64,000 nt of DNA from Streptomyces niveus (lineage in GTDB: Bacteria > Actinomycetota > Actinomycetes > Streptomycetales > Streptomycetaceae): NCBI RefSeq assembly GCF_001723055.1, contig NZ_MDCR01000042.1, forward strand, positions 6,110-70,109, in the 5' to 3' direction. Positions within the stretch are counted from its first letter, which is position 1. Each line of letters starts with the position of its first letter. The notes under the pieces are model-generated. The model was not told where the DNA came from. It saw only the letters and a list, made by a program, of their open reading frames with translations, and made no database searches. Shown in pieces: positions 1 to 64,000 of the stretch. The position numbers and the translations under genes were made by a program.

Positions 1-31
1 GCCATGCCGACCGACGACAACGCAGGGGGTA

Positions 32-62
32 CCTCCCGTGCCCCCCTGGGGGCTACGGGGGA
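32..62. terminator. Imperfect GC-rich hairpin downstream of the ABC-2 transporter genes
   Basis: An imperfect inverted repeat (CTCCCGTGCCCCC against GGGGGCTACGGGGGAG) lies about 65 bases past the stop of the minus-strand permease gene. It could act as a terminator. There is no T tract, and hairpins of this composition are also scattered as intergenic repeats in Streptomyces. Confidence 0.4.
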
Positions 63-128
63 GAGGCGCGGCACCAGCGCACGCGAGCCCGGCAAGATCC
101 GAAAGACAGGCCCTGACCCGCCCGCTCC

Positions 129-1052
129 TCACGCACTGATGTCCTTCGCCGTGAAACGCGCCCAGGCCGCCGAGCCGAACACGGCCGCGTACACGCCCTG
201 CAAGCCGAGATTCTTCAGCACGTCGTCCCAGTAGAACGGCTCGCGGAGCAGATCGGCGAAGGACAGCCAGTAGTGCGGGAAGAGATACGGGTGGATCCCG
301 TGCAGCTGCGGGATCGTGTCCAGGATCTGCACCGTGATCACCAGCCCCACCGTCGTCGCCATGGCGGCGATCCCGCTGTTGGTGAGGGTGGAGACGAACA
401 GGCCGAGCGCCGCCAGCCCGATCAGTGACGCGGCGACGATCAGGGCGATCAGCACCGCCCTGATCAGCCCGTCGCCGAAGGAGATGCTCGTGCCGGAGAT
501 CGTCGTGACGTCGCCGAGCGGGAACAGCAGTGCCCCCACGAGCAGCGCGGACACCGCGACCGCCAGCGTCGCGGCCAGGCAGAAGACCAGCGTCGCCGCG
601 TACTTGGCCAGCAGCAGCCGCGTCCGGCCCGCCGGCGCCACCAGCAGATAGCGCAGGGTGCCCGCGTTCGCCTCGCCCGCGACCGCGTCGCCCGCGATGA
701 CGCCGACCGCCATCGGGAGGAAGACCGGCAGCGTCGCGGCGAGCGCGGCGAAGACCAGGAACAGCCCGTTGTTGGTGATCTGCGTGAGGAAGGCCGGGCC
801 GCCGCCGCCCTCGGGCCCACCGCCGACCGAGCCGCCGTCGCTCGTCTCGATCTTGATGGCGATGCCGATCAGGACCGGTACGGCGGCCAGCACGCCCAGC
901 AGCGCGAGGGTGCGCCAGCGGCGGAAGGTGGTGACCAGCTCGGATCGCAGCAGCCCGAGCGTCCACAGCGGCGATACGGAGCGGGCGCCGGCGGCCGGAA
1001 CCGGAGCCGGAGCCGTAGCCACGTCCGTGCTCACGTTCTCAACCCGCGACAT
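129..1052 (-). CDS. ABC-2 type transporter permease
   Basis: Membrane subunit of an ABC-2 (exporter-type) transporter. The 307-residue protein has a hydrophilic N-terminus, then about six hydrophobic segments (for example around residues 47-68, 90-118, 150-178, 200-225 and 235-252), with a glycine-rich loop near residues 72-86. Its start overlaps the 3' end of the upstream ATPase gene by 14 bases, so the two are almost certainly translationally coupled and form one transporter. The substrate cannot be read from the sequence; relatives export antibiotics, lipids or peptides. The call rests on hydropathy pattern and gene pairing more than on a catalytic motif. Confidence 0.85.
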   Translation of the reverse strand: MSRVENVSTDVATAPAPVPAAGARSVSPLWTLGLLRSELVTTFRRWRTLALLGVLAAVPVLIGIAIKIETSDGGSVGGGPEGGGGPAFLTQITNNGLFLVFAALAATLPVFLPMAVGVIAGDAVAGEANAGTLRYLLVAPAGRTRLLLAKYAATLVFCLAATLAVAVSALLVGALLFPLGDVTTISGTSISFGDGLIRAVLIALIVAASLIGLAALGLFVSTLTNSGIAAMATTVGLVITVQILDTIPQLHGIHPYLFPHYWLSFADLLREPFYWDDVLKNLGLQGVYAAVFGSAAWARFTAKDISA

Positions 1053-1989
1053 CGAATCCCTCCCCGGTCAGCGCCACGAACGCGTCCTCCAGCGAAGCCC
1101 GTTCGACCCCGAAGGCCCGTACGCGCACCCCCGCCCGTACCAGCGCCGAATTGAGGTCCGCCGGCTCGGCCGGCTCCCCCTCGTCGGACACCGGCAGCTC
1201 CCCGCTCACCCGGTCCCCGGCCACCGTCACATCGGTGACCCCCAGCTCCTTCAGCACCCGGGCGGCGTCCGCCGGATCGGGGGTCGTGACCGCCAGCCGC
1301 CCCCGGGTGCCCGCCGCCAGCTCGGCGACCGTGCCCTGGGTCAGCAGCCGTCCGCGCGCCATCACGGCCGCGTGCGTGCACACCTGCTCGATCTCGTCCA
1401 GCAGATGCGAGGAGAGGAAGACCGTCGTGCCCTCGTGCGCCAGCTCCCGTACGAGGGCCCGGATCTCGCGCATGCCCTGCGGGTCGAGGCCGTTCGTCGG
1501 CTCGTCGAGGACGAGGAGCTTTCGCGGCTGGAGCAGCGCGGCGGCGAGCGCGAGCCGCTGCTTCATGCCCAGCGAGTACGCCTTGGTCTTCTTGCCGCCG
1601 GCCGCCGTGAGCCCGACCCGCTCCAGCGCCCCGGCCACCCGGGCACGCCGGGTGCGGGGGTCGGCGGTGGGGTCGGCGGAGTCGTAGCGCAGGAGATTGT
1701 CGCGGCCGTTCAAGTACCCGTACAGCGCCGGGCCTTCGATCAGCGCGCCGACCTGCGGCAGTACGGCTCCGGCCGCGCGCGGCATGCCGCGGCCGAGGAC
1801 CGAGGCGGTGCCCGCGGTCGGTTCTATGAGGCCCATCAGCATGCGGATGGTGGTGGTCTTCCCGGAGCCGTTGGGGCCGAGGAAGCCGAAGACGCTGCCG
1901 GCCGGTACGGCGAGGTCCAGGCGGTCGACCGCGAGCTGTCCGCCCCGGTAGCGCTTGGTGAGCCCGCGCGTCTCTATGACGACTGTCAT
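1039..1989 (-). CDS. ABC transporter ATP-binding protein (DrrA-like, ABC-2 exporter)
   Basis: ATPase partner of the adjacent permease. The start is placed at the ATG at 1989 (MTVVIETRGLTKRY); an open frame extends upstream but is arginine-rich and non-conserved in character. Walker A GPNGSGKTT lies near residue 40, the ABC signature YSLGMKQRL follows, and Walker B LLVLDEPTNGLDP completes the nucleotide site. The C-terminal part, which ends LEDAFVALTGEG, matches the regulatory tail typical of drug-exporter ATPases of the DrrA/CcmA type. It lies in an operon with the permease, and the RseB/LolA-like gene upstream may be cotranscribed (135-base gap). Confidence 0.92.
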   Translation of the reverse strand: MTVVIETRGLTKRYRGGQLAVDRLDLAVPAGSVFGFLGPNGSGKTTTIRMLMGLIEPTAGTASVLGRGMPRAAGAVLPQVGALIEGPALYGYLNGRDNLLRYDSADPTADPRTRRARVAGALERVGLTAAGGKKTKAYSLGMKQRLALAAALLQPRKLLVLDEPTNGLDPQGMREIRALVRELAHEGTTVFLSSHLLDEIEQVCTHAAVMARGRLLTQGTVAELAAGTRGRLAVTTPDPADAARVLKELGVTDVTVAGDRVSGELPVSDEGEPAEPADLNSALVRAGVRVRAFGVERASLEDAFVALTGEGFDVAG

Positions 1990-2124
1990 CCCGCGGCCGT
2001 CCCTTCTCCCCGTTCCCGTGCGGACAGCGGTCCGCCCCGCCGTACGGAGCGTACGACGGGGCGGGCCGTCCGTGCGTGGTGCTGCGCGCATGCCTGGTGC
2101 CGCGCGCATGCGCCGCGCTTCGCG

Positions 2125-3396
2125 CTACTTCGCCGCGTTGGCCGCCTTCACCAGCGCGTCCTTGGTGACCGCGCCGACGTAGACCTTGCCGTCGTCCGTC
2201 ATCAGGGCGTTGACCAGGCGCGTCTTGAAGACCGTGCCCGAGCCGAACTTCCCGTCGACCTTGTCACCCAGCGCGTCCATGAACTCCCGCCCCTGCGCGG
2301 GCATGTCCTTCGACGCGGCGGCCGGGCCCACGCCGCCGGTGTCGAGCCGGACGATCGTGGTCCAGCCCTCCCCGATGACGTTCGGCTCCGTCCCGAGGCC
2401 CTTGAGGTCCTTGGCGTCCTTGGGCGCCTTGTGGGCCTGGTCCTTGCCCGCGGCCTTCGACTCGTCGGCCTCCGTCACCTTCGCGCCCTTGGGGGGCGTG
2501 AAGTCGAAGGTGGACGCGGCCGGCTTCGAGAAGTCGACCTTGGTGAAGCCGACGTCGATCGCGGCCTTGCCACCGCTGCTCGGCAGCAGGGTGAACTTCA
2601 GGGGCGTACCGGTCCTGGAGTCGACCGCCACCTTGATGGAACCGATCGTCGAGCCCGTCTGCTTGGGCTTGATGACCAGCTGGTAGGCGTCACGGCCCGC
2701 GATCCGCGCCGTGCCGTCGACGGTCACCGAGGTGGTGTCGCCCGCGGCCTTCAGCGCTTCCTGCGCGAAGTCCTGGGGCGTGGCGGGCAGATCCTTCGGC
2801 GCGGCCTGGTCCTTGCCCTTCGCACCCTTCTCCGAGCCCTTGGCGGCGCCGGCCGGGGCCGTGGCGTGGTACGCCTCGTTCGAGGCGCTGTCGTACGCCC
2901 ACACCTCGTCGCCGTTGTGGATCAGGCTGTACTCGGCGGCGCTGTCGAGGATCGACAGGCGCTGCTTGTCCGGTCCGTCGGCGGCGACGCGCAGGGTGTG
3001 CTCGCCGGAGGCCAGCTCCATCAGCCGTCCGGTCGGCTCGGCGGCGGAACCGCCGCCCTCGGCGCCCGCGGCGCCGCCCTTCGGCGCGAACGTCCCGGCG
3101 GCCGAGCCACCGAGACCTCCGAGCGACGGGATGCCGAGGTCCGTGGTGATCTTGACGGTGCCGGACAGCTGTTCGGTGTCGGACGCCGCGATCTTCTCGA
3201 TCAGCTCCGCCGCGCTGATCTTCGGCAGATCCGGATCGCCCGTCGAGGCGAGCGCCGGGACGAGACCGATGGTGGCCGCCGTGATGCCCGCGACCGCGAC
3301 CGGGACGACATAGCGCGCCGCTCTGCGACGGCCCGCCGGAACTCCCCCGGTCTCGCCGGTCTCGCCGGTGATCTGTGCGCTGTCGTTCGGTGCCAT
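2125..3396 (-). CDS. Membrane-anchored LolA/RseB-like lipoprotein-carrier-fold protein
   Basis: Predicted extracytoplasmic protein of about 423 residues. I chose the ATG at 3396 (MAPNDSAQIT); a longer frame starts at 3447. A single N-terminal membrane segment (about residues 26-46, YVVPVAVAGITAATIGLVPA) follows an Arg-rich stretch, consistent with a signal anchor. The rest resembles the LolA/DUF2092/RseB fold: an early alpha segment (AAELIEKIAASD), an amphipathic strand pattern, and the TGTPLKFTL and VDFSKPAASTFDFTPP motifs typical of outer-membrane-lipoprotein-sorting homologues in actinobacteria. The function is unknown; such proteins often accompany anti-sigma or ABC-2 genes, as here. Confidence 0.8.
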   Translation of the reverse strand: MAPNDSAQITGETGETGGVPAGRRRAARYVVPVAVAGITAATIGLVPALASTGDPDLPKISAAELIEKIAASDTEQLSGTVKITTDLGIPSLGGLGGSAAGTFAPKGGAAGAEGGGSAAEPTGRLMELASGEHTLRVAADGPDKQRLSILDSAAEYSLIHNGDEVWAYDSASNEAYHATAPAGAAKGSEKGAKGKDQAAPKDLPATPQDFAQEALKAAGDTTSVTVDGTARIAGRDAYQLVIKPKQTGSTIGSIKVAVDSRTGTPLKFTLLPSSGGKAAIDVGFTKVDFSKPAASTFDFTPPKGAKVTEADESKAAGKDQAHKAPKDAKDLKGLGTEPNVIGEGWTTIVRLDTGGVGPAAASKDMPAQGREFMDALGDKVDGKFGSGTVFKTRLVNALMTDDGKVYVGAVTKDALVKAANAAK

Positions 3397-3639
3397 GTGT
3401 GCCCTACCTCCGTGGTCGGCGGCTTCCGTCCCTTTGCACTCGTCCACCCCTTGCCGCCATTCTCACTCGAATTGGTCCGGGGTGGTGTTGTCCATAAGAC
3501 CAAATCGGCTAATCGGAAGCGTCACCCCGCAGAGGCAACTTCGCGTACTGCTCTGGGATGACGGCCGGCGCCGTCGGCTCCCCCATCCAGTAGGGGACGG
3601 CCCGGCCCAAGGAACACGCGGGGGTGTCAACGGGCGTAC

Positions 3640-4650
3640 TCAGCCCGCGCGGTGGACCACCAGGTCGCACAGTTCGACCAGCGCGGACTTCGCGTAGCAC
3701 TCGGGCAGCGGAGTGAGCGCCGTACGCGCCTCCTCGGCGTACCGGACGGTGTCCCGCCGTGCCTGCTCCAGCGCCGGGTGCGCGCGCAGCCCGCGCAGCG
3801 CCTCCGCGTGCCTGGCGTCGTCCGTCAGGTCGCCGTCCAGCAGCTCGACCAGCTCGATGTCCTCCGGGCGGCCGTGCGCCTCGGCCTGGGCGCGCAGCAG
3901 GAGCACCGGCAGCGTGGGGATGCCCTCGCGGAGGTCGGTGCCGGGGGTCTTGCCGGACTCGTGGGAGTCGCTGGCGATGTCCAGGACGTCGTCGGCGAGC
4001 TGGAAGGCGACCCCGAGCCGCTCGCCGTACTGGGTGAGGATGTCGGTGACCGTCTCGTCGGCGCCGGACGTCAGCGCGCCGAAGCGGCCGGACACGGCGA
4101 ACAGCGCGCCGGTCTTGCCGGCGAGCACGTCGAGGTAGTGGCTGACGGGGTCGCGCCCGTCGCGCGGTCCGGCCGTCTCCAGGATCTGGCCCGTCACCAG
4201 CCGCTCGAACGCCTCGGCCTGGATCCGTACGGCCTCGGGCCCGAGGTCCGCCAGGATGTGCGACGCGCGCGCGAAGAGGAAGTCACCCGTGAGAACCGCG
4301 ACGGAGTTGCCCCAGCGGCTGTTGGCGCTGTCCACACCCCGGCGTACGTCCGCCTCGTCCATCACGTCGTCGTGGTACAGCGTCGCCAGGTGCGTCAGCT
4401 CCACGACCACGGCCGCGGGGACGATCCCGGGGGCGTACGGGTCACCGAACTGGGCCGCCAGCATCACGACCAGCGGCCGGAACCGCTTGCCCCCGGCGCG
4501 CACCAGGTGCTGCGCCGCTTCCGTGATGAAAGGGACCTCGCTCTTGGTGGCTTCGAGGAGACCCGCCTCCACTGCCGACAATCCGCTCAGGACATCGGCT
4601 TCAAGAGCCGGGTCCCGCACGCTCAGCCCGAACGGCCCGACGACGGTCAC
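3640..4650 (-). CDS. Polyprenyl diphosphate synthase (trans-isoprenyl synthase, probably menaquinone side chain)
   Basis: Condenses isopentenyl diphosphate units onto an allylic primer. The 336-residue protein has both aspartate-rich motifs: DDVMDEAD at residues 94-101 and QLADDVLD at 217-224, plus the GGKRFRP substrate motif near residue 53. The start is a GTG at 4650 with GGAG eight bases upstream. The residues before the first aspartate motif (LATLY) lack the bulky pair of short-chain enzymes, so a long-chain product is likely, but the exact length cannot be read. The location near nuo and mqn genes suggests menaquinone tail synthesis, which is inference from context. Confidence 0.9.
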   Translation of the reverse strand: MTVVGPFGLSVRDPALEADVLSGLSAVEAGLLEATKSEVPFITEAAQHLVRAGGKRFRPLVVMLAAQFGDPYAPGIVPAAVVVELTHLATLYHDDVMDEADVRRGVDSANSRWGNSVAVLTGDFLFARASHILADLGPEAVRIQAEAFERLVTGQILETAGPRDGRDPVSHYLDVLAGKTGALFAVSGRFGALTSGADETVTDILTQYGERLGVAFQLADDVLDIASDSHESGKTPGTDLREGIPTLPVLLLRAQAEAHGRPEDIELVELLDGDLTDDARHAEALRGLRAHPALEQARRDTVRYAEEARTALTPLPECYAKSALVELCDLVVHRAG

Positions 4651-4968
4651 GAGGGGTACTCCTGTCTGCTGACGATCACATGGATTGTCGATGTGTCGCT
4701 GCTGTCATTCAAGTCAGCGTATCCGGTCGGGTTTCGATCACCATGGGCGCCTTCCCGGCTCCGCCCGTATGTTCGTGATCAGTAAATACGACCAGAACTG
4801 ACCCCGTTTGTCCGTGCCCCGCGCCCGTTCGGGCTACCGCCGGTAGTACGCCCCAACACCCCACCCCGCTCAGGCCCTTTCGGTCGTTGCGCGCTTTTTA
4901 TCACTGCCGCCGCCGGGCAACACCGACGTAACGTGTCCAGCATCGATCCGGAAAGCGAGGCAGCACCG
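4651..4968. promoter_or_regulatory. Divergent intergenic region; possible promoter for the polyprenyl synthase gene
   Basis: This 318-base divergent gap holds no gene. On the minus strand, TTGAAT (4712-4707) and GACAAT (4689-4684) are separated by 17 bases, about 35 bases upstream of the GTG of the polyprenyl synthase. This is a modest match (4 of 6 at each box) to a housekeeping promoter. I could not identify a convincing promoter for the plus-strand fumarylacetoacetase gene. Confidence 0.3.
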
Positions 4969-6192
4969 ATGCCCGAGCAGAGCCCGCTCGAACTGGCCGA
5001 GGGCGATCCCTTCGGTCCGCACAACCTCCCCTACGGCGTCTTCACCACGGCCGGCGAGCCCGAGCGCCGTCGGCTCGGGGTGCGTGTCGGCGGCCATGTG
5101 CTCGACGCGGGGGCCGCCGCGCACGCGCTGGGCTCCCCGTACGCCGCGCTGCTGGACCGGCCGAGTCTCAACCCGCTGATGGCCGCCGGGCGCACGGCCT
5201 GGCGCGATGTACGCCGGGCCCTCACCGCCTGGGTGACGGTCCCCGCCCACCGGCCGGACATAGAGCCCCTGCTGCACCCGCTCGACTCCGTCACGCTGCA
5301 CCTGCCGTACGAGGTCGCGGACTACGTCGACTTCTACGCCAGCGAGCACCACGCCACCAACGTCGGCCGGATCTTCCGCCCCGACGGGGACGCGCTGACA
5401 CCCAACTGGAAACATCTGCCGATCGGTTACCACGGCAGGGCCGGCACGATCGTCGTCTCCGGCACGGACGTCACCCGCCCGTCCGGGCAGCGCAAGTCGC
5501 CCGCCGACCCGGCGCCCGTCTTCGGCCCCTCCGGCAAGCTCGACATCGAGGCGGAGGTCGCCTTCGTCGTCGGTACGCCCTCGCGGCAGGGCAGCCCGGT
5601 GGAGCTGGCCTCGTTCCGTGACCACGTCTTCGGTCTCTCCCTGCTCAACGACTGGTCGGCGCGGGACATCCAGGCCTGGGAGTACGTGCCGCTCGGCCCG
5701 TTCCTCGGCAAGTCCTTCGCCACGTCCGTTGCCGCCTGGGTGACCCCGCTGGAGGCCCTCGACGCGGCCCGCGTGGCGCCCCCGGCCCGTACCGACGATC
5801 TGCTCCCCTATCTGGACGACGCGCAGGACGAGGAGCCCGGCGGCTTCGACCTGCGGATCTCCGTCTCCCTGAACGGCCATGTGATCTCGGAGCCCCCGTT
5901 CTCCACCATGTACTGGACGGCGGCGCAGCAGCTGGCCCATATGACGGTCAACGGTGCCTCCCTCCGTACGGGCGACCTCTTCGCCTCGGGCACGGTCAGC
6001 GGCGCCCGGCGCGAGGAGCGCGGCTCCTTCCTCGAACTCACCTGGAACGGCACCGAGCCCCTCGAACTCCCCGACGGCAAGCGCACGTTCCTGGAGGACG
6101 GCGACGAGATCACCCTCACAGCCTGGGCCCCGGGCCCGGACGGCACCCGGGTGGGCCTCGGCGAGGTGGCGGGGCGGATCGTCGCCGGATGA
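4969..6192 (+). CDS. fahA: Fumarylacetoacetase
   Basis: Hydrolyses fumarylacetoacetate to fumarate and acetoacetate, the last step of tyrosine/homogentisate breakdown. The start is placed at the ATG at 4969 because GAGG sits eight bases upstream; an in-frame GTG at 4933 would add 12 residues. The N-terminal domain is followed by the FAH catalytic domain. Visible landmarks are DYVDFYASEHHATNVG (catalytic His and metal-binding Asp), the YHGRAGTIVVSG loop, DIEAEVAFVVG (metal-binding Glu pair) and the LNDWSARDIQAWEYVPLGPF core. About 407 residues is the usual length. It is a single-gene unit ending at a strong hairpin shared with the nuo operon. Confidence 0.95.
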   Translation: MPEQSPLELAEGDPFGPHNLPYGVFTTAGEPERRRLGVRVGGHVLDAGAAAHALGSPYAALLDRPSLNPLMAAGRTAWRDVRRALTAWVTVPAHRPDIEPLLHPLDSVTLHLPYEVADYVDFYASEHHATNVGRIFRPDGDALTPNWKHLPIGYHGRAGTIVVSGTDVTRPSGQRKSPADPAPVFGPSGKLDIEAEVAFVVGTPSRQGSPVELASFRDHVFGLSLLNDWSARDIQAWEYVPLGPFLGKSFATSVAAWVTPLEALDAARVAPPARTDDLLPYLDDAQDEEPGGFDLRISVSLNGHVISEPPFSTMYWTAAQQLAHMTVNGASLRTGDLFASGTVSGARREERGSFLELTWNGTEPLELPDGKRTFLEDGDEITLTAWAPGPDGTRVGLGEVAGRIVAG

Positions 6193-6260
6193 GCGCGACG
6201 CGGCCCCGCTCGCCGCGCACGCCGCGGAACCCGTCTGCGGGCTCCTGAGGTCCGCCGAAC

Positions 6261-6299
6261 GCCGCGGGGCCCCACCGGGTGTCGGTGGGGCCCCGCGGC
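6261..6299. terminator. Bidirectional terminator between fahA and nuoN
   Basis: A perfect 16-bp inverted repeat (6261-6276 and 6284-6299, arm GCCGCGGGGCCCCACC) with a 7-base loop lies between the convergent ends of fahA and nuoN. There is no long T run, as is usual for Streptomyces hairpin terminators. Confidence 0.8.
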
Positions 6300-6328
6300 G
6301 CTTGTGTGCCCGCGTACGGGCGTGCGAC

Positions 6329-7981
6329 CTAGCGGACGAAGACGCCCGCCTGGCTTGCCAGGTCCAGGAAGTACTGGGGTGCGAGGCCCAGGACCAGGGT
6401 GACCGCGACTCCCACGCCGATCGTCGCCATCGTCAGCGGCGAGGGCACGGCGACCGTGGGGCCGTCCGCCTTCGGCTCGCTGAAGAACATCAGGACGATG
6501 ACCCGGATGTAGAAGAACGCGGCGATCGCGGAGGAGATCACACCGACCACGACCAGCGCGCCGGCCCCGCCGTCCGCCGCCGCCTTGAAGACGGCGAACT
6601 TGCCGGAGAAGCCCGAGGTCAGCGGAATGCCGGCGAAGGCGAGCAGGAAGACCGCGAAGACCGCGGCCACCAGGGGTGAACGTCTGCCGAGCCCCGCCCA
6701 CTTCGACAGGTGCGTCGCCTCGCCGCCCGCGTCGCGCACCAGCGTGACGACGGCGAACGCGCCGACCGTCACGAACGAGTACGCCGCCAGGTAGAAGAGG
6801 ACGGACGAGATGCCGTCGTCCGACATGGCGATGACACCGGCCAGGATGAAGCCCGCGTGCGCGATCGACGAGTACGCCAGGAGGCGCTTGATGTCCGTCT
6901 GGGTGATGGCGACGACCGCGCCGAACAGCATGGTGAGGATCGCGACACCGAACATCACGGGCCGGAAGTCCCAGCGCAGGCCCGGCAGCACCACGTACAG
7001 CAGTCGCAGCAGGGCGCCGAACGCGGCGACCTTCGTCGCGGCCGCCATGAAACCGGTGACCGGCGTGGGCGCGCCCTGGTAGACGTCCGGGGTCCACATG
7101 TGGAACGGCACCGCGCCGACCTTGAAGAGCAGGCCCATGAGGATCATCGCGCCGCCGATGAGCAGCAGCGCGTCGTTGCCCATGGTGTCCGCGAGGACCG
7201 GGTCGACGGTGCCGACCGAGCCGTCGACGACGGCGGCGATGCGCGCGTACGACACCGAGCCCGCGTAGCCGTACAGCAGCGCGACGCCGAAGAGCAGGAA
7301 CGCGGACGAGAAGGCCCCGAGCAGGAAGTACTTCACCGCGGCCTCCTGCGACATCAGCCGCTTGCGGCGGGCCAGCGCGCACAGGAGGTAGAGCGGGAGG
7401 GAGAAGACCTCCAGCGCGATGAAGAGCGTCAGCAGGTCGTTGGCGGCCGGGAAGACCAGCATGCCCGCCACCGCGAACATCATGATCGGGAACACCTCGG
7501 TGGTGGTGAACCCGGCCTTGACCGCCGCCTTCTCGCCCTCGCTGCCGGGCACCGAGGCGCCCTCGGCGGCGAAGGAGTCGATCCGGGCGCCGTGGCTCAC
7601 CGGGTCGAGCCTGCGCTCGGCGAAGGTGAACACGGCGACGACCGACGTCAGGAGGATGACGCCCTGGAGGAACAGCGCGGGCCCGTCCACGGCGATCGCG
7701 CCCATGGCGGCGAGGTGCGCCTTGGTGCTGCCGTATCCGCCCGCCGCCAGGGCGACCACCGCGGCGAACGCGGCGGCCAGGGCGACGACCGAGAGGAAGA
7801 GCTGCGCGTAGTACCGACCCTTCCTCGGGACGAAGGCCTCAAGGAGGATGCCCACGACCGCGGCGCCCAGCACGATCAGTACGGGGGCCAGTTGCGCGTA
7901 TTCGATCTTGGGGGCCTGGATCTTGTCGATCCCCTCGGCCGCCGTCGTTGTCCACAGGCTGTGGACAGCTGTCACGCTCAC
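6329..7981 (-). CDS. nuoN: NADH-quinone oxidoreductase subunit N
   Basis: Antiporter-like membrane subunit of complex I and last gene of the nuo operon. The 550-residue, mostly hydrophobic protein is a little longer than usual. It carries the conserved proton-channel signatures: the PLYLLCALARRKR loop, KYFLLGAFSSAFLLFG, the FKVGAVPFHMWTPDVYQGAPTPVTGF signature with the trans-membrane lysine, and DIKRLLAYSSIAHAGF. An N-terminal extension of about 30 residues precedes the first membrane helix. It overlaps the nuoM stop by four bases, so it is translationally coupled. Confidence 0.97.
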   Translation of the reverse strand: MSVTAVHSLWTTTAAEGIDKIQAPKIEYAQLAPVLIVLGAAVVGILLEAFVPRKGRYYAQLFLSVVALAAAFAAVVALAAGGYGSTKAHLAAMGAIAVDGPALFLQGVILLTSVVAVFTFAERRLDPVSHGARIDSFAAEGASVPGSEGEKAAVKAGFTTTEVFPIMMFAVAGMLVFPAANDLLTLFIALEVFSLPLYLLCALARRKRLMSQEAAVKYFLLGAFSSAFLLFGVALLYGYAGSVSYARIAAVVDGSVGTVDPVLADTMGNDALLLIGGAMILMGLLFKVGAVPFHMWTPDVYQGAPTPVTGFMAAATKVAAFGALLRLLYVVLPGLRWDFRPVMFGVAILTMLFGAVVAITQTDIKRLLAYSSIAHAGFILAGVIAMSDDGISSVLFYLAAYSFVTVGAFAVVTLVRDAGGEATHLSKWAGLGRRSPLVAAVFAVFLLAFAGIPLTSGFSGKFAVFKAAADGGAGALVVVGVISSAIAAFFYIRVIVLMFFSEPKADGPTVAVPSPLTMATIGVGVAVTLVLGLAPQYFLDLASQAGVFVR

Positions 7982-9549
7982 GGTGCTGCCTCCACCTCGG
8001 GCTTGGGGTCGGACTTATGGACGTCGCTCATGGTGTGCTCCACCGCCGGGTTCACGATGTCGGTCAGCGGCTTCGGGTAGACGCCCAGGAAGAGGAGGAG
8101 CGCGATCAGCGGGGTGACGACCGCCAGCTCACGCAGCTTCAGGTCCGGCATGTGGCGGACCGACTCGTTCACCGGGCCCGTCATCGTGCGCTGGTAGAGG
8201 ACCAGGACGTAGAGCGCGGCGAGCACGATGCCGATGGTCGCGATGATGCCGATCACCGGATACCGGCTGAACGTGCCGACCAGGACCAGGAATTCACTCA
8301 CGAACGGGGCGAGCCCCGGCAGCGAGAGGGTCGCCAGTCCGCCGATCAGGAACGTGCCGGCCAGGACCGGGGCGACCTTCTGCACTCCGCCGTAGTCCGA
8401 GATGAGCCGGGAACCGCGCCGCGAGATCAGGAAGCCCGCGACCAGCAGCAGCGCGGCCGTCGAGATGCCGTGGTTGATCATGTAGAGCGTCGCGCCCGAC
8501 TGGCCCTGGCTGGTCATCGCGAAGATGCCCATGATGATGAAGCCGAAGTGCGAGATCGACGCGTAGGCGATCAGCCGCTTGATGTCGCGCTGGCCGACCG
8601 CGAGCAGCGCCCCGTAGACGATGCTGATCAGCGCCAGCACCAGCACCACCGGGGTGGCCCACTTGGACGCCTCCGGGAAGAGCTGGAGGCAGAAGCGCAG
8701 CATCGCGAACGTGCCGACCTTGTCGACCACCGCGGTGATCAGGACGGCGACGGGCGCGGTGGCCTCGCCCATGGCGTTGGGCAGCCAGGTGTGCACCGGC
8801 CACAGGGGCGCCTTGATGGCGAAGGCGAGGAAGAAGCCCAGGAAGAGCCACCTCTCCATGCCCGTCGACATGTCCAGCGTGCCGTCGGCCCTCGCCGCGG
8901 CGATCTCCGTCAGCGAGAAGGTGCCCGCCTGGACGAACAGTCCGATGACGGCGGCCAGCATGATCAGGCCGCCGGCCAGGTTGTAGAGGAGGAACTTCAC
9001 GGCCGCGTACGACCGCTGGGTGGCTCCGGCCTCGTCGCCGCCCGCGTGGGCCCGGTCCCCGAAGCCGCCGATGAGGAAGTACACCGGGATGAGCATGGCT
9101 TCGAACAGGATGTAGAAGAGGAAGACGTCGGTGGCCTCGAAGGAGAGGATCACCATCGCCTCGACCATCAGGATCAGGGCGAAGAAGCCCTGCGTCGGCC
9201 GCCAGCGGGAGCTCTTCGTCTCCAGCGGGTCGGCGTCGTGCCAGCCCGCCGCGATGACGAAGGGGATCAGCAGGGCGGTGAGCGCCATGAGCGACACACC
9301 GATGCCGTCCACGCCCAGTTCGTACCTGACCCCGAAGTCGGAGATCCAGGCGTGGGACTCCGTCAACTGGTAACGGTCGCCGCCGGGTTCGAAGCGGACC
9401 AGCGCGATCGCCGCCAGTACGAGCGTGGCGAGCGAGAAGGTCAGCGCGATCCACTTGGCGGCGGTGCGCCGGGCGGCCGGAACGGCCGCCGTGACGATGG
9501 CGCCGATCGCCGGGACGGCCGCCGTCGCCGTCAGAAGGGGGAACGACAT
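7978..9549 (-). CDS. nuoM: NADH-quinone oxidoreductase subunit M
   Basis: Second antiporter-like proton-pumping subunit of complex I (523 residues, about 14 membrane segments). Diagnostic stretches are the helix-4/5 region with ILFEAMLIPVYFLIGGFG, the KAPLWPVHTWLPNAMGEATAP channel signature and QRDIKRLIAYASISHFGFIIMG. The C-terminus ends in a short charged tail (SDPKPEVEAAP). It starts five bases after the nuoL stop and overlaps nuoN by four bases. Confidence 0.97.
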   Translation of the reverse strand: MSFPLLTATAAVPAIGAIVTAAVPAARRTAAKWIALTFSLATLVLAAIALVRFEPGGDRYQLTESHAWISDFGVRYELGVDGIGVSLMALTALLIPFVIAAGWHDADPLETKSSRWRPTQGFFALILMVEAMVILSFEATDVFLFYILFEAMLIPVYFLIGGFGDRAHAGGDEAGATQRSYAAVKFLLYNLAGGLIMLAAVIGLFVQAGTFSLTEIAAARADGTLDMSTGMERWLFLGFFLAFAIKAPLWPVHTWLPNAMGEATAPVAVLITAVVDKVGTFAMLRFCLQLFPEASKWATPVVLVLALISIVYGALLAVGQRDIKRLIAYASISHFGFIIMGIFAMTSQGQSGATLYMINHGISTAALLLVAGFLISRRGSRLISDYGGVQKVAPVLAGTFLIGGLATLSLPGLAPFVSEFLVLVGTFSRYPVIGIIATIGIVLAALYVLVLYQRTMTGPVNESVRHMPDLKLRELAVVTPLIALLLFLGVYPKPLTDIVNPAVEHTMSDVHKSDPKPEVEAAP

Positions 9550-9553
9550 CTGA

Positions 9554-11449
9554 TTACACCGCCCTCATCAGCAGGGTCGCGGCGATGAGCACTGCCGTAC
9601 CTCCGAACATCGAGACCGCGTAGGAGCGGGCGTAGCCGTTCTGCAGCTTGCGCAGCCGGCCGGAGAGCCCGCCGAACGACGCCGCGGTGCCGTTGACGAC
9701 ACCGTCGACCAGGGTGTGGTCGACGTACACGAGCGAGCGGGTGAGGTGCTCGCCGCCGCGGACCAGGACCACATGGTTGAAGTCGTCCTGGAGAAGATCG
9801 CGGCGGGCGGCGCGGGTGACCAGCGAGCCGCGCGGCGCCGTGACGGGCACCGGCTTGCGGCCGTACTGGAGATACGCGACACCGACACCGATGAGCAGCA
9901 CCACGACCGTGAGGGTGGTGACGGCCGCCGCGCTGATCGGCGGGTGACCGTGCTCGAACTGGGTGACCGGCTCAAGCCACTTCACGAACGACTCGTTGAG
10001 CGAGAAGAGACCGCCCGCGAAGACCGAGCCGAAGGCGAGGACGATCATCGGGATCGTCATCGACTTGGGCGACTCGTGCGGCTTGGGCTCATTGCCCTCC
10101 GCGTCGGGCTGCCAGCGCTTCTCACCGAAGAAGGTCATCAGCATCACGCGCGTCATGTAGTACGCGGTGAGGGCCGCGCCCAGGAGGGTGACGGCGCCGA
10201 GGATCCAGCCCTCGGTGCCTCCCTTGGCGAACGCCGCCTCGATGATCTTGTCCTTCGACCAGAAGCCGGAGAGACCCGGGAAGCCGATGATCGCGAGATA
10301 GCCGAGACCGAAGGTGACGAAGGTGACCGGCATGTACTTGCGCAGACCGCCGTACTTGCGCATGTCGACCTCGTCGTTCATGCCGTGCATGACCGAGCCG
10401 GCGCCGAGGAACAGCCCGGCCTTGAAGAAGCCGTGCGTCACCAGGTGCATGATCGCGAAGACGTAGCCGATGGGGCCGAGACCTGCGGCCAGGATCATGT
10501 AGCCGATCTGGGACATCGTCGAGCCCGCGAGGGCCTTCTTGATGTCGTCCTTCGCGCAACCGACGATCGCACCGAACAGGAGCGTGACGGCTCCGACGAT
10601 CACGACGACGAGTTGGGCGTCCGGCGAGGCGTTGAAGATCGCGCCGGAGCGGGTGATCAGATACACGCCCGCCGTCACCATCGTCGCCGCGTGGATCAGG
10701 GCCGAGACCGGGGTCGGGCCCTCCATCGCGTCGCCGAGCCAGGACTGGAGCGGCACCTGCGCCGACTTGCCGCAGGCCGCGAGCAGCAGCATCAGGCCGA
10801 TGCCGGTGATCGTGCCGCTGCTCGCCTGACCGGTGGACTCCAGGACGGGCCCGAAGGCGAACGTGCCGAAGGTGGTGAACATCAGCATGATCGCGATCGA
10901 CAGGCCCATGTCGCCGACGCGGTTGACGAGGAAGGCCTTCTTGGCCGCGGTGGCCGCGCTGGGCTTGTGCTGCCAGAACCCGATGAGCAGGTACGACGCG
11001 AGGCCGACACCCTCCCAGCCGAAGTACAGCAGCAGGTAGTTGTCCGCGAGGACCAGCAGCAGCATCGCGGCGAGGAACAGGTTCAGATAGCCGAAGAAGC
11101 GGCGGCGCCGCTCGTCGTGCTCCATGTACCCGATGGAGTAGATGTGGATCAGGGTGCCGACGCCGGTGATGAGCAGTACGAACGTCATGGACAGCTGGTC
11201 GAGCTGGAAGGCGATGTCCGCCTGGAAGCTCTCGACCGGAATCCAGCTGAACAGGTGCTGGTGCAGGGCGCGGTCGTCGCCGCTCCTGCCCAGCATGTCC
11301 GCGAACAGCACCACGCCGATCACGAAGGAGGCGGCAGCCAGCAGCGTGCCGAGGATATGGCCCACCCGGTCGAGACGCCGCCCGCCGCACAGCAGAAGAC
11401 CTGCTCCGAGCAGGGGCGCCGCGATGAGCAGCGCGATCAGATTCTCCAC
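9554..11449 (-). CDS. nuoL: NADH-quinone oxidoreductase subunit L
   Basis: Distal proton-pumping subunit of complex I, 631 residues. Family signatures are [19 protein letters not shown] near residue 65, [52 protein letters not shown] and [18 protein letters not shown]. The long C-terminal region after the [13 protein letters not shown] segment corresponds to the lateral helix region of NuoL. It lies 14 bases downstream of nuoK and five bases before nuoM. Confidence 0.97.
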
Positions 11450-11463
11450 GATTCAGCGACCCC

Positions 11464-11763
11464 TCAGAGCTTCATCAGGCTGGCGTCGTCGACCGAGGCC
11501 GAGTGGCGCGAACGGAACACCGACACGATGATCGCGAGCCCGACGACGACTTCCGCGGCGGCGACGACCATCGTGAAGAAGGCGATGATCTGGCCGTCCA
11601 GATTGCCGTGCATCCGGGAGAAGGCGACGAACGCGAGGTTGCACGCGTTGAGCATCAGCTCGACGCACATGAAGACGACGATCGCATTGCGCCGGATCAG
11701 CACTCCCGCCGCGCCGATGGTGAACAACAGCGCTGCGAGATAGAGGTAGTTGACCGGATTCAT
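11464..11763 (-). CDS. nuoK: NADH-quinone oxidoreductase subunit K
   Basis: Small membrane subunit of complex I, 99 residues with three predicted helices. The conserved intramembrane glutamates sit in [13 protein letters not shown] and [13 protein letters not shown], as expected for NuoK. Its start overlaps the nuoJ stop by four bases (ATGA). Confidence 0.96.
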
Positions 11764-12602
11764 TTGGTGACGCCCTCCTCACGGTCCTCGCGGTCCTCAC
11801 GGCCGAGGCGGTCCGCGCGGCCCAGTCGCTCGCTCGACCGCTGCTCCAGCGCCTTCAGATCGGCGATGGCCTCACCGGAGACGTCCCGGATCTGACCGCG
11901 GTCCTTCAGCGTCTTGCTGACCGTCAGCTCCGAGGCGCTGCCGTCGGGCAGCAGACCGGCGATGTCCACCGCGTTGTGCCTGGCGTAGACACCGGGCGCG
12001 GGCAGCGGGGGCAGGTGCTTGCTCCGGACGCGCTTCTCGGACATCTCCCGCTGGGTCAGGGCCCGTTCGGTGCGCTCGCGGTGCGTGAGCACCATCGCGC
12101 CGATGGAGGCCGTGATCAGCAGGGCGCCGGTGATCTCGAAGGCGAACACGTACTTGGTGAAGATAAGGGCGGCGAGGCCCTCGACGTTGCCACCGGCGTT
12201 GGCGACGCCGAGTCCGGTGAAGGTCGTCAGCGACGCGTTGCCGATACCGGCGATCAGCAGGATGCCGAAGCCGAGGCCGCAGGCGGCGGCCCACCAGCGC
12301 TGGCCCTTGATGGTCTCGGTGAGCGAGTCGGCGGCGGTGACGCCGACGAGCATGACCACGAAGAGGAACAGCATCATGATCGCGCCGGTGTAGACGACGA
12401 TCTGCACGATGCCCAGGAAGTACGCCCCGTTGGCCAGGTAGAAGACCGCCAGGACGATCATGGTCCCGGCGAGGCAGAGCGCGCTGTGCACGGCCCGCCT
12501 CATCAGGATGGTGCAGAGCGCGCCGATCACGGCGATCGTGCCGAGGATCCAGAACTGGACGGCTTCGCCGGTCGAGGTGAGGGAAGCGGCGAGCGTGTTC
12601 AT
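11760..12602 (-). CDS. nuoJ: NADH-quinone oxidoreductase subunit J with long hydrophilic tail
   Basis: Membrane subunit J of complex I. Residues up to about 165 are the normal five-helix NuoJ core, with the conserved [15 protein letters not shown] segment. Residues from about 170 to 280 form a hydrophilic tail rich in Arg, Glu and Asp (ending [16 protein letters not shown]) that E. coli NuoJ (about 184 residues) lacks. The tail presumably faces the cytoplasm. It overlaps both neighbours by four bases. Confidence 0.95.
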
Positions 12603-13258
12603 CCGCCGATCACCTTCTTCGAGGCCGGTTCGTCCTCACCGAAGGTGGAGGCGCTCTCCTGCGGGACCTCACCCTTGGTGTACGCGACCTGCTTGACCGT
12701 GCCGGGGGCGGCCTCGGTCACCAGGCCCCGGTAGTAGTCCTGTTCGTCCGTGCCGGGGAAGATCGAGTGCGGCGACTCGACCATGCCCTCCTCCAGACCG
12801 GCGAGCAGCTGCTCCTTGGTGTAGATGAGGCTCTCGCGCGAACTGTCCGCCAGCTCGAACTCGTTGGTCATCGTGAGCGCCCGCGTGGGGCACGCCTCGA
12901 TGCACAGGCCGCACAGGATGCAGCGCGCGTAGTTGATCTGGTAGACGCGACCGTACCGCTCGCCCGGGGAGTAGCGCTCCTCCTCGGTGTTGTCCGCGCC
13001 CTCGACATAGATCGCGTCCGCCGGGCAGGCCCAGGCGCACAGCTCGCAGCCGATGCACTTCTCCAGGCCGTCCGGATGGCGGTTCAGCTGGTGGCGGCCG
13101 TGGAAGCGCGGCGCCGTCACCTTCTCCGTCTCCGGATACTGCTCGGTCAGCCGCTTCTTGAACATGGCCTTGAAGGTCACGCCGAAGCCGGCGACCGGAT
13201 TCAGCCGGCGCGCCCCGGGGTCGTCCCCCTTCGAACCTTTGGAAGCGTTGTCAGACAC
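12599..13258 (-). CDS. nuoI: NADH-quinone oxidoreductase subunit I (2 x 4Fe-4S)
   Basis: Carries iron-sulfur clusters N6a and N6b of complex I. Two ferredoxin motifs are visible: [12 protein letters not shown] and [12 protein letters not shown]. The start is a GTG at 13258 preceded by AAGGAGG about eight bases upstream; the longer open frame to 13396 runs inside nuoH and should not be used. It overlaps the nuoH stop by eight bases. About 219 residues, slightly longer than E. coli NuoI because of N- and C-terminal hydrophilic extensions. Confidence 0.96.
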
Positions 13259-14648
13259 CGTCAGCCTCCTTTCCGTCACTCGCGTCACTCTCAGTATTGG
13301 CCCCGCCACTGACAACCAGTTCGCGCTCACCGCGTGAGCGTCGGCGCGGCACGGGCGGCAGGGTCTGCCCGGGCAGCGGGGGCACCGGGAATCCACCGGC
13401 CATCGGGTCGAACGGGGGCGGTGGTGGTTCGGCCGCGGCGGCGGCCTTCTCCTTCTTGTCCCGGAAGATGTCGGCGACGAAGGAGAGCAGCAGGATCGCG
13501 ATGACGGCCCCGGCGACGTACAGGACGATGTCCTGGAAGTCGTAGTTCTCGTTGCGCAGGGCGCGCACGGTCGCCACCAGCATCAGCCAGACGACCGAGA
13601 CCGGGATCAGCACCTTCCAGCCGAGCTTCATCAGCTGGTCGTAGCGCACGCGCGGCAGCGTGCCGCGCAGCCAGATGAAGAAGAACAGCAGCAGCTGGAC
13701 CTTGATGATGAACCAGAGCATCGGCCACCAGCCGTGGTTCGCACCCTCCCAGAACGAGGAGATCGGGTACGGGGCCCGCCAGCCGCCCAGGAAGAGCGTG
13801 GCGGAGACGGCGGAGACGGTGACCATGTTGACGTACTCGGCCAGCATGAACAGCGCGAACTTGATCGACGAGTACTCGGTGTTGAAGCCGCCGACCAGGT
13901 CGCCCTCGGACTCGGGCATGTCGAACGGCGCGCGGTTGGTCTCGCCGACCATTGTGACGATGTAGATGATGAAGGAGACCGGCAGCAGGATGATGTACCA
14001 CCGGTCGGCCTGCGCCTCGACGATCGCCGACGTCGACATCGTCCCGGAGTAGAGGAACACCGAGGCGAACGCGGCGCCCATCGCGATCTCGTACGAGATC
14101 ATCTGCGCGCACGAGCGCAGACCGCCGAGCAGCGGGTACGTCGATCCGGACGACCAGCCGGCGAGGACGATGCCGTAGATGCCGACGGAGGCGACCGCGA
14201 GGATGTAGAGCATCGCGATCGGCAGGTCGGTCAGCTGCATCGTCGTACGGTGGCCGAAGATCGACACCTCGTTGCCCGCGGGGCCGAAGGGGATCACAGC
14301 GATCGCCATGAAGGCGGGCACCGCCGCGATGACCGGCGCCAGGACGTAGACGACCTTGTCGGCCCGCTTGACGACGACGTCTTCCTTCAGCATCAGCTTG
14401 ATGCCGTCGGCGAGCGACTGGAGCATGCCCCAGGGGCCGTGCCGGTTGGGGCCGATGCGCAGCTGCATCCAGGCGACGACCTTGCGCTCCCAGACGATGG
14501 CGACCAGCACGGTCACCATCAGGAACGCGAAGCAGAAGACGGCCTTGAGGGCCACCAGCCACCACGGGTCGGTGCCGAACATCGAGAGGTCCTCGGCGGC
14601 GAGGACGCTCTGCGCGGGGGCCGCGCCGATTCGGTCGATGGCGGTCAT
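13251..14648 (-). CDS. nuoH: NADH-quinone oxidoreductase subunit H with proline-rich tail
   Basis: Membrane subunit at the quinone site of complex I. Signatures include [20 protein letters not shown] near residue 50, [12 protein letters not shown], and [26 protein letters not shown], which line the quinone tunnel. At 465 residues it is about 130 longer than E. coli NuoH. The extra C-terminal part (from about residue 395) is proline-rich (PPPPPFDP) and charged, a feature often seen in actinobacterial NuoH. It overlaps nuoG by four bases. Confidence 0.96.
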
Positions 14649-17163
14649 GCGCGCACCTCCGGTGCGTCGGACTCCGGTGCGTCCGCCGGGGCCCCGGCCT
14701 CGGCGGCGCCGATCCGGACCAGCGTGCCCGGCCGGGATCCGGTGTCGGCGAGGACACCGCCGCCGGTCGAGTTCAGCGGCAGCCAGACGACCTTGTCGGG
14801 CATCTCGGTGACGCTGAGCGGCAGTTCGACCGTGCCGGCGGGCCCGGTGACGGCCAGGACGCCGCCGTCCTTGACGCCGGTCTCGGCCGCCGTGGCGGCG
14901 GAGAGCCGGGCGACGGCGGCATGGCGGGTGCCCGCCAGGGCCTCGTCGCCGTCCTGGAGCCGGCCCTGGTCGAGCAGCAGCCGGTGACCGGCGAGCACCG
15001 CCTCGCCCGCGCCCGGACGGGGCAGCGGACGGGAGGACTCGACGGGCGGTTCGGCGTGCGGGCCGTCCCAGTTGGAGAGCCGGTCCAGTTCGCGGCGTAC
15101 GGAGTTCAGGTCGGGCAGCGCGAAGGGGATGTCCATGGCGTCGGCGAGCATGTGCAGCACCCGCGCGTCGTCCGTGGCCAGCCGACGCGTCATCTGATCG
15201 GGCTTGAGCGCCGCCTCGAACATCCGCGCCCTGCCTTCCCAGTTGAGGAAGGTGCCGGCCTTCTCGGCGACGGCGGCGACCGGGAAGACGACGTCGGCGT
15301 GGTCGGTGACCTCGCTGGGCCGCAGCTCCAGCGACACCAGGAAGCCGACGGCCGCGAGTGCTTCACGCGCGCGTGCCGGGTCCGGCAGGTCGGCGACCTC
15401 GACGCCCGCGACGACCAGCGCGCCGAGTTCGCCGGTCGCGGCGGCGTCGACGATCTGGCCGGTGTCGCGGCCGTGCCGGGACGGCAGTTCCCGTACGCGC
15501 CAGACCTCGGCGACCTCGTCACGGGCGCGCGGGTCCGTGGCGGGACGGCCGCCGGGCAGCAGGCCGGCCAGCGCGCCGGCCTCGACCGCACCGCGCTCAC
15601 CGGCCCTGCGCGGCACCCAGACGAGCTTCGCGCCGGTCGCGGTGGCGGCCCTGGCGGCGGCGGTGAGCCCGCCGGGGACGGCGGCGAGCCGTTCGCCGAC
15701 GACGATCACCGCGCCGCTCTCGCGCAGGGCGTCGGCGGCGCGGGTGCCCGCGCCTTCGAGGCCGGTCTGCGAGGCGAGCGCGTCGAGCCATTCGGTCTCG
15801 GTGCCGGGCGCGGCGGGCAGCAGCGTGCCGCCCGCCTTGGTGAGACCGGGCGTGGCGTGCGTGGCGACCGAGAAGCTGCGCTGCCCGTGCTTGCGGTGGG
15901 CCTTGCGCATCCTCAGGAAGACGCCGGGCGCCTCCTCCTCGGACTCGAACCCGACGAGCAGGACGGCCGGGGCCTTCTCCAGCGTCGTGTTCGTGATCCC
16001 CGTACCGTCCAGGTCGACGCCGTGTCCGGCGACGTGGGCGGCGAGGAAGTCGGCCTCCTCGGCGCTGTGTACGCGCGCGCGGAAGTCGATGTCGTTGGTG
16101 TCGAGCGCGACGCGGGTGAACTTGGCGTACGCGTAGGAGTCCTCGACCGTGAGCCGGCCGCCGGTCAGGACGGCGGCCCGGCCGCGCGCGGCGGCGAGCC
16201 CGTTCGCGGCGGCCTCAAGTGCCTCCGGCCAGCTCGCCGGTGCCAGCTCGCCGTCCTCGCCGCGTACGAGAGGAGTGGTGAGCCGGTCGGGCCGCTGCGC
16301 GTAACGGAAGCCGAACCGCCCCTTGTCGCAGATCCACTCCTCGTTGACCTCGGGGTCGTCGGCGGCCATGCGCCGCATGACCTTGCCGCGCCGGTGGTCG
16401 GTACGGGTGGCGCAGCCGCCCGCGCAGTGCTCGCACACGCTCGGCGAGGAGACCAGGTCGAACGGGCGGGAGCGGAAGCGGTACGCCACCGAGGTCAGCG
16501 CGCCGACCGGGCAGATCTGGATGGTGTTGCCGGAGAAGTACGACTCGAAGGGGTCGCCCACGCCGATGCCGACCTGCTGGAGCGCGCCGCGCTCCAGGAA
16601 CTCGATCACCGGGTCGCCCGCGACCTGGTTGGAGAAGCGGGTGCAGCGCGCGCAGAGCACGCAGCGCTCGCGGTCGAGCAGCACCTGGGTGGAGATCGGT
16701 ACGGGCTTCTCGAAGGTCCGCTTCTGGCCCTCGAACCGGGTGTCGGACTGGCCGGCGCTCATCGCCTGGTTCTGCAGCGGGCACTCGCCGCCCTTGTCGC
16801 AGACCGGGCAGTCCAGCGGGTGGTTGATGAGCAGCAGCTCCATCACACCGCGCTGCGCCTTCTCGGCGACCGGCGAGGTGATCTGCGACTTGACGACCAT
16901 GCCGTCGGTGCAGGTGATGGTGCAGGAGGCCATCGGCTTGCGCTGGCCCTCGACCTCGACGATGCACTGCCGGCAGGCGCCGGCCGGGTCGAGGAGCGGG
17001 TGGTCGCAGAACCGGGGGATCTCGATGCCGAGGAGTTCGGCGGCGCGGATCACCAAGGTCCCCTTGGGGACCGAGATCTCGATGCCGTCGATCGTCAGCG
17101 AGACGAGATCTTCGGGCGGGACCGCCGCCTCGCCGCCGCCTGTGGGGGCGGAGGTGGTGACTG

Positions 17164-17167
<4 letters not shown>
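14645..17167 (-). CDS. nuoG: NADH-quinone oxidoreductase subunit G
   Basis: Peripheral-arm subunit of about 840 residues that holds several iron-sulfur clusters. The N-terminus is a 2Fe-2S ferredoxin domain ([15 protein letters not shown]). It is followed by [13 protein letters not shown] and [10 protein letters not shown] (4Fe-4S), then a molybdopterin-oxidoreductase-like region opening with CEHCAGGC. The C-terminal third has the degenerate formate-dehydrogenase fold and an aspartate-decarboxylase-like barrel. The start is the ATG at 17167, which overlaps the nuoF stop (ATGA). Confidence 0.96.
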
Positions 17168-18518
<1,351 letters not shown>

Positions 18519-18519
<1 letters not shown>

Positions 18520-19373
18520 CACTTCCCCTCCCCGTCTACCGGGCCCGTGGGGTTCGCGGGATCGGACGCCGCGGTCCGCTGCGGCGCGTCGTGCGAGCTG
18601 AGGTGCCCGGCACCGGGCTGGGGCGGGGTGTCCTGCGGGGCCGCGTCGCCGCGCGGGCGCGGTGTACGGGCCGGGACGGCCTCGCCCTTGGCGAGCTGGA
18701 GACCGATCAGCGAGGCGGGGCCCGCGCCACCGGTGGCGTCGACGGCGCCGGGGCGCTCGTCGGGGAAGCCCGCGAGGATGCGCGCGGTCTCCTTGTACGT
18801 GCACAGGGGCGCGCCGCGGGTCGGGGAGACCTGCTCGCCGGCCATCAGGTCGTCCACGAGCCGCTTCGCCGACTCGACGGTCTGGTTGTCGAAGAACTCC
18901 CAGTTGACCATCACCACCGGCGCGAAGTCGCAGGCCGCGTTGCACTCGATGTGCTCCAGCGTGACCTTGCCGTCCTCGGTGGTCTCGTTGTTGCCGACGC
19001 CCAGGTGCTCCTTGAGCCCGTCGAAGATGGCGTCGCCGCCCATCACCGCGCAGAGCGTGTTGGTGCAGACGCCGACCTGGTAGTCGCCGGAGGGCTTGCG
19101 CCGGTACATCGAGTAGAAGGTGGAGACCGCGGTCACCTCGGCGGTGGTCAGCCCCAGCATCTCGGCGCAGAAGCGGACGCCGGTACGGGTGACGTACCCG
19201 TCCTCGGACTGGGTGAGGTGCAGCAGCGGCAGCAGGGCCGAGCGGCTGTCGGGGTAGCGGGCGATCACCTCCTTGGCGTCCGTCTCCAGCCGGGCGCGTA
19301 CATCGGCCGGGTAGTCGGGGGCGGGGAGTTGGGGCATCCCGAGGCTGACCTCGGAATTCGGTGTGGTGGTCAC
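18519..19373 (-). CDS. nuoE: NADH-quinone oxidoreductase subunit E with C-terminal extension
   Basis: 2Fe-2S (N1a) subunit, thioredoxin-like fold. The four ligands lie in [11 protein letters not shown] and [12 protein letters not shown]. The core ends near residue 190; a further 90 residues, rich in Pro, Ala and Asp and ending [10 protein letters not shown], form a low-complexity tail not present in E. coli NuoE. It overlaps nuoD by four bases. Confidence 0.96.
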
Positions 19374-20692
19374 CGGTCGACGCCTCCCATCACGGGGTCG
19401 ATGGACGCGACGGCGACGATGACGTCGGCGACCTGGCCGCCCTCACACATGGCCGCCATGGACTGGAGATTGGTGAACGACGGGTCGCGGAAGTGGACCC
19501 GGTAGGGACGCGTGCCCCCGTCGGAGACGACGTGCACGCCGAGTTCGCCCTTCGGCGACTCGACGGCGGCGTACGCCTGCCCCGGCGGGACCCGGAAGCC
19601 CTCCGTCACCAGCTTGAAGTGATGGATCAGAGCCTCCATGGACGTGCCCATGATGTTCTTGATGTGGTCGAGCGAGTTGCCGAGTCCGTCCGGGCCGAGC
19701 GCGAGCTGCGCGGGCCAGGCGATCTTCTTGTCGCCGACCATGACCGGGCCCGGCTCCAGCCGGTCCAGGCACTGCTCGACGATCCGCAGCGACTGGCGCA
19801 TCTCCTCCAGCCGGATCAGGAAGCGCCCGTAGGCGTCGCAGGTCTCGGCGGTCGGGATGTCGAAGTCGTACGTCTCGTAGCCGCAGTACGGGTCGGTCTT
19901 GCGCAGGTCGTGCGGCAGACCGGCCGAGCGCAGGATCGGTCCGGTGGCGCCGAGCGCCATGCAGCCGGCCAGGTCGAGATAGCCGACGTCCTGCATACGG
20001 GCCTTGAAGATCGGGTTGCCGGTGGCGAGCTTGTCGTACTCCGGCAGGTTCTTGCGCAGGGTCTTCAGCAGCTCACGCAGATGGTCGACGGCGCCCGGGG
20101 GAAGGTCCTGGGCGAGGCCGCCGGGCCGGATGTACGCGTGGTTCATCCGCAGGCCGGTGATCAACTCGTAGGCATCGAGAATCAGTTCACGATCGCGGAA
20201 GCCGTAGATCATGATCGTGGTCGCGCCGAGTTCCATACCGCCGGTGGCGATGCAGACCAGGTGCGAGGAGAGCCGGTTCAGCTCCATCAGCAGGACGCGG
20301 ATGATGTTCGCCCGGTCCGGGATGTCGTCCTCGATGCCCAGCAGCGTCTCCACGGCACGGCAGTACGCCGTCTCGTTGAAGAACGACGTCAGGTAGTCCA
20401 TGCGCGTGACGAAGGTGGTGCCCTGCGTCCAGTTGCGGAATTCGAGGTTCTTCTCGATACCGGTGTGCAGATAGCCGATGCCGCAGCGGGCCTCGGTGAC
20501 GGTCTCGCCCTCGATCTCCAGGATCAGCCTGAGCACACCGTGCGTCGACGGGTGCTGGGGACCCATGTTGACGATGATGCGCTCGTCGTCCGACTTGGCC
20601 GCGGTCTCGACGACCTCGTCCCAGTCACCGCCGGTGACGGTGTAGACGGTGCCCTCGGTGGTGGCACGGGGAGTGGCGTGGGGGGTGGTCAT
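19370..20692 (-). CDS. nuoD: NADH-quinone oxidoreductase subunit D
   Basis: 49-kDa subunit that forms the quinone-binding pocket together with NuoB and NuoH. The [22 protein letters not shown] signature lies near residue 44, [10 protein letters not shown] follows, and the C-terminus ends in the conserved [12 protein letters not shown]. 440 residues; separate from NuoC here, unlike the fused NuoCD of enterobacteria. It overlaps nuoC by four bases. Confidence 0.97.
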
Positions 20693-21459
20693 GAGTACGA
20701 CCTCCGCTGGTCCGGAGACGGGATCTGGGCGCCCTTGTACTCGACGGCGATACCGCCGAGGGGGTAGTCCTTGCGCTGCGGGAAGCCCTGCCAGTCGTCC
20801 GGCATCATGATCCGGGTGAGGGCGGGGTGGCCGTCGAAGATCAGGCCGAAGAAGTCGTACGTCTCGCGCTCGTGCCAGTCGTTGGTCGGATAGACCTCGA
20901 CCAGGGACGGCACGTGCGGGTCGCTGTCCGGTGCGGACACCTCAAGGCGGATCAGCCGGCCGTGCGTCAGTGAGCGCAGGTGGTAGACGGCGTGCAGCTC
21001 GCGGCCCTTGTCGCCCAGGAAGTGGACGCCGGACACACCCGTACACAGCTCGAAGCGCAGTGCCGGGTCGTCGCGCAGCGTCCTGGCCACCTGGACCAGA
21101 TGCTCGCGGGCGATGTGGAAGGTGATCTCGCCCCGGTCGACGACCGTCTTCTCGATGGCGTCGGCGGGGAGCAGTCCCTGCTCCTCCAGCGCCCCTTCGA
21201 GTTCGTCGGCGATCTCGTCGAAGACACCGTCCCGGCCGCCGTACGGGCGGCTGGCGGCGCCCGGCAGGCTCACGGTCCTGATGAGACCGCCGTAGCCGCT
21301 GGTGTCACCGCCGCCGCTGTCGGTGCCGAACATGCCCTTGCGTACGCCGATGACCTCGGCGGCCTGGCCGCGGGCGGACGGCACACTGCTGCCCGCCTCG
21401 TCGGCCGGCTGGTCGTGCTGGTCGTCCGGGGAACTTCCGGATCGCTGCTCGTCGCTCAC
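20689..21459 (-). CDS. nuoC: NADH-quinone oxidoreductase subunit C
   Basis: 30-kDa subunit of the complex I peripheral arm. The family signature [16 protein letters not shown] is near residue 205, followed by [23 protein letters not shown]. The start is a GTG at 21459 that overlaps the nuoB stop as GTGA. The first 60 or so residues are a polar, Asp/Ser-rich extension typical of actinobacterial NuoC. The longer open frame to 21726 lies within nuoB. Confidence 0.95.
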
Positions 21460-22010
21460 CGCAGCAGCCCCTTCATCTCGATCGTCGGGAGCGCCTTGAG
21501 CGCCGCCTCCTCCGCCTCGCGGGCGGCTTCCTCCGCGTTGACCCCGAGCTTGGAGGTCTGGATCTTCTCGTGGAGCTTGAGGATGGCGTCCATCAGCATT
21601 TCCGGCCGCGGCGGGCAGCCCGGCAGGTAGATGTCGACAGGGACGACGTGGTCGACGCCCTGGACGATCGCGTAGTTGTTGAACATCCCGCCGGACGACG
21701 CGCAAACCCCCATGGAGATGACCCACTTGGGATTCGGCATCTGGTCGTAGACCTGCCTCAGGACGGGCGCCATCTTCTGGCTCACCCGTCCCGCGACGAT
21801 CATCAGGTCGGCCTGGCGCGGCGAGCCGCGGAAGACCTCCATGCCGAACCGGGCCAGGTCGTACCGGCCGGCGCCCGTCGTCATCATCTCGATGGCGCAG
21901 CAGGCGAGGCCGAAGGTCGCCGGGAAGACGGACGACTTGCGCACCCAGCCCGCGGCCTGCTCGACGGTGGTCAGCAGAAAACCGCTCGGCAGCTTCTCTT
22001 CGAGTCCCAT
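21456..22010 (-). CDS. nuoB: NADH-quinone oxidoreductase subunit B
   Basis: Holds cluster N2, the immediate electron donor to the quinone. Ligand motifs are the tandem Cys pair in [23 protein letters not shown] and [12 protein letters not shown]. The start is the ATG at 22010 ([11 protein letters not shown]); 184 residues is the standard length. It begins 19 bases after the nuoA stop. Confidence 0.97.
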
Positions 22011-22029
22011 TGGTTGCCCCTCCGCGCCT

Positions 22030-22389
22030 TTAGTCCCATTCCAGACCGCCGCGCCGCCACACATACGCGTAGGCGACGAAGACGGTGAGCACGAAGAGCA
22101 ACATCTCCACGAGCCCGAAAAGCCCCAGCGCGTCGAAGGTGACGGCCCAGGGGTAAAGGAAGACGACCTCGATGTCGAAAATGATGAAGAGCATCGCCGT
22201 CAGGTAGTACTTGATGGGAAAGCGGCCACCTCCGGCCGGCGTGGGAGTGGGCTCGATGCCGCACTCGTACGCTTCGAGTTTTGCCCGGTTGTACCTTTTC
22301 GGGCCGATAAGCGTGGCCGCCACCACGGAGAAGATCGCAAACGCGGCACCGAGAGCGCCGAGCACGAGGATTGGCGCGTAGGCATTCAC
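22030..22389 (-). CDS. nuoA: NADH-quinone oxidoreductase subunit A
   Basis: First gene of the nuo operon; a small three-helix membrane subunit of complex I. The conserved YECGIEP loop between helices 1 and 2 and the [16 protein letters not shown] segment are visible. The start is the GTG at 22389, behind a GGAG-containing ribosome site. 119 residues. Confidence 0.97.
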
Positions 22390-22469
22390 GCTCCTCGCTC
22401 CTTCCAGTCGTCCCTGACCGTTGGTCCTCAACCGAGCTTCTGTCTCGCCACCCCGCGAAGATCACGCGT

Positions 22470-22487
22470 ATGTGAGGCAGTTCACAA
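22470..22487. promoter_or_regulatory. Probable Rex operator (ROP) upstream of nuoA
   Basis: The 18-mer ATGTGAGGCAGTTCACAA matches 13 of 18 positions of the Streptomyces Rex operator TTGTGAACGCGTTCACAA and keeps the TGTGA/TTCACAA half-sites. It lies about 81-98 bases upstream of the nuoA GTG. Rex represses respiratory genes when the NADH/NAD+ ratio is low, and nuo is a reported Rex target in S. coelicolor (recalled knowledge). Confidence 0.8.
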
Positions 22488-22502
22488 GCCGGACTGCCCC
22501 GC

Positions 22503-22508
22503 ATCTTA
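22503..22508 (-). promoter_or_regulatory. Candidate -10 box of the nuo promoter (TAAGAT)
   Basis: On the minus strand TAAGAT lies about 15 bases upstream of the Rex-type operator. A start site near 22496 would put the operator at about +10 to +27, a repressing position. No good -35 box is visible at the usual spacing. Confidence 0.35.
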
Positions 22509-22798
22509 TGCCTCCCGGTCTGTGACGTGCGACACGGGGTGCGACAACGAGTTTGTGATCTCCACCACCTGACGATCGATCATGCGTCACAGGGGCGTTG
22601 GATCAACGAACGGGCAGCGTCCGGTCGGTCACCTGAGGTAACAATGCGGAGAGTCACCGCTGGTCGGAGGCGTGCTGCCCCTATCAAGACAGCACGGAGA
22701 GCAGCAAATTGGAGATGGACGCGCGCGGGTGATAGAGGCGCGCGCCACCCGCCCGGGGGAGGTCGGGGGACAGAGGTGGACGGGGTGCGGACGGGGGC

Positions 22799-22918
22799 GG
22801 ACGAGGACGGGAACGAACGCGGAACGAGTACGGATCGAGTTCGGGAGCGGGTGCCGGAAAGAGGGAGTACGAGGCACGAGGTCGGGCAGACGCGGACGGG
22901 AACGGACGAACACGGATC
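22799..22918. repeat. Purine-rich degenerate direct repeat
   Basis: The top strand of this gene-free stretch is nearly all G, A and C in GGACGGG/GGAACG-like steps. The unit GGACGGGAACG-(G)ACGAAC-(A)CGGA appears near 22805-22823 and again near 22895-22915. No coding or regulatory meaning is evident. Confidence 0.45.
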
Positions 22919-23217
22919 ACGTGCACGCGTTCACGAGCGGCCGGCGGTTCCGCGTTCACCATTCTGTGACCTGTACCACTCCACTCAACCGTCCTAAAAG
23001 TGGGGCTTGGCCATCAGAGCGAACGGATGGTAGGTGCTGGGCAATTCGGGCGATTCACCGATTACTGGTGATCACAGCCATGATCACGAGTGACCGTTAT
23101 GCCCGTTACGGCGTCAATAAAGGCCGCCAGTAAGCGGATTGGCCCATTCCGAACGTAACTGTGGCGCAACACACTTTGCTTGAAGGGAACCCGAATGCCC
23201 TGATAGCGATTGTCCTC

Positions 23218-24030
23218 ATGTCCCACACCGCTCACATACCCAGCCACCGGAAGCCCCGCCGAGGCGCGTCGAAAACCGCCATCCGGTCCGGAGTTGCCGG
23301 TGGCGTACTCAGCACCATCGCGCTGGCCGGTGCCGCCGCTCCGGCCAACGCCGAGCCGGTCACCGAGACCATCGAGATGCCCACGCTCACCGCCGGTCTC
23401 GCCGGCAGCGTCGCCCAGTCGGCCGCCGCCACCCAGCAGGTCGCGGACAGCCTCGACCTGCGCGCCCAGGAGGACGCCGCGGCGACCCACGCCGCGAAGG
23501 TCGCCAAGAAGGCCAAGGCCGAGGCCCAGCGCAAGGCAGAGGCCAAGGAGAAGGCCGCGGCTGCCGCTCGCGCCAAGGCCGCCGAGGAGCGCGCCTCGCG
23601 CTCCGAGGAGCGCACGACGCTCGCCGCCTCCTCCGGCTCGTCCGCCCCGGCCTCCGACAGCAGCACGCAGGCCACCGGCTCGGCCGCCGCCGTCCTGGCC
23701 TTCGCGCGCGCCCAGGTCGGCGACGCGTACGTACTCGGCTCCACGGGCCCGAACTCGTGGGACTGCTCCAGCCTCGTCCAGGCCGCGTACCGCCAGGCCG
23801 GTATCGACCTGCCGCGCACCTCGCAGCCGCAGTCGACGGCCGGCACCCAGGTCTCCCTGGACAACCTCCAGGTCGGCGACATCCTCTACTGGGGCGGCGC
23901 GGGCAGCGCGTACCACGTGGGGATCTACTCCGGCGGCGGCAAGTTCATCGGCGCGCAGAACTCCGGTACGGGTGTCGTCGAGAAGACGCTGGACTGGGAC
24001 CCGCCGAGCGGCGCCGTCCGTCTTCTCTGA
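23218..24030 (+). CDS. Secreted NlpC/P60 family peptidoglycan hydrolase
   Basis: Predicted D,L-endopeptidase that cuts peptidoglycan stem peptides outside the cell. The start at ATG 23218 (MSHTAHIPSHRKPRRG) gives a normal signal peptide ending near residue 45 (PANA). Residues 60-130 form an Ala/Lys/Glu-rich coiled coil (AKKAKAEAQRKAEAKEKAAA), then a Ser-rich linker, then the C-terminal NlpC/P60 domain. Catalytic Cys is in WDCSSLVQAAY (about C183) and His in AYHVGIYSGGG (about H233). No ribosome site precedes the ATG at normal distance. I looked for a ydaO-type c-di-AMP riboswitch, known upstream of some actinobacterial NlpC genes, and did not find one. Confidence 0.92.
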   Translation: MSHTAHIPSHRKPRRGASKTAIRSGVAGGVLSTIALAGAAAPANAEPVTETIEMPTLTAGLAGSVAQSAAATQQVADSLDLRAQEDAAATHAAKVAKKAKAEAQRKAEAKEKAAAAARAKAAEERASRSEERTTLAASSGSSAPASDSSTQATGSAAAVLAFARAQVGDAYVLGSTGPNSWDCSSLVQAAYRQAGIDLPRTSQPQSTAGTQVSLDNLQVGDILYWGGAGSAYHVGIYSGGGKFIGAQNSGTGVVEKTLDWDPPSGAVRLL

Positions 24031-24073
24031 CCGACCGGCACGACCTGCGCCATCAGAACGACCATCACGACCG

Positions 24074-24129
24074 CACGACCGAAGGGCCGTCACTCCCCCG
24101 CCCCGGGGAGCGGCGGCCCTTCGGTCGTG
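24074..24129. terminator. Strong hairpin terminator after the NlpC/P60 gene
   Basis: A perfect 16-bp inverted repeat (24074-24089 and 24114-24129, arm CACGACCGAAGGGCCG) surrounds a 24-base loop that is itself GC-rich. It lies 44 bases after the stop codon of the hydrolase gene. Confidence 0.85.
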
Positions 24130-24261
24130 CCGCGCGCCCCCGGACCGTGCTTCCAACGCACTCCCCCGGCGTGGTTGTTCGAGAGTGCGGCGGTGCCGTG
24201 GAGGGCATCGGAGAGACAGGGAATCTCTCCCCCCACACGCACCACGCAGGAGGCACCACCC

Positions 24262-24810
24262 ATGACCGTCAACGGCGTCGACGTTTCGTCGTACCAGAGC
24301 TCCTCGTTCTCCACGCAGGGCCTGCACTTCGCCATCGTCAAAGCCACCGAGGGCACCTCGTACATCAACCCCCGTATGAACGACCAGGCCTCGCACGCGC
24401 GGGAGGCCGGACTCGTCGTCGGCTTCTACCACTTCCTGCGGCCCGGCAGCATGAAGGCGCAGGCGGAGTACTTCGCGGACAAGGCCGCCTCGCGGTCCGG
24501 CGACCCGCTGTTCGTCGACTGGGAGGACGCGGACGTCAGTTGCGCCTCCAAGGACGCCTTCCTGGCGGAGCTCAAGCGGCTGCGGGGCGCGGACCACCGC
24601 GTCGGGCTCTACTGCAACAGGGACTTCTGGCTCAACCGCGACACCACCAGCGAGGCGGGCGACGCCCTGTGGATCGCGGACTACGTGACGGCGGGCAAGC
24701 CCCGGATCAAGGCCGCGTGGAAGTTCCACCAGTACACGGACACCCCGCTCGACACGAACGTCGGCAGGTTCGCGGACGCCGCCGCCCTGCGGAAGTGGGC
24801 CGAGGGATGA
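24262..24810 (+). CDS. Glycoside hydrolase family 25 (lysozyme/muramidase) protein
   Basis: A compact, single-domain GH25 muramidase of 182 residues. The start is the ATG at 24262, with AGGAGG about eight bases upstream. The first catalytic-site Asp lies in NGVDVSSYQ (D7), and the DxE pair is in PLFVDWEDAD (D86, E88), on strands 1 and 4 of the barrel. KATEGTSYINP and GFYHFLRPG are further family landmarks. There is no signal peptide, which is unusual for a housekeeping wall hydrolase; it could act intracellularly, leave by a non-classical route or be a phage-derived endolysin domesticated here. A terminator separates it from the NlpC/P60 gene. Confidence 0.88.
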   Translation: MTVNGVDVSSYQSSSFSTQGLHFAIVKATEGTSYINPRMNDQASHAREAGLVVGFYHFLRPGSMKAQAEYFADKAASRSGDPLFVDWEDADVSCASKDAFLAELKRLRGADHRVGLYCNRDFWLNRDTTSEAGDALWIADYVTAGKPRIKAAWKFHQYTDTPLDTNVGRFADAAALRKWAEG

Positions 24811-24834
24811 CCCGGCCCACCGCCGCTCACTCTT

Positions 24835-26118
24835 CTACGACTTGGGCGCGACCTTGCTCAGACCGTTGATGACCCGGTCCATCGCGTCGCCGCCCGTCGG
24901 GTCCGTCAGGTTCGCCAGCATCTTCAGCGTGAACTTCATCAGCAGCGGATGCGTCAGCCCCCGCTGCGTCGCGATCTTCATGACCTTCGGGTTGCCGATC
25001 AGCTTCACGAAGGCGCGGCCCAGCGTGTAGTAGCCGCCGTAGGTGTCCTTGAGGACCTGCGGATAGCGCTGGAGAGCCATCTCGCGCTGTCCCGGCGTCT
25101 GCCGGGACTGCGCCTGCACGATGACGTCCGCCGCGATCTGGCCGGACTCCATGGCGTACGCGATGCCCTCGCCGTTGAACGGGTTGACCAGCCCGCCCGC
25201 GTCACCGACCAGCAGCAGGCCCTTGGTGTAGTGCGGCTGCCGGTTGAACGCCATGGGCAGCGCGGCGCCGCGGATCGGCATCGTCATGTTGTCGGGGGTG
25301 TAGCCCCAGTCCTCCGGCATCGAGGCGCACCACGCCTTCAGCACCTCGCGCCAGTCCAGCTCCTTGAAGGCGGACGACGAATTGAGGATGCCCAGGCCGA
25401 CGTTGGAGGTGCCGTCACCCATGCCGAAGATCCAGCCGTAGCCGGGCAGCAGCCGGTCCTGCGGACCGCGCCGGTCCCACAGCTCCAGCCAGGACTCCAG
25501 GTAGTCGTCGTCGTGGCGGGGCGAGGTGAAGTACGTACGGACGGCGACGCCCATCGGCCGGTCCTCGCGCCGGTGCAGACCCATCGCGAGCGACAGCCGC
25601 GTGGAGTTGCCGTCGGCGGCGACGACGAGCGGCGCGTGGAAGGTGACGGGCGTCTTCTCCTCGCCCATCTTGGCGTTGACGCCGGTGATGCGGCCGGTGC
25701 GCGGGTCGATGATCGGCGCGCCGACGTTGCAGCGCTCGTGCAGCCGCGCCCCGGCCTTCTGTGCCTGGCGGGCGAGTTGCTCGTCGAAGTCGTCGCGCTT
25801 GCGGACGAGTCCGTAGTCCGGGTAGCTGGCCAGGTCGGGCCAGTCGAGCTGGAGCCGTACACCGCCGCCGATGATCCGCAGGCCCTTGTTACGGAGCCAG
25901 CCGGCCTCCTCGGAGATGTCGATGCCCATCCCCACCAGCTGCTTGGTGGCGCGCGGGGTCAGACCGTCGCCGCACACCTTCTCGCGCGGGAACGCGGTCT
26001 TCTCCAGCAACAGGACGTCCAGGCCCGACTTGGCCAGGTGGTACGCCGTGGTGGAGCCGGCCGGGCCCGCCCCGACGACGATCACATCTGCGGTGTGTTC
26101 GGAGAGGGGCTCGGTCAC
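24835..26118 (-). CDS. Geranylgeranyl reductase family FAD-dependent oxidoreductase (candidate menaquinone reductase)
   Basis: A flavoprotein of 427 residues. The Rossmann FAD site VIVVGAGPAGSTTAYHLAKSG is at the N-terminus, a second FAD motif GLLLVGDAGGLVNPFNGEGI lies near residue 300, and PREKVCGDGLTPRA is the family hallmark. Such enzymes saturate isoprenoid double bonds. In actinobacteria the MenJ type reduces one isoprene unit of menaquinone, and the proximity to menG and mqnC supports that role here, though sequence alone does not separate MenJ from other isoprenoid reductases. Confidence 0.88.
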   Translation of the reverse strand: MTEPLSEHTADVIVVGAGPAGSTTAYHLAKSGLDVLLLEKTAFPREKVCGDGLTPRATKQLVGMGIDISEEAGWLRNKGLRIIGGGVRLQLDWPDLASYPDYGLVRKRDDFDEQLARQAQKAGARLHERCNVGAPIIDPRTGRITGVNAKMGEEKTPVTFHAPLVVAADGNSTRLSLAMGLHRREDRPMGVAVRTYFTSPRHDDDYLESWLELWDRRGPQDRLLPGYGWIFGMGDGTSNVGLGILNSSSAFKELDWREVLKAWCASMPEDWGYTPDNMTMPIRGAALPMAFNRQPHYTKGLLLVGDAGGLVNPFNGEGIAYAMESGQIAADVIVQAQSRQTPGQREMALQRYPQVLKDTYGGYYTLGRAFVKLIGNPKVMKIATQRGLTHPLLMKFTLKMLANLTDPTGGDAMDRVINGLSKVAPKS

Positions 26119-26255
26119 AGCGGGATCTCCCGAAGACTCGTGGCACCCGGCTGGCGGGTCCCGTTCATGGCGTACCGACGGCTGTGGACATGTTCGGCAC
26201 TGGACAGGTGCAGTCTATGGGTGCGTATTGATCGACGAGTTGAAGGGCCACCCAC

Positions 26256-26777
26256 GTGAACGACATCACCCGACCGGTCCCCGTCGTACGGCTCCGCGTA
26301 CCCACCGAGGACGACGCGCGCGCGTGGCACCGGATCTTCGACGACCCGGACGTCATGGAGTTCCACGGCGGGCCCGCGCCGCTCGCCGAGTACGAGGAGT
26401 TCACCGCCCGTCAGCGCGCGCACGCCGCCGAACGCGGCTTCTGCCTCTGGACGATGCTCGACGCCGAGGGCGAGGTGATCGGCTTCACCGGCGCGCAGCC
26501 GTGGCCGCACACGTCGTTCGGCCCGGTCGGCGAGATCGAGATCGGCTGGCGGCTCGGCCGCGCGTACTGGGGCAAGGGGTACGTCACGGCCGCCGCGCAC
26601 GCGACGCTGGAGCGGGTACGGGCGGCGGGCGTCTCCACCGTCGTGGCGATGGTCGACGCCCGCAACGACCGCTCGGTGGCGGTCGCCCGGCGCCTCGGCA
26701 TGGACCTGGAGGAGACGTTCATGACGCCGGTGGGCAAGCGGAAGGCGTACCGCTTCGGGCTCAGACTTCAGCCTTGA
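26256..26777 (+). CDS. GNAT family N-acetyltransferase
   Basis: RimJ/RimL-type acetyltransferase, 173 residues, starting at a GTG at 26256 behind GAAGGG. The acetyl-CoA-binding region is [28 protein letters not shown], and the [19 protein letters not shown] motif is the typical C-terminal signature. The acceptor is unknown. It is convergent with menG and the two coding regions overlap by 17 bases. Confidence 0.9.
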
Positions 26778-27459
26778 CGCCACGGTGCAGCGCCACGACC
26801 CCGCCGGTGAGATTGCGCCACGCGACCTTCGACCAGCCGGCCTTCTGGAGGAGGGCGGCGAGACCGGGCTGGTCGGGCCAGGCGCGGATGGACTCGGCGA
26901 GGTACACGTACGCGTCGGGGTTGGAGGACACACCGCGCGCCACGGGCGGCAGCGCGCGCATCAGGTACTCCGTGTAGACGGTCCGGAAGGGCTCCCAGGT
27001 CGGCTGTGAGAACTCACAGATCACGACCTGCCCGCCGGGCTTGGTCACCCGGTACAGCTCGCGCAGCGCGCTGTCGGTGTCCTGGACGTTGCGCAGACCG
27101 AAGGAGATCGTGACGCGGTCGAAGACGTCGTCCCGGAAGGGGAGTTTCGTCGCGTCGCCGGCGGTCAGCGGCAGCCAGGGGTGGCGCTTCTTGCCCTCGC
27201 GGAGCATGCCGAGCGAGAAGTCGCACGGCACGACGTAGGCGCCGGTGGCGGCGAAGGGCATGGAGGAGGTGGCGGTGCCCGCGGCGAGGTCGAGGATCTT
27301 CTGCGCGGGCCGGGCACCCACGGCCCTGGCGACCTCCTTGCGCCAGAGCCGCGCCTGGCCCAGCGAGAGCACGTCGTTGGTGAGGTCGTACTTGGCCGCC
27401 ACGTCGTCGAACATCGAGGCGACTTCGTGCGGCTGCTTTTCCAGGGAGGCTCGGGTCAC
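26761..27459 (-). CDS. menG: Demethylmenaquinone methyltransferase
   Basis: Methylates demethylmenaquinone, the last ring modification of menaquinone synthesis. The UbiE/MenG family marks are all present: [19 protein letters not shown] at the N-terminus, the SAM motif [33 protein letters not shown] and the [13 protein letters not shown] segment. 232 residues, normal length. It lies in the cluster with mqnC and the geranylgeranyl-reductase-type gene. Confidence 0.95.
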
Positions 27460-27534
27460 CCCTCCATTGAATCAGCCCGCCTCCGGCACGGGCCCGGGGA
27501 CCGACCGGAGAGACCGCAGAGACCGCCCCGCGCG

Positions 27535-28194
27535 TTACGCGCGGCGGTGGACCAGGCGGCCGTCGAGGATCGTGGCCACACAGCTCGCCGCGCCCGCCTG
27601 CGTCAGGGCGGTGTACGGGGCGGTGGCCGCCGGGACGTCGAAGACCGCGAAGTCCGCCTGGCGGCCCTCGAAGTCCAGTGGTGGCAGCGCGAACGACTCC
27701 TCGGGCGGCAGGGCCGCGAACACGTCCAGGGTCGGCGGGCCCGGTGGGGCGGTGGCGCGGGGTTCGATTCCCAGGCCCGAGCGGGCGACGGCGTCCGCCA
27801 CCGTGGCGCGCCGCAGCCGGCCCGCGACGGCGACCGTGCCGTGGGCCAGCATCGCCCGTACCCCGCGCCGCGCGCTCGCGCCCCAGCGGGACTCGGTCAT
27901 CTCCAGCGCGGCCAGCGCGGCGCCGGTGAGCGGGCGGGTTCCCAGTTCGTCGGCCTCGCGCGGGTCGGGGTGGTAGGCCCGCTCCAGCAGTTCGGGACCG
28001 TACGGATTGCGCAGCCCGGGGGTCAGGACGCCCGGCCACCGGCGGACGCGGGCGGCCGGGTGGGCCGCCGCCAGTTCCTCGTACGGGCCGACGGCCTCGA
28101 TCGAGTCGCCCGCGACCAGGACGGCGCCGCCCGGCACGGGCGCGCGCCCGGCGCCGGGCAGCAGCAGGTCCGCCCGGTGGATCGTCAGTGCCAC
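27535..28194 (-). CDS. Amidohydrolase-like protein lacking the catalytic barrel (imidazolonepropionase-like domain)
   Basis: 219 residues with the outer parts of an amidohydrolase: an N-terminal beta-sandwich with ADLLLPGAGRAPVPGGAVLVAGDSIEAVG, and a C-terminal GRQADFAVFDVP and VATILDGRLVHRR that pair with it in full-length enzymes. Where a normal enzyme reads PG(F/L)xDxHxH, this one reads LTPGLRNPYGPEL and so lacks the metal-binding HxH. The barrel that should lie between is mostly missing. It starts five bases downstream of the mqnC stop. I infer a non-catalytic or accessory role; the neighbourhood suggests a link to the futalosine pathway, in which one known step is an amidohydrolase-type deamination. 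Confidence 0.75.
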   Translation of the reverse strand: MALTIHRADLLLPGAGRAPVPGGAVLVAGDSIEAVGPYEELAAAHPAARVRRWPGVLTPGLRNPYGPELLERAYHPDPREADELGTRPLTGAALAALEMTESRWGASARRGVRAMLAHGTVAVAGRLRRATVADAVARSGLGIEPRATAPPGPPTLDVFAALPPEESFALPPLDFEGRQADFAVFDVPAATAPYTALTQAGAASCVATILDGRLVHRRA

Positions 28195-28198
28195 GCGG

Positions 28199-29398
28199 TC
28201 AGTTGGCGTCGAGCAGCTTGAGCTCGGGGTGCGCCGTGCCGCCCGCGATCGCCGTGGAGGAGATGTGCGAGACGACGCGCTCGTCGACCGGGTCGTTCGC
28301 GGGGTCGTCGTGCACGACGATGTGCTCGTACGTCGTCGTGCGCTGCGCCGGTACCCGGCCCGACTTGCGGATCAGGTCGATGATCTCCAGCCGGTTGGAG
28401 CGGTGCCTGGCGCCCGCCGAGGATACCACGTTCTCCTCCAGCATGATCGAGCCGAGGTCGTCCGCGCCGTAGTGCAGGGAGAGTTGGCCGACCTCCTTGC
28501 CCGTGGTCAGCCAGGAGCCCTGGATGTGCGCGACGTTGTCGAGGAAGAGCCGCGCGATGGCGATCAGCCGCAGGTACTCGAAGAGCGTGGCCTGCGTCTG
28601 CCCCTTCAGCTTGTTGTTCTCCGGCTGGTAGGTGTACGGGATGAACGCCCGGAAGCCGCCCGTCCGGTCCTGTACGTCGCGGATCATCCGCAGGTGCTCG
28701 ATCCGCTCCGCGTTCGTCTCGCCGGTGCCCATGAGCATCGTGGACGTCGACTCGACGCCGAGCCCGTGCGCGGTCTCCATGATCTCCAGCCACCGCTCGC
28801 CGGACTCCTTGAGCGGCGCGATGGCCGTACGCGGCCGGGCCGGCAGCAGTTCGGCGCCGGCGCCCGCGAACGAGTCGAGGCCCGCCGCGTGGATCCGGCG
28901 GATCGCCTCCTCCACGGAGACGTCCGAGATCCGGGCCATGTGCTCGACCTCGGACGCGCCGAGGGAGTGGATGACCAGCTGCGGGAACGCGGCCTTGATG
29001 GCACCGAAGTGCTTCTCGTAGTACTCCACGCCGTAGTCGGGGTGGTGGCCGCCCTGGAACATGATCTGGGTGCCGCCGAGTTCGACGGTCTCCGCGCAGC
29101 GGCGCAGGATGTCGTCGAGGTCGCGGGTCCAGCCCTTGTCGGTGTCCTTGGGGGCCGCGTAGAAGGCGCAGAACTTGCACGCCGTCACGCAGACGTTCGT
29201 GTAGTTGATGTTCCGCTCGATGATGTACGTCGCGATGTGCTCCGTACCGGCGTACCGGCGGCGGCGTACGCGGTCGGCGGCGGAGCCGAGCGCGTGGAGG
29301 GGGGCCGATCGGTAGAGGTCGAGCGCCTCTTCGGGGGTGATCCGGCCACCCTCGGCAGCGCGGTCGAGGACAGACTGCTGGTCGGCCTTCTCGGTCAC
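28199..29398 (-). CDS. mqnC: Cyclic dehypoxanthinyl futalosine synthase
   Basis: Radical SAM enzyme that cyclises dehypoxanthine futalosine in the futalosine menaquinone pathway. The CxxxCxxC cluster motif is C70-VTA-C74-KF-C77 within TNVCVTACKFCAFY. Further marks are GGTQIMFQGGHHPDYG, STSTMLMGTGE, and FIPYTYQPENNKL. 399 residues, as expected. It is followed five bases later by the barrel-less amidohydrolase-like gene. Confidence 0.95.
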   Translation of the reverse strand: MTEKADQQSVLDRAAEGGRITPEEALDLYRSAPLHALGSAADRVRRRRYAGTEHIATYIIERNINYTNVCVTACKFCAFYAAPKDTDKGWTRDLDDILRRCAETVELGGTQIMFQGGHHPDYGVEYYEKHFGAIKAAFPQLVIHSLGASEVEHMARISDVSVEEAIRRIHAAGLDSFAGAGAELLPARPRTAIAPLKESGERWLEIMETAHGLGVESTSTMLMGTGETNAERIEHLRMIRDVQDRTGGFRAFIPYTYQPENNKLKGQTQATLFEYLRLIAIARLFLDNVAHIQGSWLTTGKEVGQLSLHYGADDLGSIMLEENVVSSAGARHRSNRLEIIDLIRKSGRVPAQRTTTYEHIVVHDDPANDPVDERVVSHISSTAIAGGTAHPELKLLDAN

Positions 29399-29486
29399 CG
29401 GGGCGTCACCTTTCGGCGGTGTATCAGGGGAGCTACGGACCGATCCAGCGTACGCCAGGGGTACGGGCCGACCGGCTGCGCCTCCG

Positions 29487-31208
29487 CTACCGCTTCGTCA
29501 GGGTGCCGGTCGGGTTGCCCGCCGCCTCCTCCTTGGAGACGAAGCGCAGATCCCCCTTGTCGGTGAGCGTGAACGTCAGCTCGGCGGCCTCGGTGGTCGT
29601 GCACATCCCCGCCCTGCCCTGCCGGTCCGGATCGGTCGACTCCTCGATCCGGATCTCCTTCGCGGTGGCGGACACGAGTGTGCCCACGCCGTAGCACTCG
29701 GCCTCCACACCGAGGAGCGAGAGGAAGCTGGTGGAGCGGAGCACCTTGTCGCCCTTGCCGCCCGCGGTGATCTCGACCTCGTAGTCGCCGTGCGGGAGTC
29801 CGCTGCGCTCGGTCGTCGGGCCCTTCCAGGTGCCGACGAACTCCTTGGGCACGTCCGCGACGGCCCCGGTCGCCCCGTCGCTGGGGGCCCCGTCGCCGGG
29901 GGCCGTGTCGCCGGGGGCCGTCGCGCTCGGGCCGGCCCCCGTCGGTTTGCCCTGGCCGGCCGAGTCGTGGGCGGAGTCGTTGGAGGAGCCGTTCGAGAAC
30001 TGGTCGAGGAGCAGCGTGCCGCCGAGCGTGACGGCGGCCAGCGCGCCCGCCACGGCGAGGGCGACCGTGCAGCTGATCCTGCGGCGTCGGGGTCCGGCCC
30101 GGCCCGCGGTGACGGAGAGGGACATCCGGGGGTCGTCGGAATCCTGGATCCGCGGGGCGGCTCCGGGCACCGGGTGCGCCTGGGCGTCGGGGTACGTCGG
30201 CGGCCCGAACTCGCCCAGCGCGGGGCCCACGGCGGGCGGGGGCGTGTCCGGCTCCGGCGGCGTGGGCCAGTGCACCGGCTGCCCGGGAGCGCTCCGTACG
30301 GGCGCCGCCGATTCCAGGTCCAGCAGCTGTACGGCGGCCCGGCCGGCCTCGCGTACCAGGGCCTCCGGCAGCCAGCCCGCCTCCACCAGCGGGGCGGCGC
30401 CGCCGGGCGCGGGCGTGAGCCGGGCGGCGACCTCCGCCGGGGCGGGGCGCGCGGCCGGGTCCTTGGCCAGGCAGTGGGCCACCAGGTCCTTCAAGTCGCC
30501 GTCCAGCGCGTCCAGTTCGGGCTCCTCGTGGACGACCTTGTAGAGCAGCGCGGCGGAGGAGTCGCCGGGGAAGGGGCTCACCCCGGCGGTGGCGTACGCG
30601 AGCACCGCGCCGAGCGAGAAGACGTCGGCCGCGCCCGTGACGCCCTTGCCGAGTATCTGCTCGGGCGCCATGTAGCCGGGCGAGCCCACGGAGACGCCGG
30701 TGGAGGTCAGCGAGGCGGTGCCGTCGGTGGCGCGCGCGATGCCGAAGTCGATGAGCCGGGGCCCGTCGAGGGCCAGCAGGACGTTCGAGGGTTTGACGTC
30801 GCGGTGGACGAGGCCCAGCTCGTGGACCGCGCCCAGCGCCTCGGCGAGCCCGGCGCCCAGCGCCCGTACGGTCCGCTCGGGCAGGGGGCCGTGCGCGGCG
30901 ACGGCCTGCGTCAGCGAGGGGCCGGCCACATAGCCGGTGGCGACCCATGGCGTGGCCGCCTCCGGGTCGGCGTCGAGCACCGGCGCCGTCCAGGCGCCGC
31001 CGACCCGGCGGGCCGCCGCCACCTCGCGGCGGAAGCGGGCCCGGAACTCCTCGTCCAGCGCGAGATGCGGATGGACGACCTTCACGGCGACCGTCCGGCC
31101 GCCCCCGGACCTGGCGAGATAGACCCGGCCCATGCCGCCGGCGCCGAGCTTGCCCAGCAGCCGGTACGCGCCGATGGTGCGAGGCCCGTCCGCGTCGAGC
31201 GGCTGCAT
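29487..31208 (-). CDS. Receptor-type serine/threonine protein kinase
   Basis: PknB-type kinase of 573 residues. The kinase domain (residues 14-275) has the glycine loop LGAGGMGRVYLA, the catalytic lysine in TVAVKVVHPH, the catalytic loop VHRDVKPSNVLL, DFGIAR and GYMAPEQ. A Pro-rich linker (residues 300-360) leads to one membrane helix (near 390, SCTVALAVAGALAAVTLGG). The extracytoplasmic part (about 440-573) is a beta-rich domain with a Ser/Thr/Gly-rich stalk and two cysteines (AECYGVG and GMCTTTEA) that could form a disulfide. Its ligand is unknown. It lies between mqnC and mqnA, but co-regulation is only suggested by position. Confidence 0.93.
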   Translation of the reverse strand: MQPLDADGPRTIGAYRLLGKLGAGGMGRVYLARSGGGRTVAVKVVHPHLALDEEFRARFRREVAAARRVGGAWTAPVLDADPEAATPWVATGYVAGPSLTQAVAAHGPLPERTVRALGAGLAEALGAVHELGLVHRDVKPSNVLLALDGPRLIDFGIARATDGTASLTSTGVSVGSPGYMAPEQILGKGVTGAADVFSLGAVLAYATAGVSPFPGDSSAALLYKVVHEEPELDALDGDLKDLVAHCLAKDPAARPAPAEVAARLTPAPGGAAPLVEAGWLPEALVREAGRAAVQLLDLESAAPVRSAPGQPVHWPTPPEPDTPPPAVGPALGEFGPPTYPDAQAHPVPGAAPRIQDSDDPRMSLSVTAGRAGPRRRRISCTVALAVAGALAAVTLGGTLLLDQFSNGSSNDSAHDSAGQGKPTGAGPSATAPGDTAPGDGAPSDGATGAVADVPKEFVGTWKGPTTERSGLPHGDYEVEITAGGKGDKVLRSTSFLSLLGVEAECYGVGTLVSATAKEIRIEESTDPDRQGRAGMCTTTEAAELTFTLTDKGDLRFVSKEEAAGNPTGTLTKR

Positions 31209-31255
31209 ACCCGTCCCCTCCCCGTTCCCGTCCCCCGTGTGCCGCTCCTACCTTC

Positions 31256-32158
<903 letters not shown>

Positions 32159-32315
32159 CTAGACCCGTGAGGCCGGCCGGGCCGTCAGGGGGTGTCGGAC
32201 GGGGCGGCGTGCGGGGCTCCCGGCGGGCCCGGGGCGGGCTCCGGGCGGGTCTCCTTCGCACGTCAGGACCCGCGCCGCGTCACCTCGCCGGGGGCCTCTT
32301 CAAACGTGGGGGTGA

Positions 32316-32336
32316 GGTGATCTTTGGGTGATCTTT
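32316..32336 (+). promoter_or_regulatory. Tandem 10-base direct repeat upstream of the cold-shock promoter
   Basis: GGTGATCTTT occurs twice, at 32316-32325 and 32327-32336, separated by a single G. The period of 11 bases (one DNA turn) and position 30-50 bases upstream of the candidate -10 box make this a plausible activator or repressor site. Confidence 0.5.
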
Positions 32337-32409
32337 CCCCCTACCGCTGCCCGTAAGACGCGTGCTAGGCTCGCCGCAAGTTGCAGTTTGGTTTCCCTTG
32401 CAGTACAGA

Positions 32410-32435
32410 GCCTGCGGAGCATGTGACCCGCAGGC
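32410..32435 (+). terminator. Hairpin plus T-rich tract in the cold-shock mRNA leader (possible attenuator)
   Basis: GCCTGCGG (32410-32417) pairs perfectly with CCGCAGGC (32428-32435) around a 10-base loop. TTTTGTAGTTTT follows at once, which is rare in this GC-rich genome and looks like an intrinsic terminator placed 66 bases before the ATG. Confidence 0.6.
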
Positions 32436-32501
32436 TTTTGTAGTTTTCAGACTTGTTTGCAGGTTCTGGAGCAGGGCAACCCTTTGGCCCAAGGAGGGCT
32501 T

Positions 32502-32705
32502 ATGGCTACCGGAACCGTCAAGTGGTTCAACGCTGAAAAGGGCTTCGGCTTCATCGCCCAGGACGGCGGCGGCCCGGATGTCTTCGTCCATTACTCCGCG
32601 ATCAACGCGTCCGGGTTCCGCTCCCTCGAGGAGAACCAGGTCGTGAACTTCGACGTCACCCAGGGCCCGAAGGGCCCGCAGGCGGAGAACGTAACCCCGG
32701 CCTAG
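32502..32705 (+). CDS. Cold-shock protein (CspA family)
   Basis: Single-stranded nucleic-acid-binding OB-fold protein of 67 residues. Start [18 protein letters not shown] at ATG 32502, behind AAGGAGGG. The RNP1 (KGFGFI) and RNP2 (VFVHYS) motifs are intact. The longer open frame from 32457 has no support. It likely works as an RNA chaperone. The T-rich, structured leader described above suggests control at the transcript level. Confidence 0.96.
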
Positions 32706-32747
32706 TTGCCCGGGTCGGTAGATCGCGCACGAAAATAGCAGTACCCA

Positions 32748-32791
32748 AGGAGCCCTCTCCCCGCATGTCCAGTGCGGGGAGCAGGGCTCCT
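32748..32791. terminator. Bidirectional terminator between the cold-shock gene and the ABC operon
   Basis: AGGAGCCCTCTCCCCGCA (32748-32765) pairs with the sequence at 32773-32791 (18 pairs with one bulged base) around a 7-base loop. It lies between two convergent genes. Confidence 0.8.
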
Positions 32792-32803
32792 GCCTTGTGA
32801 CCC

Positions 32804-33610
32804 CTACGCCCCCACGACCGCCGCCGGGTCCCAGCCCGGCCGGGGCACCGACGCCAGCAGCCGCCGGGTGTACGGGTGGTCCGGTGCCGCCAACACCCCG
32901 TCCGTCGGGCCCTGTTCGACCACGATGCCGCGCCGCATGACCAGCACCTCGTCGGTGATGTGCCGCACCACGGCCAGGTCGTGGCTCACGAAGACCAGCG
33001 CGACGCCCGTGTCCCGGCGGATCTCACCGAGCAGTCGCAGGATCTGCGCCTGGATGGACACGTCCAGCGCGGCCACCGCCTCGTCCAGCACCAGCACCTT
33101 CGGGTCGACGGCCAGCGCCCGCGCGATGGCGAGCCGCTGCCGCTGACCGCCGGACATCCCGTGCGGACGCGCCCCGGACTCGCGGGCGCCGAGCCCCACC
33201 CGGTCGAGCAGCCCGTCGGCCAGTGAGTCGTCGCGCCCGTGCAACCGCAGTGCGGTGGTGAGGCACTGACGGGACGTCAGCCGGGGATCGAGTGAGACGT
33301 ACGGGTCCTGGAAGACCATCTGGATCTCCCTGGCCCTGGCCAGCCGGGCCGACGCGCCGCGTGGGGTGCGGGTCTCCCGGAGGCGGCCCGCGACCCGTAC
33401 GGCGCCGGCGTCGGGCCGTACGAGACCCACCAGCATCCGCGCCACGGTCGTCTTGCCCGACCCGGACTCCCCCACGATGCCGAGCGAGCCGCCCGCGGGG
33501 ACGGTGAAGGACACCGCGTCGGCCGCGGTGAGCCGGCCGCCGCCGGGCATCGGGTACTCCTTGTGGAGTCCGTCGACGGCGAGGGCGTGCTCCTGTCCGG
33601 CATCCGTCAT
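32804..33610 (-). CDS. Oligopeptide-type ABC transporter ATP-binding protein (DppF-like)
   Basis: One of two ATPases of the dipeptide/oligopeptide-type importer. The start is the ATG at 33610 (MTDAGQEHALAVDGL), overlapping the previous stop by four bases; the longer open frame is a His/Gly-rich out-of-frame read of the microsatellite. Walker A GESGSGKTTVARM, signature GMSGGQRQRLAIARALAVDP, Walker B VLVLDEAVAALD. It is the last gene of a minus-strand operon that begins with the C45 hydrolase gene. Confidence 0.93.
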   Translation of the reverse strand: MTDAGQEHALAVDGLHKEYPMPGGGRLTAADAVSFTVPAGGSLGIVGESGSGKTTVARMLVGLVRPDAGAVRVAGRLRETRTPRGASARLARAREIQMVFQDPYVSLDPRLTSRQCLTTALRLHGRDDSLADGLLDRVGLGARESGARPHGMSGGQRQRLAIARALAVDPKVLVLDEAVAALDVSIQAQILRLLGEIRRDTGVALVFVSHDLAVVRHITDEVLVMRRGIVVEQGPTDGVLAAPDHPYTRRLLASVPRPGWDPAAVVGA

Positions 33611-34629
33611 CGGACGCTCCCTTCCGTGACCGTGACCGTGTCCGTATCCGTGGCCGTCGCCGTGGCCGCGCCTGTGACCGGCAGCCTGCGGCAGGCCGCC
33701 GTACCGCCGCCGTCCAGCGCGACCGGCTCCGGCCGCCACGTCTCGCACGCGGCCTCCGCCCACGGGCAGCGCGCCGCGAACTCGCAGCCGGTGAAGGCGT
33801 CGGCGAGCGAGGGTGGCCGGCCGGGGATGGGGCGGATCTCGCGCGTCTCCGTGTCCAGCGTCGGGGAGCAGTCGAGCAGCCCCCGCGTGTACGGGTGCCT
33901 GGGCCGGGCGAACAGGTCGTCGGCGGACCCTTCCTCGACGACCCGGCCCGCGTACATGACGTACACGCGATCGCAGTAGGCGGCGGCCAGTTGGAGGTCG
34001 TGGGTGATGAACAGCATCCCCGGCGTCCGGTCACCGCCGGAGGTCCGCAGGGACCTCAGCAGCGCCAGGATCTCCGCCTGCGTCGTCACGTCCAGGGCGC
34101 TGGTCGCCTCGTCGGCGAGCAGCAGGCGCGGTTCGGCGGCGAGCGCGCCCGCGATGACGACGCGCTGGAGCATGCCGCCGGACAGTTCGTGCGGGCGCTG
34201 CCGTACGCGCCGTTCCGGGTCGGACAGGCCGACGGCGGCGAGGAGTTCGACCGCGCGGGCTCGCGCCGCCCGCTGGTCGAGCCCCGCCCCGCGCAGCCGC
34301 TCGGTGAGGAAGTCCCCGACGCGCCGCACCGGGTTGAGGGCGGAGCGCGGGTCCTGGTGGACCATCGCGACCGTACGCGAGCGGTGGGCGCGCAGGGCAT
34401 CGCCGGTGAGGGACAGGACGTCCGTCCCGTCGACGGTGATCCGGCCGGTGGCCGTGGCGTCGCCCGGCAGCAGACGCAGGGCGGCGTTGGCGGTGGTGGA
34501 CTTGCCGGAGCCCGATTCGCCGACCAGGCCCACGACTTCGCCGCTCGCCACCCGCAGGGTGACGTCGGTGAGCACGGGCCGGGCGGTGCCCGGGAGCCGG
34601 ACGGTCAGGTGCTCGATGTCGAGGAGCAT
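33607..34629 (-). CDS. Oligopeptide-type ABC transporter ATP-binding protein (DppD-like)
   Basis: 340-residue ATPase. Walker A GESGSGKSTTANAALRL, signature ELSGGMLQRVVIAGAL and Walker B LLLADEATSALD are intact. The C-terminal CEFAARCPWAEAACET motif is the cysteine-rich oligopeptide-ABC extension. The extreme C-terminus (TATATDTDTVTVTEGSVR) is coded by a hexanucleotide microsatellite. The start is the ATG at 34629. Confidence 0.93.
   Translation of the reverse strand: MLLDIEHLTVRLPGTARPVLTDVTLRVASGEVVGLVGESGSGKSTTANAALRLLPGDATATGRITVDGTDVLSLTGDALRAHRSRTVAMVHQDPRSALNPVRRVGDFLTERLRGAGLDQRAARARAVELLAAVGLSDPERRVRQRPHELSGGMLQRVVIAGALAAEPRLLLADEATSALDVTTQAEILALLRSLRTSGGDRTPGMLFITHDLQLAAAYCDRVYVMYAGRVVEEGSADDLFARPRHPYTRGLLDCSPTLDTETREIRPIPGRPPSLADAFTGCEFAARCPWAEAACETWRPEPVALDGGGTAACRRLPVTGAATATATDTDTVTVTEGSVR
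33624..33677. repeat. Hexanucleotide microsatellite (nine CCGTGN-type units)
   Basis: Nine consecutive 6-base units close to CCGTGA occupy the end of the DppD-like gene, just before the start of the DppF-like gene. On the minus strand they encode an alternating Thr-Xaa tail (ATATDTDTVTVT). Confidence 0.85.
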
Positions 34630-34633
34630 GCGG

Positions 34634-35479
34634 TTACCTCCCGCTGCCGAGTCGGTCGGCGGCCCGCACCCCGACGACGTTGAAGGACACCACGACGAGG
34701 GCGATGGCCACGCCCGGCACGAGCGCCGGGAGCAACGCGCCCTGTACGACGGCGGCCTGGCCCTCCTGGACCATCAACCCCCAGTCGGAGCTGGGCGGCT
34801 GGGCACCGAAGCCGAGGTAGGACAGGGTCGCCAGCGACATCAGGGCCTCGCCGAAGAGGACGACGAGATAGCCGACGACGGAGCGCCCCAGATTGGGCAC
34901 GAGGTGCAGCGCGCAGATCCGCGCGCCGCCCATGCCCTGGACCCGGTAGGCGTCGATGTACGGCTTGCGGCACTCCGCGAGCGCCACGGACCGGGTGTAC
35001 TTGGCGACGGTGGGCGTGTAGGCGAGGCCCAGCGCCAGTACGGACGTGGTCATCCCGGCGCCGAAGACGGCGATGATCAGGACGGTGAACAGCAGCCCGG
35101 GGAACGCGTACATGACGTCCGTGATCCGCGAGACGAGGGTGTCCACCCAGCCGCCGCGCCAGGCGGCGAGTGTGCCGAGGGTGACGCCGAGCAGCGCCGC
35201 GAGGCCCAGCAGCAGGACCGGCGCGATCAGGCTCGTACGCGCCCCGTACAGCACCCGCGAGAGCAGGTCCTGGCCCGAGGAGTCGGTGCCGAGCAGATGG
35301 TCGCCGGAGGTGCCGACCAGTGACGCGGAGAGGTCGATGGCGTCGGGGGCGTACGGCGCGACGAACGGCGCCAGGACGGCGGCCAGGACGACGAGGACGA
35401 GGAACCCGCCCGCGACGCGCACGCCGAGCGGCTGGCGGGAGCGCGGTCCGCCGACGGGGGCGAGGGTCGGCGCCGTCAT
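34634..35479 (-). CDS. Oligopeptide-type ABC transporter permease (DppC-like)
   Basis: 281-residue membrane subunit. The start is the ATG at 35479, overlapping the upstream permease stop by four bases. HLLGTDSSGQDLLSRVLYGARTSL near residue 60 is the DppC signature, and YRVQGMGGARICALHLVPN is the EAA-loop ATPase contact. About six hydrophobic segments. Confidence 0.93.
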   Translation of the reverse strand: MTAPTLAPVGGPRSRQPLGVRVAGGFLVLVVLAAVLAPFVAPYAPDAIDLSASLVGTSGDHLLGTDSSGQDLLSRVLYGARTSLIAPVLLLGLAALLGVTLGTLAAWRGGWVDTLVSRITDVMYAFPGLLFTVLIIAVFGAGMTTSVLALGLAYTPTVAKYTRSVALAECRKPYIDAYRVQGMGGARICALHLVPNLGRSVVGYLVVLFGEALMSLATLSYLGFGAQPPSSDWGLMVQEGQAAVVQGALLPALVPGVAIALVVVSFNVVGVRAADRLGSGR

Positions 35480-36423
35480 GCCGCACGCTCCTTCACTCGG
35501 GGGTCCAGCAGCGGATGGAGGAGGTCGACGAGGGTGGTGACCACGATGTAGCCGGTGACCATCAGCAGCAGGACGGCCTGGGCGACCGGGAAGTCGTGGG
35601 TGTTGATGGCGCCGACGAGCAGTGAGCCGATGCCGCTGATGCCGAAGGCCGTCTCCACGACGACGGTGCCGGCGAGCATGCCCGCCATGACGAGGCCGCA
35701 CATGGTGACGATGGGGCCGAGCGCGTTGCGCAGCACGTGTCTGCGGACGATCTCGCGTTCGGGCAGGCCCGACGCGCGCGCCACCTCCACGTGGTCCGCG
35801 GCGCCCGCGTCGACCATCGCCTGGCGGGTGACCCGGCTGATCAGCGCGAGCGCGCCGAGTGCCAGGGAGACGGCGGGCAGCGTCAGATGGTGCAGCGTCC
35901 CGCCGACGCCCTCGCCGCCCCCGGTGACGGGGAACCAGCCGAGCTGGACACCGAAGAGCGCGACGAGCGCGATGGCGGAGACGAACGACGGGACGGACGC
36001 GGCCAGCGTCGTACCGCCGACGACCGTCGAGTCGACCCAGCTGCCGCGCCGGACGGCGGCGAGCACACCGGCGCCGACGCCGATGACGACGAAGAGGACG
36101 GTCGCGTACGCCACCAGCGCGAGGGTGGTGGGCAGGCGGGCGGCCAGCAGGTCGGCCACCTGGTCGCTGTACTTGAAGGACCGGCCGAGGTCGAGATGGA
36201 CGCCGTCCCAGAGCCAGCGGCCGTACTGCTCGGCCAGCGGCTCGTCCAAGTGGTACTGCTGACGGACCAGTTCGAGCTTCTCCGGGGTCAGCTTGTCCCG
36301 GCCGCCGGCCAGGAAGACGGCCGGGTCGCCGGGGGCCGCGTACACGGCGGCGAAGATGACGAACGACGCGGCGAAGAGGGTGGCGAGGAGGCCCGCGAGG
36401 CGCCTGGATATTCGGGCGAGCAT
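35476..36423 (-). CDS. Oligopeptide-type ABC transporter permease (DppB-like)
   Basis: 315-residue membrane subunit. The N-terminal LARISRRLAGLLATLFAASFVIF helix, the PGDPAVFLAG motif and the RASGLPEREIVRRHVLRNAL EAA loop identify the DppB family. The start is the ATG at 36423, six bases after the substrate-binding-protein stop. Part of the C45/ABC operon. Confidence 0.93.
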   Translation of the reverse strand: MLARISRRLAGLLATLFAASFVIFAAVYAAPGDPAVFLAGGRDKLTPEKLELVRQQYHLDEPLAEQYGRWLWDGVHLDLGRSFKYSDQVADLLAARLPTTLALVAYATVLFVVIGVGAGVLAAVRRGSWVDSTVVGGTTLAASVPSFVSAIALVALFGVQLGWFPVTGGGEGVGGTLHHLTLPAVSLALGALALISRVTRQAMVDAGAADHVEVARASGLPEREIVRRHVLRNALGPIVTMCGLVMAGMLAGTVVVETAFGISGIGSLLVGAINTHDFPVAQAVLLLMVTGYIVVTTLVDLLHPLLDPRVKERAA

Positions 36424-36428
36424 GTCGG

Positions 36429-38099
36429 TCAGCCCTTCCCGGTGCCGGACGCGCTCTCGGCGCTCTTGGTGCCGAGCTGGGCGGCCCACGGGTAGTAGAG
36501 GTACGCCATGGAGGCGGGCGGCCCGGTCAGCCTGTCGTTCAGGACCAGCACGGACGGCACCTGGGCGACGGAGATCCAGACGGCCTGGTCGGTGAACTTC
36601 CGCTGCACCTCCACGGCGAGCCCGGCGCGTTCGGCGTCGTCGAGCGTGCCGAGGGCCTTCTTCACCTGCGCGTCGTACGCGGCGTCCTTGAAGCCGACCC
36701 AGTTGTTGGAGGAGTCGGAGAGTCCGTTGTCGTAGAAGCCGATCGGGTCGGACTTGGAGATGTACCAGTCGCCGACGAGGACGTCGATCTCGGAGCGGAT
36801 CTGCGGGTCGCTGTAGAACTGCTCGAACTGGGCCGTCGGTACGGTCTTGATCCGGCCCTTGAGGCCGATGCGCTGGAGCGCGGAGCGGGTCGCGTTGGCG
36901 ACGACCGTACGGCCCTGGCTGGCGTCGGTGCCGATGACGATCGGCGCGGCCTTGTCGACGCCCGACTCGTCCACGAGCTTCTTCGCGCGGGTCAGATCGT
37001 CGGCGGACGGGCTGTCGGGGGCGTTGGTGATCTCCTTCTGCGCGGCCTCGAAGACGGGCTTCTCATACCCCCAGGCCCCGGCGCCGACGGGCGTCGCCCA
37101 GGGCTCGACCAGGCCGCCGTAACCGGACTTGGCGATGCCGACGCGGTCGATCGCGAGGGAGAGCGCCTGGCGGACGGCGGCGTTCTTCAGGCCGCCGCGT
37201 TCGGTCGGGATGAGCACGAGCGAGGCGGTGGAGGGGCCGTAGTGCTGGTCGACGCCCTTCTTGCCGCGCAGGGCGGACGCGGTGTTGGGCGACTCGGTGT
37301 AGGCGCCGTCGGCGGCCCCGGTGGTCACGGCGTTGACGAGCGCGCTGTCGGAGGCCCAGCGGAAGACGACCTTGTCGGTGAGGGCCTTCTTGCCCCAGTA
37401 GTCGTCGTAGCTGTGGATGACGATCGAGTCGCCGGAGCTCCAACGGCTGAGCTCGTACGGCCCCGAGCAGGCGTCGGGCTGGCCCGGCGTACCGAAGTCC
37501 TCACCGGACTTCTCGACCTGTTCCTGGTTCCAGACGAGGCCGGCGTCACCGGCGAGCGCCTTGGTGAAGAGGGCGTCGGGCTGCTTGAAGGTGACGGTGA
37601 TCTCGCGGTCGCCGGTCTTCTTCATGGCGGCGACGTTGGTGAACTCGTCGCTCTGCTCCATGTCCGGGTCGGCGTGCCGCTTCAGGCTGTACAGCACGTC
37701 GTCGGCGGTGAGGTCCGTGCCGTCGTGGAAGGTGACGCCGTCGCGGACGGTGAGGACGAGCGTCCGGTCGTCGGGGGTGGTGGCCTTCTCGGCGAGCAGC
37801 GGTTTCACGGACATGTCCGGCTGGAGCTGGTAGAGCCGTTCGCAGACGTTGGTGAGGACGACGCGGCCCGCGCTGGTGCCCTGGGTGTCGAGGTCGAGGG
37901 AGTCGGGCTCGTCCTCCAGCAGCCAGTTGGCCGTGGTGAGGCCGCCCTTGGCGGCGGGGGTGGTCGCGAGGAGCTTGAGGGAGGCGGCGTCGGCGCTCCC
38001 GCCGCCGGTGGACGTCTGGTCGGCGCCGCTGCAGCCGGCGGCGGTCAGCAGGGCGGCGACGGCCAGGGCGGCCGTGGCGGTGGTGCGGGTGCTTCTCAT
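36429..38099 (-). CDS. ABC transporter substrate-binding lipoprotein (SBP family 5)
   Basis: 556-residue solute receptor. The signal peptide ends at a lipobox LTAAGC (Cys23). The mature protein begins with a GGGS-rich stretch; WLLEDEPDSLDLDTQG, NVCERLYQL and TVRDGVTFHDGTDLTADDVLYSLKRH mark the peptide/nickel-binding (family 5) class. The start ATG at 38099 overlaps the C45 hydrolase stop by four bases (ATGA). The ligand is not deducible from sequence; the coupled hydrolase suggests an N-acylated or peptide-like compound. Confidence 0.94.
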   Translation of the reverse strand: MRSTRTTATAALAVAALLTAAGCSGADQTSTGGGSADAASLKLLATTPAAKGGLTTANWLLEDEPDSLDLDTQGTSAGRVVLTNVCERLYQLQPDMSVKPLLAEKATTPDDRTLVLTVRDGVTFHDGTDLTADDVLYSLKRHADPDMEQSDEFTNVAAMKKTGDREITVTFKQPDALFTKALAGDAGLVWNQEQVEKSGEDFGTPGQPDACSGPYELSRWSSGDSIVIHSYDDYWGKKALTDKVVFRWASDSALVNAVTTGAADGAYTESPNTASALRGKKGVDQHYGPSTASLVLIPTERGGLKNAAVRQALSLAIDRVGIAKSGYGGLVEPWATPVGAGAWGYEKPVFEAAQKEITNAPDSPSADDLTRAKKLVDESGVDKAAPIVIGTDASQGRTVVANATRSALQRIGLKGRIKTVPTAQFEQFYSDPQIRSEIDVLVGDWYISKSDPIGFYDNGLSDSSNNWVGFKDAAYDAQVKKALGTLDDAERAGLAVEVQRKFTDQAVWISVAQVPSVLVLNDRLTGPPASMAYLYYPWAAQLGTKSAESASGTGKG

Positions 38100-39343
38100 C
38101 GCTGGGCTCCTGTGGTGGCCATCGCGGGGTCCTCGGTGGTCTCGCGTTCGGGGTGGTGGTCGTTCCCGGGGTCGTACGGGCGGTCGCCATAGGGGCCGTC
38201 GTACACGTTCCAGGGCATGTGCTGGTACTCCCTGTCGCAGGGCGTACCTGCGGTGACGTGGTAGTCACCGCTGGTCAGGTCGACGCAGGACGAGACGAGG
38301 GTGGTCCAGTGCTTGATCGTCGGCCGCCTCGGATCGGGGTGCGTGCACAGCGATTCGGGGAGCCCGAGATGGTCGGACATCGCCTCCTTGATCAGCCGGC
38401 GGGACTCCTCGGGCCCGCCGGAACCGCGCAGCCGGCGCAGCCCTTCCTCGGCGCGCGGGACGCGGACGAGGGAGTCGGACGACATGGGGCGGTAGTTGGC
38501 GGCGAGGGCGGCGGGGACACCGGCCTGGTAGTGGTTGCCGTGCACGAGCAGGCCGTCCGTGGGGTAGAGCCAGCCGTGCCCGGCGGGTGTCGTCTCCAGG
38601 TCGATGGCGAAGCCCTCGCGGCAGGTGAGCAGCGCGTTGCTGGCGATGTGGGCGCGGGTGCGGCACAGGACGTCGAGGGCGTCGGTGATGGTGGGCTGGT
38701 CGAGCACCGAGCGGCGTACGACGGTCTGGAGCAGTCCCACCGTGTCGTCGAACCTGCCGCCGAGGCCGTTCGCGTTGAGCGCGATCCCGGCCGAGTTGGC
38801 GCCCTGGCGGCCGACCTGGCCTGCCTCGACCTGCATGATCAGGGTGGGTTTGGGCGGCTGGACGATCCGCAGCATGACGACGGTGTCGGCGACGCCCGCG
38901 CGCCAGTCCCAGTTCTGGCCGGCGTAGACGTGTCCGTCACCGCTGGCGGCGCCGTACGCGGCGAAGGACGTGCAGCCGTCGGCGGGCTCCTCGTCGTCGG
39001 CGTCGGCGGGGGCGCCGTTCTCGCTCATCGAGGCGAACGACTTGTCGTAGATGACCTCGCCGCGGGCGTTGAGCGCGAGGACGTCGAGCAGGCTCACGCC
39101 CGCGCCGTCGGCGATGCCGCGCATCTCCTCGACCAGGCCGGGCGCGTAGGCGTCGACGGGGGCGAGCCAGCGCTCGGCGCGTGCGGTGACCCGGTCCCAG
39201 GTGAGACCGGCGGACTGCCCGAAGGCTTCCCCGTAGTAGCCGAGCGCGGCGTGCAGTTGGGGGCGTACGGCCTCGCCGTACTGCCGGCCGCGCTCGCGCG
39301 GTGAGCCGGAGATCTCGATGACCGGAAGGGAGCGGGGTGCCAT
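38096..39343 (-). CDS. C45-family Ntn hydrolase (acyl-CoA:6-APA acyltransferase-like)
   Basis: 415-residue N-terminal-nucleophile enzyme like isopenicillin N acyltransferase. Proenzymes cleave themselves before a Cys; here the site is Gly123-Cys124 in ADGCTSFAAYG. The LNARGE segment (residues 91-96), GDGHVYAGQNWDW and INALGxxFAL-like NANGLGGR are family features. There is no signal peptide, so it acts in the cytoplasm, perhaps on what the coupled transporter imports. It is the first gene of the operon, divergent from the RpiR regulator. The class makes or breaks amide bonds; the direction is not known. Confidence 0.88.
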   Translation of the reverse strand: MAPRSLPVIEISGSPRERGRQYGEAVRPQLHAALGYYGEAFGQSAGLTWDRVTARAERWLAPVDAYAPGLVEEMRGIADGAGVSLLDVLALNARGEVIYDKSFASMSENGAPADADDEEPADGCTSFAAYGAASGDGHVYAGQNWDWRAGVADTVVMLRIVQPPKPTLIMQVEAGQVGRQGANSAGIALNANGLGGRFDDTVGLLQTVVRRSVLDQPTITDALDVLCRTRAHIASNALLTCREGFAIDLETTPAGHGWLYPTDGLLVHGNHYQAGVPAALAANYRPMSSDSLVRVPRAEEGLRRLRGSGGPEESRRLIKEAMSDHLGLPESLCTHPDPRRPTIKHWTTLVSSCVDLTSGDYHVTAGTPCDREYQHMPWNVYDGPYGDRPYDPGNDHHPERETTEDPAMATTGAQR

Positions 39344-39374
39344 TGTTCTCCTCGCGACGGAACGTGATTCCCGT

Positions 39375-39401
39375 GATCCTGTAACGTTGATTTCAGGGAT
39401 C
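39375..39401. promoter_or_regulatory. Candidate RpiR operator in the divergent gap
   Basis: GATCCTG and CAGGGATC form an imperfect inverted repeat (one extra G) around 12 bases, between the C45 and RpiR genes. A further outer pair, GGAACG (39359-39364) and CGTTCC (39401-39406), frames it. An autorepression/operon-control site is plausible. Confidence 0.4.
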
Positions 39402-39433
39402 GTTCCTCTTGGAATGCGTTGTCCAGGAGAGTA

Positions 39434-40387
39434 ATGCCGGAGACAGGGAAGTCAATGGGTGTAATGAAGATTCCAGAGTCCGGACAGCCGGCGGGCCCGG
39501 AATCGGGGCCGCCGGGTGCGGGCGTGACCCGGCTGCGGGCCGCCGTGCGCGATCAGTGGGAGGAGCTGTCCGCGTCCGAGCGGGCGGTCGCCCAGTATCT
39601 GGCGAGCGCCCCGGTCGAGCAGCTGCTCTTCGCCGGCGCCCAGGAGCTGGGCGCGGCGAGCGGCACGAGCAACGCGACCGTCGTCCGGGCCCTCCAGCGC
39701 CTCGGGTACGCGGGACTGCCCGCCCTCAAGCGCGAGCTGGCCGCCGACTTCACGGCGACGGTCGCCCCCGAGGTACGGCTCAAGCAGCGCATCGACCATG
39801 TCGGCCAGGACCTCGATACCATCTGGCGCGACGTCTTCGCCGAGGCCCGGGACCGCGTCGACCACGGCAGCCGCCTCACGGAACCGGCCGCGTTGCACCG
39901 CGCGGTGGCCGCGCTCGCCCCGGCGCGCGAGGTCTTCTGCTACGGGGTGGCCGCCTCCGAACTGGCCGCCAGGCACCTGGCGTTGGCCCTGGGCCGGATC
40001 GGCCGCCGGGCCCGCTTCGTCGGTGAGACCGGCTTCGCCCTGGCGGACGCGCTGCTGGCGGTGGGCCAGGGGGACGCGGTCGTGATCTTCCAGCCGGGCC
40101 GCGAACTGCCGGAGCTGACGGTGCTGGTGGAGCGGGCCAGGGCGGTCGGCGCCAAGGTGGTGCTGGTGACCGACGAGCTGGGCGAGACGTTCGCGAGCCG
40201 CGTGGAGTCGGTCCTCACGGCGCCGCACACCCCGACCGGCATCACGGCGGAGTCCCTGACGGGGCTGGTGGTGGCGGACGTCCTGCTGCTGGCGCTCACG
40301 GCCCTGGACGAGACACGCGCGGTCGAGTCGTCCCATCAACTGACGGCGCTGCGGGAGCAGTTGCTGGCCCCGAGGCGCAAGCCCTGA
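39434..40387 (+). CDS. MurR/RpiR family transcriptional regulator
   Basis: 317 residues: an N-terminal RpiR helix-turn-helix (LSASERAVAQYLASAPVEQLLFAGAQELGAASGTSNATVVRALQRLGYAG within residues 45-95) and a C-terminal SIS sugar-phosphate isomerase-like domain (from about 135). The start is the ATG at 39434, with AGGAGAG six bases upstream. RpiR proteins respond to phosphorylated sugars or related ligands. It is divergent from the C45/ABC operon and is its likely controller. Confidence 0.9.
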   Translation: MPETGKSMGVMKIPESGQPAGPESGPPGAGVTRLRAAVRDQWEELSASERAVAQYLASAPVEQLLFAGAQELGAASGTSNATVVRALQRLGYAGLPALKRELAADFTATVAPEVRLKQRIDHVGQDLDTIWRDVFAEARDRVDHGSRLTEPAALHRAVAALAPAREVFCYGVAASELAARHLALALGRIGRRARFVGETGFALADALLAVGQGDAVVIFQPGRELPELTVLVERARAVGAKVVLVTDELGETFASRVESVLTAPHTPTGITAESLTGLVVADVLLLALTALDETRAVESSHQLTALREQLLAPRRKP

Positions 40388-40391
40388 ACCG

Positions 40392-40447
40392 GGCCCGCTA
40401 GCGGTACAGCCCCTCGATCGGCCCGCTAGCGGTACAGCTCCTCGATC
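40392..40447. repeat. 28-bp tandem duplication covering the 3' end of the acyl-CoA ligase gene
   Basis: GGCCCGCTAGCGGTACAGC-(C/T)CCTCGATC occurs twice with a 28-base period (starts 40392 and 40420). The copies differ by one base. The gene-proximal copy holds the last codons and stop (TAG) of the ligase; the other lies just past the stop. Confidence 0.9.
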
Positions 40448-42354
40448 TCTGCCGCGAAGTCCTCGACGACGGCCGCCCGCCGGACCTTCAGCGACGGTGT
40501 CAGCTGCCCGCTCGCCTCGGTGAAGGAGCCGGGCAGCACCCGGAAGCGGCGGATCGACTCGGCCCTGGACACCAGCCGGTTGGCCTCGTCGACCGCCCGT
40601 TGCAGCGCGGCGAGCAGGTCCTCGTCCGTGACCAGCTCCTCGCGCGTCAGGTGCTCCTTCTTCCGCATCTGGCACCAGTGCGCGAGGCCGTCCGGCTCCA
40701 GGGTGAGCAGAGCCGTGACGTACGGGCGGTTGTCGCCGAGTACCAGGCACTGGCCGATCAGCGGGTGGGCGCGCAGCCAGTCCTCCAGCGGGGCCGGGGC
40801 GACGTTCTTGCCGGCCGAGGTGATGAGGATGTCCTTCTTGCGGCCGGTGATGGTGAGATAGCCGTCGTCGTCCAGCGCGCCCAGGTCCCCGGTCGCGAAC
40901 CAGCCCTCGTCCAGGGCCGGTACGGGCTCGCCGCGCGCCAAGTCCCAGTAACCGACGAAGACCTGCCCGCCGCGCAGCAGCACCTCGCCGTCGTCGGCGA
41001 TCCGTACGGACGTGCCGGGCAGCGGCCAGCCGACCGTGCCGAGACGGGGTTTGAGCGGAGGCGTCACCGTGGCGGCGGCCGTGGTCTCCGTCAGGCCGTA
41101 CCCCTCGAAGATCGTGATCCCCGCGCCCGCGTAGAAGGCGGCGAGGGAGCCCCCGAGCGGGGAGCCGCCGCAGATGGCCTGCACCACCCTGCCGCCGAGC
41201 GCGGCCCGTATCCGCCGGTAGACCAGCGGGTCGTAGAGCGCGCGGGCGGCTCTGAGGGGCAGCGCGGGGCCGGGGCCCGTACCGGCCGCGGCGGCCTCGA
41301 CGGCCTGCCCGTACCGCCGGGCGATCCTCGCGGCCCGGTCGAAGGACGCGGCGCGGCCCATCTTCTCGGCGGTGGCGCGGCCGGTGTTGAAGACCTTCTC
41401 CAGGACGTACGGAACGGCGAGCAGGAACGTCGGCCGGAAGCCCGCGAGATCGGCTATCAGGTCGTCGGTACGCAGCGAGGGGGCGTGCCCGAGCCGCACC
41501 CGGGCGCGCAGACAGCCGACGGCGACCATGCGTCCGAAGATGTGGGAGAGCGGCAGGAAGAGCAGCGTGGAGGCGGGCTCCCTGCTCACCGACTTGAAGA
41601 CGGGGTGGAGCAGCTCGATGCAGTTGTCCACCTCCGCGAAGAAGTTGGCGTGCGTGAGGACGCAGCCCTTGGGGCTTCCCGTGGTGCCCGAGGTGTAGAC
41701 GAGGGTCGCGAGGGAGGCGGGCGAGAGCGCGGCGCGGCGCGCGTCGAGTTCCTCGTCGGGGACCTCGGCGCCGGCCGCGCGCAGCGCGTCGACGGCGCCG
41801 GTGTCGAAGGTCCAGAGGTGGGCGAGGTCCGGCAGTTGCCTGCGCTCGTGGCTGACCAGCCTGGCCTGTTCCGCGCTCTCGACCGCGCACGCGACGGCGC
41901 CCGAGTCCTGGAGGATCCAGCGGGTCTGGAAGGCCGAGGAGGTCGGATACACGGGGACGGTGACCAGGCCGGCGGCCCAGGCCGCGAAGTCCAGCAGCGT
42001 CCACTCGTACGTCGTACGGGCCATGATGGCGAGCCGGTCGCCGGGCCGCAGCCCCTCCGCGATCAGCCCCTTGGCGACGGCTCGTACCTCGTCGGCGAAG
42101 GCGGCGGCGGTGACGTCGCGCCACCGGCCGTCGGGGTCTTTACGGCTGAGGACGGCCTCGTCAGGGGCGTCCTGCGCGTTGTCGAAGGGGATGTCGGCGA
42201 GGGAGCCGTCCGGGGCGGGCGGCACGAGGGCCGGTACGGAGACCTGTCGTACGACTCCGTCCACCCAGAGCTTCTCGGGCTCGACGTGGGAGAGCGGCGG
42301 CAAGGACACACCGGCCTCGGCGGGAACGTCTGTGGACACGCGCTGTTCCCTCAT
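40426..42354 (-). CDS. Long-chain fatty-acid--CoA ligase (AMP-binding)
   Basis: 642-residue FadD-type ligase. AMP-binding motif TLVYTSGTTGSPKG near residue 215, then LPLSHIFGR, GYGLTETTAAATVTPP, and ITGRKKDILITSAGKNVAP in the C-terminal domain. It activates fatty acids for degradation or lipid synthesis. A GTG six codons after the ATG (at 42339, VSTDVPAEAG) is an alternative start. The stop lies inside a 28-bp tandem duplication. Confidence 0.93.
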   Translation of the reverse strand: MREQRVSTDVPAEAGVSLPPLSHVEPEKLWVDGVVRQVSVPALVPPAPDGSLADIPFDNAQDAPDEAVLSRKDPDGRWRDVTAAAFADEVRAVAKGLIAEGLRPGDRLAIMARTTYEWTLLDFAAWAAGLVTVPVYPTSSAFQTRWILQDSGAVACAVESAEQARLVSHERRQLPDLAHLWTFDTGAVDALRAAGAEVPDEELDARRAALSPASLATLVYTSGTTGSPKGCVLTHANFFAEVDNCIELLHPVFKSVSREPASTLLFLPLSHIFGRMVAVGCLRARVRLGHAPSLRTDDLIADLAGFRPTFLLAVPYVLEKVFNTGRATAEKMGRAASFDRAARIARRYGQAVEAAAAGTGPGPALPLRAARALYDPLVYRRIRAALGGRVVQAICGGSPLGGSLAAFYAGAGITIFEGYGLTETTAAATVTPPLKPRLGTVGWPLPGTSVRIADDGEVLLRGGQVFVGYWDLARGEPVPALDEGWFATGDLGALDDDGYLTITGRKKDILITSAGKNVAPAPLEDWLRAHPLIGQCLVLGDNRPYVTALLTLEPDGLAHWCQMRKKEHLTREELVTDEDLLAALQRAVDEANRLVSRAESIRRFRVLPGSFTEASGQLTPSLKVRRAAVVEDFAAEIEELYR

Positions 42355-42475
42355 CTCTGCGCGGAGCGTGGGGCTCCGATCCGGCGAGTAAATCGGGACC
42401 CGGTCGCGAAATCAAGACAGCGACACCGCACGGGTGCGGAGCGTCATCACTGACTTGAGGCCCGCGCGGAACCGG

Positions 42476-42940
42476 TCATGGGCGGGGCCACAGCAGTTTG
42501 CCGAGGATGCCGGAGAGCTGTCGGCGCTCGGTGGCGCTGAGGGCCTGGAAGGTCCCGTCGAGGAAGTCGGGTACGGCGTCTTCGGCGCGGGCGAGGAGCC
42601 GCCGCCCGGACTCGGTGATGGTGACGGCGTACGCGCGGCGGTCGGCGGGGTCTCGTTCGCGCCGTACGTGGCCCGCCTGTTCGAGGCCGTCACAGACGCC
42701 GACCATCACGGTGCGGTCGATACGCAGTTCGTCGCTCAGTACGCGCTGCGAGCAGGGGCCGACCTCGGCGACCATCTTCAGCACCAGATGCTGGCCGACG
42801 CCGAGCCCGAGCGCGCCGACACGGGCATCCGCGGCCCGGGCAACGGCAGTTGAGGCCCGGCACAGGGCGATGTCGAGGCGCTCCGCGGCGAGCCGGGGGA
42901 AGTAGTCGTCGCTCGCGCGGTCCGTGTTCGTGGACGGCAT
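42476..42940 (-). CDS. MarR family transcriptional regulator
   Basis: 154 residues. The winged helix covers about residues 40-105 (VEVGPCSQRVLSDELRIDRTVMVGVCDGLEQAGHVRRERDPADRRAYAVTITESGRRLL). The arrangement, divergent from the nitroreductase gene with repeated sites in between, makes it the likely controller of that gene. ATG at 42940. Confidence 0.92.
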   Translation of the reverse strand: MPSTNTDRASDDYFPRLAAERLDIALCRASTAVARAADARVGALGLGVGQHLVLKMVAEVGPCSQRVLSDELRIDRTVMVGVCDGLEQAGHVRRERDPADRRAYAVTITESGRRLLARAEDAVPDFLDGTFQALSATERRQLSGILGKLLWPRP

Positions 42941-42973
42941 GGGGTCTCCCTCTTGGCTGACGCCACCTTACCG

Positions 42974-43052
42974 CAATCATCTGGCTCCAGATTGTTTGAC
43001 CACCATCTATTGCAATCGTATGCTCGCCAATCATCTGCCCACCAATCATTGG
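42974..43052. promoter_or_regulatory. Operator cluster between the MarR and nitroreductase genes
   Basis: CAATCATCTG occurs at 42974-42983 and again at 43028-43037; the perfect palindrome ATCTGGCTCCAGAT is at 42979-42992; CCAATCATTGG is at 43042-43052, a perfect palindrome about its middle base. A further CAATCG lies in between. The set is AT-rich relative to the genome and sits in the divergent promoter region, as expected for MarR operators. Confidence 0.7.
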
Positions 43053-43106
43053 CGCTGCTGCTGAGCGCTGCCCTCGACACCCTCACCCGACTGCGAGGAG
43101 GCTCCC

Positions 43107-43754
43107 GTGACCCTGGACCTGACCCCCGACCAACTGCTGTCCACCACCCGCGCGGTGCGCAAGCGCCTCGACCTGGACCGCCCGGTCCCACGGTCACTGA
43201 TCGAAGAGTGCGTCGATCTGGCGACGCAGGCACCGACGGGGCGCAACCGGCAACGCTGGCATTTCATCGTTGTCACCGACCCCGACCGGCGCCGTCTCGT
43301 CGGGGACATCTTCCGGCGCGCCCTGGCGACCGGAGGCGGACAGCCTCCGACCGAGCGGGATCTGCCGCGCATGTTCGCCCACCCCGGCTCCATGGAACGG
43401 ATCTCGGACGGTCTGCGCCACCTGCACGACAACATCCACCGCGTGCCCGCCTTCGTCGTCCCCGCCATCGAGGGCCGCACGGAAGGCGCTTCCGTGCTCG
43501 ACCAGTCCATGACCTGGGGGTCCATCCTCCCGGCGGTGTGGAGCTTCATGCTCGCCGCGCGCGCCCGCGGGCTGGGCACGGTGTGGACTTCGGCACAGGG
43601 CCCGCTGGAGAGGGAGCTCGCCGACGCGCTCCAAGTGCCCTACGACGAGGTGATGCTCGCCGCCTTCATCCCGTTGGCGTTCACCCTCGGCACCGAGTTC
43701 AAGCCGGCCCGCCGGATTCCCCGGGAGCAGGTCCTGCACTGGGAGCGGTGGTAG
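43107..43754 (+). CDS. Nitroreductase family protein
   Basis: FMN-dependent NAD(P)H oxidoreductase of 215 residues, starting at a GTG behind GAGGAGG. TTRAVRKRLDLDRPVPRSLIEECVDLATQAPTGRNRQRWHF is the FMN-binding N-terminal part (residues 13-55); AGRxRGLGTVWTS is near residue 155. The physiological substrate is unknown; the family reduces quinones and nitroaromatics. Divergent from MarR. Confidence 0.92.
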   Translation: MTLDLTPDQLLSTTRAVRKRLDLDRPVPRSLIEECVDLATQAPTGRNRQRWHFIVVTDPDRRRLVGDIFRRALATGGGQPPTERDLPRMFAHPGSMERISDGLRHLHDNIHRVPAFVVPAIEGRTEGASVLDQSMTWGSILPAVWSFMLAARARGLGTVWTSAQGPLERELADALQVPYDEVMLAAFIPLAFTLGTEFKPARRIPREQVLHWERW

Positions 43755-43788
43755 CGGAGAACCGAGCGCCGGACCGGCCCAACGGGCG

Positions 43789-44436
43789 TCACCGTGACCA
43801 GCGTTCGCCCTCCAGCAGCCTCCCCAGTCCCGTCCAGGCGAAGTTCATCAGCGTGGAGGCGGCCTCCTTGGCGGAGACGCCGGGCGTCTCGTTCGCCCAC
43901 CCGGCCAGCGCCTCGGCAGCGCCGACGAGCGCCTGCGCGACCCCGACGACATCCCGGTCGTCCAGATCCGGCGAGGCGGGCGACGCGCGGCCCGCGTCCC
44001 CCAGCAGACCGGTCACCAGGGCGACCAACTCCCCCCGCATCGCGCCCACTTCGGCGGCGAACGACTCCCCGTGCGTCCGCGCCTGCCGGTGCAGCACCGA
44101 CCAGGCGTCGGGGTTGTCCGCCGTGTGCGCGAAGAACGCCGTGAGCCCGGCCCACAGTTGCTCGTCCGGCGCGAGGTCCGGCTCGACGACACCCGCGCGT
44201 ACGGCCGCCAGGAGCGCGCCGGCCTCGCGGCGGATGCACGCGGTGAACAGATCCTCCTTGGAGTTCAGATACAGATACACCAACGGCTTGGACACACCGG
44301 CCAGTTCGGCGATCTCGTCCATCGAAGCCGCGCGGTACCCCCGCTGCCCGAAGGTAGCCACGGCGGCATCCATCATCTGCCGCTCACGCACCTCACGCGG
44401 CATCCGCTTGCTCTTCCCCACACCTGCGGAACCCAC
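43789..44436 (-). CDS. TetR family transcriptional regulator
   Basis: N-terminal TetR helix-turn-helix: REVRERQMMDAAVATFGQRGYRAASMDEIAELAGVSKPLVYLYLNSKEDLF (roughly residues 13-64 with this start). The C-terminal ligand domain is helical and Ala/Leu-rich. Start options are the GTG at 44436 (GGGAGG ten bases upstream, chosen), GTG at 44421, ATG at 44403 and ATG at 44499. No obvious target is adjacent; it is convergent with the nitroreductase gene. Confidence 0.88.
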   Translation of the reverse strand: MGSAGVGKSKRMPREVRERQMMDAAVATFGQRGYRAASMDEIAELAGVSKPLVYLYLNSKEDLFTACIRREAGALLAAVRAGVVEPDLAPDEQLWAGLTAFFAHTADNPDAWSVLHRQARTHGESFAAEVGAMRGELVALVTGLLGDAGRASPASPDLDDRDVVGVAQALVGAAEALAGWANETPGVSAKEAASTLMNFAWTGLGRLLEGERWSR

Positions 44437-44640
44437 CTGGCCCGACCTCCCACCCCACGTACCCCCGAACTCACGCAAGCCTACGGTCAGACCGGACACG
44501 CCGAGGCCGGGCAGCGCCGAAGGCTGTTGGGGTTCGCGGTGTTCACGGACCGAGGGGCGTGGGCGTTGGCTACGCTGGGTGGCTCATCGCGCCGCTGTGC
44601 TCTGACGTCGGTGGCGCGTTCTGCCCAGGGGGATGTCTTC

Positions 44641-44715
44641 ATGTCCGTGGACGCGGTCCAGCTCGCCCAGGACCTCACGCCGTACGCCGGCACGGTCGTC
44701 CTCCGGTATCCCGGT
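44641..44715 (+). pseudogene. 5' remnant of a short hypothetical protein gene
   Basis: An ATG at 44641 follows a GGGGG ribosome site and opens MSVDAVQLAQDLTPYAGTVV. This looks like the start of a small Streptomyces protein (recalled family beginning MSV-DA-LA-ELxPY), but after about 20 residues it turns into Arg-rich, phosphotransferase-antisense sequence. I read it as a remnant cut off by a deletion. The end given is only approximate. Confidence 0.5.
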
Positions 44716-45178
44716 CGCCGCGCCGATACGCCGATCCGTCCGGTCCAGCACCGGGTACGGAGGGAGACTCAACGACGCGGGCAGGGTGAGCGAATGGAGG
44801 TCACGGAGGACCGCTCCCAACTCACCGTACGTCGGCTTACGGTCGCTCTCCTCGATCAAGTGCCAGAACGTCACCGGGTGACCATCGACGATCACGGGTT
44901 GCTCCACGTCATCCAGCGCCCGCGTCGCAGGGAAGCCCTCACGCGCCAGCCAGCGGGATACAGCGACCTCACCTCGGGCGGACTCCAGATACTCGGTCGA
45001 CCGAGCGATCCGCACCACCACCGGGTGCGCCTCCAGACGGAACAGAGCATTCTCCCCAAGGCGTCAGCCGGGCCCCCTTACCGTCGAGCCCCGCCTGTCG
45101 GCACGCCGCAGCCACCACCCTCGTAGCGACCGCCGACGTGAAGCCTTCTCCCGCGCTCCGCTCAGTACCAGACGGCAT
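44691..45178 (-). pseudogene. Frameshifted and truncated aminoglycoside-phosphotransferase-like gene
   Basis: The N-terminal part begins at ATG 45178 (GEGFTSAVATRVVAAACRQ AGLDGKGARLTPWGE). Near 45050 the frame breaks: GGAGAATGC should read GGAGAAAATGC-like to continue as ENALFRLEAHPVVVRIAR. The second part, in the new frame (45021 downward), reads VVRIARSTEYLESARGEVAVSRWL and WHLIEESDRKPTYGELGAVLRDLH. It stops matching after GIPEDDRA near 44691. The HGD and DFE catalytic motifs are absent, so the gene is dead. Confidence 0.8.
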
Positions 45179-45277
45179 GCCCCCACCAACTCCCTCAGAT
45201 CCGCCGACCTGCCAGGCGACCAGCGCTCACAGCGTCACGACAACATCCATGATGGTGGAACAGTCCGGTGGACAAAC

Positions 45278-45320
45278 GACGCCGCCCGCACCCCCGACAG
45301 AACGGGAGGCGGGCGGCGTC
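45278..45320. terminator. Terminator downstream of the SDF symporter gene
   Basis: A perfect 12-bp inverted repeat, GACGCCGCCCGC (45278-45289) and its complement (45309-45320), lies 13 bases past the minus-strand stop of the symporter. Confidence 0.8.
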
Positions 45321-45332
45321 CGAGCGTGGCGT

Positions 45333-46706
45333 CTACGCGGCGACCGGAACAGCCGTCTTGCGGTCGCTGGGCTCCGGCTCCGGGTCGTCGATCGGGGACG
45401 CCGAGGCCGAGTTGTACTTGTCGTGGTCCAGGATCTTCTCCCGCGCCGCCACGATGACCGGGACCAGGGCCTGGCCCGCGACGTTCGTCGCCGTGCGGAT
45501 CATGTCCAGGATCGGGTCGATCGCGATCAGCAGGCCGACGCCCTCAAGCGGCAGGCCCAGCGTGGAGAGGGTCAGGGTCAGCATGACCGTCGCGCCGGTG
45601 AGGCCGGCCGTGGCCGCCGAGCCGACCACCGAGACGAAGGCGATCAGCAGGTAGTCCTGGATGCCGAGCTGGACGTTGAAGATCTCCGCGATGAAGATCG
45701 CCGCCAGCGCCGGGTAGATCGCGGCGCAGCCGTCCATCTTGGTGGTGGCGCCGAACGGGACGGCGAAGCTGGTGTACTCCTTCGGCACGCCGAGACGCTC
45801 GGTGACCCGCACGGTGACGGGCATCGTGCCGACCGAGGAGCGGGAGACGAAGGCCAGCTGGATCGCGGGCCAGGCGCCCTTGAAGAACTGGATCGGGCTG
45901 ACCTTGGCGACCGTCGCCAGCAGCAGCGGGTAGACGCCGAAGAGCACCAGGGCGCAGCCGATGTACACGTCGGCGGTGAACGTCGCGTAGTCGCCGATCA
46001 GGTCCCAGCCGTAGTCCGCGATGGCGTAGCCGATGAGGCCGACGGTGCCGAGCGGGGCGAGGCGGATGACCCACCACAGGGCCTTCTGGAGCAGTTCGAG
46101 CACGGACTCGCTGAGCGCGAGGATCGGCGCGGCGCGGTCGCCGAGCTTGAGCGCGGCGATGCCGGCGACGGCGGCCAGGAAGACGATCTGGAGGACGTTC
46201 AGCTCGGTGAACGGGGTGATGACGTCCGTCGGCACGATGCCGGTCAGGAAGTCGATCCAGGAGCCCGAGCCCTCCGGCTTCGAGCCGTCCTTGGGGGTGA
46301 GGCCGGTGCCGGAGCCGGGGTTGGTGATCAGGCCGATCACGATGCCGATGACGACGGCGATGAGCGAGGTGATCAGGAACCAGAGCAGCGTGCGCGAGGC
46401 CAGCCTGGCGGCGTTGTTGACCTTACGGAGATTGGTGATCGACACCAGGATCGCGAAGAAGACCAGCGGGGCGACGGCCAGCTTCAGCAGCTGGACGAAG
46501 ATGCTGCCGATCTTGTCGAGGGTGGTGTACAGCCAGCTGATGTCCTGGCTGCGGGCGAGCCAGCCGAGCAGCACGCCGAGGACGAGACCGGCGACTATCT
46601 GGGCCCAGAACGGGACCTTGGGCAGGGAGAAACCTGGGCCTGAACCGGCCGGCTTGTCGGCCTGGGCGGCCTTGCCGGTGGTGGCGGGCTCGGAATTCGC
46701 GGACAC
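45333..46706 (-). CDS. SDF (DAACS) family cation:amino-acid/dicarboxylate symporter, candidate cystine importer
   Basis: 457-residue transporter with about eight helices and two re-entrant loops. The first loop reads FVSRSSVGTMPVTV, and the second helix motif reads TTKMDGCAAIYP instead of NMDGTA of glutamate/dicarboxylate carriers. So it is a divergent subfamily. The start is the GTG at 46706 (GGAG seven bases upstream); a GTG at 46712 is only one base from it. A Cys-rich leader peptide is encoded 107-114 bases upstream on the same strand. That supports sulfur-amino-acid uptake, an inference from regulation, since the binding residues do not settle it. Confidence 0.9.
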   Translation of the reverse strand: MSANSEPATTGKAAQADKPAGSGPGFSLPKVPFWAQIVAGLVLGVLLGWLARSQDISWLYTTLDKIGSIFVQLLKLAVAPLVFFAILVSITNLRKVNNAARLASRTLLWFLITSLIAVVIGIVIGLITNPGSGTGLTPKDGSKPEGSGSWIDFLTGIVPTDVITPFTELNVLQIVFLAAVAGIAALKLGDRAAPILALSESVLELLQKALWWVIRLAPLGTVGLIGYAIADYGWDLIGDYATFTADVYIGCALVLFGVYPLLLATVAKVSPIQFFKGAWPAIQLAFVSRSSVGTMPVTVRVTERLGVPKEYTSFAVPFGATTKMDGCAAIYPALAAIFIAEIFNVQLGIQDYLLIAFVSVVGSAATAGLTGATVMLTLTLSTLGLPLEGVGLLIAIDPILDMIRTATNVAGQALVPVIVAAREKILDHDKYNSASASPIDDPEPEPSDRKTAVPVAA

Positions 46707-46770
46707 GGACACACTCCAGTTGGGCGTACGGGGATAAGGGGACGAGAGGAAGGGGGTGGAACTGGGGGGT

Positions 46771-46800
46771 GCGGCGCCCGTGCTTCAGAAGTGGCGCCGC
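46771..46800 (-). promoter_or_regulatory. Hairpin between the leader peptide and the symporter gene
   Basis: GCGGCGCC (46771-46778) and GGCGCCGC (46793-46800) form a perfect 8-bp stem with a 14-base loop, starting 20 bases past the leader-peptide stop on the minus strand. No T tract follows. It may be part of an attenuator or block the ribosome site. Confidence 0.45.
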
Positions 46801-46819
46801 CGCATGGTGCCGAGTCGGA

Positions 46820-46924
46820 TCAGTGCGAGCGGCAACAGACCGCGGACATGCAGCGGCAGAGATCGACATGCAGGCGCGCCACGAGCGGGAGGCTCACGGC
46901 GTGATGGCGCACTGCTGTCTTCAT
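46820..46924 (-). CDS. Cysteine-rich leader peptide (34 residues)
   Basis: ATG at 46924 and TGA at 46822-46820. The peptide contains LVARLHVDLCRCMSAVCCRSH, split as ...RLHVDL and CRCMSAVCC. This is the RLHVDLxRxxSAVC pattern of the short 'putative leader peptide' family seen upstream of sulfur-metabolism genes in Streptomyces. Four Cys codons fall within nine codons (residues 23, 25, 30, 31). It is upstream of the symporter on the same strand. I infer cysteine-responsive attenuation: ribosome stalling at Cys codons when cysteine is scarce. Confidence 0.8.
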   Translation of the reverse strand: MKTAVRHHAVSLPLVARLHVDLCRCMSAVCCRSH

Positions 46925-47013
46925 GCTCGATACATTAACACCGGGACTTTGGGGAACTCAAAGGTCTGCTTTGAGGTATCGGTGCGCGGAGCGCCACCAA
47001 CTGCCCCTGTACG

Positions 47014-47052
47014 CACGGATGCCCCAGCGCATGAGCGGCTGGGGCATCCGTG
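47014..47052. terminator. Terminator downstream of the DUF4229 gene
   Basis: A perfect 15-bp inverted repeat (CACGGATGCCCCAGC at 47014-47028, complement at 47038-47052) with a 9-base loop lies 66 bases past the stop of the DUF4229 gene. Confidence 0.85.
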
Positions 47053-47117
47053 TTCGGCGTACGGGTGTGACGAAGCTTACGCGGCGCTTATGGCGCTCGT
47101 ACGGGACAGAACGGACC

Positions 47118-47414
47118 CTACTGGGTCGCGCCGTCCTCCTGCGCGCGGTTGGCCTCAAGCCTGGCCTTCGCGGAGTCGACCTTGTTCACGAGCTGCGTGG
47201 ACATCTCGTCGCGCTGCTTGCGCAGCAGGATGAAGCTGAGCGGCGCGGAGACGACCAGCGCGAGCAGCAGCACCCAGACGAAGTTCGAGTCGCCGAGGCC
47301 CTTGGGCAGCACGCCGAACTGGACCAGGAGGGCGACAACGACGAAGCAGCCGACGAAGATGCCCAGGCGCATCGCGGTGTAGCGGATCGTGGCGCTCGTT
47401 CTGGCGGCGGTCAC
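47118..47414 (-). CDS. DUF4229 domain membrane protein
   Basis: 98-residue protein with two membrane helices (residues 17-34, GIFVGCFVVVALLVQFG, and 45-63, VWVLLLALVVSAPLSFILL) and a basic/acidic C-terminal coil (RDEMSTQLVNKVDSAKARLEANR). The pattern is the actinobacterial DUF4229 family, often found near menaquinone genes as here. GTG start at 47414 behind GGAGAGAGGG. Function unknown. Confidence 0.85.
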   Translation of the reverse strand: MTAARTSATIRYTAMRLGIFVGCFVVVALLVQFGVLPKGLGDSNFVWVLLLALVVSAPLSFILLRKQRDEMSTQLVNKVDSAKARLEANRAQEDGATQ

Positions 47415-47499
47415 GGCGGCCCTCTCTCCTCGTGCTCCTCATGGCGACGTACCCGACCAGTGAAGCACGCCCCCCGGCGTCCCAAATAGGCGGGTTGGC

Positions 47500-48039
47500 T
47501 CAGCGCAGCGACAGCAGCATGGTGATGTCGTCGCGGTCGTCGCCGGGCGCCACCCGTATCGCGTCCGGCACCCGGCCGACCTCCTTGTAACCGCACGCCT
47601 CGTAGAACCGCTCCAGCCCCAGACCGCCCCGGCAGGTGAGCCGGATCGCCTCGATGCCGTCGATGCCGCGGGCGGCGTCGGCCGCCGCGTCCATCAGGTC
47701 GCGGCCGTAGCCCTTGCCCTGGTGCCTCGGGTGGACCATCACCGTGTAGAGCCAGAGCCAGTGCCGCATCAGCCGGTGGGTGTTGAGCGCGAGGAACGCC
47801 GTGGCGGCCACGGCTCCGTCCTCGTCGTACCCGACGAGCAGCCGGGTCCGCCCCTCGGCCATCGACGCGAGGTGCTTGACCAGCTCGGCCCGTACGTCGT
47901 CCCGGTTGACCGGCGGTACGAAGCCGACGGCGCCGCCCGCGTCGGAGACGTCCGCCCAGAGCGTGACGACGCCGTCGCGCAGGGCCGGGTCGACGGGCGG
48001 GTCCAGGGTGAATACGAGCGGGGGCGGCGTAAGCGGCAT
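47500..48039 (-). CDS. GNAT family N-acetyltransferase
   Basis: 179 residues, start ATG 48039 (MPLTPPPLVFTLDPPVD). The acetyl-CoA site is YTVMVHPRHQGKGYGRDLMDAAADAA, and LERFYEACGYKEVGRVPDAIRV is the typical C-terminal motif. The longer frame to 48135 covers a terminator hairpin and is unlikely. Acceptor unknown. Confidence 0.9.
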   Translation of the reverse strand: MPLTPPPLVFTLDPPVDPALRDGVVTLWADVSDAGGAVGFVPPVNRDDVRAELVKHLASMAEGRTRLLVGYDEDGAVAATAFLALNTHRLMRHWLWLYTVMVHPRHQGKGYGRDLMDAAADAARGIDGIEAIRLTCRGGLGLERFYEACGYKEVGRVPDAIRVAPGDDRDDITMLLSLR

Positions 48040-48096
48040 TCGCCAACCGTAACCATTACGCGCATCTGCGCTCAACCCCGTTCCAGAACGCGAGAA

Positions 48097-48119
48097 GCCC
48101 CAGCTCGACGAGCTGGGGC
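48097..48119. terminator. Terminator between mqnE and the GNAT gene
   Basis: GCCCCAGCTCG (48097-48107) and its complement (48109-48119) form an 11-bp repeat around one base, so the folded stem is about nine pairs with a five-base loop. It lies 25 bases past the mqnE stop. Confidence 0.75.
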
Positions 48120-48144
48120 CGCTCAACGGGAACACGCCGGGACG

Positions 48145-49323
48145 TCAGAGCCGCATCGGCTGCGGCGTCTCACGCCGCTCCGCGTCGGGGCCCGGGTACT
48201 CGCGGATGATCTCGTAGCGCGTGTTGCGCTCGACCGGCCGGAAGCCGGCGTCGCGGATCAGGTCGAGCAGATCCTCACGGCCGAGCTTGTTCGGCGTGCC
48301 GTAGTTGTCGGCGTCGTGCGTGATCTTGTACTCGACGACCGAGCCGTCCATGTCGTCCGCGCCGTGCTGGAGCGCGAGTTGGGCGGTCTGCACGCCGTGC
48401 ATCACCCAGAAGACCTTCACGTGCGGGACGTTGTCGAACAGCAGCCGGGAGACGGCGAAGGTCTTCAGCGCCTCGGCGCCGGTGGCCATCGTCGTACGCG
48501 CCTGGAGGCGGTTACGGACCTTGCCGTCCTGCATGTCCACGAAGTCGTGCTGGTAGCGCAGCGGGATGAAGACCTGGAACCCGCCGGTCTCGTCCTGGAG
48601 TTCACGCAGCCGCAGGACGTGGTCGACCCGGTGCCTGGGCTCCTCGATGTGGCCGTACAGCATCGTGCACGGGGTCTTGAGACCCTTCTCGTGCGCGAGG
48701 CGGTGGATGCGCGACCAGTCCTCCCAGTGCGTGCGGTGGTCGACGATGTGCTGCCGGACCTCCCAGTCGAAGATCTCGGCGCCGCCGCCCGTCAGCGATT
48801 CGAGCCCGGCCTCGATCAGCTCGTCGAGGATCTCACTGGCCGTCAGCCCGGAGATGGTCTCGAAGTGGTGGATCTCGGTGGCGGTGAACGCCTTGAGCGA
48901 GACCTCGGGCAGCGCTTCCTTCAGCGCCTTCAGCGAGCGCGGGTAGTAGCGCCAAGGCAGCGTCGGGTGGAGCCCGTTGACGATGTGCAGCTCGGTCAGG
49001 CTCTCGCCGCGCATCGCGTTCGCGAGGCGCACGGCCTCCTCGATGCGCATCGTGTACGCGTCCTTCTCGCCCGGCTTGCGCTGGAACGAGCAGTAGGCGC
49101 ACGACGCCGTGCAGACGTTCGTCATGTTGAGGTGACGGTTGACGTTGAAGTGGACGACGTCACCGTTCTTGCGCGTCCGCACCTCGTGCGCGAGACCGCC
49201 CAGCCAGGCCAGGTCGTCCGACTCGTAGAGGGCGATGCCGTCCTCACGGGTCAGCCGCTCACCGGCCCTGACCTTCTCCTCCAGCTCGCGCTTGAGCCCC
49301 ACATCCATGACAGATGCAGTCAT
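48145..49323 (-). CDS. mqnE: Aminofutalosine synthase (radical SAM)
   Basis: Joins 3-enolpyruvylbenzoate and SAM to give aminofutalosine, the step after MqnA. 392 residues; the cluster motif is C71-TAS-C75-AY-C78 within TNVCTASCAYCSF. Other family marks are ELHIVNGLHPTLPWRYYP, MLYGHIEEPRHRVDH and FIPLRYQHDF. ATG at 49323, with GGGAGG six bases upstream. Confidence 0.95.
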   Translation of the reverse strand: MTASVMDVGLKRELEEKVRAGERLTREDGIALYESDDLAWLGGLAHEVRTRKNGDVVHFNVNRHLNMTNVCTASCAYCSFQRKPGEKDAYTMRIEEAVRLANAMRGESLTELHIVNGLHPTLPWRYYPRSLKALKEALPEVSLKAFTATEIHHFETISGLTASEILDELIEAGLESLTGGGAEIFDWEVRQHIVDHRTHWEDWSRIHRLAHEKGLKTPCTMLYGHIEEPRHRVDHVLRLRELQDETGGFQVFIPLRYQHDFVDMQDGKVRNRLQARTTMATGAEALKTFAVSRLLFDNVPHVKVFWVMHGVQTAQLALQHGADDMDGSVVEYKITHDADNYGTPNKLGREDLLDLIRDAGFRPVERNTRYEIIREYPGPDAERRETPQPMRL

Positions 49324-49393
49324 GCGGCGCCTCCCACTGTGTGTGTCATATGTCCGCCGAACGCCCGGTTACCAGACTCCACCAACCGTACGC

Positions 49394-49849
49394 CTACGTT
49401 TCGTCGGGAAGTTCGCCGACCCGGTTCTCCCACTTGGTGGAGAGCACGATCGTCGTACGGGTCCGCGAGACGCCCTTCGTACTGCCGAGGCGGCGGATGG
49501 TCTTCTCCAGACCGTCGACGTCGCCGGCGCGGACCTTGAGCATGTACGAGTCGTCGCCCGCGATGAACCAGCAGTCCTCGATCTCGCTCAGTCCGCGCAG
49601 CCGGTGCGCGACGTCCTCGTGGTCGGCCGCGTCCGAGAGCGAGATGCCGATCAGCGCGGTGACGCCGAGGCCGAGCGACGCGGAGTCGACGGTGGCGCGA
49701 TAGCCGATGATGACGCCCGCCGCCTCCAGGCGGTTGATGCGGTCGGTGACGCTGGGCCCGGAGAGCCCGACGAGCCGGCCGAGCTCCGCGTACGAGGCTC
49801 TGCCGTTCTCCCTGAGGGCCTGGATGAGCTGCCTATCCACGGCGTCCAT
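49394..49849 (-). CDS. Lrp/AsnC family transcriptional regulator
   Basis: Start MDAVDRQLIQALRENGRASYAELGRLVGLSGPSVTDRINRLEAAGVI, a clear Lrp/AsnC helix-turn-helix. The RAM ligand domain covers residues 70-150 (GVTALIGISLSDAADHEDVAHRLRG). I chose the ATG at 49849; ATG 49867 adds six residues. It is upstream of mqnE on the same strand and may feed into the same transcript. The effector is probably an amino acid, as in the family. Confidence 0.92.
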   Translation of the reverse strand: MDAVDRQLIQALRENGRASYAELGRLVGLSGPSVTDRINRLEAAGVIIGYRATVDSASLGLGVTALIGISLSDAADHEDVAHRLRGLSEIEDCWFIAGDDSYMLKVRAGDVDGLEKTIRRLGSTKGVSRTRTTIVLSTKWENRVGELPDET

Positions 49850-49948
49850 ATGCCTGAAGCCTTCCATTGTTCAGCAATCTCGCAAGTTGATGTATGCAAT
49901 CTAAGGCAGTGCGGCGATACAGCGGTGTATGTACGGGGTACGGGCTCG

Positions 49949-50707
49949 CTAGGGTGCTTCCGGTGTCGCGTCCGGTAGTGCGTCCGGCGTTGCTTCCGGT
50001 CCCGTACGGGAGCCCCCCAGCTGCCCCTCCCAGCGGCGGTACAGCCGGTGCGGCACCCCCGCCGCGTCCAGTGCCCGCCCGGCGACGAAGTCCACCAGAT
50101 CCTGGATGTGCGTCGCCCCCGCGTAGAAGCCCGGGGACGCGGGCAGCACCACGGCGCCCGCCTCGTCCAGGGTCACCAGATGCTTGAGGGTCCCGCCGCC
50201 CAACGGGGTCTCCCGGACGGCGACCACCAGCGTGCGGCGCTCCTTGAGCGTGACGCTCGCCGCGCGTTGCAGCAGGTCCTTCGACAGCCCGAGCGCCACA
50301 CCCGCCACACAGGCCGTCGAGGCGGGGACGATCAGCATCCCCTTCACCGCGTACGACCCCGAGGACGGCCCGGCCGCCAGATCACCGGCGGCCCAGTGCC
50401 GTACGTCCGACACGTCGGGGGCGAAGGTCTCCGGCTTGCCGTCGGCGCCCCGCGCCAGCCACGTCCGCAGATCCTCCCGCCAGTGCGCGTCCCGGTAGGA
50501 GATCCCCGTCTCATCGAGCAGCGTGAGGCGTGAGGCGCGGCTGACGATCAGGTCCACGCTCTCGCCGGCGGCCAGCAGTCCGCGCAGCACGGCCGCCGCG
50601 TACGGGGTCCCCGACGCGCCGGAGACTCCGACGACCCACGGGCGCCGGGGCCCCGCCGTGGGCCGCTCGACATGGCGCTGGTCCGCTGGGTCCGATCCGG
50701 GTTTCAC
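49949..50707 (-). CDS. UbiX-type flavin prenyltransferase
   Basis: Makes the prenylated FMN cofactor needed by UbiD-type decarboxylases. The start is the GTG at 50707 (VKPGSDPADQ); the long frame to 51421 is antisense to the rhomboid gene. WVVGVSGASGTPYAAAVLRGLL is the FMN-binding N-terminus, and SGSYAVKGMLIVPASTACVAGVALGLS the phosphate-binding part. The last 25 residues are a Pro/Thr-rich tail (TPDALPDATPEAP). With the UbiD-type gene at 52387-53844 it gives the futalosine-pathway decarboxylation pair. Confidence 0.93.
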   Translation of the reverse strand: MKPGSDPADQRHVERPTAGPRRPWVVGVSGASGTPYAAAVLRGLLAAGESVDLIVSRASRLTLLDETGISYRDAHWREDLRTWLARGADGKPETFAPDVSDVRHWAAGDLAAGPSSGSYAVKGMLIVPASTACVAGVALGLSKDLLQRAASVTLKERRTLVVAVRETPLGGGTLKHLVTLDEAGAVVLPASPGFYAGATHIQDLVDFVAGRALDAAGVPHRLYRRWEGQLGGSRTGPEATPDALPDATPEAP

Positions 50708-50800
50708 GCGTCCGACCCTATCCGGCGTCCGGAAGCAGGAACCGGGGACGGTGCCTCGCGCGTTCCAGGGGTGGGAGCGCGACGACCCTTGGGGGGCGAC

Positions 50801-51406
50801 ATGCCGGATTCTTCCATCGACAGGAACGCTGTGGGCCGTATCAAGGCCGCGGCGGCGCTGATGCTGGGCTGGCTGGCGCTGCTCTGGGCGCTGGAGGCCG
50901 TGGACTCCACGACGGGCGCGCTGGACACGTACGGGCTGAGTCCGCGTGATCTGGGCGAGCTGCGCGACGTCATCCCGATGGCCTTCCTCCACCACGGTTT
51001 CGACCATCTCATGGCCAACTCGGTGCCGTTGCTCGTGCTCGGCTTCCTCGCGGCGCTCAGCGGCATAGGCCGCTTCCTGCGCGTGGTCCTGACGATCATG
51101 GTGGTCGGCGGCCTGGGCGTCTGGCTCACGGCGGCGGACAACTCGGTCACGGCGGGGGCGTCCGGTGTGGTCTTCGGGCTGCTCGGCTATCTGCTGGTGC
51201 GCGGCTTCGTCAATCGCAGCATGGTCGACATCGTGGTGGGCGTGCTGGTCCTGGTGATGTACGGATCGGCGCTGTGGGGCGTCCTGCCGACGAATCCGAC
51301 GGTGAGCTGGCAGGGCCATCTCTTCGGACTGATAGGCGGCGTGGTGGCGGCGTTCATGTTCCGCCGCCCGAAGCGCGAGATCGCGGCGGGCGCGGTCGGG
51401 TACTGA
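50801..51406 (+). CDS. Rhomboid family intramembrane serine protease
   Basis: 201 residues, ATG 50801 behind GGGGGG. The catalytic Ser is in GASGVVFG (S121) and the His in SWQGHLFGLIGG (H173); the HLMANSVPL helix supplies the conserved His/Asn pair. Six membrane helices. The catalytic dyad is complete, so it should be an active protease. It is divergent from the UbiX-type gene and convergent with mqnP. Confidence 0.92.
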   Translation: MPDSSIDRNAVGRIKAAAALMLGWLALLWALEAVDSTTGALDTYGLSPRDLGELRDVIPMAFLHHGFDHLMANSVPLLVLGFLAALSGIGRFLRVVLTIMVVGGLGVWLTAADNSVTAGASGVVFGLLGYLLVRGFVNRSMVDIVVGVLVLVMYGSALWGVLPTNPTVSWQGHLFGLIGGVVAAFMFRRPKREIAAGAVGY

Positions 51407-51433
51407 ACCGCGCCCACCCACTCCACTGTCACG

Positions 51434-52390
51434 TCAGGGCGTCAGTCCCCGTACGAGCAGGTCGAGCAGCGCGCAGATGAAGAGCGCGATCCCGATGAAG
51501 CCGTTCACGGTGAAGAAGGCCCGGTTCAGCCGGGACAGGTCGTTCGGCTTCACGACCTGGTGCTCGTAGAGGAACGCGGCGGCGACGATCAGCAGCCCGA
51601 CCCAGAAGAACAGACCGGCGTCGGTGGCCAGCGCGTACCAGACCAGCAGGGCCGTGGTGACGGCGTGCGCGACGCGCGCGCCGTACAGCGCGGCCGGGAT
51701 GCCGAAGCGCGCCGGGACGGACTTCACGCCGTGCGCGCGGTCCGCCTCGACGTCCTGGCTGCCGAAGATCAGGTCGAAGCCGCCGATCCAGACGCCCACG
51801 GCCAGACCGAGGATGACCGCGTCCCACGACCACGCGCCGGTGACGGCGATCCAGGCACCGACCGGGCCCATCGCCTGGGCGAGGCCGAGGATGGCGTGCG
51901 GGAAGTTCGTGAAGCGCTTCCCGTACGGATAGACGACCATCGGGACCACGGCGACGGGAGCCAGCACCAGACAGAGCGGATTGAGCAGGGCCGCGGCGCC
52001 CAGGAACACCACGAGGGCCACCAGCGCGCCCGTCCACGCGGAGCGCACCGACACCGCGCCGGTCACCAACTCGCGGTTCGCGGTGCGGGGGTTACGGGCG
52101 TCGATCTCGCGGTCGATGATCCGGTTGCAGGCCATCGCGAAGGTCCGCAGGCCCACCATGGCGACCGTGACGAGCAGCAGCCGGCCCCAGTGGATGGTCT
52201 TGTCGAGCTGGAACATGGCGGTCAGCGCGGCGATGTACGCGAACGGCAGCGCGAAGACCGAGTGCTCGATCATCACCAGCCGCAGAAACGCCCGCGTCCT
52301 GCTGCCCGACGACGCGGGGCCCGGCCCCGGCGACCGTCCCTGTCGTCCCTGCCCGACCAGTCCGTCGGCTCCCTCGGCTGCACTGGTCAC
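51434..52390 (-). CDS. mqnP: UbiA-type prenyltransferase of the futalosine pathway
   Basis: 318-residue membrane prenyltransferase with about nine helices. Aspartate motif 1 is NRIIDREIDARNPRTANRE (near residue 100); motif 2 is DLIFGSQDVEADRAHGVKSVP. These match UbiA/MqnP-type enzymes that prenylate the naphthalene acid. The ATG at 52390 overlaps the UbiD-type stop by four bases. Context with UbiD and UbiX genes supports MqnP. Confidence 0.9.
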   Translation of the reverse strand: MTSAAEGADGLVGQGRQGRSPGPGPASSGSRTRAFLRLVMIEHSVFALPFAYIAALTAMFQLDKTIHWGRLLLVTVAMVGLRTFAMACNRIIDREIDARNPRTANRELVTGAVSVRSAWTGALVALVVFLGAAALLNPLCLVLAPVAVVPMVVYPYGKRFTNFPHAILGLAQAMGPVGAWIAVTGAWSWDAVILGLAVGVWIGGFDLIFGSQDVEADRAHGVKSVPARFGIPAALYGARVAHAVTTALLVWYALATDAGLFFWVGLLIVAAAFLYEHQVVKPNDLSRLNRAFFTVNGFIGIALFICALLDLLVRGLTP

Positions 52391-53844
52391 AGGCCGTACT
52401 CCCTCCAGCGCTTCGTCACCCGGTCTGCGGTCTCCGGGTCGGACTCGACCATCTCCGGCCAGCCACCGTCCCGCGTGTACCCCTCCGCGGGGAGTTTGCG
52501 CGTCGCGTCGATACCGGCTTTGCCGCCCCAGAACTGCTGGTACGAGGAGTGGTCGAGATGGTCGACCGGGCCCTCCACGACCGTCAGGTCCCGCGCGTAG
52601 TCGGTGTTGCCCAGCGCCCGCCAGGACACCTCGTGCAGATTGTGGACGTCGCAGTCGGCGTCCACGACGACGATCAGTTTGGTGAGCGACATCATGTGGG
52701 CGCCCCAGATGGCGTGCATCACCTTCTGCGCGTGCTTCGGGTACTTCTTGTCGATCGAGACGATCGCGCAGTTGTGGAAGCCGCCCGACTCCGGCAGGTG
52801 GTAGTCCACGATGTCGGGCACGATGATCTTGAGCAGCGGCAGGAAGAACCGTTCCGTCGCACGCCCGAGCGGCCCGTCCTCCGTCGGCGGCCGGCCGACC
52901 ACGATCGACTGGAGCAGCGGCCGCTCGCGCATCGTCACGCAGTCGATGGTCAGCGCGGGGAACGGCTCCTGCGGCGTGTAGAAACCGGTGTGGTCGCCGA
53001 ACGGCCCCTCCGGCAGCATCTCCCCCGGCTCCAGCCAGCCCTCGATGACGACCTCGGCGTTGGCCGGCACCTGGAGCGGCACCGTACGGCAGTCGACCAT
53101 CTCGACCCGCTTGCCCTGGACGAAACCGGCGAACAGGTACTCGTCGATGTCACCGGGCAGCGGGGCGGTGGAGGCGTACGTCACGGCGGGCGGACAGCCG
53201 AAGGCGATCGCGACGGGCAGCCGTTCACCGCGCCTGGCGGCGACCTGGTAGTGGTTGGCGCTGTCCTTGTGGATCTGCCAGTGCATGCCGATGGTGCGCT
53301 TGTCGTGGCGCTGGAGCCGGTAGAGCCCGAGGTTACGGACACCGGTCTCCGGGTGCTTGGTGTGTGTCAGACCGAGGTTGAAGAAGGAGCCGCCGTCCTC
53401 GGGCCAGGTGAACAGCGCGGGCAGCCGGTCCAGATCGACGTCGTCGCCGGTGAGGACGACCTCCTGCACGGGCGCGAGGCCGGGCTTCACCTTCTTCGGC
53501 GGCACGTGCGTCATCGTGCCGAGCTTCCCGAAGGCCTCGCGTACTCCCACGAATCCCTGTGGCAGTTCGGGCTTGAGCAGCCCGCCGATCTTGTCGCTGA
53601 TGTCCGTGTACGCCTTGAGCCCCAGCGCCTTGAGGAGCCTGCGGTCCGTCCCGTACACGTTCATCGCCAGGGGCATGTCGGAGCCCTTGACGTTCTCGAA
53701 AAGGAGCGCGGGCCCGCCGGCCTTGTTCACCCGGTCGACGATCTCGCCGACTTCCAGGTAGGGATCGACCTCGGCCTTGACGCGTTTGAGGTCGCCGTCG
53801 CGTTCCAGCGCCCGGAGCAGAGAGCGAAGATCGTCGTAAGCCAT
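52387..53844 (-). CDS. mqnL: UbiD-type decarboxylase of menaquinone biosynthesis
   Basis: 485 residues. UbiD family marks are LLRALERDGDLKRVKAEVDP (N-terminus), SGTY-like and GPFGDHTGFY, and the prFMN-binding HLP-ESGGFHNCAIVSI region with the ERFFLPLLKI helix. With the UbiX-type gene and mqnP beside it, it should decarboxylate the 1,4-dihydroxy-6-naphthoate-type intermediate. I give the symbol from context, since UbiD homologues are hard to tell apart by sequence alone. Confidence 0.85.
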   Translation of the reverse strand: MAYDDLRSLLRALERDGDLKRVKAEVDPYLEVGEIVDRVNKAGGPALLFENVKGSDMPLAMNVYGTDRRLLKALGLKAYTDISDKIGGLLKPELPQGFVGVREAFGKLGTMTHVPPKKVKPGLAPVQEVVLTGDDVDLDRLPALFTWPEDGGSFFNLGLTHTKHPETGVRNLGLYRLQRHDKRTIGMHWQIHKDSANHYQVAARRGERLPVAIAFGCPPAVTYASTAPLPGDIDEYLFAGFVQGKRVEMVDCRTVPLQVPANAEVVIEGWLEPGEMLPEGPFGDHTGFYTPQEPFPALTIDCVTMRERPLLQSIVVGRPPTEDGPLGRATERFFLPLLKIIVPDIVDYHLPESGGFHNCAIVSIDKKYPKHAQKVMHAIWGAHMMSLTKLIVVVDADCDVHNLHEVSWRALGNTDYARDLTVVEGPVDHLDHSSYQQFWGGKAGIDATRKLPAEGYTRDGGWPEMVESDPETADRVTKRWREYGL

Positions 53845-53931
53845 GCCGACCAGTATCTGCTACTCGCTACCCTGGACCTGTAACCGGGGCCACCGCCCCG
53901 TACTCGATCTCCACGCACAGGGGGACCGCCC

Positions 53932-54399
53932 ATGCTTCGGGTGCTGATGATTCTGGTGCCGCTGGCTCTCAGCATCTATGCCTTCATCGACTGCATCACC
54001 ACCGACGAGAAGGACGTGCGCCATATCCCCAAGCCCGTCTGGGCCATCCTGGTGCTGCTCTTCCCGCTGGTGGGCTCGATCGCGTGGCTGATCGTGGGCA
54101 GGAAGCCCACGGCCGGCATCGGTTCGGCGGGTGGCCGCCGGGGCGGCTGGGTCGCGCCGGACGACAACCCCGACTTCCTCAAGTCCCTTGAGAAGGACGG
54201 CAAGAAGGACGGTTCGGCGGACGGTTCGGCGGACGACGCGAAGAAGGCGGAGCCGCCGGCCGCGGACACGGGTAAGGGCGCGGGTACGGACGCCCTGGCC
54301 GAACTGGAGCGGCGCGAGGCCGAGCTGCGCCGCCGGGAGGCCGAGATCGAGCGCCGCGAGAAGGGCGGCAGCGCCGACGACGCCCCGCCGGCGGTCTGA
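53932..54399 (+). CDS. PLDc_N domain membrane protein
   Basis: 155-residue protein with two membrane segments in the phospholipase-D-nuclease N-terminal (PLDc_N) pattern: [18 protein letters not shown] and [23 protein letters not shown]. After a Gly-rich linker the C-terminus is a Lys/Asp/Glu-rich region ending in a short coiled coil ([22 protein letters not shown]). No nuclease domain follows. Function unknown. Confidence 0.85.
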
Positions 54400-54415
54400 C
54401 CGGCACCACGACACA

Positions 54416-54456
54416 GCGGCGCGCCCCCGGCCAGGATCAGGCCGGGGGCGCGCCGC
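54416..54456. terminator. Bidirectional terminator between the PLDc_N and ccsB genes
   Basis: A perfect 17-bp inverted repeat (GCGGCGCGCCCCCGGCC and its complement, 54416-54432 and 54440-54456) with a 7-base loop lies between convergent genes; TTCTCGTT follows on the top strand. Confidence 0.85.
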
Positions 54457-54472
54457 TTCTCGTTCTGCCGCG

Positions 54473-55570
54473 TCACACGCCCGCGTACGAGTGCTTTCCG
54501 GTGACGAAGATGTTGACGCCGTAGTAGTTGAACAGCCAGCAGCCGAAGGCGACCAGCGCCAGCGTCGCCGCCTTGCGGCCCTTCCAGCCCGCCGTGGCGC
54601 GCGCGTGCAGGTAACAGGCGTAGGCGACCCAGGTGATGAAGGACCAGACCTCCTTGGGGTCCCAGCCCCAGTAGCGGCCCCAGGCGTCGCCGGCCCAGAT
54701 CGCGCCCGCGATGATCGTGAAGGTCCAGAGCGGGAAGACGGCGGCGTTCACGCGGTACGAGAACTTGTCGAGCGTGGCGGCGGCGGGCAGCCGCTCCATG
54801 ATGGAGGCCCACGCGCGGCCGACGGTGGCGCCCCGGGCGACCTTGGACTCGTACACGTCACGCAGCAGGTAGAAGAGCGTGCCCACGGCGCCGAGGTAGA
54901 AGACCGCGCCGCAGAAGATCGCGGTGGAGACGTGGATCCAGAGCCAGTACGAGTGCAGGGCCGGGACCAGTTGGTCGCTGTCGGTGTAGAGCACGGTCGT
55001 CGCGATGCCCAGGTTGAGCAGGACCGTGGTGACGAGCGGCAGTCCGATCCAGCGGACGTTCTTCTTCGTGAGGAGGAAGGCGAGATACGTGCCGACCGCC
55101 ACCGTGGAGAAGGTGGTGGAGAACTCGTACATGTTGCCCCACGGCGCGCGCTGCACCGCCATCGCGCGGCTGATGACACCCGCCGCCTCCAGCAGGAAGC
55201 CGAGCGCGGTCATGGAGACGGCGATACGTCCGTACAGGTCGCCCTTGAACGTGCCGCCGGCGGCGCCGGGGCCGTCGGGCACGTCGCGGCGCCCGGCCGC
55301 CGAGCGCGTGATGACCTTGGGCCGCTCCAGGACGGCGGTGCCGCCGCCGTTCTCCTTCTCCGCCGTGCGCACCTCGACCGTGGCCTTGGCCTTGGCCGCC
55401 GTACCGGCGCCGGTCAGCGCGGCGGCGGTACGGCCGACCTTGCTGCGGCTGCCCAGGACCCATTCGACGATATGGGCGAAGAAGGCCAGGGTGTAGATGG
55501 CCATGGACGAATAGACCAGCACATTGGCGGTGTTCGCCAAGTTCTCGTTGGTGGTGGCGGCGAGGATCAC
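54473..55570 (-). CDS. ccsB: Cytochrome c biogenesis protein CcsB/CcsA-type haem handling protein
   Basis: 365-residue membrane protein of the system II cytochrome c maturation pathway. The tryptophan-rich signature IWAGDAWGRYWGWDPKEVWSF near residue 300 is the haem-presenting WWD-type motif, and conserved His residues flank it. It works with ResB to ligate haem to apocytochrome c outside the membrane. The GTG/ATG at 55570 overlaps the resB stop by four bases. Confidence 0.94.
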   Translation of the reverse strand: MILAATTNENLANTANVLVYSSMAIYTLAFFAHIVEWVLGSRSKVGRTAAALTGAGTAAKAKATVEVRTAEKENGGGTAVLERPKVITRSAAGRRDVPDGPGAAGGTFKGDLYGRIAVSMTALGFLLEAAGVISRAMAVQRAPWGNMYEFSTTFSTVAVGTYLAFLLTKKNVRWIGLPLVTTVLLNLGIATTVLYTDSDQLVPALHSYWLWIHVSTAIFCGAVFYLGAVGTLFYLLRDVYESKVARGATVGRAWASIMERLPAAATLDKFSYRVNAAVFPLWTFTIIAGAIWAGDAWGRYWGWDPKEVWSFITWVAYACYLHARATAGWKGRKAATLALVAFGCWLFNYYGVNIFVTGKHSYAGV

Positions 55571-57363
55571 TTCTCAGCCCCTTCGACAGGCTCTCCGGTA
55601 GGTGTGGCGGGGGTTGTCTCTTGCGCTTCTTCGGGCGCGGGTACGGGTGTGGCCGCGGGTGCTGTCGGCGCCTCGGCGTTGAGCGTCAGTGCCAGATCGC
55701 CCAGCTCCTCGGGGAGCTTCGCCGACTCGCTGCGCCCGAGTCCGGCCATCTCCAGGACGGTGACGCCGTCGGCGCCCCGTACCGTACGGACCCAGATCCG
55801 GCGCCGCTGGATGAAGAGCGAGCCCACGAGGCCGAGGACGGCGCCGATCGCACCGGTGAGGGCGAGCCCGTTGCCGGGCTGCTGCGAGACCTGGAAGGTC
55901 GCCCACTCCTTGATGTCCTTCTCGAAGGTCACCGAACCGGCGCCGCCCGGCAGCTTCATCGTCTCGCCGGGCAGCAGCCGCTGCGCGAGCTTGTTGCCGT
56001 CGGCGTCCTTGAACTGCTTCATCTTGCTGGTGTCCAGCTGGTACACGTTCTGCGGCAGACCGGAGTCGACGCCGAGGCTGCCCTGGTAGGCGGTGAGCGC
56101 CAGCACGGGATAGTCCAGCTCGGGGAACTGGGAGAACATGTTGCCGTTGCCCTTGCCCGCGAACGTCGGCACGAAGAAGGCGTTGAAGCCGAGCTGCTGC
56201 TTCTTGCCGTTCTTGTCGCGGTAGCCGTCCATCACCTTGATCGCGCCGGTCGACGTGATGTTGTTGTCGATCGGCAGGAGCGGGGTCGCGCCCTTGAAGA
56301 CGACCTTGCCCTTGCCGTCGCGGACGGTGAGGACGGGGGCGTACCCGTGACCGATCAGATAGACCTTCGAACCGTTGACCTCAAGGGGTTCGTTGACCTC
56401 GATGACCGACTTGCGCTCGGTGGCGCCCCCGTCCGTCGTGTACGAGACGTGGGCCTCGAACTCGCGGGCGGTGCCGACCTGCGGTCCGTTGCGCTCGAAG
56501 GTGCCGATGAACTTGTCGAGGGTGAAGCTGAACGGCTCCAGGTCGTCGGTGTCGTACATCGAGCCGGACTTGAAGTCGTCGTACTGCGTGAGGGTGTTGG
56601 AGAAGCCGTCGCCCTCCAGGATCAGCTTCCCGCCCTCGGACTTGAACAACTGCCCGGTGGCGAAGGCCACCAGCATCACGATCAGCGCGATGTGGAAGAG
56701 CAGATTGCCGGCCTCGCGGAGGTAGCCCTTCTCGGCGGCGACCGCGTCGCCGACGGTGTGCGCGCGGAAGCGCCGCCGCTTGAGCAGGGAGAGCGCGGCC
56801 TCGCGGACCTCTTCCGGCTCGGCCGTCGTACGCCAGGTCGTGTACGCGGGAAGCCTGTCGAGCCGCTTGGGGGCGCCCGGCGGACGGCCTCGCAGCTGCC
56901 CGACGAACTGCCAGGTGCGCGGGACGATGCAGCCGATGAGGGAGATGAAGAGCAGCAGATAGATCGCCGAGAACCACACCGAGCTGTAGACGTCGAACAG
57001 CTGGAGCTTGTCGTAGATCGGCGTGACCGTCTCGTGCTTCTCCTGGAACGTCTGGACCTTCAGCTCGTCCACGCTGTTCTGCGGGATGAGCGAGCCGGGG
57101 ATGGCGGCGAGCGACAGCAGGAACAGCAGGATCAGCGCGACGCGCATCGAGGTGAGCTGACGCCAGAACCAGCGGATCCAGCCGAGCGGGCCGAGGGTGG
57201 GCCCGCCGATCACCGACTCCTCGCGGGGGGCGGTGGACAGCTGCGACCCGGCGGCGCCGAGTTCTTGGGCCTCCCGCGCCTCGGACGTGTTCTCCGGGTC
57301 CGTCTGCGGGTCCGTCTCCGGGTCCGTGCCGGCGGCCGCTGTCGTGATGTCTGTCTTGCTCAT
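55567..57363 (-). CDS. resB: Cytochrome c biogenesis protein ResB
   Basis: 598 residues, start ATG 57363 (MSKTDITTAAAGTDPETD); the longer frame to 57432 is not needed. ResB features: four membrane helices, SLAAIPGSLIPQNSVDELKVQ in the first extracytoplasmic segment, and a large extracytoplasmic domain (roughly 250-480). Partner of CcsB. It starts five bases after the ccdA stop. Confidence 0.94.
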   Translation of the reverse strand: MSKTDITTAAAGTDPETDPQTDPENTSEAREAQELGAAGSQLSTAPREESVIGGPTLGPLGWIRWFWRQLTSMRVALILLFLLSLAAIPGSLIPQNSVDELKVQTFQEKHETVTPIYDKLQLFDVYSSVWFSAIYLLLFISLIGCIVPRTWQFVGQLRGRPPGAPKRLDRLPAYTTWRTTAEPEEVREAALSLLKRRRFRAHTVGDAVAAEKGYLREAGNLLFHIALIVMLVAFATGQLFKSEGGKLILEGDGFSNTLTQYDDFKSGSMYDTDDLEPFSFTLDKFIGTFERNGPQVGTAREFEAHVSYTTDGGATERKSVIEVNEPLEVNGSKVYLIGHGYAPVLTVRDGKGKVVFKGATPLLPIDNNITSTGAIKVMDGYRDKNGKKQQLGFNAFFVPTFAGKGNGNMFSQFPELDYPVLALTAYQGSLGVDSGLPQNVYQLDTSKMKQFKDADGNKLAQRLLPGETMKLPGGAGSVTFEKDIKEWATFQVSQQPGNGLALTGAIGAVLGLVGSLFIQRRRIWVRTVRGADGVTVLEMAGLGRSESAKLPEELGDLALTLNAEAPTAPAATPVPAPEEAQETTPATPTGEPVEGAEK

Positions 57364-57367
57364 GGAA

Positions 57368-58144
57368 CTAGATCCCCACCGTGAAGCCGTTGGTCCACGT
57401 CTGCATGTCTTGCATGATGCTGTCCCACACACCGGTCACCAGCAGCACCCCGGTCGCGATCATCATCACGCCGCCGGTCCGCATCACCCACACGTAGTGG
57501 CGCTTGACCCAGCCGAACAGTCCCAGTGCCTTGCGGAACGCGACGGCGGCGAGCACGAAGGGCACCCCGAGTCCGACGCAGTACGCGACGGTCAGTATGG
57601 CCCCCCGCCCCGCGGTCGCCTGGTCGAGGGCCAGCACGTTCACCGAGGTGAGCGTCGGGCCGATGCACGGTGTCCAGCCGACGCCGAACATCGCGCCCAG
57701 CAGCGGGGCCCCGGCGAGGCCCGACACCGGCTTCTTGTGGATACGGAACTCGCGCTGCGTGAGCCAGGGCAGCAGGCCCATGAAGAACACGCCCATCGCG
57801 ATCATGAGCACCCCGAGGATCCGGGAGATGACCACCCGGTTGTCCTGGAGGGTGTTGCCGAAGTAGCCGAAGAGCGCGCCGCCGGAGACGAAGACCGCGG
57901 TGAAGCCTGTGATGAACAGCACCGCGCCGGTGACCATCCGCCCGCGCCGGGCATCGCCCAGGTCGGTGCCGCTGATGCCGGTGACGTACGAGAGGTAGCC
58001 GGGCACGAGCGGCAGCACGCACGGCGAGAAGAACGAGACCAGACCACCCAGCAGGGCGATCGGCAGCGCGATCATCAGCGCCCCGTCGAAGACGGTCTCG
58101 TTCATGCCGGGTACGGCGGCGGTCGCGGCGGCGAGAACCTCCAC
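57368..58144 (-). CDS. ccdA: CcdA-type thiol reductant transmembrane protein
   Basis: 258 residues and about six membrane helices. The redox cysteines are in FFSPCVLPLVPGYLSYVTG and GVGWTPCIGPTLTSV. It carries electrons from cytoplasmic thioredoxin across the membrane to keep apocytochrome c thiols reduced. Five bases upstream of it is the TlpA/ResA-type gene. Confidence 0.94.
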   Translation of the reverse strand: MEVLAAATAAVPGMNETVFDGALMIALPIALLGGLVSFFSPCVLPLVPGYLSYVTGISGTDLGDARRGRMVTGAVLFITGFTAVFVSGGALFGYFGNTLQDNRVVISRILGVLMIAMGVFFMGLLPWLTQREFRIHKKPVSGLAGAPLLGAMFGVGWTPCIGPTLTSVNVLALDQATAGRGAILTVAYCVGLGVPFVLAAVAFRKALGLFGWVKRHYVWVMRTGGVMMIATGVLLVTGVWDSIMQDMQTWTNGFTVGI

Positions 58145-58148
58145 GGGA

Positions 58149-58778
58149 TCACTTCTCCGCGATCAGCGGGTCGATCATCTCGCGCAGCTTCTTGTCGTCG
58201 AGCGCCTTGAGCGAGCGGGCCGCGATCTTCCCGTCCCGGTCGAGCACGATCGTGGAGGGGATGGCCTGCGGGTTGAGGCTGCCCTTCGGGAAACCGTTGA
58301 CGATGAGCTTGCTCGTCGGGTCGTAGATGCTCGGGTACGTGACGCCGTAGTCCTTCTCGAAGGCTATGGCCGCGCCCTTGTTGGCGTCGCGGGCGTTCAG
58401 CCCGACGAAGGCGACGTCCTGCCCCTTGGCCTCGGTCTCCTTGGCGACCTTCGCGAAGTACGGCGCCTCGGCGCGGCAGGGCCCGCACCACGAGCCCCAG
58501 ACGTTCAGCACGACGATCTTGCCCTTGAGGTCGGCCACGTCGAGCTGCTTGCCGTCGAGCGTCTCACCGGCGATCTTGTTGACCGCCTTGCGCTCGCCCT
58601 TGGCGACGGTCTGCACCCCGCCGGTGTTCGTCACGAAGTTGGTGTCACCGCCGCCGCCGGACGTGGCGCCACCCCCGCAGGCCGCGAGGGTGAGCATGGC
58701 CGCCGACGCGGCGACGGCCGGAAGGACGGCGCGTGGGCGTCGGTTCGAGCGGCTTGGGAGGGCTCGGCCAAGGTTCAT
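58149..58778 (-). CDS. TlpA/ResA-type thioredoxin lipoprotein
   Basis: 209 residues. Signal peptide with lipobox LTLAACGGG (Cys near residue 34). The active site WGSWCGPCRAEAP lies near residue 95. Extracytoplasmic disulfide reductase that receives electrons from CcdA and reduces apocytochrome c. First gene of the ccdA-resB-ccsB operon. Confidence 0.93.
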   Translation of the reverse strand: MNLGRALPSRSNRRPRAVLPAVAASAAMLTLAACGGGATSGGGGDTNFVTNTGGVQTVAKGERKAVNKIAGETLDGKQLDVADLKGKIVVLNVWGSWCGPCRAEAPYFAKVAKETEAKGQDVAFVGLNARDANKGAAIAFEKDYGVTYPSIYDPTSKLIVNGFPKGSLNPQAIPSTIVLDRDGKIAARSLKALDDKKLREMIDPLIAEK

Positions 58779-58856
58779 GTGAAAAGTTTCGCATGGGCCA
58801 TTCAGGGATCTTCTTCGCCCCCCTCGCTCCTGTCTGCCCTCCCGTGGAGCCGCTGC

Positions 58857-60104
58857 TCAGGCGGCCTTGAAGAAGGTGTTCCAGCCGCCGGCCGGGGACT
58901 GACCGACCTCCAGCGTACGGAGTTTGGCGAGCACCGCCGGATCCTGGACGTCGAGCCAGTCCGTGAACTGCCGGAAGGAGACGAGCCGTACGTCCTTCTT
59001 GTCCGCCATCCCCTTGAGCGCCTCTTCGACCGCATCCATATATATGCCGCCGTTCCACTCCTCGAAATGATTCCCTATGAAGAAGGGGGCGCGATTCGAC
59101 TCGTACGCCCGCCGGAATCCGGAGAGATACGCCTCGGTGGCCTGCTTGCGCCAGCCCGGGTAATTCGATGGCACGCCCTTCGTCGAATTCTTCGACTGAT
59201 TGGCGAGCATGTTGTAGTCCATCGAAAGCACTTCAAAGGAATGGCCGGGGAACGGCACGGCCTGCAACGGCAGATCCCATACGTCCTGCCGCTTGTCCGG
59301 CCACATCTGCCGGCCGCCGGGCGAGCTGGCGTCGTAGCGCCAGCCCATCTTGCGCGCCATGGGCAGCAGCTTGTCCTGGCCGAGCAGGCACGGCGTACGG
59401 CCGCCGACCAGCTCCTTGCGGTAGTCGAACGGCAGTGGATCGAGGTCCTTCCAGCCGCTGTTCGTCTTCCACTCGGTGACGAAGCGGATCGCCTGCTCGG
59501 TCTCGTCGCGCCACTGCTTCGTCGACCAGTTGCCGACGGAACCGGACCCGGCGCAGAAGTGCCCGTTGAAGTGGGTGCCTATCTCGTGGCCTTCGAGCCA
59601 GGCCTGGCGTATGTACTTCAGCGTGTCCTTGATGTGCGCGTCGGTGAGATAGCCGATGTCGGAGGCGCCGACGGCGTTGCCCGGCGGGCGGTAGAGCGTC
59701 TTCTTCGACTCCGGCAGCACATAGATGCCGGAGAGGAAGAACGTCATCGCCGCGCCGTGGTCCTTGGCGAGGTCGAGGAAGCGCGGGAAGAGGCCGTTGC
59801 CCACCTCGCCCGCGCCGTCCCACGAGAAGATCACGAACTGCGGCGGGGTCTCGCCGGGCTCCAGCGGTACGGGCTTGGGCGGCTGGTGCGGCTGCTTTCC
59901 GGTGTCGGCCGTCGAACCGTCACCGATCAGCCGCACATTCTTCTCACTCGGCTTACCACTCGGCTTGCCGCCGCCCTCACCCGCACCGGTGTCACCACCC
60001 GTATTGCCGGAGGCACCCGTGTGAGTACCGCAGCCCGCGATTCCCATTGCGGCCGCTGCCCCAATTCCGGCTCCGAGCAAGCTCCTTCGGCTCATGTCGC
60101 GCAT
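58857..60104 (-). CDS. Tat-type lipoprotein with polysaccharide-deacetylase-like fold
   Basis: 415 residues. The N-terminus MRDMSRRSLLGAGIG fits a twin-arginine signal and ends at the lipobox GIAGCG. The Gly/Asn-rich linker follows. The domain from about residue 85 resembles a polysaccharide deacetylase: FVIFSWDGAGE (motif 1, normally TFDDG) and EIGTHFNGHF (HxxxH motif 2, at about 200), GWRYDASSPGG (motif 3-like). Motif 1 is altered, with a single Asp, so activity is uncertain. Family-typical sugar or wall substrate unknown. Confidence 0.8.
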   Translation of the reverse strand: MRDMSRRSLLGAGIGAAAAMGIAGCGTHTGASGNTGGDTGAGEGGGKPSGKPSEKNVRLIGDGSTADTGKQPHQPPKPVPLEPGETPPQFVIFSWDGAGEVGNGLFPRFLDLAKDHGAAMTFFLSGIYVLPESKKTLYRPPGNAVGASDIGYLTDAHIKDTLKYIRQAWLEGHEIGTHFNGHFCAGSGSVGNWSTKQWRDETEQAIRFVTEWKTNSGWKDLDPLPFDYRKELVGGRTPCLLGQDKLLPMARKMGWRYDASSPGGRQMWPDKRQDVWDLPLQAVPFPGHSFEVLSMDYNMLANQSKNSTKGVPSNYPGWRKQATEAYLSGFRRAYESNRAPFFIGNHFEEWNGGIYMDAVEEALKGMADKKDVRLVSFRQFTDWLDVQDPAVLAKLRTLEVGQSPAGGWNTFFKAA

Positions 60105-60263
60105 ATCGGTCCCATCCCCGCTCGCATGTGTAACGTCCGCCGGTCATGCGGACGACAACACGTTAGATGGCACAGGGAACTCACAGGTTCCAGGGAATGG
60201 GTAAAGCATTGCCCCGCAACGGCGGATGTGACATTTCCCGCCGAACAGTGGGCGATTGGCCGA

Positions 60264-60941
60264 CTACGCTCCGAAGGCTTTCGAAGCGCCCTTCACCGGT
60301 TTGGCACCGGCGAGCAGATGCGCGGGTACGAGATCACGGGCCGGTTCCGTATAGGCGACGGAAACCAGTTTCTCGCCCTCGTATGTGAACGTCGTCAAAG
60401 ACGCGAGCGTGCACTGCCTGCGCCGCGGGTCGTGCCAGAGCCTGCGGCGCTCGAAGTGGCTGCGCACGATCCAGATCGGCAGCTGGTGGCTGACGCACAC
60501 CGCCTCGTGCCCGCGGGCCGCGTCGCGCGCGTCGGCCAGGGCCGCCTCCATGCGGGCGACCTGGTCGACGTACGCCTCGCCCCAGGAGGGCCGGAACGGG
60601 TTGGTGAGATAGCGCCAGTTGGCGGGCGAGCGCAGCGCGCCGTCGCCGACGCCGAAGGTCTTGCCCTCGAAGACGTTCGCCGCCTCGATGAGACGGTCGT
60701 CGGTGTGCAGGGTCAGAGCGTGGGACTTCGCGACGGGGATCGCGGTCTCCTGCGCGCGCTCCAGCGGGGAGGCGACGACGTGGGTGATGTCGTGGTCGGC
60801 CAGGTGCTCGGCGACGCGGTCGGCCATCTTCCGGCCGAGTTCGGAGAGGTGGTAGCCGTCGCGGCGCCCGTAGAGGACTCCGTCGGGGTTGTGCACTTCC
60901 CCGTGCCGTACGACGTGGACGACGGTGGTCTCGGCACTCAT
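60264..60941 (-). CDS. Histidine phosphatase superfamily protein
   Basis: 225 residues with the phosphoglycerate-mutase-like RHG motif [17 protein letters not shown] near residue 12, [12 protein letters not shown] (conserved Arg/Glu), and [13 protein letters not shown] (second His). It may be a phosphatase or mutase. It overlaps hemL by four bases, so it is cotranscribed and coupled with hemL on the minus strand. Confidence 0.93.
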
Positions 60942-62260
60942 GCGCGCACACCCTCCCCGGTCGCTTCCGCCGCCGCGCGGGCGGCGGCCGGGAGGGCGGC
61001 GGCGACGCGCTCGATCGCGCGGTCGTCGTGGGCGGTGGAGACGAACCAGGACTCGAAGGCGGACGGCGGCAGATAGACGCCGTCGGCGAGCATGGAGTGG
61101 AAGAACGCGGTGAAGCGGAACGCTTCCTGCCGCTTGGCGTCCTCGTAGTCGCGCACCTCGTCGGAGGTGAAGAAGACGGAGAACATGTTGCCGGCCGTCT
61201 GCACCCGGTGCGCGACACCCTCCTTACCGAGGGCGTCGCCGACCAGCCCGCGGATCTCGGCCGACACGGCGTCGACCTTCGCGTACGCCGCGTCGTCGAG
61301 CAGCCGCAGCTGCGCGAGCCCGGCGGCGGTGGCGACGGGGTTACCGGAGAGCGTGCCGGCCTGGTAGACGGGTCCGGCGGGCGCGAGGTGCGCCATGACG
61401 TCGGCGCGACCGCCGAAGGCCGCGGCGGGGAAGCCGCCGCCCATGACCTTGCCGAAGGTCATCAGGTCGGGCGCGACGCCGTCGATGCCGTACCAGCCGG
61501 CCTTCGACGTACGGAATCCGGTCATCACCTCGTCGGAGATGTACAGCGCGCCGTTCGCCGCGCACAGCTCCTTGAGCCCGGCGTTGAACCCCTCACGCGG
61601 CGGCACGACGCCCATGTTGCCGGGCGACGCCTCGGTGATCACGCAGGCGATCTCGCCGGAGTGCGCGGCGAAGGCGTCCCGTACGGCCTGAAGGTCGTTG
61701 TACGGCAGTACGACGGTGTCCCCGGCCTGCGCGCCGGTCACCCCGGGCGTGTCGGGCAGCCCGAACGTGGCGACACCGGACCCGGCGGCGGCCAGCAGCG
61801 CGTCGACGTGCCCGTGGTAGCACCCGGCGAACTTCACGATCTTCGCGCGCCCGGTGAACCCGCGGGCCAGCCGGATCGCGGACATGGTGGCCTCGGTGCC
61901 TGACGACACGAGCCGCACCTGCTCGACGGGCGCGACGCGGCCGACGATCTCCTCGGCCAGCGCGACCTCGCCCTCACCGGGCGTCCCGAAGGACGTCCCG
62001 CGGGCGACGGCGGCCTGGACGGCCTCGATGACCTCGGGCCGCGAGTGCCCGAGGATCATGGGCCCCCAGGAACACACGAGGTCGACGTACTCGCGCCCGT
62101 CGGCGTCGGTGAGGTACGGACCGTCACCGGACACCATGAACCGGGGCGTACCGCCCACGGCGCGGAAGGCACGGACGGGAGAATTCACGCCGCCGGGCGT
62201 CACGACCGACGCACGGTCGAAAAGCGCCTGCGAAACGGGGGCTTCGTATGAATACGACAC
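60938..62260 (-). CDS. hemL: Glutamate-1-semialdehyde 2,1-aminomutase
   Basis: Makes 5-aminolevulinate in the C5 haem pathway. 440 residues, GTG 62260 with AGGACC five bases upstream. PLP-binding Lys is in [51 protein letters not shown] and [13 protein letters not shown] are other signatures. It supplies haem, including for the cytochromes matured by the nearby ccs genes. Confidence 0.96.
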
Positions 62261-62685
62261 TTTGGTCCTGATCTGCGATTCGGGGTCGGGTGGCCGGGGA
62301 CGAAGGATCTCGGCCACCGATGAGCGGGGCGCGCGGTCTCCTCGTATTACATAAGGGCGTCAACGCCCCCGCGTCTGCGAAACTGGGGCGTCATAGGGGA
62401 AGCTCACGCAATCCATGGTGTCAGAGCCTTCGAAGTATCCGCCGACAGGTGTTTCACCGGTCGTTCGTGGGGGAGGTCACTGTCACGATGATCGGGTTGC
62501 GCGGCCGGGGCTGCGAGTGGTCGGGTGGAGATATGCATCGCGGTGGCGGACTGGGCGAGGGGACCGATGACCTCGGGCCCGACCCTGCCCGGCGGGGGAA
62601 ACACCGGCGCCGCGAGCGAGAGGCCCGCGCACAGCCTCCCCCCAGCCGAAACGACAGCCGGCCTCCGGGCGGCGGGAGCGGTCGC
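62261..62685. other. Upstream region of hemL and of the hypothetical gene
   Basis: This 425-base divergent stretch has no separately supported gene. A long frame continuous with the hypothetical protein starts at 62290 or 62488 (see next entry). An AT-rich TTATGTAATAC stretch about 85 bases upstream of hemL on its strand may hold a -10 box; no -35 box is clear. Confidence 0.4.
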
Positions 62686-63123
62686 GTGGGGGTGACGTAC
62701 AAGTACTTCGGTGCCCCGGACGGCGCGACGGCGGCCCGCGTCCCCATCTCGATGCGCCCGGAGGAACTGGGCGGCGACGAGCTGGGCATGGGCGGCATGT
62801 TCACCAAGATCAAGCCCGAGACGATAGCCGCGATGGTCCTCACGGGCATCCAGGGCATGCCCCTCAACAAGGTCCCGCCACTCGAACTGGTCGTGCTGCA
62901 CCCGGACTACGCGGTGGTCAAACTCCCGATGACGGTGGTGGACCCGCTGCGCGGCATCGGCGAGGAATCGGTGGGAGCGGCGGCCTTCATCTGGTCGACG
63001 GTCCCGGACCGGGGCGGCCCGCGGGACGCGTTCAACGTGTACCAACTACTCCACGAGTGGCAGGACTTCAGCCACCGGCTGCACGAGGCGGGGCATCAGC
63101 CGTACTGCTTGGTGTGGCCGTGA
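62686..63123 (+). CDS. Conserved hypothetical protein
   Basis: About 145 residues from the GTG at 62686 (GGGAG seven bases upstream); GTG 62692 is a close alternative. A longer start at ATG 62488 would add about 66 basic, low-complexity residues. The core YKYFGAPDGATAARVPISMRPEELGGDE and EWQDFSHRLHEAGHQPYCLVWP looks well conserved in kind, but I recognise no domain or catalytic motif. No signal or membrane segment. Single gene, followed by a terminator. Confidence 0.75.
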   Translation: MGVTYKYFGAPDGATAARVPISMRPEELGGDELGMGGMFTKIKPETIAAMVLTGIQGMPLNKVPPLELVVLHPDYAVVKLPMTVVDPLRGIGEESVGAAAFIWSTVPDRGGPRDAFNVYQLLHEWQDFSHRLHEAGHQPYCLVWP

Positions 63124-63161
63124 GCCGCTGAGGTTCGGTGCTCTACGAGCAGCATTGCCGG

Positions 63162-63191
63162 ACCCCGCCTTCTTCGTGCCGAAGGCGGGGT
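63162..63191. terminator. Terminator after the hypothetical gene
   Basis: ACCCCGCCTTC (63162-63172) pairs perfectly with GAAGGCGGGGT (63181-63191) around eight bases. It lies between convergent genes. Confidence 0.8.
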
Positions 63192-63258
63192 GTCAGGCGG
63201 CCAGGGGCCCAAGCGACGCCCGAAACCTCGACGCTCGCTCACCAGCGGCGGAGCAGCA

Positions 63259-63852
63259 CTACCGCTCCGCATAACGCACGAACTGCCAGCCCAGTACGGC
63301 CAGGGCAAATGTCTGCGCGAGGGAGAAGATCGCGAGTAGAGGCTGGACGGCGGAAGAGCACCAGAATGCGGTCATACACACCATCGGCAAGGCCAAGTAC
63401 GTGAACAGATCCACAGCGGTCTGTAGTCGCTTGCGTGTGGTACGGCCCGGATCGCCGCGGTGGTAGATCTCCCAACCGAACACGACGCCGTGGGCGCCGC
63501 TCAGCTCGGTCAGCCGTGGTCCCAGCCGGTCGCGGATGTAGCGGCCGACCGCCGTGATCTTCTGGTCGTTGACCAGGTAGGTCCAGCCCAGGACCAAGCA
63601 GATCGCGGGGACGGCGAGCAGTAGTTGAGCCTGCCTACTCTGGACGGTGATCGCCAGGACCGCGGTGGACGCGGCGAGCGTGAAGTAGATCAAGTTGTCA
63701 CGGAATCCTATGCGGGTTCTCTGCTCCTCCTTGATTCGGTCGTACTCGGCCAGCAGCAGTCTGCTCTCGGTGACGTCTTCTGTGGCGGCCACGGCCATTC
63801 CTAAGCTCGGGTCCCAGCGGGGCTGATGAGTGGGCAGGCAGGGCTCCGGCAC
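63259..63852 (-). CDS. Unrecognised four-helix membrane protein
   Basis: 197 residues; GTG 63852 (AAGG six bases upstream) or ATG 63798 as start. Residues 20-50 are a charged helical segment (EDVTESRLLLAEYDRIKEEQRTRIGFRDN). Two helices (about 52-70 and 75-95) follow, then a soluble loop with DRLGPRLTELSGAHGVVFGWEIYHRGDPGRT, then two more helices. I do not recognise the family. The layout, two helix pairs around a cytoplasmic loop, resembles sensor/effector membrane proteins, but no function can be assigned. Confidence 0.7.
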   Translation of the reverse strand: MPEPCLPTHQPRWDPSLGMAVAATEDVTESRLLLAEYDRIKEEQRTRIGFRDNLIYFTLAASTAVLAITVQSRQAQLLLAVPAICLVLGWTYLVNDQKITAVGRYIRDRLGPRLTELSGAHGVVFGWEIYHRGDPGRTTRKRLQTAVDLFTYLALPMVCMTAFWCSSAVQPLLAIFSLAQTFALAVLGWQFVRYAER

Positions 63853-63886
63853 TCCGGGCCTTGCCTGCCCTGAAGGCGCGGAAGAC

Positions 63887-64000
63887 TCAGTCGTCAGCCC
63901 GGAAGGACGGCAGATTGTTCGGATCGTTTCGTTCGATCCATCCCTTTCCGTCCGCCGCGATGCCTTCCAGGAGTCGGAAGGTGTGGATGAAACCAGCCGA
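63887..64000 (-). CDS. 3' end of an unrecognised gene (runs off the window)
   Basis: The last 37 codons of a minus-strand gene, ending in TGA at 63889-63887. The visible tail reads SAGFIHTFRLLEGIAADG, then KGWIERNDPNNLPSFRADD. It is upstream of the four-helix membrane protein on the same strand, with 34 bases between, so the two may be an operon. Too little is visible to name it. Confidence 0.6.
   Translation of the reverse strand, partial: SAGFIHTFRLLEGIAADGKGWIERNDPNNLPSFRADD

Follow-up and report, generated by a model that had tools for sequence, protein, structure and literature searches.

A conserved leader peptide with a fixed TGT codon as a likely cysteine-responsive attenuator ahead of an SDF symporter gene in Streptomyces niveus

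In mycobacteria, small open reading frames (ORFs) rich in cysteine codons have been described upstream of sulfur genes. One precedes cysA2 and others precede nirA and Rv0485, and the accessible part of the report speculates that such frames serve attenuation by cysteine (Shell 2015, PMC4633059). Cysteine-responsive attenuation in M. smegmatis is credited to Canestrari 2020 in the available excerpts of two further articles (PMC9031893, PMC13236596). In Streptomyces lividans TK24, most leader peptides are leaderless and some lack a typical Rho-independent terminator; the eight listed in the accessible part of that article are of Leu, Trp, Ala, Ile, Met and Thr types, and none is called cysteine-dependent there (PMC8079986). 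One of them, the metL leader ahead of metNIQ, is termed methionine-dependent and is also Cys-rich, with CMCRRMC near its end (same excerpt of PMC8079986). NCBIfam includes a protein family of putative leader peptides, NF042934 (cis_reg_atten), whose entry names neither a ligand nor a target. Among the open-access papers listed on the subject, a set from which subscription papers are mostly missing, none treats the Streptomyces leaders of this family as forming a cysteine regulon.

The locus described here lies in a 64-kb stretch of the S. niveus genome, referred to as a whole as the window. On its minus strand, a 34-codon ORF (46820..46924; ATG 46924, TGA 46820) precedes the gene of an SDF symporter (45333..46706), and its translation, MKTAVRHHAVSLPLVARLHVDLCRCMSAVCCRSH, confirms the frame at the place where the initial annotation had put it. 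The annotation had also pointed to four Cys codons within nine near the end (CRCMSAVCC) and to an RLHVDL block. Both are present. When ORFs of 20-60 aa, each opened at the first ATG that follows a stop, were collected from the six frames of the window, the leader was alone among the 115 in having four Cys within nine residues, and alone in matching R.H[VI]DL.R. The complete core, R-L-H-V-D-L-C-R, occupies codons 17-24 (46853..46876, minus strand), and codon 30 (46835..46837, minus strand), nine residues after the Asp of the core (D+9), is a TGT Cys codon. NF042934 has the same core motif, R-x-H-V-D-L-x-R with a Cys nine after the Asp, of which the window leader contains both elements. At 25.1 bits (E 9.5e-6) the leader falls 1.9 bits below the family cut-off of 27 and is therefore filed as a homologue rather than as a formal member; the leaders before orthologous symporters at L150 and L152 exceed the cut-off, with 36.6 and 35.9 bits. 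The annotation read the leader as a cysteine-controlled attenuator. This reading has support from homology and from context, which includes CysO, nitrite/sulfite reductase, sulfurtransferase, sulfonate and cysteine dioxygenase (CDO) genes behind family leaders and a family member of the polycysteine mycobacterial type. Judged from its sequence, the leader is best read as a cysteine-responsive attenuator, and likely is one.

All 60 of the 60 genomes taken from the order contain NF042934 matches, against 0/14 controls (E 0.001). A draw over the phylum gave matches in seven of 149 genomes (E 1e-4), four of which are the S. niveus genome itself and three congeners. Within the S. niveus genome, nine matches pass the cut-off, the window leader comes next, and eight more score at chance level. 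A scan of three genomes for a polycysteine pattern yielded fewer matches than its reversed control. For comparison, 99 family leaders were assembled (10 from the S. niveus genome, 29 fetched and 60 picked among the best-scoring matches listed); they were picked by a protein HMM and are not a random draw, so that amino-acid conservation among them is partly built in, whereas codon choice is not. Scanning the leader's own strand alone, a downstream gene was found within 450 nt for 97 of the 99 leaders. These genes form 21 BLASTP clusters, each named after one representative (all above Pfam cut-offs, two SsuA-like clusters below that of NCBIfam). Clusters named for sulfur handling account for 70 of the 97 genes, and 11 more are NtaA/DmoA-type monooxygenases. 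By product, the 97 comprise CysO-like ThiS (27), CDO (17), the NtaA/DmoA-type monooxygenases (11), SsuA-like binding proteins (seven, in three clusters), SsuE, sulfurtransferase and sulfatase (five each), nitrite/sulfite reductase (four), SDF symporters (three), a misframed cluster (three: L128, L138 and L185, at cysO loci and uncounted as sulfur) and others (10). Some family leaders stand ahead of genes with no obvious link to sulfur, namely those for an aldo/keto reductase (L006), a DUF1684 protein (L007), a family 5 binding protein (L141), an SCO4226-like protein (L164) and a response-regulator-type DNA-binding protein (L181); read by eye, the leader at L196 (genome G120) precedes a putative 2-oxoglutarate/Fe oxygenase gene. 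The conservation at the peptide level would also suit a small protein with a function of its own and no role in cis. Such a peptide is very improbable, given the almost constant presence of a closely following same-strand gene that differs in kind from locus to locus, the end of the leader ORF within six codons of D+9 in 91/98 family leaders, and the leaderless spacing of the start.

The pairing of leader and transporter, which the initial annotation proposed to look for in other Streptomyces, proved to be the rule there. Named genomes were searched for the symporter and the best 80 loci were retained, every one from Streptomyces. A frame containing [HY][VIML]DL lay upstream of the orthologous symporter at 79 of these 80 loci, compared with 0/80 on the reverse strand and 0/79 in the 660 bases further upstream. 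Because the leader is kept at these loci and the controls are empty, conservation upstream of the symporters speaks against a chance origin of the ORF. The leaders were tabulated in 79 rows, consisting of the window and 78 of the 80 loci (the leader-less L085 and L060, missed by the regular expression, were excluded). At L051 the leader frame is disturbed, and the D+9 codon is CGT. The symporter itself is not universal, being found at E 1e-60 in nine of 16 genomes of the genus, S. niveus included, and in 49/197 genomes in a draw over the class. From this draw 30 symporter loci were fetched, 21 of them outside the genus, and the orthologues at seven of the 30 were not parsed. The leader was present at 11 of the 15 parsed non-Streptomyces loci (21 fetched) and was not seen at the other four. 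The leaders outside Streptomyces belong to families f82, f64, f6 and f66, which together with f2 (L152) make five further actinobacterial families, and NF042934 matches the leader at the symporters of genomes G239 (above its cut-off), G286, G120 and G279 (below it). The S. niveus genome has one further SDF gene, encoding NLDGTAIY, and a scan upstream of it showed no leader.

The promoter region is similarly conserved. A -10 box, TAATGT (46932..46937, minus strand), is located seven bases before the leader ATG, and a TANNNT box stands at this same distance from the start in 68 of the 78 SDF leaders compared, that of the window being one of them (L049, at a contig end, was excluded). Across the 99 family leaders, TANNNT occurs 6-8 nt before the start in 42 and 21-23 nt before it in 30, while the other eight spacings account for 0-4 each; the more distant class would arise where another start codon follows in frame 15 nt further on, as in L001. 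The promoter spacing suggests that the leader start is of the leaderless type. Over the -35 region (TTGAGT, 46956-46961) lie the repeats CAAAG / CTTTG / CAAAG (46947..46973, minus strand), a candidate operator for a regulator. The arrangement CTTTG-N7-CAAAG is found at 72/78 loci and CAAAG-N5/6-CTTTG at 67/78, the window again included. These repeats could mean that a transcription factor provides the main control and that the leader is minor or vestigial. The near invariance of the repeats in the 78 loci favours such a regulator, as does L085 (just upstream of 3001), where the leader has been lost naturally while the repeats, promoter and Shine-Dalgarno sequence are retained, the repeats and -10 leading nearly directly into the symporter's Shine-Dalgarno sequence. 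However, a vestigial leader would hardly be retained at all but one of the 80 loci under constraint on both its peptide and its codons, and control by a transcription factor in its place appears distinctly unlikely. The repeats were also considered as a regulon-wide site and rejected, since the 17-bp palindrome has a single one-mismatch site in the S. niveus genome, that of the window locus; two-mismatch sites number seven, with four for a control pattern.

What stays constant in the leader is its peptide core, together with a single TGT codon. Four Cys are not required by the family, many members of which contain one or two (only one in several clusters), and the 79 SDF leaders contain 2-5. 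The pattern that defines the SDF-leader table, L[HY][VI]DL, fixes its Leu, Asp and Leu; outside the pattern, Arg precedes it in 79/79, Cys follows in 79/79 and the next Arg is present in 78/79. The codons vary in these leaders, which were chosen via the symporter, with His encoded by CAC (40) or CAT (38) and Asp by GAT (49) or GAC (30). In the 99 HMM-chosen family leaders, Arg -4, Asp 0, Leu +1 and Arg +3 are all invariant, and Arg -4 is encoded by CGC (37), CGG (37), AGG (17), CGA (7) and CGT (1). That the residues stay constant while their codons shift points to selection on the peptide. At D+9 the situation is reversed, as the codon itself is fixed: the 99 leaders have Cys in 96 cases (TGT 95, TGC 1), Ser in one and Gly in one, and one ends earlier. 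TGT likewise occupies D+9 in 78/79 SDF leaders and in all 24 leaders located in seven genomes outside the genus, six of them outside the order (no motif was located at six of the 30 loci, and three of the 24 places are shared with the 99-leader set). By comparison, TGT makes up 4.2% of the Cys codons in the downstream frames, and the remaining 120 Cys codons of the same family leaders are TGC in 106 cases and TGT in 14. The difference between 95/96 and 14/120 (Fisher p 1e-44) is uncorrected for shared descent, a worry limited by the coverage of 21 clusters and several families. An RNA motif of three bases is unlikely to account for the fixed TGT because the neighbouring codons vary, a third-base T being found in 0/99 of the preceding codons and 20/99 of the following ones. 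UGU is read slowly by a wobble-reading tRNA, and slow decoding of this kind may lie behind the fixed codon.

Taken as a whole, the leader is rather probably a ribosome-read sensor of cysteine supply, at which stalling would lead to production of a symporter that probably imports cystine or cysteine, or else a closely related sulfur compound. Transcription would start at or beside the leader ATG, as the promoter spacing suggests, and the ribosome would load on the bare 5' end. With the core R-x-H-V-D-L-x-R placed 6 to 13 residues ahead of the TGT, the ribosome would await Cys-tRNA at that codon; when charged Cys-tRNA is scarce it would stop there, and when it is plentiful it would run to the stop codon and leave. 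A stalled ribosome would then alter how accessible the mRNA is further downstream and thereby allow synthesis of the symporter. If this is true, about ten loci of the S. niveus genome, mostly sulfur genes but also the gene of a likely cystine importer, are coordinated by a single ribosome-read cysteine sensor without a dedicated repressor, and a widespread, functionally unnamed leader family becomes tied to a mechanism reported in mycobacteria.

Regulation that turns genes on when cysteine is short does not fit CDO, a cysteine-degrading enzyme whose gene stands behind the leader in 17/97 loci (L004 and 16 further loci, with the leader type RRVHMDLVRYAGCVCRPSC). This target can be accommodated if the leader is an arrest peptide, as in the metabolite sensors TnaC and SpeFL, the core in the tunnel stalling the ribosome on free cysteine or a related metabolite and not on lack of Cys-tRNA; abundant cysteine could in that case turn on certain genes, CDO among them. 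Maintenance of the core across the 21 BLASTP clusters while its Arg codons shift between CGN and AGG would be expected of an arrest peptide, although selection of the loci by HMM favours the core, and the core is also more constant than the Cys number. The strict TGT nevertheless points to decoding of that codon, and the six Cys in a row of the mycobacterial-type members are typical of tRNA-based sensing, so that metabolite-induced arrest is rather unlikely. If the leader is indeed a ribosome-read cysteine sensor, the fixed UGU and the peptide core provide a testable handle on the way in which a ribosome detects a single amino acid, and on whether codon choice or the nascent chain is the sensor. 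In those mycobacterial-type members, at L192 and L193 (two of three genomes, one genus), the leader is LTKRRAVDLCRVAGCCCCCCSC, with six consecutive Cys and the same core and TGT as the Streptomyces leaders. By eye, they precede frames resembling those of L176 (DUF4395) and L009 (rhodanese sulfurtransferase), and leader and context suggest that both loci are mycobacterial. As far as the available excerpts describe them (PMC4633059), mycobacterial polycysteine ORFs resemble the leaders studied here in their leaderless start, the position of Cys toward the 3' end and the sulfur genes downstream, with sulfurtransferase (cysA2) and nitrite/sulfite reductase (nirA) as shared contexts. In contrast to their long Cys run, the Streptomyces-type leaders usually have one to five Cys, a strict core and one fixed TGT, and their targets differ in including the SDF symporter, CysO, CDO and sulfatase. 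Tentatively, and with more doubt than confidence, all these leaders might form one actinobacterial class of nascent-chain-assisted sensors, in which the tunnel-held core turns slow wobble decoding of UGU into regulated arrest. The output would be gene-specific, on for uptake and synthesis and possibly reversed for CDO, and the mycobacterial polycysteine ORFs would be derived.

How a stalled ribosome might act on the symporter mRNA was approached through RNA folding. In M. smegmatis, ribosomes in the Cys tract reportedly unmask the ribosome-binding site, as Canestrari is said to have described in 2020; folding does not support this at the Streptomyces leaders. With the ribosome placed at successive positions, the mean unpaired probability of the Shine-Dalgarno sequence was 0.225 (first Cys), 0.20 (second Cys) and 0.20 (stop codon), against 0.20 unmasked (n=73), so that predicted accessibility gives no sign of a Shine-Dalgarno masking switch. 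The hairpin that the initial annotation placed between leader and transporter does exist (46771..46800, minus strand; 8 pairs, 14-nt loop, -17.5 kcal/mol), but the regulatory role given to it finds no support. Equally good folds arise in 25/200 shuffles (z -1.31), and the arms GCGGC...GCCGC, present in 44/73 spacers, are missing in 29/73, for example in spacers of 36 and 48 nt. In 42 aligned relatives, picked for the arm CAGCGGC (the window, with a different arm, is outside this set), the pairs are nearly invariant and show no compensatory change. An intrinsic terminator was rejected, as the hairpin has no T run and the leader's strand yielded nothing in a terminator scan, whose single match is a plus-strand one at the promoter repeats; the hairpin is clade-specific and not a terminator. 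An alternative pairing between the first Cys codons and a post-stop arm, which would exclude the hairpin and was noticed on visual inspection of the window and its near relatives, was not chosen by the RNAalifold consensus of the 42 sequences. Since the pairs of the hairpin hardly vary, covariation lends support to neither structure. The spacer is C-rich (C 0.47, G 0.24), and Rho-dependent control was considered for it. Perfect 7-pair stems occur in 37/73 spacers versus 19/73 after one plain shuffle each; spacer stems are thus commoner than chance, yet far from universal. Spacers and leader-spacer duplexes barely beat their shuffles (mean z of -0.77 for spacers and -0.49 for duplexes, with 15% and 9% lying below -2; n=164), the CDO group being the most structured among the larger groups (median z -1.61). 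An Rfam search of 46000-48000 returned three weak matches only, all below the gathering score, and no common RNA switch emerged from spacer folding, masking or leader-spacer pairing.

The symporter (E 2.3e-105 and 353.2 bits against Pfam SDF, PF00375; gathering score 27.9) starts at the conserved GTG 46706, seven bases after a Shine-Dalgarno GGAG (46714..46717, minus strand), and this start was preferred over GTG 46712 (starts located in 73/79). The initial annotation took it for a cystine or cysteine importer and contrasted its KMDGCA motif with the NMDGTA of glutamate carriers; the motif is indeed present (KMDGCAAIYPA in TM7). It can be compared with TcyP, the cystine/sulfocysteine SDF symporter of E. 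coli, with which it shares in TM7 the signature GCA-x-[LI]-YPA and one additional residue, as well as SRSS in HP1 and a proline in the TM8 signature. TM7 reads GATTKMDGCAAIYPA in the symporter and GATIGQNGCAGLYPA in TcyP, the latter being identical in one annotated Paracoccus L-cystine transporter. The extra residue, the Cys and YPA are common to the symporter, TcyP and two TcyP relatives (Halobacillus, Vibrio); GltP, DctA, SstT, the paralogue in the same genome and four other plasmid-borne carriers are without this signature. The two proteins differ in that identity is 28%, that the symporter has KMDG where TcyP has QNG, and that the symporter forms a clade of its own. In the tree it lies outside the TcyP clade, and it scores 162 bits with GltP, 164 with DctA and 151 with TcyP; as neither tree nor best score groups it with TcyP, it is not filed as such. 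The TcyP-like TM7 motif makes import of cystine or cysteine plausible. Alternatively, the regulator may work as described here while its symporter transports a different acid or sulfur compound (S-sulfocysteine, cysteate or cysteine sulfinate) or a dicarboxylate. The TM8 residues D, D, R and N, which align with those of acidic-amino-acid carriers, and the whole-protein scores, which do not favour TcyP, are in keeping with such a substrate, while the TM7 insertion, Cys and YPA that link the symporter to TcyP, its two relatives and the annotated L-cystine transporter count against it, leaving it a possibility of modest weight. Relatives of the symporter also occur on rhizobial plasmids (L310, L311, L312), with 62% identity in Ensifer and 58-59% in Phyllobacterium. 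Among the annotated neighbours of these three genes there is no clear sulfur hint, and one gamma-glutamyltransferase gene lies 5 kb off. KMDGCA was read in the Ensifer plasmid copy, and an L,D-transpeptidase gene follows in both Phyllobacterium records.
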